From Alphaproteobacteria bacterium (GTDB lineage Bacteria > Pseudomonadota > Alphaproteobacteria > UBA7985 > JAUIBT01): DNA of 32,074 bases. Location: assembly GCA_030432195.1 (NCBI GenBank), contig JAUIHE010000019.1:1-32074 (forward strand). The letters are read 5' to 3'. The stretch's first letter is position 1. Each line of letters opens with the position of its first letter. The position numbers and the translations under genes are program-made. The notes beneath the pieces were generated by a model that saw only the letters and a program-made list of their open reading frames with translations, ran no database searches and was not told the DNA's origin. Of this stretch, positions 1 to 32,074 are shown piece after piece.

Positions 1-126
1 GTCGAGGCGGGCGACTACATGTGGTTGCGCGCCTTTTGCCCGCAGGCCTGCTATGCGGGCGGACCGGGGCCTTTTCGCTACCTACTCTATAAAGACGTCA
101 ACCGGCACGCCCAGTTGGGTCTATAG
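1..126 (+). CDS. (S)-ureidoglycine aminohydrolase, C-terminal fragment
   Basis: Frame 1 is open from the window edge to a TAG at 124-126 and gives 41 residues ending in a very characteristic tail: MWLRAFCPQACYAGG followed by FRYLLYKDVNRH. This tail is typical of the bicupin ureidoglycine aminohydrolases (AllE/UGHY type), which release ammonia from ureidoglycine to give ureidoglycolate during allantoin breakdown. The next gene, two bases downstream, encodes the enzyme that uses ureidoglycolate, so the context agrees. Only the last part of the second cupin barrel is present; the start and the metal ligands lie outside the window. Confidence 0.85.
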   Translation, partial: VEAGDYMWLRAFCPQACYAGGPGPFRYLLYKDVNRHAQLGL

Positions 127-128
127 CT

Positions 129-632
129 ATGAGTGAACAGCAAAGCCTTGTGGTCCAGCCTTTGACCGCCCAGGCCTTCGCGCCCTTTGGGGAAGTCATC
201 GACCTGCGCGATGTGCCAAGCGCCATCATCAATCAGGGCCTGTGCGAGCGCCACTCAGACCTTATCACCTTTGATGTTGATGAGCAGGGCGGCAAGCTGG
301 GACTCAGCCTGTTTCAATCCCAGCGCCGAAGCTTTCCTTATCGGCTTGAGATGGTTGAGCGTCATCCTTTGGGGAGCCAAGCCTTTATCCCCATGAGCCA
401 CGAGCCGTTTTTGGTGATTGTCGCGCCGGATCAGGCCGGGCAACCGGGGGAGCCTCTAGCCTTCTTGACCCAAGCCGGGCAGGGCATCAATCTGTTCAAA
501 TGCACCTGGCATGGTGTGCTCACGCCGCTGGAAGGCTTTGGCCGCTTTGCCGTACTGGACCGTATCGGCGGCGATGGATCGAACCTGGAAGAACACTGGT
601 TTGCTCACCCCTACACCGTCTTTGCTGGATGA
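129..632 (+). CDS. allA: Ureidoglycolate lyase
   Basis: A 167-residue protein of the normal size for AllA-type ureidoglycolate lyase (urea-releasing), which splits ureidoglycolate into glyoxylate and urea, the last step of the allantoin pathway before central metabolism. The N-terminus (PLTAQAFAPFGEVID), the FQSQRR and MVERHPLGSQAFIPM segments and the WHGVLTPL segment are the conserved cupin-fold landmarks of the family. It starts two bases after the stop of the ureidoglycine aminohydrolase fragment and its own TGA overlaps the ATG of the pseudouridine synthase gene, so the three are probably cotranscribed. Identification is by family pattern; no alignment was run. Confidence 0.93.
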   Translation: MSEQQSLVVQPLTAQAFAPFGEVIDLRDVPSAIINQGLCERHSDLITFDVDEQGGKLGLSLFQSQRRSFPYRLEMVERHPLGSQAFIPMSHEPFLVIVAPDQAGQPGEPLAFLTQAGQGINLFKCTWHGVLTPLEGFGRFAVLDRIGGDGSNLEEHWFAHPYTVFAG

Positions 633-1348
633 GCGCCAAAGCAACAACAGACATGAGCCCTTCAAGACTTCCCGCAATGCCCGCGGTTGACAGTTGGCGG
701 TATAATCCTCCGCAGAGCCCGTGGCTGGACCGCCTGTACGAAGACGATCACATCATGGTGGTCAACAAACCGAGCGAGCTGCTCAGCGTGCCGGGGCGTG
801 ATCCAGCGCATTACGATAGCTTGCTCAGCCGCATTCGTGAGCAGCACGCAGAGGCGGCGGTCGTTCACCGCCTTGATCTGCCGACGTCGGGTCTGATGGT
901 GGTAGCACTGACCTTAGAAGCGCAGCGCGATCTCATGCGTCAGTTTCGCGAGCGCCAAGTGGCCAAGCGCTATGTAGCGGTGGTCGCAGGCATGGTGGAG
1001 CAGCACGAAGGCCTCATCGACCTGCCCCTAATCTGCGATTGGCCGAACCGGCCGCGGCAAATCGTTGACTGGCAGATCGGCAAGCCCAGCCAAACCCGCT
1101 GGACGCTGATATCCAAGGATACCGCCAACCAAACCTGTCGGCTCAGCTTGGAGCCCATTACTGGGCGTTCGCACCAACTGCGGGTTCACCTGGCCTCGAT
1201 AGGACACCCCATCCTGGGGGATCGCTTTTATGCGACGCCAGAACAACAGGCCCGGGCGCCGCGCTTGCTGCTGCACGCCAATGCCCTGAGTTTCAGCCAC
1301 CCTATCAGCCAACAGGCGCTGTCCTTTGAGCAGGCGCCGACGTTTTGA
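629..1348 (+). CDS. rluA: RluA-family RNA pseudouridine synthase (23S rRNA U746 / tRNA U32 type)
   Basis: From the ATG at 629 this is 239 residues. It matches the RluA subgroup closely: WRYNPPQSPW near the start, DDHIMVVNKPSELLSVPGR, the catalytic motif HRLDLPTSG with the nucleophilic Asp at about residue 83, DLPLICDWPNRP, and PITGRSHQLRVH followed by GHPILGDRFYA. RluA converts a uridine to pseudouridine in 23S rRNA and in a subset of tRNAs. The frame is open back to 500, but the upstream part lies inside allA and looks like shadow sequence, so I chose 629, whose ATGA overlaps the allA stop. ATGs at 653 and 677 are also possible because none has a clear ribosome binding site. Its link to allantoin catabolism is probably only positional. 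Confidence 0.92.
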   Translation: MSAKATTDMSPSRLPAMPAVDSWRYNPPQSPWLDRLYEDDHIMVVNKPSELLSVPGRDPAHYDSLLSRIREQHAEAAVVHRLDLPTSGLMVVALTLEAQRDLMRQFRERQVAKRYVAVVAGMVEQHEGLIDLPLICDWPNRPRQIVDWQIGKPSQTRWTLISKDTANQTCRLSLEPITGRSHQLRVHLASIGHPILGDRFYATPEQQARAPRLLLHANALSFSHPISQQALSFEQAPTF

Positions 1349-1631
1349 CCACGCGCAGGCGGGCGCAGAGATTGTCAGAGATCGTTGGGCCGAGGCCCGA
1401 AACCTGGCTCGCACCGCCGACGCTTTGGCATCTGCGTTCAAGCGGTTTGCAAATCAAAAGACCAGCTTTTCATCACGGTAAACATCGCCGCCGACGGCGG
1501 CTGATTGACCTCGCGTCTGGCCGGGTTGTCGCTTGGTAATGGCCCCTTTTTCGTCGGCAAAAAAATTGCTGAAAAGCCGCGCTTTTTTGCTTGCGCCGTG
1601 CCCGGCTAAAGGCTACACAGGCGCTCCTGAA
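1349..1631. other. Gap between rluA and tRNA-Val, no gene seen
   Basis: No credible coding sequence. It holds a small perfect GC hairpin (GCCGCC/GGCGGC with a GAC loop, 1487-1501) without a following T run, and a weaker AAAAGC/GCTTTT dyad at 1572-1586 just upstream of the tRNA. The tRNA promoter should lie in roughly the last 60 bases, but no clean -35/-10 pair stands out. Confidence 0.5.
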
Positions 1632-1707
1632 GGGCGGTTAGCTCAGTTGGTAGAGCAACTCGTTTACACCGAGTAGGTCGGGAGTTCGAGCCTCTCACCG
1701 CCCACCA
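1632..1707 (+). tRNA. tRNA-Val (anticodon UAC)
   Basis: A complete cloverleaf can be folded by eye: acceptor stem GGGCGGT with ACCGCCC, D arm GCTC/GAGC enclosing AGTTGGTA, anticodon stem ACTCG/CGAGT around loop TTTACAC (anticodon TAC), a five-base variable loop AGGTC, and T arm GGGAG/CTCTC around TTCGAGC with one G-U pair. The gene encodes the discriminator A and the CCA end. UAC reads GUA and, when modified, other valine codons. Confidence 0.95.
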
Positions 1708-1735
1708 GGATTTCCCCAAAAATCTGACGTTTGAA

Positions 1736-1764
1736 CGACACCCCAGTTTGGCAGTGTCGATTTT
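1736..1764 (+). terminator. Probable intrinsic terminator of tRNA-Val
   Basis: A two-part stem, CGACAC (1736-1741) with GTGTCG (1754-1759) and inner CCA/TGG around a GTT loop, is followed by A and four T residues (1761-1764). It lies 29 bases after the tRNA. The T run is short, so efficiency is uncertain. Confidence 0.45.
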
Positions 1765-1968
1765 CGTCGCGGCGAGCCGGAAAACGTGTGGGTCTCCGCG
1801 CGCGCTTTGCCGTGGCTAGGGCTACCTGATCGTTTCGTCCAATCCAGGGGTCGCTGACGCCAATACCTTCTATGTTCTGTTTAAGCCGAGTTGACCGACA
1901 CCTATCTTGCGTCTGCTGACGGAGAGGCCTGCGTTCGTTCGGCGAGGGGTTCTTTTGAAAATCTCGCT

Positions 1969-2113
1969 GACCGGCGGGGGACGACCGGCGGGGGACGACC
2001 GGCGGGGGACGACCGGCGGGGGCGACCGGCGGGGGGCGACCGGCGAGGGGCGACCGGCGAGGGACGACCGGCGAGGGACGACCGGCGGGGGCTGACCGGC
2101 GGACGCTGACCGG
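1969..2113. repeat. G-rich 14-bp tandem repeat, 11 copies
   Basis: The core GACCGG recurs at 1969, 1983, 1997, 2011, 2024, 2038, 2052, 2066, 2080, 2094 and 2108. The usual unit is GACCGGCGGGGGAC; one unit is 13 bases and others differ by single changes (GAGGG for GGGGG, GC or CT for AC). The last copies decay (GACCGGCGGACGCT, then GACCGGAGG). The plus strand carries a G run every 14 bases, the minus strand the matching C runs. The period is not a multiple of three, which argues against a protein-coding repeat. Confidence 0.95.
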
Positions 2114-2207
2114 AGGCGGACGAAGGTCCGGTTGGCTGGAGCGAATTTTTTGAGCAAATCAGTCGGCAATTCCTATGCCGCGCGCCGCCCAATCGCTGTG
2201 ACCTTGA

Positions 2208-5200
2208 CTAATGAAAATCACGGCTAGGAAACAAGCGCTTGGCTTGCTCGCGCGGATGGCGGGCACTGGCGGTCTTCTGTAGGCGCTTGGGAACATCGTC
2301 GCTTTGGGCCTGGGGCAGATGAATGGCCTCGTCCAAAGGGTGGCCCAAATCACGGAGCTTTCCTGACAGATCCTCGATCTTCTGGGCGATCAGATGTACC
2401 ACAATGCCCTCTCGCTCCAAATGGCCGGTAACTTTTAGTAAGCGCCCGCCTAAAACCACCCGGCGAAAGCGTTCATAGACCTTGGGCCAGACCACAACAT
2501 TAGACACCCCGGTTTCATCCTCAAGCGTCAAGAAAATCACCCCCGAAGCCGTGCCTGGCCGTTGGCGCGTGATGACCAGGCCGCAGACGCTGGTGCGCTT
2601 ATCAGGCGCCATAGCCAGTTGATCGTGAGCGGTCAGCCCCGGCAGGGTCGGGCGCAACAACTCCATAGGATGCGCGCGCAACGTGAGGCGGGTAGCGATA
2701 TAGTCCTCAACCACTTCTTCGCCCAGATGCATCGCGGGCAAGCTAATGCGTGGTTCGCGAATACACTCGCCGTCGATGGGATCGGCAAACAAGGGTAGCG
2801 GCGCGGGGGCGCGGATGGCCTTGACCTGCCACAGCGCATCGCGACGGGTCAACCCAACCCCCAGAAAAGCATCAGCTTCGGCCAGACGTTCCAGCACGCC
2901 AGGGGCGACACCGGCCCGCAGCCAAACAGACTCGGGATCTTGATACCCGTTACCGCGCGCGGCCTCGATCCATTCGGCGTCTTCCTTTTTGAAGCCCTTG
3001 ATTTGCCGAAAACCAAGTCGCAAAGCCAGAGCGCCATCGCTGCGGCGCTCTAACTGGTTATCCCAAGCGCTGGTATTGACACAGACTGGCCGCACCTCGA
3101 TTTGGTGGTCGCGTGCATCACGCACGATCTGAGCGGGCGCATAAAACCCCATGGGTTGCGCATTTAACAGCGCACAGGCAAAAACCGCTGGATGGTGGCG
3201 TTTGAGCCACGCCGAGACATAGACCAGCATGGCGAAGGCGGCGGCGTGGCTCTCTGGAAAGCCATAGTCGGCGAAGCCTTCGATTTGCGAAAAGCAGCTT
3301 GCCGCGAATTCGGGGCTATAACCACGATCCAACATGCCTTGAATGAAGCGATCGCGGAAAACGCTGATGGTGCCCAATCTGCGGAAAGTGGCCAGCGAGC
3401 GCCGCAGACGGTCGGCCTCTTCAGGGGTAAAGCCCGCGCCAACAACGGCGATTTGCATGGCCTGCTCTTGGAACAAAGGCACTCCCAGGGTCTTGGCCAT
3501 AACACCCTTCAGCTCCTCAGAGGGGTAGGAGACAGCCTCCAGCCCCTGGCGACGGCGCACGTAGGGTTGAACCATACCCCCTTGGATAGGGCCCGGGCGC
3601 ACAATGGCGACTTCAATCACCAGGTCATAGAAGGTGCGTGGACGCATACGCGGCAAGAAATTCATCTGCGCGCGGCTCTCGACTTGGAAGACGCCCACCG
3701 CGTCCGCAACGCAGAGCATGTCATAGGTGGCCGTGTCTTCTTGGGGAATGCCGGCCAAGGTCAGGGATCGCCCTTCATGCTGTTCCATCAGCCCAAAGGC
3801 CTTGCGAATGCAGGTGAGCATCCCCAGCCCCAGGACATCGACCTTCAAAATTCCCAGTGTGTCGATATCATCCTTATCCCATTCAATAATAGTGCGATCT
3901 TCCATGGCCGCATTTTCGATGGGGCAGAGCTCATCCAGGCGCCCTTTGGTAATGATGAAACCGCCGACGTGCTGGCCCAAATGCCGCGGAAACCCGATAA
4001 TTTCGCCGATCAAGCGCAAGGTTATGGCTAAGCGGCGGTCGCCAGGGTCCAAGCCCACTTCACGCACGCGATCTAAGTCGGCTCCCTCCCGCGACGAACC
4101 CCACATCTGCCCGGATAGGCTGGCCGTCACATCCTGCGACAGCCCCATGACCTTGCCGACTTCCCGAATGGCAGCGCGCGAACGAAAGTGCGTGACCGTC
4201 GCGCAGAGCCCGGCGCGATGGCGCCCATATTTTTGATAGATCCACTGGATGACTTCTTCACGCCGCTCGTGTTCAAAATCAACGTCAATGTCGGGTGGCT
4301 CACCGCGATGCTTCGAGACGAAGCGCTCAAACACCATGGCGATTTGCTCAGGGCTAACATCGGTAATGCCCAGCAGATAGCAAAGAATAGAGTTGGCGGC
4401 CGATCCGCGCCCCTGGCACAAGATCCCCTGAGACCTTGCGTACTGAACGATATCGTAGACGGTTAGGAAATAGGCTGGGAAGCCCAGCTCCGCAACTAAG
4501 CGCAACTCCTTTTCCATCAACTCAAGAACACGCGGGGTTGGGCCTTGCGGGTAGCGGCGCTGTAGGCCCGCCCGCACCAAGCGTTCCAGGCGGGCCTGTG
4601 GCGGCTCTGCATCGGTGACTTCATCGGGATATTCATAGCTCAGCTCACTGAGGCAAAAGGCACAGCGCGCGGCAATCTCCAGCGTGCGACGCAACGCGGC
4701 CGGGTGGTCCCCGAAAATGCGCGCCATGTCTCCCCCACTTTTCAATCGACGCTCAGCGTTGGGCAGGGCGCGGGTGCCGATTTCGTCAATGGTGATGTGC
4801 TCCCGCATACAGGTCAAAACATCGGCGAGCTGGCGGCGGCTGGCTCTGTGCATCAAAACATCGCCGACGGCCACCATTGGCGTTGACGTCTTCTGTGCCA
4901 GGCGGGAACAGGCCGCCAAATAAGCCTGATCGCTGCCGTCATAGCGAGGGGCCGCTCCCAAAAAAACATGCCCTGGAAACCGGCGGTGTAGCCGATTGAG
5001 ATCACGCGCCACCGTGTTGCAAAGCGGTCCCTGCGGCAGGCCAATCAGCGCCATCCCCTGACCAGCGTTCGTTTTTGGGTCGATCAAATCGTGTAAGTCC
5101 AGGTGGCATTGTCCTTTCTCGCTCCGGCGTTTGCCGAGCGTTAAAAGGCGGGTCAAGCGCTGGTAAGCCGTCCGGTCATAGGGCAGGGCGAGCCAATCGA

Positions 5201-5678
5201 GCGGGCTGTCACGAAGCACCAATCGGGCGCCCACAATCAGCTTGGGCAAAGTTTGATCCTGATTAGCTGGCGTCTGTTTAGCTGGCTCCTGGATCGTCGG
5301 GCCTTGTTGCGCCTCCTGCTCGCGCTTCAGTTCCTTGAGTGCCGCATAGGCGCGCACCACGCCCGCTAAGGAATTGCGGTCGGTAATAGCGATGGCGGCA
5401 AGGTTCAGCTCTGCGGCGCGAATAACCAGTTCTTCAGGGTGAGAGGCCCCGATCAAAAAACTGAAATTGGAGGTCACGCAAAGCTCCGCATAGTCCGGCT
5501 GAGCGGGCGGGCAGGCCATGGGTTCAGGCTGGCGAAAATAGGGCTCCAGGCCTTGCGGCGCTCCATCCTGCTGAAGGCCCCTTGCAGGCTCGTTGGCAGG
5601 CTCGTTGGCTGGCTCGTTGGCTGGCTGGAGTGCTGATTGGGGCGCTGATTGGGAGGGCTTTTTAGGCTCGGCAGTCAT
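2208..5678 (-). CDS. dnaE2: Error-prone DNA polymerase III alpha subunit DnaE2 (ImuC)
   Basis: A 1156-residue C-family polymerase alpha subunit of the damage-tolerance type, the catalytic member of the ImuA-ImuB-DnaE2 translesion unit. An N-terminal PHP domain starts with YAELCVTSNFSFLIGASHPEE (split here: YAELCVTSNFSFL, then IGASHPEE). The polymerase core has the metal-binding motif PDIDVDF (Asp at about residues 463, 465 and 467), GRGSAANS, and FPESHAAAFA; an OB-fold domain near the C-terminus carries GVIFLTLEDETG. I chose the ATG at 5678 because it overlaps the imuB stop (ATGA) and has AGGGGAG upstream; the frame extends further to 5765 inside imuB. Residues 19-32 are a PANE tandem repeat not expected in the family, placed before the PHP domain where it is likely tolerated. 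Confidence 0.95.
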   Translation of the reverse strand: MTAEPKKPSQSAPQSALQPANEPANEPANEPARGLQQDGAPQGLEPYFRQPEPMACPPAQPDYAELCVTSNFSFLIGASHPEELVIRAAELNLAAIAITDRNSLAGVVRAYAALKELKREQEAQQGPTIQEPAKQTPANQDQTLPKLIVGARLVLRDSPLDWLALPYDRTAYQRLTRLLTLGKRRSEKGQCHLDLHDLIDPKTNAGQGMALIGLPQGPLCNTVARDLNRLHRRFPGHVFLGAAPRYDGSDQAYLAACSRLAQKTSTPMVAVGDVLMHRASRRQLADVLTCMREHITIDEIGTRALPNAERRLKSGGDMARIFGDHPAALRRTLEIAARCAFCLSELSYEYPDEVTDAEPPQARLERLVRAGLQRRYPQGPTPRVLELMEKELRLVAELGFPAYFLTVYDIVQYARSQGILCQGRGSAANSILCYLLGITDVSPEQIAMVFERFVSKHRGEPPDIDVDFEHERREEVIQWIYQKYGRHRAGLCATVTHFRSRAAIREVGKVMGLSQDVTASLSGQMWGSSREGADLDRVREVGLDPGDRRLAITLRLIGEIIGFPRHLGQHVGGFIITKGRLDELCPIENAAMEDRTIIEWDKDDIDTLGILKVDVLGLGMLTCIRKAFGLMEQHEGRSLTLAGIPQEDTATYDMLCVADAVGVFQVESRAQMNFLPRMRPRTFYDLVIEVAIVRPGPIQGGMVQPYVRRRQGLEAVSYPSEELKGVMAKTLGVPLFQEQAMQIAVVGAGFTPEEADRLRRSLATFRRLGTISVFRDRFIQGMLDRGYSPEFAASCFSQIEGFADYGFPESHAAAFAMLVYVSAWLKRHHPAVFACALLNAQPMGFYAPAQIVRDARDHQIEVRPVCVNTSAWDNQLERRSDGALALRLGFRQIKGFKKEDAEWIEAARGNGYQDPESVWLRAGVAPGVLERLAEADAFLGVGLTRRDALWQVKAIRAPAPLPLFADPIDGECIREPRISLPAMHLGEEVVEDYIATRLTLRAHPMELLRPTLPGLTAHDQLAMAPDKRTSVCGLVITRQRPGTASGVIFLTLEDETGVSNVVVWPKVYERFRRVVLGGRLLKVTGHLEREGIVVHLIAQKIEDLSGKLRDLGHPLDEAIHLPQAQSDDVPKRLQKTASARHPREQAKRLFPSRDFH
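5583..5624 (-). repeat. 12-bp in-frame tandem repeat coding PANE in DnaE2
   Basis: The plus strand shows units of the form GGCTCGTTGGCT/GGCTCGTTGGCA, about three and a half copies. Read on the minus strand these give PANE-PANE-PANE-PA at residues 19-32 of DnaE2. Because the unit is exactly four codons, copy number changes keep the frame. Confidence 0.9.
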
Positions 5679-7204
5679 GCAAACTCCCCTTGCACGAACC
5701 AACCCGGATTTTGCGGCGTGTAATAGAGCCAAAGGCGGCGGCCTTGCTGGGTCTCTACGCGCCAATAATCACGCAGGCCAGTGCGCCAGTTGTTATCTTC
5801 ATGCCACCATTCAGGCGCGATGCGCTCGGGGCCGATAGCGCGCGCGGTCGTTAAGGCCATCCGTCGCCAGCGAAAGCGGGCAGGCGGGCGGTTGCCGCTT
5901 GCCTCAATAGGCTCAGCAGTGAACAACCGCAAAGGGCGAGGGTGGCCGTCGGCCCCCGATGAGGGAACAGCAGGCCAAGTTGGCAGCGTGCTTAAGGGGT
6001 GCGCAGCAGGGACCCGATGAAAGCTCCGCTCAGGGATGTGGGTATCACTGGGCACAAAACGCTGAATATTTTCCAACCCGATACGGGTGCCGAGCCGCGA
6101 AATAAGATCATCGAGCTGTTCTTTTTTGCGCCCACCGACAAAATAGCTAGCCTGCTCTGTCGGCAGATCCTCCACAGCGACAGCCTCTAAGCGCAATTGG
6201 TCGATGCCATACCCCGCTTCCACCGCGCCGACACCACGCTCAAACAAAGCCAAGATGCGCTGCGGATCACGCATAGGTCGCGCCAGCTTAAGCTCAACCT
6301 GTTGGTTCGCTTGATCGACGCGCCGCAAGGTTAAGCACAGACGACGGGCGCCGGCCTCTTGTGCCTTCAGTTTCTCACAGAGCCGCTCCAGCAAGCGCAA
6401 AGTGCCTGCCATTACATCTTGAGCAAGTCCAATCGGTTCGGGAAGGGTCAAGCGCACGCCATAATGCGGAGGCTCTGCCTTTGGGTTAACGGGCTCGGGC
6501 ATATCCCCCAAGGCCTGGTCAAGACGCAAATGCAGATCAGGCCCAAAGCGGCGGGCTAAGGGGCCGCGCGGCTTAGAAGCCAAACTGCCAATCGTGCGTA
6601 GACCCAAGCGTTGTAAGGCGACGATCGTCTTTTCCTCTAAGCGCAAGGCTGCAATGGGCAGGTCGCCAAGAGCCTGTAAACTCTGCCCCGGAGCCGCAAA
6701 TCCGCTGGGTTTATCGGGGCCGGCATAAGCCCGGTAATGCGCCAAGGCCCAAGCCGCGCCGCGCGTATCAGCCAGGCCAAGGCGCACACTAAAACCCGCA
6801 TCGGCTAAGCTTTGTTGCATATCATCAAGCAGGGCGATTTCACCGCCGACCAAGTGCGCCGACCCGGTAACACTCAGCGCAAGGCCATCGGGCCCGTCAA
6901 ACCCCACCCATGGGCAATAACGCAGCGCCCAGCGGTGCAAGACCTGTAAGAAGGCTTCATCACCAGCTAAGTCCGCCGGACGGCTTTGCAGATCGGGACA
7001 AAAAGCCCGCGCGTCTGAATAGGCCATACCGCGATGCAAGCCCTGCTGCTCTGCCGCTGCGTTTAAGCAATAGAGCCGATTGGCATTGTTTTGCTTTAAA
7101 GTCAGCGCGAATGGCCCATCAAAAGGATGCAACCTTAAGGCCCGATCACTCCCTAACCGAGGAAACCACGCACAAACGACGCGCTGCCCAATTCCATCGA
7201 ACAT
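5675..7204 (-). CDS. imuB: ImuB, Y-family polymerase-like protein without catalytic acids
   Basis: A 509-residue protein of the ImuB family, a Y-family polymerase paralogue that acts as a hub, joining DnaE2 to the beta clamp, instead of as a polymerase. It begins with VVCAWFPRLGSDRAL, typical for ImuB. The usual catalytic acids of DinB are absent: the first motif has no DxD, and the second motif reads DGLALSVTGSAHLVGGE with Ser where DinB has an Asp-Glu pair. Helix-hairpin-helix-like sequence follows (LQRLGLRTIGSLASKP). The C-terminus ends in LWLYYTPQNPGWFVQGEFA, typical for the family. The ATG at 7204 has AGGAG seven bases upstream and lies inside imuA, giving a 59-base overlap; the stop overlaps the dnaE2 start by four bases. 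Both overlaps suggest translational coupling. Confidence 0.94.
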   Translation of the reverse strand: MFDGIGQRVVCAWFPRLGSDRALRLHPFDGPFALTLKQNNANRLYCLNAAAEQQGLHRGMAYSDARAFCPDLQSRPADLAGDEAFLQVLHRWALRYCPWVGFDGPDGLALSVTGSAHLVGGEIALLDDMQQSLADAGFSVRLGLADTRGAAWALAHYRAYAGPDKPSGFAAPGQSLQALGDLPIAALRLEEKTIVALQRLGLRTIGSLASKPRGPLARRFGPDLHLRLDQALGDMPEPVNPKAEPPHYGVRLTLPEPIGLAQDVMAGTLRLLERLCEKLKAQEAGARRLCLTLRRVDQANQQVELKLARPMRDPQRILALFERGVGAVEAGYGIDQLRLEAVAVEDLPTEQASYFVGGRKKEQLDDLISRLGTRIGLENIQRFVPSDTHIPERSFHRVPAAHPLSTLPTWPAVPSSGADGHPRPLRLFTAEPIEASGNRPPARFRWRRMALTTARAIGPERIAPEWWHEDNNWRTGLRDYWRVETQQGRRLWLYYTPQNPGWFVQGEFA

Positions 7205-7700
7205 CCCAGGCTCCTAATATTCCCGATTTGTTCTTTGTAAGGGACCAGCGTTGACGTGTCCAGTCCTTTGCATCAAAAGCAGGGTCACATCGCCAGCGGG
7301 TCTCAGCGGCGGCGCTGCCAGCAGCATCTGCGATGAGGCATAATCCGGTCGATCGGCCGGTCTTTGCGGCCAACTGTAGGCGCCGCCCGGCGGTCAAATT
7401 CAGCGGGCGACTCAACTCCATCACGACCAATGAAACAGCACCATCACGCAGCGATTCTTCAGCAATAGCAAGGAGTTCAGCTTGATCTCGCGCCTTGGCC
7501 AGCAAAACAGAGGCCGGATCGACAAAACCAAGCAATCCTTGTGGGTTGAGCTGCTCGCTATGCCAGGATTCCTGACACCAAAGAGTCACGCCATCCATGA
7601 GGCCTGCTGAAATTGCCGCAAAGCTCCAAGCACCGGGGCCTTGTGCTTCATGGACACGACCTCGCTTGATCGGAAAGGCTGCAGGTAAATCGTCAGACAT
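7146..7700 (-). CDS. imuA: ImuA, RecA-like translesion accessory protein
   Basis: A 184-residue protein with the RecA/SulA-like pattern of short alphaproteobacterial ImuA: GRVHEAQGPGAWSFAA near the start, then SVLLAKARDQAEL and VVMELSRPLNLTAGRRLQLAAKTGRSTGLCLI. ImuA is required with ImuB and DnaE2 for damage-induced mutagenesis. It is first in the cassette. The ATG at 7700 (MSDDLPAAFPIKRG) was chosen; the frame continues upstream through two further ATGs into a perfect palindrome, which is better read as an operator. The ribosome binding site at 7700 is weak (GAG about nine bases upstream). No Walker A motif is evident, as expected for this reduced family. Confidence 0.85.
   Translation of the reverse strand: MSDDLPAAFPIKRGRVHEAQGPGAWSFAAISAGLMDGVTLWCQESWHSEQLNPQGLLGFVDPASVLLAKARDQAELLAIAEESLRDGAVSLVVMELSRPLNLTAGRRLQLAAKTGRSTGLCLIADAAGSAAAETRWRCDPAFDAKDWTRQRWSLTKNKSGILGAWDVRWNWAARRLCVVSSVRE
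7211..7215 (-). promoter_or_regulatory. Ribosome binding site fixing the imuB start
   Basis: AGGAG on the minus strand, six bases before the ATG at 7204 and inside the imuA reading frame. It supports a real 59-base imuA/imuB overlap in place of a later start. Confidence 0.7.
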
Positions 7701-7722
7701 AATGTTCTCATATGAGAACATT
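7701..7722 (-). promoter_or_regulatory. 22-bp perfect palindrome, candidate SOS operator of imuA-imuB-dnaE2
   Basis: Each half reads AATGTTCTCAT, and the two halves are exact reverse complements with no spacer. The site ends one base before the imuA ATG. Position and symmetry suggest a repressor site, most simply LexA. It does not match the usual alphaproteobacterial direct repeat GTTC-N7-GTTC; it has GTTC and GAAC facing inward around eight bases (TCTCATATGAGA core). No clear -35/-10 pair could be placed around it. Confidence 0.65.
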
Positions 7723-7795
7723 TGCATTTTGTCCACTAAAGAACACCGCAAGGCGGCCAGACGATCGCGGTAGCCTCACAACCCCACCGTGCAGG

Positions 7796-8404
7796 CTAGG
7801 CGAAACCCAGATCGACCATCAGCTCATGGATGTTGTCCTTGCCGAAATAGAGCTGCCCCCCAGCGATAAAGCTGGGAACACCAAACACACCAAGCTGTTC
7901 GGCTTTTTGCGTATTGGCGCGCAGAGCTTCCTTAACGGGTTCGGTGCGGCTGGCCTCCATCAGATCGGCAAACGGCAACCCCGCGTCAGTCAAACACCGC
8001 TCCAAAACCGTTGGTTCGGCCAAATTCGCGCCCTCAACCCAAGCGGCATGAAACAGCGCATCATCACAGGCATCGGCCAACCCCAAGGGTTCGGCTGCCA
8101 ATCGCAACCGTAGCGCCCGGATCGTCGAGAAGGGAAAGTAGGGGTTGTCACAAATTGGAATGTCATAACGCGCCGCATAGCGCTTAATCTCGTCCAGGAA
8201 ATAGTCTCGCTTAGCCTTAAGATCACCGATCACTTCCAGCGGAGGCGTATTCCCAATCGCACGAAATAGTCCCCCTAAAACCATCGGGACCGATTCGACC
8301 TCAAAACCGTGCTGCTGACCCAGCACTTTCAGTCGCTCGCGGGCCAAATGGGCATTTGGACTCACGTAGTCATAAAAAAATTGAATGCTTGTCGGCGTCG
8401 TCAC
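7796..8404 (-). CDS. 2-hydroxychromene-2-carboxylate isomerase-like protein (kappa-class GST, DsbA fold)
   Basis: 202 residues with the thioredoxin-like HCCA isomerase pattern: FFYDYVSPNAHLA at the start, where Ser15 is the expected glutathione-activating residue, VPMVLGGLFRAIGNTPP, and the cis-proline motif GVFGVPSF near the C-terminus. Family members use glutathione; some isomerise hydroxychromene carboxylate in naphthalene breakdown, but most bacterial copies have unknown substrates and no aromatic pathway genes are visible here. The start is GTG at 8404 with AGGAG eight bases upstream. It follows the imuA operator region in the same direction and faces away from the acyl-CoA ligase gene, sharing a 134-base upstream region with it. 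Confidence 0.85.
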   Translation of the reverse strand: MTTPTSIQFFYDYVSPNAHLARERLKVLGQQHGFEVESVPMVLGGLFRAIGNTPPLEVIGDLKAKRDYFLDEIKRYAARYDIPICDNPYFPFSTIRALRLRLAAEPLGLADACDDALFHAAWVEGANLAEPTVLERCLTDAGLPFADLMEASRTEPVKEALRANTQKAEQLGVFGVPSFIAGGQLYFGKDNIHELMVDLGFA

Positions 8405-8440
8405 TCCACAATCTCCTAGTCAAGTGATCGGCGAGCAACC

Positions 8441-8454
8441 GTGACGCTTGTCAC
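8441..8454. promoter_or_regulatory. Dyad GTGAC-GCTT-GTCAC in divergent promoter region
   Basis: A perfect 5-bp inverted repeat with a four-base centre, lying between two divergent genes (isomerase leftward, acyl-CoA ligase rightward). Its right half overlaps a possible -35 (TTGTCA, 8448-8453) followed 17 bases later by TAAGCT (8471-8476), a weak -10. It could bind a regulator for either gene. Confidence 0.35.
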
Positions 8455-8538
8455 CTCTCGGTCGCGCTCCTAAGCTGTCATCACCACAAAGCATAACATG
8501 ACCACGAGCCAAATCCGGAAACAAGGGGAGAAACACGG

Positions 8539-10296
8539 ATGCGCCATCCTCAGCAATCCGATCAGCTCCTTTGGCAGGTCATAAAAGCAAGCAAACACCT
8601 ACAGGCGGGAGAAACAGGCATGAATCCAGGCGGGCCAACCGATCACACTTTGGCGCAAGGACTACTCGCGGGCGGCATGATGGACCGCCCCCTCATGATC
8701 GCCGATGTTTTGGTCTTCGCTTCCGATGTCTATGGTGACGGCACCATAACCTCGCGTCGGGTCGAGGGGGATTTACACACCACCACCTATGCTGACACCC
8801 GCAAGCGTACCGAACAACTCGCCAAAGCCTTGAAAGATCTTGGTATTCAACCCGGCGAGCGTGTCGCCACCATGGCTTGGAACGGATATCGCCACGTTGA
8901 GCTCTACTATGCGGTCTCTGGCATTGGGTCGGTCTGCCATACGATCAACCCGCGCCTTTCGGCAGAGCAAATCGAGTTCATCGTAGCCCATGCCAACGAC
9001 AAAGCCCTGTTCGTTGATCTGACCTTTGTGCCTTTGATTGAAAAGCTGGTCCATCGCCTGCCCAAAGAGCTCAAGATCGTTATCCTGTGCGGGCGCGAGC
9101 ACATGCCGGACACCAGCATCGAAGGCGCCCTTTGTTACGAAGAATTGCTGGCCGCCCAAGACCCTGGATTTGCCTGGCCGCGCTTTAGTGAAAATACCGC
9201 TTCCAGCCTTTGTTACACCTCGGGGACCACGGGTAACCCCAAAGGGGCCTTGTATTCGCACCGCTCAACCGTCTTGCATGCGTTGATGTGCGCGGTGGCC
9301 TTCCAAAACGCCCTGTTCCCGGGCAGTTCGGTCATGCCGGTCGTGCCCATGTTCCACGTCAACGCCTGGGGATCGCCCTATACGGCGCCCCTAACGGGCT
9401 CCAACCTCGTCATGCCCGGGCCCAACCTGGACGGCGCTAGCCTGTTTAGCCTGATGGATGAAGTCGGGGTCTATTCGGCCTGGGGCGTCCCGACCGTCTG
9501 GCTGGGTCTGTTGGAGGCGATCAAAGCCGCCGGACGCCCGCCCATGAGCTTCAAGGATGTGGTCGTCGGTGGGTCAGCCGCGCCGCGCACCATGATTGAA
9601 CAATTCGACGATATGGGCGTTAGCCTTTGCCACGCCTGGGGCATGACCGAGATGAGCCCCATCGGAACCCAAGCCAATCTGACACCGCCGCTCAGCGAGC
9701 TGCCCAAAGATCAGCGCTTCGACCTTAAGGTCAAGCAAGGCCGACGCACCTTCGGCGTCGAAATGAAGATTGTTGGCGAAGATGGCACCCGCCAGCCCCA
9801 TGACGGCCAGGCCATGGGCGAGCTATATGTGCGCGGCAATTCCGTCATTAAGGAATACTATAACAACCCTGAAGCCACGGCTGAGAACTTCGATGACCAA
9901 GGTTGGTTCCGCACCGGCGACGTCGCGACGATTGATCCGTTGGGGTTTTTGCAGATCACCGATCGCGCCAAGGACCTCATCAAGTCGGGTGGTGAGTGGA
10001 TTTCCTCCATCGACATGGAGAGCGCGGCGCTGGCCCATCCCCAGGTCGCGAACTGCGCGGTTATCGCCATTGCGCACGAAAAGTGGGACGAGCGCCCGCT
10101 GCTGGTCGTCGTGCCAGAGCCGGGCGAAACCGTTGACAAAGACTCGGTGCTCGCGCTGCTGCAAAACAGCTTTGCCAAGTGGCAATTGCCAGATGACGTT
10201 GTCAGCGTTGAGGCTCTGCCTTTGACAGCGACAGGCAAGGTATCAAAGTTGACCCTACGCCAACAATTCCAACATCACTACGCCGACAACAACTAA
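8539..10296 (+). CDS. Acyl-CoA synthetase (AMP-forming), medium/long-chain or DmdB-like
   Basis: 585 residues of the ANL superfamily, which activates a carboxylic acid as acyl-AMP and then acyl-CoA. Landmarks in order: the P-loop CYTSGTTGNPKGALYSHRS, PMFHVNAWG, HAWGMTEMSP, GWFRTGDVATID, ITDRAKDLIKSGGEWIS, and the C-terminal catalytic lysine in TATGKVSK. Overall layout resembles AlkK-type fatty acyl ligases and the methylmercaptopropionate ligase DmdB; the substrate cannot be read from sequence. Two starts are plausible: 8539, with AGGGGAG upstream, and 8620 (MNPGGPTDHTL), with GGGAG upstream. The shorter form is nearer the usual 540-560 residues. It is the first of four close genes on this strand, 50 bases before the aminotransferase. 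Confidence 0.9.
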   Translation: MRHPQQSDQLLWQVIKASKHLQAGETGMNPGGPTDHTLAQGLLAGGMMDRPLMIADVLVFASDVYGDGTITSRRVEGDLHTTTYADTRKRTEQLAKALKDLGIQPGERVATMAWNGYRHVELYYAVSGIGSVCHTINPRLSAEQIEFIVAHANDKALFVDLTFVPLIEKLVHRLPKELKIVILCGREHMPDTSIEGALCYEELLAAQDPGFAWPRFSENTASSLCYTSGTTGNPKGALYSHRSTVLHALMCAVAFQNALFPGSSVMPVVPMFHVNAWGSPYTAPLTGSNLVMPGPNLDGASLFSLMDEVGVYSAWGVPTVWLGLLEAIKAAGRPPMSFKDVVVGGSAAPRTMIEQFDDMGVSLCHAWGMTEMSPIGTQANLTPPLSELPKDQRFDLKVKQGRRTFGVEMKIVGEDGTRQPHDGQAMGELYVRGNSVIKEYYNNPEATAENFDDQGWFRTGDVATIDPLGFLQITDRAKDLIKSGGEWISSIDMESAALAHPQVANCAVIAIAHEKWDERPLLVVVPEPGETVDKDSVLALLQNSFAKWQLPDDVVSVEALPLTATGKVSKLTLRQQFQHHYADNN

Positions 10297-10346
10297 TCAG
10301 CAGGCAAGCCTTGTCAGCCTTGCCGCCTTCGGTTTGGGAGCCCTCT

Positions 10347-11675
10347 ATGAACCATCAAAACACGAACCCAGGTGATCATGTTCCGAACGATCTTGATTCC
10401 TATTGGATGCCCTTTACGGCCTCACGCTGGTTCAAAGACAACCCGCGCCTGATCGCCCGAGCCGAAGGCACCCGCTATTTTACCCCCGACGGCCATGCCT
10501 TGATCGACGGCACGGCGGGCTTGTGGTGCTGCAACGCCGGGCACAACCACCCCCACATTGTCCGGGCAATCCAAGAGCAGGCCGCGCGGTTAGACTTTGC
10601 GCATTCCTTTAACCAGGGACACGCGATCGCCTTTCACACCGCCAGCCGTCTGGTCGGCCTGGTCGATGACTTTGAGCATATTTTCTTCACCAATTCAGGC
10701 TCGGAAGCGGTCGATACGGCACTGAAGATTGCTTTGGCCTACCACTCAGCGCGTGGCGAAGGGCAACGGCGAATTTTGGTCGGCCGCCAGAAGGCCTACC
10801 ACGGCATTAACTTCGGCGGGCTATCGGTCGGCGGCATTGGCCTCAACAAGGGACAGTTCGGCACGCTCTACCCAAGCGCTATGCAAATGCGCCACACGGT
10901 GTTGCCGCAGAACGCCTTCAGCAAGGGCCAACCAGAGCACGGTGCCGATCTGGCTGATGATTTGCAGCAGATCTGCGAGACCCATGGTGGGCACAACATC
11001 GCGGCGGTCATCGTTGAGGCCGTCGCCGGAGCGGGTGGCGTCCTGCCGCCACCAAAAGGCTATTTGGAGCGACTGCGGGCCATCTGTGATGCCCACGGTA
11101 TCCTAATGATTTTGGACGAAGTAATCACCGGATTTGGCCGTTTGGGGCAGGGGTTTGCCCACCAGTATTTCGGCATCAAGCCAGATTTGGTTACGGTGGC
11201 CAAAGGCATCACCAATGCGACCGTTCCTTTGGGCGGTGTTTTTGCAACGGACAAAATCCGTCAGGCCTTCTTGAACGGCCCCAAGACCATGGTTGATTTG
11301 TTCCACGGCTATACCTACTCAGGCCACCCCCTGGCGTGTGCAGCAGCGCTGGCAACCCTGGATGTCTATCAGTCAGAAGGCGTGTTCGAGAATGCGGCTC
11401 TGATGGCGCCAATTTTCGAGGACATGCTGCATAGCCTAGCCGACGCGCCCGGTGTCGTCGATGTGCGCAATATCGGCCTAATGGGCGCCGTGCAACTGGA
11501 GCCAAGCGCGGACGGCATGGGTGTTGCGGGTCGGGCGGCCTTCGAAGGGCTCTGGGAAAAGGGCCTGGTCATCCGTCCTGTTGGGGACTCACTCTGCATG
11601 TCTCCGCCTCTTGTCATTGATCGCGAGACAATCGAACAGATCGGCGACTTGATGAACGCTCAATTGAGGAGCTAA
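10347..11675 (+). CDS. Class III omega-amino acid:pyruvate aminotransferase
   Basis: 442 residues of the fold-type I, class III PLP aminotransferases. The start DSYWMPFTASRWFKDNPR, the cofactor region FTNSGSEAVDTALKIA, DEVITGFGR with the PLP-contacting Asp, and TVAKGITNA with the Schiff-base lysine at about residue 286 match beta-alanine/omega-amino acid:pyruvate aminotransferases, which move a terminal amino group to pyruvate and leave a semialdehyde. I chose the ATG at 10347 with GGGAG upstream; an in-frame TTG at 10311 is less likely. It sits between an acyl-CoA ligase and a beta-glucosidase, only four bases from the latter. No semialdehyde dehydrogenase is adjacent, so the exact substrate is open. 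Confidence 0.92.
   Translation: MNHQNTNPGDHVPNDLDSYWMPFTASRWFKDNPRLIARAEGTRYFTPDGHALIDGTAGLWCCNAGHNHPHIVRAIQEQAARLDFAHSFNQGHAIAFHTASRLVGLVDDFEHIFFTNSGSEAVDTALKIALAYHSARGEGQRRILVGRQKAYHGINFGGLSVGGIGLNKGQFGTLYPSAMQMRHTVLPQNAFSKGQPEHGADLADDLQQICETHGGHNIAAVIVEAVAGAGGVLPPPKGYLERLRAICDAHGILMILDEVITGFGRLGQGFAHQYFGIKPDLVTVAKGITNATVPLGGVFATDKIRQAFLNGPKTMVDLFHGYTYSGHPLACAAALATLDVYQSEGVFENAALMAPIFEDMLHSLADAPGVVDVRNIGLMGAVQLEPSADGMGVAGRAAFEGLWEKGLVIRPVGDSLCMSPPLVIDRETIEQIGDLMNAQLRS
11666..11671 (+). promoter_or_regulatory. Ribosome binding site fixing the GTG start of the GH1 gene
   Basis: GAGGAG, inside the last codons of the aminotransferase gene and eight bases before the GTG at 11680. It supports coupled translation of the two genes. 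Confidence 0.65.
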
Positions 11676-11679
11676 CCAC

Positions 11680-13023
11680 GTGCTGACTTCTGTACTGGAC
11701 CGCTTTCCGGCCGATTTTGAATTTGGCGTCGCAACGGCCGCCTATCAAATAGAGGGCGGCCAGACAGACGGCAGGGGGCCCAGCATCTGGGACAGCTTTG
11801 CAGCAACCGGACGCAACGTCGTTGGCAAAGAGGACGGCCGCATTGCTTGCGATCATTACAATCGCTGGCCGCAGGACTTGGACTTGATTCGCAGCGGCGG
11901 CTTTGATGCCTACCGTTTTTCCTTTGCCTGGCCGCGCTTGCTGCCCGACGGCAAAGGCGCGATCAATGCAAAGGGTTTGGCGTTCTATGACCGCCTGATC
12001 GACGGCATGCTTGAACGCGGGATCAAGCCCAACGCGACGCTTTACCATTGGGACTTGCCCAGCGCGTTGCAGGACAAAGGCGGCTGGATGAACCGGGACA
12101 TTGCAAGCTGGTTCAGCGACTATGCGCAACTGGTCGCCAATCACTACGGTGACCGACTGGCGCAAGTGGCCACCATCAATGAACCTTGGTGCGTCGCTTT
12201 TCTCTCGCACCGCTTGGGCATCCATGCCCCGGGTTATCGCGACCTGCGCGCCGCCGCGCGTGCCATGCACCACACCATGCTGGCTCACGGCACGGCGGTG
12301 CAAACCTTGCGCTCTTGCGGTGTCGGCAACCTGGGCCTGGTCATGAATTTCGAACCGGCCGAGGCCGGCGACCAATCGCCTGAAAGCCAGCAAGCGGCAC
12401 AGCTTTGGGACGGCCTTTACAATCGTTGGTATCTGGGAGGCGTCACGCAGGGCCGCTATCCTGAAGACGTGTGTCAGGCGTTGCAAGCTTACCTGCCAGA
12501 AAACTACCAGGACGACATGGCGGTTGTCTCGGAGCCCTTGGATTGGCTCGGCGTGAACTATTACACACGCGGTCGCTGGTACCAGGATCGACAGGTCAGC
12601 GCGCCAGACCTGGGCGACGTTGTGGCCGCAGGCGGCCCGCTGGCAAAAACGCAGATGGGATGGGAGATTTTCCCGCAGGGCCTGCGCGATACCTTGCTGC
12701 GCATCCACCGCGACTACAGCAAGCTGCCGATCTACGTGACCGAAAACGGCATGGCGTGGGATGACCATGTGGTCGATGGCGCCGTGCACGACGATTTACG
12801 CTGCGCCTACTTCCGCGAACACCTTTCAGCCTGCCTGGAAGCCATGGCAGCGGGCGTTCCGCTGAAGGGCTATTACGCTTGGTCTTTGTTGGACAACTAT
12901 GAGTGGGCCGAAGGCTACTCCAAGCGGTTTGGTATCGTACATGTTGATTATGACAGCCAAGTTCGCAGCCCCAAGAAGTCTTATCTTGCCTGGCAGGCTG
13001 GATTATCGGCGCGACGAGGATAG
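11680..13023 (+). CDS. Glycoside hydrolase family 1 beta-glucosidase
   Basis: 447 residues, the normal length for bacterial GH1 enzymes. The start FPADFEFGVATAAYQIEGG, the acid/base motif TINEPW (Glu about 168), LGVNYYTR, and the nucleophile motif YVTENGMAWDD (Glu about 355) are all present, as is YYAWSLLDNYEWAEGYSKRFG. Both catalytic glutamates are retained, so it should be an active retaining beta-glycosidase. No signal peptide is seen, which implies a cytoplasmic enzyme acting on imported beta-glucosides, yet no sugar transporter lies beside it. GTG start. It follows the aminotransferase by four bases and precedes the MerR gene by seven. Confidence 0.95.
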   Translation: MLTSVLDRFPADFEFGVATAAYQIEGGQTDGRGPSIWDSFAATGRNVVGKEDGRIACDHYNRWPQDLDLIRSGGFDAYRFSFAWPRLLPDGKGAINAKGLAFYDRLIDGMLERGIKPNATLYHWDLPSALQDKGGWMNRDIASWFSDYAQLVANHYGDRLAQVATINEPWCVAFLSHRLGIHAPGYRDLRAAARAMHHTMLAHGTAVQTLRSCGVGNLGLVMNFEPAEAGDQSPESQQAAQLWDGLYNRWYLGGVTQGRYPEDVCQALQAYLPENYQDDMAVVSEPLDWLGVNYYTRGRWYQDRQVSAPDLGDVVAAGGPLAKTQMGWEIFPQGLRDTLLRIHRDYSKLPIYVTENGMAWDDHVVDGAVHDDLRCAYFREHLSACLEAMAAGVPLKGYYAWSLLDNYEWAEGYSKRFGIVHVDYDSQVRSPKKSYLAWQAGLSARRG

Positions 13024-13030
13024 GCGAGCC

Positions 13031-13459
13031 ATGAGCGTTCAAGACCATCACGGTGTCATGACCATTGCAAAGGCCGCCAAAGCCAGTGGCCTGCCGGTCA
13101 AGACGCTGCGCTATTATGACGAGATTGACCTATTGCGGCCCAAGCACCGCAGCGCCTCGGGCTACCGGCTCTATAGCGCCGAGGATGTCAGCAAGCTGGC
13201 GTTCATCCAGAAGGCCCGCAGCTTTGGCTTTGGTGTTGAGACCTGCCGGGACCTGCTGTCTTTGCAACAAAGCGGAAAGCGTGACCGGGATGAAGTGCGC
13301 CATATCGCTGAGCGCCACCTTGACGAAATCAACGCAAAACTTGAGGCCTTGGTGGGGCTCAAACGCCAGTTGGAGGGCCTGATTCACGAGTGCCGCGCGG
13401 GGCAGGGGCCAGATTGCCCAATCCTGCGCGAATTGGAAGACAGCGAGCACCTGGGCTAA
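13031..13459 (+). CDS. MerR-family regulator, CueR/HmrR-like
   Basis: 142 residues. The N-terminal winged helix reads MTIAKAAKASGLPVKTLRYYDEIDLL (shown in parts: ASGLPVKTLRYYDE), followed by the second wing RSASGYRLYS, a long dimer helix, and a C-terminal loop with Cys at about 121 and 129 in ECRAGQGPDCPI. Two cysteines eight residues apart before PI are the metal-binding pair of Cu(I) sensors such as CueR. However the serine that marks +1-metal sensors (Ser77 in CueR, in RHSADVK) aligns with Arg86 here (KRDRDEVR). I chose ATG 13031; ATG 13058 is also possible. No copper exporter or chaperone is near; the gene closes the ligase/aminotransferase/glucosidase row, seven bases after it. Confidence 0.85.
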   Translation: MSVQDHHGVMTIAKAAKASGLPVKTLRYYDEIDLLRPKHRSASGYRLYSAEDVSKLAFIQKARSFGFGVETCRDLLSLQQSGKRDRDEVRHIAERHLDEINAKLEALVGLKRQLEGLIHECRAGQGPDCPILRELEDSEHLG

Positions 13460-13767
13460 GCGGTGGTCAAATCGACGAGGCCTCGTGAAAGACCAAAGCC
13501 CGCAAGGCCTGGGCTCCGGGCACGGCAAACGTGCCGGCATGAGCCACAAGTCGAGCGATGATTGCACAATTCTTGCCGGACTGACACAACCGCGGCGCTT
13601 TACTAGGTTGACAAAAATGCGTGCAAAGCCCGCCAATTCGCCGCCAGAATGGGCAAGCCTTGGTAACTTGATCCATCATCAACAAGACTGAAACACCGCG
13701 CGGGCGCGCTGGTCTTCAAGCGAGATCCTAGCTGTGGCCGCCAATGGCAAATAATGGGGAGCCCTTC
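13460..13767. other. 308-base gap between the MerR and pta genes
   Basis: No credible gene. It holds a 12-bp palindrome ACGAGGCCTCGT (13475-13486), a GC-rich hairpin CCGGGCACG/CGTGCCGG with a GCAAA loop and one bulged G (13516-13537), not followed by T residues, and a TTGACA at 13608-13613 that would suit a -35 for pta but lacks a good -10 at the right distance. No CueR-type operator (CCTTGCC/GGCAAGG dyad) was found. Confidence 0.5.
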
Positions 13768-14655
13768 ATGTCCGTCCTAGCACACGCCTACGAAACCGCC
13801 CGCGCGCGCAAAGCCCGCGTTGTGTTGCCTGAGATGGATGACGCCCGAGTGCAAGAAGCTGCTGACGTGCTAGCACGCGAAGGGTTGGCCGAGCCCGTCA
13901 CATTGGAGAGCGCCCAGTCCCCTGAAAACTATGTGGACGTAGTGTTGAAGGCTAAGCCCAAGCTGAGCTTGGAAGACGCCATGGGCTTGCTCACATCCGA
14001 CCCGATGATGCGGGCCGCCGCCATGGTGGCTAAGGGCGAGGTGGACGCTATGGTCGCGGGCGCGGCGACTGCAACTTCGCGTGTGATCCGCTCGGCGATC
14101 TATACCGTCGGCATGGCGCCGGGCGTGTCGCGCGCCTCCAGCTTCTTTTTGCTGCGCTTTCCTGGCGAAAAGTATTTCGTTTTTGCTGACTGCGCCGTCA
14201 ACCTGGCCCCTGATGCCGAGACCCTGGCGGCCATCGCGCGGGCTTCTGCAGCCAGTGCCAATGCGCTGATGGGCGAAGCTCGGGTCGCTTTGCTATCTTA
14301 CTCCACCTTGGAGTCCGGCGCGGGGCCCAGCGTAGATGTCGTGCGCGAGGCTATGGCCTTGCTGAAAGGAGATGCGCTCAACATCACCGGACCTTGCCAG
14401 GCCGACGCCGCTCTCAACCCCCTGATCGCGACCCGTAAGGGCATTCACGGCGGTGGTCATTCCAACGTGCTGGTCTTCCCTTCGCTGGACGCAGGAAACA
14501 TCGCCTACAAGCTGTGCCAAGAACTGGCTGGCGCGCAAGCGATCGGTCCATTCTTGCAGGGATTTGCCAAGCCGATTTGCGACTTGTCACGCGGGGCGAC
14601 CGCTCAGGATATCGTCGACTCAACGGTTTTGACGGTCGCCATGGCGGCAGGCTGA
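13768..14655 (+). CDS. pta: Phosphate acetyltransferase, short single-domain form
   Basis: 295 residues covering just the PTA_PTB catalytic domain; long Pta enzymes carry an extra N-terminal regulatory domain that is absent here. Features include RARKARVVLPEMDDARV at the start, DAMVAGAATATSRVIRSA, PGVSRASSFFLL, FADCAVNLAPDAETLA, LSYSTLESG and HGGGHSNVLVFPSLDAGNIAYK. The enzyme exchanges acetyl-CoA and phosphate with acetyl phosphate and CoA. I chose the ATG at 13768 with GGGAG upstream; an in-frame ATG lies at 13744. Neither acetate kinase nor phosphoketolase is in the window. A phosphate butyryltransferase activity cannot be excluded from sequence alone. Confidence 0.88.
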   Translation: MSVLAHAYETARARKARVVLPEMDDARVQEAADVLAREGLAEPVTLESAQSPENYVDVVLKAKPKLSLEDAMGLLTSDPMMRAAAMVAKGEVDAMVAGAATATSRVIRSAIYTVGMAPGVSRASSFFLLRFPGEKYFVFADCAVNLAPDAETLAAIARASAASANALMGEARVALLSYSTLESGAGPSVDVVREAMALLKGDALNITGPCQADAALNPLIATRKGIHGGGHSNVLVFPSLDAGNIAYKLCQELAGAQAIGPFLQGFAKPICDLSRGATAQDIVDSTVLTVAMAAG

Positions 14656-14673
14656 CGCGAACCCGCGCAAAGG

Positions 14674-15405
14674 CTAGCGGTTGGCGGCGAAGACAACCTG
14701 ATCTGTCAGCAAAAACCGCTGATCGGGTCCGTCTTGACGAAACACGCTCAATCTATCCACGGTGACAGGCTGCTCCAAAGCCGGAGCAAGATAGCTGGAC
14801 ATCGCGGATTCAAAGCGACTTGCATGCTGAAGCAGCGGCCCGGTTAGGGTCATGTGGAAGGCAAAATCGTCAAAGACATAGGGATAACCCCAGGTATCAA
14901 GGGCCCGGCGTTGGCGGTCGCCAACCGTGGAGGCGTCAACCGTGGAAGCACTAAGCCTGCGGTCGCGATCCGCTTGGCTGAGCGCGGCGCGAAAGGGCTC
15001 AAAATAAGCAACCACACGCCCTGCAAGGCGGTCGAGGCGCGTGCACTCCTGGGCAGGCGTGAGCGCCACTATAGACCGAAATTTGCTCACTCGTAGTTTT
15101 GGGCCTTGGAAACTGCTCTCCTTGGCGCAAAAGCTATGCAACGCGGCAAGGAGATCGCTTTGCGAACAGCCTTCCCGAAGATGCATGGGCTGCTTGAAGG
15201 TGGCGTGAAAGCCGTAGCGGTGCGGGCGCTGGGTTGCGGCAGCTAATTCATCGGGCAAGATGCCCGGCAGAGTAGGGCGCACGACGTCCTGCCCCCTGGT
15301 AGCATCATATCCCAACAGCGACGACCCGCGTTGCCACAGATCACAAGAAGGCGCTGGGGTAAAATAAATGGCGTAACGCGGGGCGGGGCTGCTGGACATG
15401 GCCAT
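14674..15405 (-). CDS. DUF1045 protein (2H phosphoesterase-like, phosphonate-operon type)
   Basis: 243 residues matching the DUF1045 family, often found in phosphonate (phn) gene clusters and otherwise uncharacterised. It begins RYAIYFTPAPSCDLWQRGSSLLGYD (in parts: RYAIYFTPAP and WQRGSSLLGYD), and carries two H-x-T motifs, HATF in YGFHATFKQP and HMTL in FHMTLTGP, the signature of the 2H phosphoesterase/RNA-ligase-like fold. A cyclic phosphodiester substrate is therefore likely but not shown. No phn genes are nearby. It runs convergent to pta with 18 bases between stops. ATGs at 15405 and 15399 are both possible and neither has a clear ribosome binding site. A short internal duplication gives ASTV twice (SASTVDASTV). 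Confidence 0.8.
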   Translation of the reverse strand: MAMSSSPAPRYAIYFTPAPSCDLWQRGSSLLGYDATRGQDVVRPTLPGILPDELAAATQRPHRYGFHATFKQPMHLREGCSQSDLLAALHSFCAKESSFQGPKLRVSKFRSIVALTPAQECTRLDRLAGRVVAYFEPFRAALSQADRDRRLSASTVDASTVGDRQRRALDTWGYPYVFDDFAFHMTLTGPLLQHASRFESAMSSYLAPALEQPVTVDRLSVFRQDGPDQRFLLTDQVVFAANR

Positions 15406-15698
15406 GGGACAAAACGCAAAATCAAAACACAGAAGTCTTAGGGGGCCTGCCCCGCAGTTGCAAGTATGCCGCCGCCGGGCCGGCTGTCAGCCGCGATCTT
15501 TCGCTGACTGGCCTATTAGAGCTGGTCTCTTACGCTCTCCTGCGTCCAAATTTCAAGCGAAAGCCAGCGCTGCCGTATTGCAGGCAGCCCGGCGACGCGG
15601 TAAGAAGTGGCGGTAGTCATTCTGGCGCGATCGCTCGCTGTTTTCGATTGAGGCAGGCGCTCGCAAACTCTCCTAAGCCACAGGCCGAAAGGGTCCCC
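15406..15698. other. Divergent upstream region of the DUF1045 and NDUFS4-like genes
   Basis: About 290 bases without a credible gene. It should hold promoters for both flanking genes, but no strong -35/-10 pair was found. A small hairpin GCTGCC/GGCAGC with an eight-base loop lies at 15569-15588. Confidence 0.45.
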
Positions 15699-16004
15699 AT
15701 GCAGGTTCGCATCTACAGCCCCGCAAAGAATACCATGCAGTCAGGTCGCGCAAAGTCCGGCCAGTGGGTCTTGGAGTTCGAGCCCCAAGCCGCGCGCAAA
15801 GTTGAACCTCTGATGGGCTGGGTCTCTTCGTCCGACACCCTGAGCCAGACCCGCTTGCAATTCGATTCCAAAGAAGCGGCAATCGCCTACGCGCAGTCCA
15901 AGGGCTACATCTACTCGCTTGAAGAGCGCAAAGAACGCAAAATCGAGCCCAAGGCCTACGCCGATAACTTCAACAACAAGCGTTTGCTGCGCTGGACGCA
16001 CTAG
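15699..16004 (+). CDS. NDUFS4-like complex I accessory protein (ETC complex I subunit conserved region)
   Basis: 101 residues that correspond to the conserved core of mitochondrial NDUFS4 (18-kDa, AQDQ subunit): VRIYSPAKNTMQSG, WVLEFEP, PLMGWVSSSDTLSQTRLQF, and SKEAAIAYAQSKGYIYSL. In mitochondria this subunit helps assembly and stability of the peripheral arm of NADH:ubiquinone oxidoreductase, and alphaproteobacteria hold the bacterial homologues. The start at 15699 was chosen because homology begins there and AAAGGG lies just upstream; the frame is open back to 15648. There is no mitochondrial-type targeting extension. The gene stands alone, away from any nuo genes. Confidence 0.9.
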   Translation: MQVRIYSPAKNTMQSGRAKSGQWVLEFEPQAARKVEPLMGWVSSSDTLSQTRLQFDSKEAAIAYAQSKGYIYSLEERKERKIEPKAYADNFNNKRLLRWTH

Positions 16005-16024
16005 CGCCGGATATAAGGCCGGCG
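16005..16024 (+). terminator. Hairpin directly after the NDUFS4-like gene
   Basis: Perfect stem CGCCGG/CCGGCG with an eight-base loop (ATATAAGG), starting on the base after the stop codon. No T run follows, so it may protect the mRNA 3' end without acting as an intrinsic terminator. Confidence 0.3.
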
Positions 16025-16090
16025 AAACTCTCGCTCTGGCGTGTCTGGCGCGACAAACGCCCGCCGCGCCAATGCAACCTTTGGCTTGCC

Positions 16091-16744
16091 TTAACCTTCT
16101 TCAGTCAGCAGCAAGTCGAACAGGCGATGAAAGGCCTGCGGCTCCTGCGCGCCCGACAGCGCATATTGTTGATTGAAGACAAACAGCGGAACGCCAGAAA
16201 GGCCCATGGCCCGGGCGGTCGCTTCTTCTTCTTCAATTTCACGGTGGTAGTCGTCTCCTTGCAAAAGCAAGGTCGCACCGGCCTCGTCGAGCCCAGCATT
16301 CGCAGCACAATCCAACAGGACCTCGCTGTCTCCTATGTCGCGGCCTTGGAAGAAGTAGGCCTCAAATAACCCCGTCATCAAAGCGTTTGCGTCTTGGCCG
16401 TGGACTTGGGCCCAGCGCAACAGCCGGTGCGCCTTTAGCGTATTCGGCGTTCTTTGAATGGCTGGAAAATCGAATTTTATCCCAGTTTCTAGACCTTTGA
16501 CCCGAATGTGCTCGTAGGTGGCCTTCGCACGCTCCGGACCGCCGAATTTGGCGGCCAAGTAGGTGAGGCGGTCCATGCCTTCGGGCGGCATGCTGGGGTT
16601 GAGCTGAAAACAGCGCCAGGTGATCGCAAGGTTGAGCGCAGGCTCATAGCTTGCAACGGCCTGTTCTAGTCTGCGCTTGCCGATAAAGCACCAAGGGCAG
16701 ATGGGGTCGGAAAAAACATCAACGTTGATGACAGGGTTGGTCAT
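16091..16744 (-). CDS. DsbA-family oxidoreductase, FrnE-like
   Basis: 217 residues with a thioredoxin-like fold and an inserted helical domain. VDVFSDPICPWCFIGKRRLEQ carries the CPWC redox motif at residues 16-19 (PICPWCFIGKRRLE). WRCFQLNPSMPPEG, the helical part, and the cis-proline segment LSGVPLFVFNQQYALSGAQ follow, the standard FrnE pattern. Family members are cytoplasmic thiol-disulfide oxidoreductases linked to oxidative stress in some species; the partner here is unknown. No signal peptide. It lies 21 bases downstream of ispZ on the same strand, so the two are probably cotranscribed. Confidence 0.9.
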   Translation of the reverse strand: MTNPVINVDVFSDPICPWCFIGKRRLEQAVASYEPALNLAITWRCFQLNPSMPPEGMDRLTYLAAKFGGPERAKATYEHIRVKGLETGIKFDFPAIQRTPNTLKAHRLLRWAQVHGQDANALMTGLFEAYFFQGRDIGDSEVLLDCAANAGLDEAGATLLLQGDDYHREIEEEEATARAMGLSGVPLFVFNQQYALSGAQEPQAFHRLFDLLLTEEG

Positions 16745-16765
16745 AACTATCCTTAGCGCTCCGCC

Positions 16766-17368
16766 CTAGGCTCCAGTTTGATCGGAGCCGTCTTCGTCCG
16801 CTGCGCTCTCGCCGGTATTCAACATGTGATTGCGCACCGAATAGAACATGAGTCCAAAGGCAACCAGCGTAATCGGCACAACCGCAATCTTAAAACCGGC
16901 CCAAACACCGCTTGAAAAATTACGCCAAACGACTTCATTGGCAACCGCCAAAGCCAAAAACATGCCAATCGTGCTGTAAGTGATCTGCAACCAGCCGCGG
17001 TCGGTCAGCTGCAAGCCGCCGCCCATAACTTGTTTGATAATCAGACGCTTGGCCAGCAGCCCACCAGCCAAGACCGCTGCAAACAGACAATAAATCAAGG
17101 TTGGCTTCATCTTGATGAAGGTTTCGTCTTTCAGCCAAAGCGTCAGGCCGCCCATGACAAGAATCAAGACGGTCGAAACAAGCAGCATCGGCGGGATTTT
17201 GCGCTCTACAAACCAGTAGATCGCAACGACGATCGGCGCCAATACAACATAGGACAGCGTCGCCGCCATGATATCAACGCGCAACAGCAGCACGAAGAAA
17301 ACTACCAGAGGACCCAGGTCCAATGCGATCTTAACTCCAGGAGACAAGGCTTTGCGTTCAGTGGTCAT
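16766..17368 (-). CDS. yciB: Inner membrane septation protein IspZ/YciB
   Basis: 200 residues, strongly hydrophobic, with about five membrane segments: near LGPLVVFFVLLLRVDI, SYVVLAPIVVAIYWF, LLVSTVLILVMGG, LIYCLFAAVLAGG and IAVVPITLVAFGLMFY. The start VKIALDLGPLVVFF and the segment FIKMKPTLIYCLFA are family hallmarks (YciB/IspZ), an inner membrane protein linked to cell envelope integrity and septation. The C-terminus is acidic (ESAADEDGSD). Only 25 bases separate its start from a strong terminator of the odhA-odhB operon, so a promoter is hard to place. Confidence 0.92.
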   Translation of the reverse strand: MTTERKALSPGVKIALDLGPLVVFFVLLLRVDIMAATLSYVVLAPIVVAIYWFVERKIPPMLLVSTVLILVMGGLTLWLKDETFIKMKPTLIYCLFAAVLAGGLLAKRLIIKQVMGGGLQLTDRGWLQITYSTIGMFLALAVANEVVWRNFSSGVWAGFKIAVVPITLVAFGLMFYSVRNHMLNTGESAADEDGSDQTGA

Positions 17369-17383
17369 GGACTCAACTTTTCA

Positions 17384-17421
17384 GATTTAAAAAAAGACGG
17401 CTAGCTGTCGCTAGCCGTCTT
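17384..17421 (-). terminator. Strong intrinsic terminator of the odhA-odhB operon
   Basis: A perfect 12-bp stem, AAGACGGCTAGC (17394-17405) with its complement at 17410-17421 and a four-base loop. On the minus strand the stem runs into a T tract (T residues complementary to the A run at about 17389-17395). This is the best terminator in the window. It lies 89 bases after the odhB stop. Confidence 0.9.
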
Positions 17422-17509
17422 CCTAACTTAGGGAACATCGAAGAGCCTGCCAAGCTTGGGCAGCACTCTTTAGCGGCCAAGCTTCCCTCGCCTTGGCCTC
17501 GTTTCGCCC

Positions 17510-18814
17510 TTAGAGATCGAACAATAGGCGTTCGGGCGCTTCAAGCGCTTCCTTAACTTTCACCAAGAAAGTCACAGCCTCGCGACCATCAATGATCCGG
17601 TGATCGTAGGACATCGCCAAATACATCATCGGGCGGATGACGATCTGGCCATTTTCCACAACAGGGCGTTCTTGGATCTTGTGCATACCCAAAATGCCGG
17701 ACTGAGGCGTGTTGAGGATCGGCGTTGAATTCAACGAGCCATAGATACCGCCATTTGAGATGGTGAAGGTGCCGCCTTGCATCTCTGCCATCGACAACTT
17801 GCCATCGCGTGCGCGCACACCAAAATCAGCGATTGTTTTCTCAACATCAGCGAAGCTCATGTCGTCCGCATCACGCAGAACCGGCACGACCAATCCGCTG
17901 GGCGTACCAACTGCAACGCCTACGTTGAAATAGTTCTTATAGATGATGTCGGTGCCGTCGATCTCGGCATTGACCGCGGGCAAATCCTTCAGGGCGTTGA
18001 CGCAGGCCTTCACGAAGAAGGACATGAAACCCAGCTTGACGCCGTGTTTGGCCACGAAGTCGTCTTGCAGGCGCTTACGAGTCGCCATCACCGCCGACAT
18101 ATCAACCTCGTTGAAAGTCGTGAGCATAGCGGCGGTATTTTGGGCCTCTTTCAGACGGCGCGCGATGGTCTGGCGCAGGCGTGTCATCCGAACGCGCTCT
18201 TCGCGGGGTCCTGTTTCACGCGGTGCTGCGGGCGCAGCGATTGGGGCAGGCGCCGGAGCAGGGGCCGCCGCGGCTGCAAGAACATCGCCCTTTGTTAGGC
18301 GCCCATCTTTGCCCGATCCAGGAATGTCAGCAGCATTGAGCTGTTGGTTTTCGGCCAGCAGCTTTGCGACGGCTGGCGACTTGGCATCGGAAGCGGCGGC
18401 AGGTGCGGGCGCTGCACGTGTTGGCAGATCCGGCATTGCTGCCTGGGTGCTTGCCTGGGTGCTTGCCTGGGTGCTTGCCTGGGTGCTTGCCTGGGTGCTT
18501 GCCTGGGTGCTTGCCTGGGTGCTTGCCTGGGTGCTTGCTGGCGCGCTGGCGGGGACGGGCGCTGCCGCAGCACTGGCGCTTTCATCGATCATGCCCAAAA
18601 CGGCGCCGACTTCGACCGTCGCACCTTCTTCAGCCAAGACCTGGTGCAGAACACCGGCGGCCGTTGCATTGACTTCCAACGTCACTTTATCTGTCTCCAG
18701 CTCGACCAGCGCTTCATCAAGCGTCACAGTGTCGCCAGGCTTTTTCAACCAGTTTGAGACCGTGGCCTCGGTTACAGACTCGCCCAATGTTGGGACCAAA
18801 ATTTCGCTTGCCAT
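17510..18814 (-). CDS. odhB: Dihydrolipoyl succinyltransferase, E2 of 2-oxoglutarate dehydrogenase
   Basis: 434 residues. The lipoyl domain (about 2-76) has ETDKVTLEV with the lipoyl-lysine at about 43; the peripheral subunit-binding domain follows ([26 protein letters not shown]); the C-terminal acyltransferase domain ends with [11 protein letters not shown], with catalytic His about 405 and Asp about 409. It transfers the succinyl group from E1 to CoA. The ATG at 18814 has AGGAAA upstream; the frame extends to 18874 but homology starts at MASEIL. The linker after the lipoyl domain contains eight identical ASTQ repeats. It follows odhA by 59 bases. The E3 gene (lpd), often next to it, is not in the window. 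Confidence 0.96.
18441..18536 (-). repeat. 12-bp tandem repeat, 8 identical copies, coding ASTQ in the OdhB linker
   Basis: The unit GCCTGGGTGCTT (plus strand) occurs eight times with no base change. On the minus strand it encodes ASTQ repeated eight times in the Ala/Pro-rich linker between the lipoyl and subunit-binding domains. Absence of silent changes points to recent expansion by slippage or recombination, or to active homogenisation. Confidence 0.97.
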
Positions 18815-18873
18815 GTCGTTTCCTATTTGCGGGGCGTTTTGCTGGGGGCGATGGATGCAAGACCCAACCCGCA

Positions 18874-21783
18874 CTAGCGGGTTATGGGGCCTGTTAAAGC
18901 AGCGGTGATAAGCGCAGCTTGTTGCGCGGCGTGTTTGCTGGCTGAGCCGGTTGCTGGTGAAGCAGCCTCTGCGCGGCCAGCGTAGCCAGCGCGCGTATGT
19001 TCAGCGCCAAGTTTGATAAAGGTCTTCTCAAGCCTCGGCTCAATAAAGCTCCAAGCTCCCATATTTTTGGGTTCTTCTTGGCACCAAACGAACTCGGCAT
19101 GCTTGAAGACTTTCAGCTCTTCCAAAAGCGCGTCTTCTGGGAACGGGTAGAGCTGCTCAACACGCATGACATAGACGTCCTTGACGCCCTGTTCCTCGGC
19201 CGCGGCCTTAATGTCGTAGTAGACCTTGCCGGAGCACAGGATGACCCGGCGGGTCTCATGCGGTTCACAAGCCGGACTGTCATCCCATAATAGCCGGTGG
19301 AAGTTGGTGCCGTCCAGGAACTCTTCCTTGCGCGACTGGGCTTGCTTGTGTCGCAGCAGCGACTTGGGCGAAAAGACCACCAGAGGCTTACGGAAGCGGC
19401 GGTGGATCTGACGACGCAAAACGTGGAAGTAGTTCGCGGGCGTCGTAACGTTGACGATCTGCCAGTTGTCTTCCGCACTCATCTGCAAGAAGCGTTCGAT
19501 GCGAGCGGAGGAGTGCTCTGGGCCTTGGCCTTCAAAGCCGTGGGGCAGCAGCATCACCAGGCCCGAAAAGCGCAGCCACTTACTCTCTGCCGAAGCGATG
19601 AACTGGTCGATCATGATTTGGGCGCCGTTCGCGAAGTCACCGAACTGGGCTTCCCAAAGCGTCAGACCGTTAGGCTCAGCGGTTGAATAACCGTATTCAA
19701 AGCCCAGCACCGCGTATTCAGACAAGTGCGAGTTGTGGATATCCAAGAAGGCTTCTTGATCTGCCCGCAAGTTGTTGAGCGGCAAATAGGGTTCTTCGCT
19801 CACCTGGTCGATCAAAGCAGCATGGCGGTGCGAGAAGGTGCCGCGGCGCACGTCCTGGCCAGAAAAACGGATAGGGTGCCCTTCGTCCAACAAAGTGCCA
19901 AACGCCAGGGCCTCTCCGGTTCCCCAGTCAAAACCTTCGCCCTTTTCGAACATGTCCTGCTTGGCTTTCAACAAGCGCGTCAGCTTGGAATTCAGGTTGA
20001 AGCCTTCAGGGACGGTGGTCAAGGCCTTGCCGACGCGATCATAGGCATCTTCTTTGATCGCCGTATGGCCGCGGCGCGGGCCGTCGTCGGGGTTGCCGCG
20101 TTCATAGTCTTCCCACATGCCACGAAGCATGTCGGGCTCGTTAGCACGGAAGGTGTCGGACAATTCAAACGACTCGTCCAACTCGCGCTCTTTATCTGCG
20201 CGGATCTTATCGACGGCGGCCTGGCTCAAGGTACCTTCGCCGATCAGCTTGGCTGCGTAAATTTCTGAGACCTTTGGATGTTTTTCAATGGCCTTGTACA
20301 TCAGCGGCTGGCTAAAGCGCGGCTCGTCGCCCTCGTTGTGACCAAAGCGTCGATAGCAGAACAGATCGATGACAATGTCTTTCTTGAACTGCTGGCGGAA
20401 CTCGGTTGCGATACGCGCCACGTGGACCACTGCTTCCGGATCGTCGCCGTTGACGTGCAAGATCGGCGCGGCAATCATTTTCGCAACGTCGGTGCAGTAG
20501 GGGCCAGACCGCGCATTGCTGGGGTTCGTCGTGAAGCCGATCTGGTTGTTGACGACCAGATGGATTGTGCCACCGACGCGATAGCCCTTCAGCTCTGACA
20601 TCTCCAGCGTTTCCGGCACGACGCCTTGGCCCGCAAACGCGGCATCACCATGCAGCAAAATGGGCATGACACGGGTACGCTCTTCATCGCCCTTTTGGTT
20701 CTGCTTGGCGCGCACCTTACCGGCAACCACCGGGTTAACTGCTTCCAAATGCGATGGGTTCGCGGTCAACGACAGGTGGACCTTGTTGTCGTCAAATTCG
20801 CGGTCGTCTGAAGCTCCCAAGTGGTACTTTACGTCACCAGAGCCAACAACATCGTCGGGTACGTTGAACTGATGACCTTTGAACTCCGCAAAGATCGTCG
20901 CGTAGGCCTTGTTCATGACATTGGCAAGCACGTTCAGCCGCCCACGGTGCGGCATACCGATGACCACCTCGTCAATGCCCAGTTGGCCGCCGCGTTTTAG
21001 GATTTGCTCCATGGCGGGCATAAGCGCTTCGCCGCCGTCCAGACCAAAACGCTTCGTCCCTTTGAACTTCTTGTCCAAATAGGCTTCAAAGCTCTCAGCA
21101 TCGACAATGCGCTCGAAGATCGCGGTCTTGCCGGCAAGGGTAAAATCGGTGTGGTTCGAAATCTTTTCGATGCGCTCTTGGATCCAGCTTTTCTGAGCGG
21201 GTTCCTGGATGTGCATGTATTCAACGCCGACGCTTCCGCAGTAGGTTGCGGTCAGGCGCTCCAAAACTTCTTCCAGCGTTGGGTCATAGTCGCCAAAGCC
21301 CAAGACGCCCCCAACATAGATTGGACGGCCATAGTCATCTTCGCCGAGGCCGTGGAACGCAGGGTCCAGCTCGCGAATGGGCTCGTGCTTTTTCAGCCCC
21401 AAGGGGTCCAGTTTGGCGTAGTGATGGCCCAGAACGCGAAACGCGCGAACCAATCCGATGACCTTAATGGTCCGTTCCGTGGCATCTGTATGGGCACGGC
21501 TGTCGCTGACCACCGGTTCTTTGGCCCCAGCTTTGCCGTTCGGTTTGGGGGCGTCTGGATCCTTAACGCCAATGACGCGCGTCTGCCGCGCCGCCCAGTT
21601 GGGGCCCTCAATATCCGCCAACAAGCTGCGCTCGTCTTCGCCCAATTCTGCGAAGAACGATTGCCAATCCGGTTCGACGTCGCTGGGAGCCGCCAGGTAT
21701 CTTTGATACAGCTGTGAAATGAAGGTGATGTTGCCCGCATTCAAAAATGCAAGCGGGTCGCGTTGGTCGGCTGGCTGTGTCAT
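18874..21783 (-). CDS. odhA: 2-oxoglutarate dehydrogenase E1 component
   Basis: 969 residues, thiamine-diphosphate-dependent E1, which decarboxylates 2-oxoglutarate and passes the succinyl group to OdhB. Landmarks: [20 protein letters not shown] at the N-terminus (E2-binding part), [29 protein letters not shown], the cofactor segment [33 protein letters not shown] ([10 protein letters not shown] core), SHRHAAL and [23 protein letters not shown] ([12 protein letters not shown] core). Length and order are normal. It is the first gene of the pair with odhB and reads away from the suf operon. ATG at 21783; no strong ribosome binding site is visible. Confidence 0.97.
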
Positions 21784-22091
21784 GCCATGGTCTCGCGAGC
21801 GACTTATGAAATTTGACGCCCGTGCCCTTCGTTAGTGGTCTATAATTAAGCTTGTGTCCAAAAGCCGCGAGTCAAACGTCGCGTCTTGCTTACCTTATGC
21901 CGCGACTAGACGACGCCTCGGGTATAGAACGCCGCCCCACGAGTGTCACGCCAAATTCGCAACCTTCTTGCCAGAATTTCAAGGCTGTCAAACGAGTCTT
22001 TGCACGGGTTTACCAACTCGCACCCCCATGCTCTTTGCAAGACGCTATGCAAGGGTGTTTGATCTGTTCATTTGCGCATTTGTTGCATGTC

Positions 22092-22137
22092 ATTGGGGGC
22101 GTAATCCAAGGCTTCTGCGAACACCAAACGCCCCAAT
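22092..22137. other. Bulged stem-loop upstream of the suf promoter
   Basis: ATTGGGGGCGT (22092-22102) pairs with ACGCCCCAAT (22128-22137) over ten base pairs with one bulged G and a 25-base loop. No T run follows on either strand. It could be part of a short RNA or a DNA-level structure; function not recognisable. Confidence 0.35.
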
Positions 22138-22172
22138 CGTTAAAAAAGGACCGAATTTTTCCCATTTCAAGA

Positions 22173-22201
22173 TTGACGGCCTTTTAGAATGGTTCTAAAT
22201 A
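22173..22201 (+). promoter_or_regulatory. Promoter of the suf operon
   Basis: TTGACG (22173-22178) and TAAATA (22196-22201) with a 17-base spacer, five of six and five of six matches to the sigma-70 consensus. It precedes the Rrf2 regulator gene by about 65 bases. This is the best promoter seen in the window. Confidence 0.7.
22183..22199 (+). promoter_or_regulatory. 17-bp dyad in the suf promoter, candidate Rrf2 operator
   Basis: TTTAGAA-TGG-TTCTAAA, perfect 7-bp arms. It covers most of the spacer and the first bases of the -10, so a bound protein would block RNA polymerase. The next gene encodes an Rrf2-family protein, the obvious candidate for self-repression. Confidence 0.65.
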
Positions 22202-22266
22202 AGAAACAGGGTGCCACAAACGACGCCCGCCACCCGTCAAGTGTCTTTGGAATAGAAACCGCCAGC

Positions 22267-22764
22267 ATGAAACTCAATCGTCTCACTGATTATGCCGTCT
22301 TGGTATTGTGGCGACTGAGCCAAGCGCCAAAGAGCGGAGAAACCATGGACAAAAACGGAGCGCGCATGCTTGCCGCTCCGGCCCTCGCCGATGAGACGGT
22401 CGTGCCTCTGCCGACCGTCTCCAAGGTGCTGAAACTGCTGTCCCGCGCTGGCCTGTTGTTGTCATCGCGCGGCGTCAACGGCGGCTACTCTCTTGCCCGC
22501 GCACCGAACGAAATTAGCGTCGCGGACATTATCGGTGCAATCGAAGGCCCTTTGTCGCTGACGGCTTGTGTGGATGACGGCGATACAGTCTGCGAGCATA
22601 CCGCGATGTGCGGCATGTCGGGCAATTGGGATCGTGTCAATCGCAAAGTCCTAGCCGTTTTGGAGAGCATCGATTTGACGGAGATGGCCCCCAAGCCCGC
22701 GGACTTCATGAGCAGCATACCAATCGCCTCGGCCAACCATGGCGCGAACAAAGCGACGGCATAG
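22267..22764 (+). CDS. Rrf2-family regulator of the SUF system
   Basis: 165 residues. An Rrf2 winged helix begins MKLNRLTDYAVLVLWRLS and includes the recognition region VSKVLKLLSRAGLLLSSRGVNGGYSLAR (core GVNGGYSLAR). Three cysteines, about 101, 109 and 115 (CVDDGDTVC, then MCG), form the likely iron-sulfur binding set; IscR has three with different spacing (x5 and x5, here x7 and x5). It matches the class of SUF-operon regulators found before sufB in many proteobacteria. The ATG at 22267 is where Rrf2 homology starts; the frame runs upstream to 22189 across the dyad. sufB follows 87 bases later. Confidence 0.9.
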   Translation: MKLNRLTDYAVLVLWRLSQAPKSGETMDKNGARMLAAPALADETVVPLPTVSKVLKLLSRAGLLLSSRGVNGGYSLARAPNEISVADIIGAIEGPLSLTACVDDGDTVCEHTAMCGMSGNWDRVNRKVLAVLESIDLTEMAPKPADFMSSIPIASANHGANKATA

Positions 22765-22851
22765 ACACCGAACCTCTTCCGCAAGCAATTGCAGCGGCCC
22801 AAGATTAGATAACCCAGCTAGGCCACCCAGCTAGACGACAAGGCAAACACC

Positions 22852-24309
22852 ATGGCAGCAACCGTAGATACTGTTGAGCGCGTCAAAAAGATATCGGTCG
22901 AAACCTACAAATACGGCTTCGAGACTGACGTCGAAATGGATCGCATCCCCAAGGGGTTGAACGAAGACATCGTTCGGATGATTTCGGCCAAGAAGAACGA
23001 GCCCGAATGGTTGTTGGACTGGCGCCTTGAGGCCTATCGTCGTTGGACGCAAATGGAAGAACCCGATTGGGCCAAGGTGTCGTTTCCTAAGATCGACTAC
23101 AACGACTACTACTATTACGCCGCGCCCAAGAGCCTTGCCGACAAGCCCAAGTCACTTGACGAGGTGGACCCCAAGTTGCTGGACACCTACAAGCGTTTGG
23201 GCATTCCCCTAGATGAGCAAGAGCGGTTGGCAGGTGTCGCCGTTGATGCGGTGTTCGACTCGGTCTCCGTCGCGACGACCTTCAAGCACAAGCTTGAAGA
23301 AGCTGGCGTGATTTTTATGCCGATTTCTGAGGCGGTAGCCAAGCACCCTGAGCTGGTTCAAAAATACCTTGGTACAGTGGTTCCAACGACAGACAATTAT
23401 TTTGCTGCGCTCAATTCGGCGGTCTTTACCGACGGCTCGTTCGTCTACGTCCCAAAGGGCGTTCGCTGCCCGATGGAGCTTTCAACTTACTTCCGCATTA
23501 ACGCGCAAGAGACCGGCCAGTTCGAGCGAACGCTGATCGTTTGCGACGACGATGCTTATGTATCCTACCTGGAGGGCTGCACGGCCCCCATGCGTGATGA
23601 AAACCAGCTGCACGCCGCTGTGGTTGAACTGATCGTTATGGACAATGCCGAAATCAAATACTCGACTGTTCAAAACTGGTATCCGGGCGATGAAAACGGC
23701 AAGGGCGGCATCTATAACTTCGTGACCAAGCGCGCCCAGTGCCGCGGTGTCAATTCCAAGGTCTCTTGGACGCAAGTCGAGACCGGTTCGGCCGTCACCT
23801 GGAAATATCCCTCATGTGTGCTGCAAGGTGATGGCTCGCAAGGTGAGTTCTATTCCATCGCCATTACCAACAACTTGCAGCAAGCCGATACCGGGACAAA
23901 AATGATCCACGTCGGCAAGAACACGCGCTCGCGCATCATTTCTAAGGGCATCTCGGCAGGGCGTTCCGATCAGACCTATCGCGGCCTGGTTAAGATGCTG
24001 CCCAAGGCGCAAGGCGCGCGCAATTTCACGCAGTGTGACTCGCTGCTGATCGGCGATCGCTGCGGCGCCCACACCGTGCCTTACATCGAAGTGGCCAACC
24101 CTAGTGCGGCCGTCGAGCACGAAGCAACGACCTCAAAAGTGTCTGACGATCAACTGTTTTACTGTCGCCAACGCGGCATGAATGAGGAGAAGGCTTTGGC
24201 TCTCATCGTCAACGGTTTCGTCAAAGAGGTCCTGCAAGAGCTGCCGATGGAATTCGCGGTTGAGGCGCAAGCCCTGGTCGAAATCAGCCTTGAAGGCTCG
24301 GTCGGCTAG
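22852..24309 (+). CDS. sufB: Fe-S cluster scaffold protein SufB
   Basis: 485 residues, full length. The N-terminal part has [23 protein letters not shown] (core [14 protein letters not shown]) and the [17 protein letters not shown] segment; the C-terminal part has [20 protein letters not shown], with Cys and His typical of the site shared with SufD, and [13 protein letters not shown]. SufB forms the SufB-C2-D scaffold on which new clusters are built from sulfur given by SufS. Second gene of the suf operon; a weak AAGG ribosome binding site lies 11 bases before the ATG. Confidence 0.97.
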
Positions 24310-24357
24310 AGCCCCCACTTTTTCTAGGCCCGCAAGCGGCCACCCCAAATAAAAGTC

Positions 24358-24381
24358 CAGCGCGGCCAGGAATTCGCGCTG
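24358..24381 (+). other. Stem-loop in the sufB-sufC gap
   Basis: CAGCGCG (24358-24364) pairs with CGCGCTG (24375-24381) around a ten-base loop in the 97-base spacer, 25 bases before the sufC ATG. It may tune mRNA stability or relative yields of SufB and SufC; no T run follows, so termination is unlikely. Confidence 0.35.
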
Positions 24382-24406
24382 CCCAGATACACCAAAGGAC
24401 GTTCGC

Positions 24407-25159
24407 ATGCTCAGCATTCAAAACCTACATGCCCAAATCGAAGAGGAAGAAAAGGCAATCCTCAAGGGTCTAAATTTGGAGATCAACCCCGGCGAGGTGC
24501 ATGCCATCATGGGGCCAAACGGGGCAGGGAAATCGACGCTCGGCAACGTTCTGGCGGGCAAGGACGGCTATGAAGTCACCGAAGGCTCTGTCTTCTTCAA
24601 AGGCCAGGATTTGTTGGCGCTAGACGTGGAAGAGCGCGCGCACGTGGGCCTGTTCTTGGCATTCCAGTACCCGGTCGAAATCCCCGGCGTGCAAATGCTC
24701 AACTTTTTGCGCACCTGCACCAACGAGACCCGTCTTGCGCGTGGCCTGCCCGAGTTGAGCGGTATGGATTTTCTGAAACTGGCGCGGGCCAAGGCCGCCG
24801 ATTTGAAAATCAATCCAGACATGCTGAAACGCTCGGTCAATTCAGGCTTTTCCGGCGGGGAGAAGAAGCGCGCCGAAATCCTGCAAATGGCCCTGTTGGA
24901 GCCTCAGTTCGCGGTTCTGGATGAAACCGATTCAGGCCTGGACATTGACGCGCTGCGTATTGTTTCCGAGGGCGTCAACGCCTTGCGAGACGGCAAGCGC
25001 TCCTTCTTGGTCATCACCCACTATCAGCGCTTGCTGGATCACATTAAGCCGGACCACGTTCACGTTCTCGCCGACGGTCAAATTGTCCGTTCCGGCGGCC
25101 CAGAACTGGCTCTTGAGCTGGAAGAGCGCGGCTACGTCGATTACGAGAAGGCAGCCTAA
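24407..25159 (+). CDS. sufC: Fe-S assembly ATPase SufC
   Basis: 250 residues, an ABC-type ATPase. Walker A is GPNGAGKST with Lys about 42, the signature motif is FSGGEKKR, Walker B is FAVLDETDSGLDIDAL, and the switch histidine is in VITHYQRLL. SufC drives conformational change of the SufBCD scaffold; it is cytoplasmic and lacks membrane partners. The ATG has AAAGGA upstream. sufD starts two bases after its stop. Confidence 0.97.
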   Translation: MLSIQNLHAQIEEEEKAILKGLNLEINPGEVHAIMGPNGAGKSTLGNVLAGKDGYEVTEGSVFFKGQDLLALDVEERAHVGLFLAFQYPVEIPGVQMLNFLRTCTNETRLARGLPELSGMDFLKLARAKAADLKINPDMLKRSVNSGFSGGEKKRAEILQMALLEPQFAVLDETDSGLDIDALRIVSEGVNALRDGKRSFLVITHYQRLLDHIKPDHVHVLADGQIVRSGGPELALELEERGYVDYEKAA

Positions 25160-25161
25160 CG

Positions 25162-26316
25162 ATGAGCCAAGCCCTAGAATCCTTGCGGCAAAGCGCAGAC
25201 CAGCGCTTTTCGTCCCTTGGTTGGCCCAATCGCCGTGTCGAGGCCTACAAATACAGCGATCTATCTGGCCTCAAGCAGCTTGAGACCGCCGATGCCATCG
25301 CCACCCCGCCAAGCGGCCTAGACGCCTTGACGGGCATTGACGGACTGAGCCTCGTTTCGGCTTCTCAAGCCAGTGCCGAGCTGCAAGACAAAATCGGCAG
25401 CCTAATCCCGCTGGACGATGCGGTTGCAGCCTACAGCACCGCGCACTTGGATGAGGTGATCGTCCTTACGATTGCGCGCAATACCAAAATCGAGCAGCCC
25501 TTGGTGCTCGATCACGGCCGCATGGCCACGGGTTCCAGCTTCCCGCGCTATCTGGTCGTGTTAGAGAAGGGCGCGGAAGCCGAACTCGTTGAGCGCTATG
25601 CTGCCAATAGCGACGGCATGACTTGCCCCGTTGTGGAGATTTTTGTCGAGCCAGGTGCGCAGCTCAAGCACTACCGCGCTCAAACCGAAGCTGTCGCGAG
25701 CACACACCTGGGGTGGACGGCGGCTGAAGTTGGCCGCGATGCCAACTACCGCCACATCGCTCTCAACCAGGGCGCAGGCTTGGCGCGTCACAACATTCGT
25801 GTAACCCTGGCAGGGACCGGCGCCCACGTCGATTTGCTAGGCCTGCACCTTCTACAAGGCAAGCAGAGCTGCGACAGTCACACCTATATCAACCACGCCG
25901 CACCAAACACCACCTCAAACGAGGTCTATAAATCTGTGGTTGCAGGCTCAGCCAATTCAATTTTCCAAGGCAAGATCTACGTTGCCAAGGACAGCCAGAA
26001 GATCGAGGGCAATCAGATGTCTCGCGGTCTGTTGCTGGGCCCACGTGCACGGGTTAACAACAAGCCCGAACTTGAAATCTATGCAGACGACGTGATTTGT
26101 TCGCACGGTTCGACGGTTGGCGCGCTGGACGAAGCTGCCCTGTTCTATCTTCGCGCCCGCGGCATTCCAGCCGATCGAGCCAAGCAAATCATGGTTGAGG
26201 CTTTCATCAATGACGTGCTGGAAGACCTGGGCGATGCCAGCGAATTGGAAGCGCACTGGCAGCCCGTCATCAACGAGTATTTGAGCGCTGTATTTGCCGG
26301 CGACCAAGCCGACTAA
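25162..26316 (+). CDS. sufD: Fe-S scaffold subunit SufD
   Basis: 384 residues, the SufB paralogue of the scaffold. The right-handed beta-helix core holds ALNQGAGLARHNIRVTLAG (core GLARHNIRVTL), LLGLHLLQGKQSCDSHTYINH, and SRGLLLGPRARVNNKPELEIYADDV (core NNKPELEIYADDV); CSHGSTVGALDEAALFYLRARGI near the end has the conserved Cys-x-His. The N-terminus SLGWPNRRVEAYKYSDL is standard for SufD. It starts two bases after sufC and ends 23 bases before sufS. Confidence 0.96.
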   Translation: MSQALESLRQSADQRFSSLGWPNRRVEAYKYSDLSGLKQLETADAIATPPSGLDALTGIDGLSLVSASQASAELQDKIGSLIPLDDAVAAYSTAHLDEVIVLTIARNTKIEQPLVLDHGRMATGSSFPRYLVVLEKGAEAELVERYAANSDGMTCPVVEIFVEPGAQLKHYRAQTEAVASTHLGWTAAEVGRDANYRHIALNQGAGLARHNIRVTLAGTGAHVDLLGLHLLQGKQSCDSHTYINHAAPNTTSNEVYKSVVAGSANSIFQGKIYVAKDSQKIEGNQMSRGLLLGPRARVNNKPELEIYADDVICSHGSTVGALDEAALFYLRARGIPADRAKQIMVEAFINDVLEDLGDASELEAHWQPVINEYLSAVFAGDQAD

Positions 26317-26339
26317 CCAGCATCACGAGGCATAACCGC

Positions 26340-27572
26340 ATGAACCACAACGCGCCCTACGACGTTCAGGCCGTTCGCGCCGAGTTCCCGGTCTTTGAGC
26401 AGAGCATCAATGGCAAGCCGCTAGCGTATCTTGATAGCGCGGCCTCGGCCCAAAAGCCGCGCCAGGTGATCGAAGCCATGACCGCGTTCATGCAGCACGA
26501 CTATGCCAACGTGCACCGCGGCCTGCACACACTGTCCATGCGCTCGACCGACGCCTATGAGGCTGCGCGGGCGCGGGTGGCGCGTTTTCTAAACGCCGGG
26601 GAGCGCGAAGTCGTCTTTACCAAGGGCGCGACTGACGCAATCAACCTGGTCGCAGCGACTTATGGGCGGCACGTGATGGCGACCGGCAAGGCGGTGATGA
26701 TTTCCGCATTTGAGCATCACGCCAATATCGTTCCCTGGCAAATGCTGGCCCAAGAGCGCGGCTTTGAGTTGTTGGTCATTCCGCACGACGATGCGGGCGT
26801 TTTGGATCAGGACTGGTATCGACGCACCTTGTCTGAAAAAGACGTCGGGTTGGTTGCGGTCGCCCACGTGTCCAACGTCCTGGGAACGGTCAACCCTGTT
26901 CGTGACATGATTGATGCGGCCCACGCGCACGGCGTTCCGGTATTGTTGGACGCCTGCCAATCCGTCACGCACTTTGCCGTCGACGTAAAGGCTCTGGACG
27001 TGGACTTCTTAGCCTTCTCGGCGCACAAGCTCTATGGGCCGACCGGCCTAGGCGTTCTTTACGGCAAGAGCGAACTGTTGAAGTCTATGCCCCCCTACCA
27101 GGGCGGCGGCGACATGATCGACCAGGTACGCTTTGAAGGCACGACCTACGCCGAACCGCCGCTGCGTTTTGAAGCCGGTACCCCCGCCATTGTCGAGACC
27201 GTGGGCCTGACCGCCGCGCTCGATTGGGTAGAGCGGATTGGAATGGACAAGATTGCCGAGCACGAAGCGGCGGTGTTGGCCTATGCCACCCACAAGGCCC
27301 AAGCGTTTGATGGCATGCAGATTATCGGCAAGGCCCCCAACAAGGTGTCAGTGCTAAGCTTCCACTTTGACACCATGCACGCCCATGATCTTTCAACGAT
27401 CCTGGACCAATTCGGCGTCGCGGTTCGCGCCGGGCATCATTGCGCTCAGCCCTTGATGGAACGGTTCGGCCTGACGGCCACAGCGCGGGCTTCTTTTGCC
27501 GCCTATTCGACCTTCGAAGAGGTCGATCAGCTGTTCGACGCTTTGGCACTTGCCCGCGATATGCTGGAATAG
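26340..27572 (+). CDS. sufS: Cysteine desulfurase SufS
   Basis: 410 residues of group II cysteine desulfurases, which take sulfur from cysteine for cluster assembly. AYLDSAASAQKPRQVIEAM near the start, FTKGATDAINLVA, the PLP lysine in AFSAHKLYGPTG (Lys about 230), and RAGHHCAQPLMERF with the catalytic Cys about 368. The sulfur-accepting partner SufE or SufU is not in the operon and must lie elsewhere if it exists. ATG at 26340 with GAGG about ten bases upstream. Confidence 0.96.
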   Translation: MNHNAPYDVQAVRAEFPVFEQSINGKPLAYLDSAASAQKPRQVIEAMTAFMQHDYANVHRGLHTLSMRSTDAYEAARARVARFLNAGEREVVFTKGATDAINLVAATYGRHVMATGKAVMISAFEHHANIVPWQMLAQERGFELLVIPHDDAGVLDQDWYRRTLSEKDVGLVAVAHVSNVLGTVNPVRDMIDAAHAHGVPVLLDACQSVTHFAVDVKALDVDFLAFSAHKLYGPTGLGVLYGKSELLKSMPPYQGGGDMIDQVRFEGTTYAEPPLRFEAGTPAIVETVGLTAALDWVERIGMDKIAEHEAAVLAYATHKAQAFDGMQIIGKAPNKVSVLSFHFDTMHAHDLSTILDQFGVAVRAGHHCAQPLMERFGLTATARASFAAYSTFEEVDQLFDALALARDMLE

Positions 27573-27585
27573 GTGCGCGCAGGTC

Positions 27586-28011
27586 ATGGTTTCTCAAAAC
27601 GACAATTTGACCTTGGCCGACTTCATGCCTGGCGTGACCAAGGGGGAAGCAGGCGGCGAGGGCGCAGACTATCGCGCTGAGCGTGGCCAAGCACTACCGA
27701 TTGGCACCAAAGCCGCCAGCCAGGAACAGGTCATTGCGGCCATTCAGACAGTCTATGACCCCGAAATCCCGATCAATCTTTGGGACCTGGGTCTGATCTA
27801 TCGTTGTGATGTCAGCGCGACCGGCGATGTCGATATCGACATGACGCTAACCGCTCCGGGCTGCCCGGTCGCAGGGCAGATGCCCGCTATGGTCGCCGAC
27901 GCCGTTGCCAAAGTTGAAGGCGTAGGGCGCGTTGTAGTGCAGTTGGTCTGGGAGCCAGGCTGGACCAAGGCGCGAATGTCAGAAGATGCGCGCCTTTTGC
28001 TGGATTTGTGA
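27586..28011 (+). CDS. sufT: SufT-like Fe-S assembly protein (MIP18/DUF59 family)
   Basis: 141 residues. The C-terminal DUF59 domain (about residues 45-141) carries VYDPEIPINLWDLGLIY and LTAPGCPVAGQMP with the conserved Cys, then VQLVWEPGWTKARMSEDARLLL (core WEPGWTKARMSEDA). Proteins of this type at the end of suf operons help mature Fe-S proteins. The ATG at 27586 is 13 bases after the sufS stop with AGGT upstream; the frame extends back into sufS. The N-terminal 40 residues are variable and acidic. The A-type carrier (SufA/IscA) often found after it is absent. Confidence 0.92.
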   Translation: MVSQNDNLTLADFMPGVTKGEAGGEGADYRAERGQALPIGTKAASQEQVIAAIQTVYDPEIPINLWDLGLIYRCDVSATGDVDIDMTLTAPGCPVAGQMPAMVADAVAKVEGVGRVVVQLVWEPGWTKARMSEDARLLLDL

Positions 28012-28052
28012 AGCCAAGGCCCCTGTACAAACGGATTTGTGGCTTGTCTTTG
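28011..28052 (+). terminator. Possible terminator of the suf operon
   Basis: AAGCC (28011-28015) pairs with GGCTT (28041-28045), with an inner hairpin ACAAA/TTTGT around CGGA (28027-28040), followed by GTCTTT. The outer pairing spans a long loop and the T tract is poor. Confidence 0.35.
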
Positions 28053-28071
28053 CATCGCTCTACGCCATAAT
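28044..28071 (+). promoter_or_regulatory. Possible promoter of the S41 protease gene
   Basis: TTGTCT (28044-28049) and CATAAT (28066-28071) with a 16-base spacer. It would overlap the possible suf terminator and leave a leader of about 140 bases. Confidence 0.4.
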
Positions 28072-28215
28072 TCCCGAACTCTTTTGTTGGGGATCGATGC
28101 CAGGGTCGTCCGGCTTTGACTAGCTTCCCTAAGCATTTGTATGGTTATGTGCTGCAGACCACGAATACCGCAGATCGGCAGTTCCAAGCCTGTCTGTTCA
28201 CATGGGGGAATTGCG

Positions 28216-29838
28216 ATGCGCTTCTTGACGCGCTATCGGCTCATTGGAAGCCGGGCTGGCCGCTGCATTCAACGGTTAGGAATGCTTGCCCCGTTTGCCG
28301 CCATCCTGGCACTGGCGGTGGTCCAACCCCTTCAGGCCCAGAACGCCATTGTTTCGCATGTTTTGGCAGCCGCAGGATTGCCTGAAAAAGAAGTCCTTTT
28401 TGACCGCGAGCAGATCCTTGAGGATCTAGAGTTCACGCGCGCGCTGTTGCAGCGTCACCAGCCCAATTTCGGCCTGCACACCTCAGAAGAAGAAATCAAC
28501 GCGACTTTCGATGCCGTCGCAGAAAATTTGCCAGAAAAGGCGACAGTCCGCGAGGTCCTAAGACGTTTGTTGCCCGCGGTTGCCTCAGTACGCGACGGAC
28601 ACACCTGTATCACCTTTGGCCCCGATCAGTTGACAAACCAAATGCTGCGCATGCAAGCACCGTCGCTGGACTTTGTGGCCTTGGAAGACAAGCTGTATAT
28701 CGAGCAGAGCGCTAGCGGGGCGACTGCTGGCGATGAAGTGCTGGAGATCAACGACAAGCCGGTCGCACAATGGATCAAGGAGGCCAACGAGTACTTTTGC
28801 CTCGATAAGTCCAGCGACATCACCGCTTTTGATCCCACAGGTGATACGCTGCCTTACTATCTCTGGCTCGTTGCGCCAGCAGCCGACGATTTCGTTTATG
28901 ATCTCAAGCGCCCAGACGGCAGAGACAAGCGGTTGCGAATCCGTGGCCAATCGCCAATTCATCAGTATTCCAGGCCGATGCAACGAAACCGGCCCCGGTT
29001 TGAGTTCTCCGTCCACAACGGCGTTGCGGTGCTGGCTGTGAACACCTTCTTGGGCGACAAGCAGCAATTCGAAGACTTTTTTGATGAAGTCTTTGATGAA
29101 CTGAACCGTCAAGATGTGAAAGATCTTGTCATCGACCTGCGCGAAAACACGGGCGGTCAGATCGGCAATGCGTCTTTGCTGTTGGCCTATTTGCTCAACC
29201 GCAAACATCACTTCCCGCGTTACATTCATGTCACCGGCGAAAAGATTAGCCGCAAGGCAAAACTGTTTGTACCGGGGCGTTCAAAGAGCCAAATGGACAC
29301 CTTGAGGAAAGACAGCAACCGCCTGCAATTGCGGTATCGCAACTACCCAACGCGCTATGAGATTTCACCACGCGGAACCGCCGTCGAAACGCAAAGTGTC
29401 TCTTGGGGCAAACGCCACTTTAAGGGCCAACTGCACGTTCTGATCTCTGGTCAAACCTATTCCGCGGCCAGCCTTTTTGTCGGCGAGCTGCGCAAGAACC
29501 GACCTAGCGCGATCTTCTATGGTCAGCGCACGGGGGGGCTCGACAATCGAGGCTGTATGCGCAATCCGGTTGATTTTGTGCTGCCCAACTCCGGGCTGTT
29601 GCTGAGCGTACCGGTCATGTGCCACATCCAAGACTTGAACGCTGAAGCCAAGCACTTCGCACCGGATGTCGAGGACAATCAGACCGTTGAGGATTTTTTC
29701 GCCAAGCGCGATACGGTCCTGGAAGACGTGGTTGATATGATAAAGGCGAACACGGCCCCGGACACGCAAGCCTCCGCGAGCTATTTGCCCCCTTTGCCAC
29801 TGCCGAAACCAGCGCCTTTCTTAGCCGTCAAGCCCTAG
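28216..29838 (+). CDS. Secreted S41-family (C-terminal processing type) peptidase
   Basis: 540 residues. An N-terminal signal peptide has Arg-rich start, hydrophobic core MLAPFAAILALAVV and an LQA-Q cleavage site, so the protein is exported. A short PDZ-like piece (AGDEVLEINDKPVAQWI) comes before the catalytic core, which shows VIDLRENTGGQIGNA and the nucleophile region LISGQTYSAASLFVGELRK with Ser about 416, then YGQRTGGLDN. The C-terminal VEDNQTVEDFFAKRDTVLED segment is common in S41 proteins. The Lys of the Ctp Ser-Lys dyad was not identified, so a tricorn-type arrangement or altered activity is possible. ATG 28216 has GGGGGA upstream; the frame extends to 28141. Function and substrate unknown. 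Confidence 0.82.
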   Translation: MRFLTRYRLIGSRAGRCIQRLGMLAPFAAILALAVVQPLQAQNAIVSHVLAAAGLPEKEVLFDREQILEDLEFTRALLQRHQPNFGLHTSEEEINATFDAVAENLPEKATVREVLRRLLPAVASVRDGHTCITFGPDQLTNQMLRMQAPSLDFVALEDKLYIEQSASGATAGDEVLEINDKPVAQWIKEANEYFCLDKSSDITAFDPTGDTLPYYLWLVAPAADDFVYDLKRPDGRDKRLRIRGQSPIHQYSRPMQRNRPRFEFSVHNGVAVLAVNTFLGDKQQFEDFFDEVFDELNRQDVKDLVIDLRENTGGQIGNASLLLAYLLNRKHHFPRYIHVTGEKISRKAKLFVPGRSKSQMDTLRKDSNRLQLRYRNYPTRYEISPRGTAVETQSVSWGKRHFKGQLHVLISGQTYSAASLFVGELRKNRPSAIFYGQRTGGLDNRGCMRNPVDFVLPNSGLLLSVPVMCHIQDLNAEAKHFAPDVEDNQTVEDFFAKRDTVLEDVVDMIKANTAPDTQASASYLPPLPLPKPAPFLAVKP

Positions 29839-29923
29839 CGTCACGCGCCATCGCAGCAGCCAGTCTTGCCTTATGGTGTGTGTTGTCCGTTCGGATCATG
29901 GCGTTCTTCCATGCACGGCCAGG

Positions 29924-29979
29924 GGGCTTGCACCAGAGGGCTTGCACTAAAGAGCTTGCACTAAAGAGCTTGCAAGGCG
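29924..29979. repeat. 14-bp tandem repeat, about four copies, in the S41/TRAP gap
   Basis: Units start at 29924, 29938, 29952 and 29966: GGGCTTGCACCAGA, GGGCTTGCACTAAA, GAGCTTGCACTAAA and a decayed GAGCTTGCAAGGCG. It lies between convergent genes, like the array at 1969-2113, and has the same period but an unrelated unit. Confidence 0.9.
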
Positions 29980-30001
29980 GGCAGGGCGCAAAGCGTACCG
30001 C

Positions 30002-31201
30002 CTAGGCTGCAAACTGGAAGGGAAGCAAGCGTGCGCGCTGGAATGCGGCAGTGCTGGATTCAGCCATAGCCAATGACGCCTGACGAAAACGCGCGTAGGA
30101 TGCGAAAGCCTGCTGGGCTTGGCCGTCGCTCGAAAAGGTCTGCTTGAGCACCTCAGCGGCGGCGGCCCCCATCGCGTTTGCCAAGTCGCGCTCGACGGTC
30201 TGCTTTTCGACGCCCTCACGCGCCATGCGCGCAGCGGCGATGCGGTTTTGAGTCTCAAATACCAGCCAACTTTCGTGACCGGCGGCTTGAGCGGCAGCCG
30301 TCAGGATACTGCGATGATCGGCGTCCAGTTTGTCCCAGGTGTTCTGATTGACCAGCAAACTGATGATTTGGCACGGCTGACTGAGCGCGGGGCCATAGCA
30401 GTGTTTCATCACTGTATCCAAGCCCAATTGCTGATCGAGCCAAGGGCCAAACCACTCGACGCCCTGCACATTCTTGGCGCGCACTTCGCTGAGCGTCGCC
30501 TTGTCGTCCAATCGCACGGCTTGACTGCCCAAGCGCTCGTACATTTTCTGCGCCAATCCGCTCGCACGGATCACCCAGCCGCTCAGCCGCGCTCCCTCCG
30601 GCAAGGGCTTGCTTGTCCATAGCCCTGAACCATGGCCAAGATCGCCCGCCCAAAGGGGCTTCAGACCTGTGGGCTTGCTCAAAGCGTCCCAAAATCGCTG
30701 ACCCTCTGCGATCAGCCAAGACTGGGTTTCAAGGCTGGTCATGCCAAAAGGGATGCTTGAAAAGAGGTGCAACCCGGGCCGCGTATCGGCGCGATAGGCC
30801 TCAAATCCGTGGACCAGATCAACGTCGCCATCGCGCGCCGCGTCATAGTTTTCTGAGGCGGGTATCAACTCACCGGCGGCATAGAGCTTGATACGCAGTT
30901 TGCCGTTAGACATGGCTTCGACACGCTGGGCCAGGAGTTCAGCGGCCTGATGGAGCCCCAAGCGATCGCGCGGCCAAGCGGTGACCATGGTCAAGATAAG
31001 GGCCCGGCGAATGAGCGACTGGCAGACCGCGGCTGTTTCTTGAACGCTGGCCGGATTTGCGGTCTGACCAAGGGTCTGGGCCCGGGCTTTCGCGAACGGA
31101 GCCAGCAGCGCTGCACCGCCAGCCGCGGCCAAAACGGCCCGGCGCCCGGATCGGACCTTGGATGGGACATGCTGCGATGTTGAGCTGGGGGCCTTTGCCA
31201 T
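30002..31201 (-). CDS. TRAP-transporter substrate-binding protein (DctP family), probable Tat export
   Basis: 399 residues from the ATG at 31201. The N-terminus SGRRAVLAAAGGAALLAPF with ARAQ cleavage near residue 40 resembles a twin-arginine signal. The mature part has the DctP pattern: AELLAQRVEAMSNGKLRIKLYAAGELIPA (core SNGKLRIKLYAAGEL), GDVDLVHGFEAYRA, LFSSIPFGM, VRAKNVQGVEWFGPW. Such periplasmic proteins deliver organic acids or amino acids to DctQM membrane subunits, none of which is in the window. The frame is open to a TTG at 31255, which is less likely. It follows bpt on the same strand with a 65-base gap. Substrate unknown. Confidence 0.85.
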   Translation of the reverse strand: MAKAPSSTSQHVPSKVRSGRRAVLAAAGGAALLAPFAKARAQTLGQTANPASVQETAAVCQSLIRRALILTMVTAWPRDRLGLHQAAELLAQRVEAMSNGKLRIKLYAAGELIPASENYDAARDGDVDLVHGFEAYRADTRPGLHLFSSIPFGMTSLETQSWLIAEGQRFWDALSKPTGLKPLWAGDLGHGSGLWTSKPLPEGARLSGWVIRASGLAQKMYERLGSQAVRLDDKATLSEVRAKNVQGVEWFGPWLDQQLGLDTVMKHCYGPALSQPCQIISLLVNQNTWDKLDADHRSILTAAAQAAGHESWLVFETQNRIAAARMAREGVEKQTVERDLANAMGAAAAEVLKQTFSSDGQAQQAFASYARFRQASLAMAESSTAAFQRARLLPFQFAA

Positions 31202-31266
31202 AAGGTGTCTCTTGAAAGCCTCAGATATTGCGTGGTCCGCAACCAGGTAACGCAAGGTAGGCTGCG

Positions 31267-32004
31267 CTAGATCTCGTCCCTGTCGGCCAAGCTACTAAGC
31301 GCTTGCCAGCGCCCTTGAGAATAGACCTCCAGGGGCTGAAAATTCTGCTTATAGCTCATTTTGCGCGAACCTTTGACCCAGTAGCCCAGGTACAAATGGG
31401 GCAAGCCCGACTTTTGCGAAAGGGCTATGAGCGACAAAATCATGGCAACTCCAAGGCTGCGGGTCAGTTGCTCTGAATCGTAGTAAGAATAGACCATCGA
31501 CAGCCCATCGTCCAAGTGATCGACCAGGCAGGCCGCTATCAACTGGTGGGTCTCTGGGTCACGCCACTCGAATAAACTGGTGCGAACCGAGGTCTCCTCG
31601 ATCATTGCCGCAAAGTCCTCTTCGTCCATCAAGGCCATATCGCCATCGAAGTGGCGCTGATCGAGATAACGGCGAAACAGGTCGTAATGCTCCTGCGTTG
31701 CCATGGCTGAGGCCATGACGAGTTTGAGATCGGCGTTCTTGCGCGCGATCCGCCTCTGGGTCCGGTTGGGAGTAAAATCATCCACCAAGACGCGCGCCGC
31801 CATACAAGCCTGACAGCCTGAACAAATTGGGCGATAGACGAAGGAATTGGAGCGGCGAAAACCGGCTGCGTTTAAGGCGGTGAAATGCTTGCGAGCGCTT
31901 CGCGTGATCGGCGCAATGAGCTTGCGCTCTGTGCGGTCATCCAAATAGGGGCAGACCTGGTTTCGCGTAGAAATGAAGGTGACGCCGACACGCTGCCACG
32001 CCAA
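31267..32004 (-). CDS. bpt: Aspartate/glutamate leucyltransferase (Bpt/Ate), start uncertain
   Basis: At least 245 residues. VCPYLDDRTERKLIAPI near the N-terminus, the cysteine set in PICSGCQACMAARV, PNRTQRRIARKNADL, YSYYDSEQLTRSLGVAMIL (core YYDSEQLTRSLG), YLGYWVKGSRKMSYKQNFQPLE (core GYWVKGSRKMSYK) mark the bacterial Ate/Bpt family, which adds leucine to N-terminal Asp or Glu of proteins and so marks them for ClpS/ClpAP in the N-end rule. Only a TTG at 32004 offers a start in frame, without a ribosome binding site, and the frame stays open to the window edge through a repeated EEPP-coding stretch. The true start may lie outside the window, or a frameshift may have occurred between 31990 and 32074. 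Confidence 0.88.
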   Translation of the reverse strand: MAWQRVGVTFISTRNQVCPYLDDRTERKLIAPITRSARKHFTALNAAGFRRSNSFVYRPICSGCQACMAARVLVDDFTPNRTQRRIARKNADLKLVMASAMATQEHYDLFRRYLDQRHFDGDMALMDEEDFAAMIEETSVRTSLFEWRDPETHQLIAACLVDHLDDGLSMVYSYYDSEQLTRSLGVAMILSLIALSQKSGLPHLYLGYWVKGSRKMSYKQNFQPLEVYSQGRWQALSSLADRDEI

Positions 32005-32051
32005 GGGGCGGAAAACTGCGTTGGTGATGGCATCCGCATTCTGTGCACCCG

Positions 32052-32074
32052 GGGGGGCTCCTCGGGGGGCTCCT
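32052..32074. repeat. Start of a G-rich 12-bp tandem repeat at the window edge
   Basis: GGGGGGCTCCTC at 32052-32063 is followed by GGGGGGCTCCT up to the last base, so the array is cut by the window end. On the minus strand, in the bpt frame, it reads EPP/EEPPP. Confidence 0.65.

Follow-up and report, generated by a model that had tools for sequence, protein, structure and literature searches.

A predicted LexA operator with inverted half-sites abuts imuA in a probably acquired alphaproteobacterial mutagenesis cassette

The 22-bp palindrome upstream of imuA in the window, the 32,074-nucleotide stretch of alphaproteobacterial DNA analyzed here, is most likely the predicted LexA operator of the imuA-imuB-dnaE2 cassette, with its two half-sites inverted (GTTC-N8-GAAC) instead of directly repeated (GTTC-N7-GTTC). 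The best explanation of the evidence as a whole, which we regard as probable, is that it represents the SOS operator of a probably acquired cassette, an inverted site for an ordinary LexA that is superimposed on a putative promoter. The site resembles a LexA operator in its predicted role, yet it lacks the direct repeat by which operators of this class are defined and is labeled a variant for that reason. The identity of the cassette itself follows from its gene order and matching protein families (Table 1).

Table 1. Features of the imuA region and their positions in the window
Feature	Positions	Strand	Basis or remarks
Inverted LexA-type operator candidate, GTTC-N8-GAAC	7701-7722	none	Sequence, conservation, and half-site ranks
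Operator half-sites	GTTC 7704-7707; GAAC 7716-7719
Proposed -10 element, TATGAG	7707-7712	minus	Within the palindrome; read by eye; putative
Proposed -35 element, TGGACA	7730-7735	minus	TAGACA in G001, TGGACT in G002; putative
Decayed internal LexA box, GAACAAATCGGGAAT	7219-7233	minus	imuA 3' end; last base lost
imuA, short Rhodobacterales type (184 aa)	7146-7700	minus	ATG 7700-7698; no Pfam match
imuB (509 aa)	5675-7204	minus	Pfam IMS, IMS_C, DUF6504
dnaE2, error-prone DNA polymerase III alpha	2208-5765	minus	Pfam; start codon uncertain
DsbA-like thioredoxin gene	7796-8404	minus	Upstream, co-oriented, outside the cassette

Sequence and conservation of the palindrome

The site reads AATGTTCTCATATGAGAACATT, an exact palindrome whose 11-nt arms meet without a spacer, and rereading of the sequence bore out the symmetry claimed for it in an earlier note on this DNA. 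The one-base gap that the note had placed between the site and the imuA start codon does not exist, as the palindrome touches the ATG directly. No other perfect palindrome in the window is as long (the runner-up has 16 bp), and palindromes of at least 22 bp arose in 3 of 300 first-order Markov simulations of the window. Thus, its length alone is an event of about 1% and constitutes modest evidence; its conservation is stronger evidence. Upstream in-frame ATGs at 7721 and 7727 could place the palindrome within the imuA reading frame. However, an in-frame TAA lies inside the site in one congener (G001) and alignments with Rhodobacterales ImuA proteins begin with residue 1 at the ATG given in Table 1, which indicates that the palindrome is located 5' of imuA.

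The genome to which the window belongs (G000; 3.14 Mb, 224 contigs, 86% complete) was compared with those of two congeners (G001 and G002). The pattern ATGTTCT-N6-AGAACAT is found at the equivalent imuA position in both and hence in all three species of the genus that were available, the imuA-abutting site being ATGTTCTCATAAGAGAACAT in G001 and ATGTTCTTCTATGAGAACAT in G002. In both arms, the outer 7 bases are invariant among the three, and the inner 6 are variable. The arms are kept although the upstream DNA diverges, to the extent that the upstream sequence of G002 is unrelated.

Each of the three congener genomes contains exactly one copy of ATGTTCT-N6-AGAACAT, in every case at imuA. A search of 382 other genomes from the class gave five matches, which is approximately the chance expectation. 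The pattern is thus no regulon-wide motif. An exact scan of G000 for the shorter GTTC-N8-GAAC returned 42 sites, compared with 213 for the reversed control pattern. No regulon of inverted boxes was seen, as the few near matches inspected in the three genomes are intragenic (for example, in a cytochrome oxidase gene) or lie elsewhere than at SOS genes. Similarly, the inverted arrangement at 12 bp was not seen at any SOS gene other than imuA within the three congener genomes.

Half-sites, LexA, and the SOS regulon

To score half-sites, we used a matrix derived from 39 canonical direct-repeat LexA boxes of imuA and lexA promoters, 36 of which come from outside the genus, and applied it to every ten-base position on either strand of the window (64,130 in total). 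The palindrome arms rank 4th and 5th, which identifies them as half-sites of the LexA type (AGAACATT), and this word fits the second-half consensus of LexA boxes. The matrix lends support to the earlier note, which had suggested inverted GTTC/GAAC halves for the site. The top-ranked half-site of the window belongs to a box located inside imuA, which is discussed below.

The position of the site also matches that of LexA boxes at other promoters of this SOS gene. That GTTC-N7-GTTC is the usual control site of alphaproteobacterial imuA, as had been stated beforehand, is confirmed by the class-wide comparison, in which 23 of 27 non-congener imuA loci are preceded by an exact match to GAAC-N7-GAAC or to its reverse. 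A direct repeat is also present in 7 of 72 Rhodobacterales-type imuA promoters, and in six of those seven it lies at -20 to -22. The imuA promoters of all congeners in the window genus lack GTTC-N7-GTTC, and the inverted repeat in the window starts at -19 from the imuA ATG. As judged from sequence, no single argument for LexA is better than this agreement in position with the direct-repeat boxes. The inverted pair at 12 bp is absent from all 98 other alphaproteobacterial imuA promoters examined, so that use of this geometry by LexA would be without precedent in the class, which counts against the proposed operator. No reports of inverted alphaproteobacterial LexA boxes or of an internal imuA box were found in the open literature searched. 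An imuA-like gene without a neighboring imuB was also observed in another genome (L051 in G090); ATGTTCTCAT in its promoter has only one arm and, given that no imuB is adjacent, was not counted as a related site.

The earlier note had proposed that the lineage might use a diverged LexA site. The recognition helix of LexA in this genus, SKSGIHRLITGLEERGF, is the standard alphaproteobacterial one, with at most conservative changes in 17 other genomes compared, and the S24 cleavage domain is present. The single lexA gene carries a canonical autoregulatory direct-repeat box, GAACTAAGATAGAAC, at -103 in all three congeners, and ssb has the canonical direct-repeat box GAACTAAACGAGAAC. LexA is the sole S24 repressor found in G000; G001 and G002 have additional S24 repressors in varying numbers, with scores far below that of LexA, and a search for a second, diverged LexA paralogue did not find one. 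Because the helix is standard and the lexA and ssb boxes are canonical, the idea of a diverged LexA fails, and the inversion is specific to imuA. The palindrome was also sought at lexA and recA, its absence from which had been put forward as half of the case against a lineage-wide site, and it is common to neither.

The recA gene of G000 was not found, probably owing to the incompleteness of the assembly (86%), and the congener genes were used instead. The recA promoters of G001 and G002 (L100 and L101) contain TTTGTTCTTGCTTTYTTCGGMAAAAGAACATAC, which corresponds to GTTC-N18-GAAC plus a weak middle half-site. Of 20 recA promoters from Alphaproteobacteria, this genus included, 5 have the GTTC-N18-GAAC arrangement; the three found outside the genus (L221, L223, and L224) include one from the same order. 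Opposite-orientation half-sites are thus not foreign to SOS promoters of the class. The opposite half-sites at recA are 22 bp apart, equivalent to two helical turns.

Three further canonical LexA boxes in G000 (L027, L041, and L042, on C71 and C142) were observed just upstream of small, similar genes encoding ...RGEAxxRxLYPPV..HxWRS..., to which no function was assigned. These genes are possibly a family of SOS-controlled paralogues.

Putative promoter, proposed mechanism, and alternative explanations

We propose that a single ordinary LexA dimer would bind the palindrome, with one DNA-binding domain on each GTTC-type half-site. The site appears to overlie the -10 element and the transcription start, in which case bound LexA would block RNA polymerase, and RecA-stimulated self-cleavage of LexA upon DNA damage would release the whole cassette. 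We infer all four elements of this scheme, namely, LexA binding, the promoter, repression, and damage induction, from sequence. The candidate -10 is TATGAG in G000 and G002 and TAAGAG in G001, the spacing between the proposed -35 and -10 is 17 bp in all three congeners, and the -35, as read by eye, contains GAC. The proposed hexamers are weak, and an automatic scan returned no promoter at threshold. If the promoter read by eye is correct, transcription begins at the ATG or immediately beside it.

We lean somewhat toward the view that one unchanged LexA reads two geometries, i.e., the direct repeat at lexA and ssb and the two-fold GTTC-N8-GAAC at the cassette. If so, no DNA-binding domain would have to be flipped at the symmetric site, LexA binding could be tighter there, and the error-prone polymerase might be under later or stricter control than the remaining regulon.

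Both arms are near-consensus LexA half-sites, a match that would not be expected if imuA were controlled, independently of SOS or alongside it, by a dedicated non-LexA dimeric helix-turn-helix repressor. We consider this possibility unlikely, although the symmetry is typical of ordinary dimeric repressors and a palindrome with a single copy in the genome stands apart from a LexA regulon that otherwise uses direct repeats here. No regulator gene lies beside the cassette; the nearest ones, of the MerR and Rrf2 types, are at 12899 and 22189, respectively. Furthermore, private repressors usually mark their own promoter, yet none of the three genomes contains a second copy of the palindrome.

The inverted repeat could also act as RNA, with a 9-bp hairpin before the start codon limiting imuA translation, and the predicted folding energies (-11.7 kcal/mol with a z of -3.6 in the window and -12.7 with a z of -4.2 in G001) are in keeping with such a structure. 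However, the arms are identical in the three species with zero compensatory changes, and the inner bases vary and are unpaired in G002; recognition by a protein fits identical arms and varying inner bases better. The proposed -10 is inside the palindrome, so that the transcript would begin past it, and an Rfam search gave no match. An RNA role is thus improbable in our judgment. Least credible of all is that the palindrome is a degenerate remnant or a chance occurrence and that SOS control is exerted via the internal imuA box (one mismatch), since that box, despite its top-ranked half-site and its strict retention in Rhodobacterales, lacks its last base in each of the three congeners, and the palindrome arms are conserved across these species within intergenic DNA that otherwise is not.

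Origin of the cassette and comparison with known systems

ImuA was assigned by homology to Rhodobacterales ImuA, with roughly 46 to 61% identity. Among the best 80 relatives of ImuB in a species-level genome collection, one is from a congener and almost all others are from Rhodobacterales, at no more than 68% identity; the remaining few are from Stappiaceae and others. The identity of ImuB to the proteins of order-mates is 31 to 36%, and the ImuB tree places the genus within the Rhodobacterales-type group (100/100 support), apart from its own order. LexA, unlike ImuB, has no Rhodobacterales affinity, being 52 to 64% identical to all sequences compared, with higher values in some over its short N-terminal portion. 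These patterns are most simply explained by horizontal acquisition, and the cassette (window positions 2208-7700) was probably acquired from Rhodobacterales. Elsewhere in the window, the linker of a dihydrolipoamide succinyltransferase-like protein (17510-18874, minus strand) contains consecutive ASTQ repeats.

Nearly all Rhodobacterales-type cassettes contain a perfect LexA box, GAACAAATCRGGAAC, inside the 3' end of imuA, in most cases 29 nt before the aligned imuB start (loci L103 to L181). Its codons AAG AAC AAA are present in every one of the 73 genes that are in frame, including that of congener G002, and the next conserved codon is GGA in 72 of 73, GGA accounting for 11% of the Gly codons in those genes; as the species are related, these counts are not independent. 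The box also persists in four loci with no recognizable imuA (L119, L122, L159, and L167). In Rhodobacterales, this internal box, frozen at synonymous sites, looks like an SOS operator for imuB. The three congeners of the window genus have GAACAAATCGGGAAT or GAACAAATCAGGAAT in its place, the last base being lost in each. This suggests, as we infer, that in this genus the imuA promoter took over control from the internal box. Thus, an acquired mutagenesis cassette may have been rewired, with its operator shifted from the interior of imuA to its start.

The form of the LexA box has changed repeatedly during evolution. To our knowledge, how the symmetric LexA dimer came to recognize a direct repeat in Alphaproteobacteria is considered an open question. 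A natural palindromic resetting of the half-sites with an unchanged LexA would make that question directly testable, and it raises the further questions of whether half-site orientation is free and how it affects affinity and the timing of induction.

The closest known system is the alphaproteobacterial GTTC-N7-GTTC box at imuA-imuB-dnaE2, which shares with the site described here the half-site word AGAACAT, the promoter, the downstream cassette, the DNA-binding domain of LexA, and an approximately equal distance to the start codon. However, the half-sites of that box point in the same direction with 7 bp between them (11 start to start), whereas those of the window genus face each other across 8 bp (12 start to start). 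The Rhodobacterales cassettes (Litoreibacter, Roseovarius, and Ruegeria) likewise have a short ImuA, an ImuB that is 68% identical and falls in one clade (100/100), and, in a subset, an operator abutting the imuA ATG. They differ in that their internal imuA box is perfect and in that the imuA-proximal box, where present, is a direct repeat.

Palindromic LexA boxes are known from other phyla. The LexA box of Verrucomicrobia is TGTTC-N4-GAACA. That of Bacillus subtilis is GAAC-N4-GTTC (PMC3323433). Both resemble the present site in being GTTC/GAAC palindromes at SOS promoters, but their spacers are 4 bp rather than 8 bp, the word order in Bacillus is the opposite, and the LexA proteins differ. 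The Escherichia coli box, CTGT-N8-ACAG (PMC8565304), has, like other gammaproteobacterial boxes, the same geometry as the site at imuA, a two-fold inverted repeat whose 4-bp half-sites are separated by 8 bp; the word here is GTTC instead of CTGT, and the LexA that would read it is of the alphaproteobacterial type.
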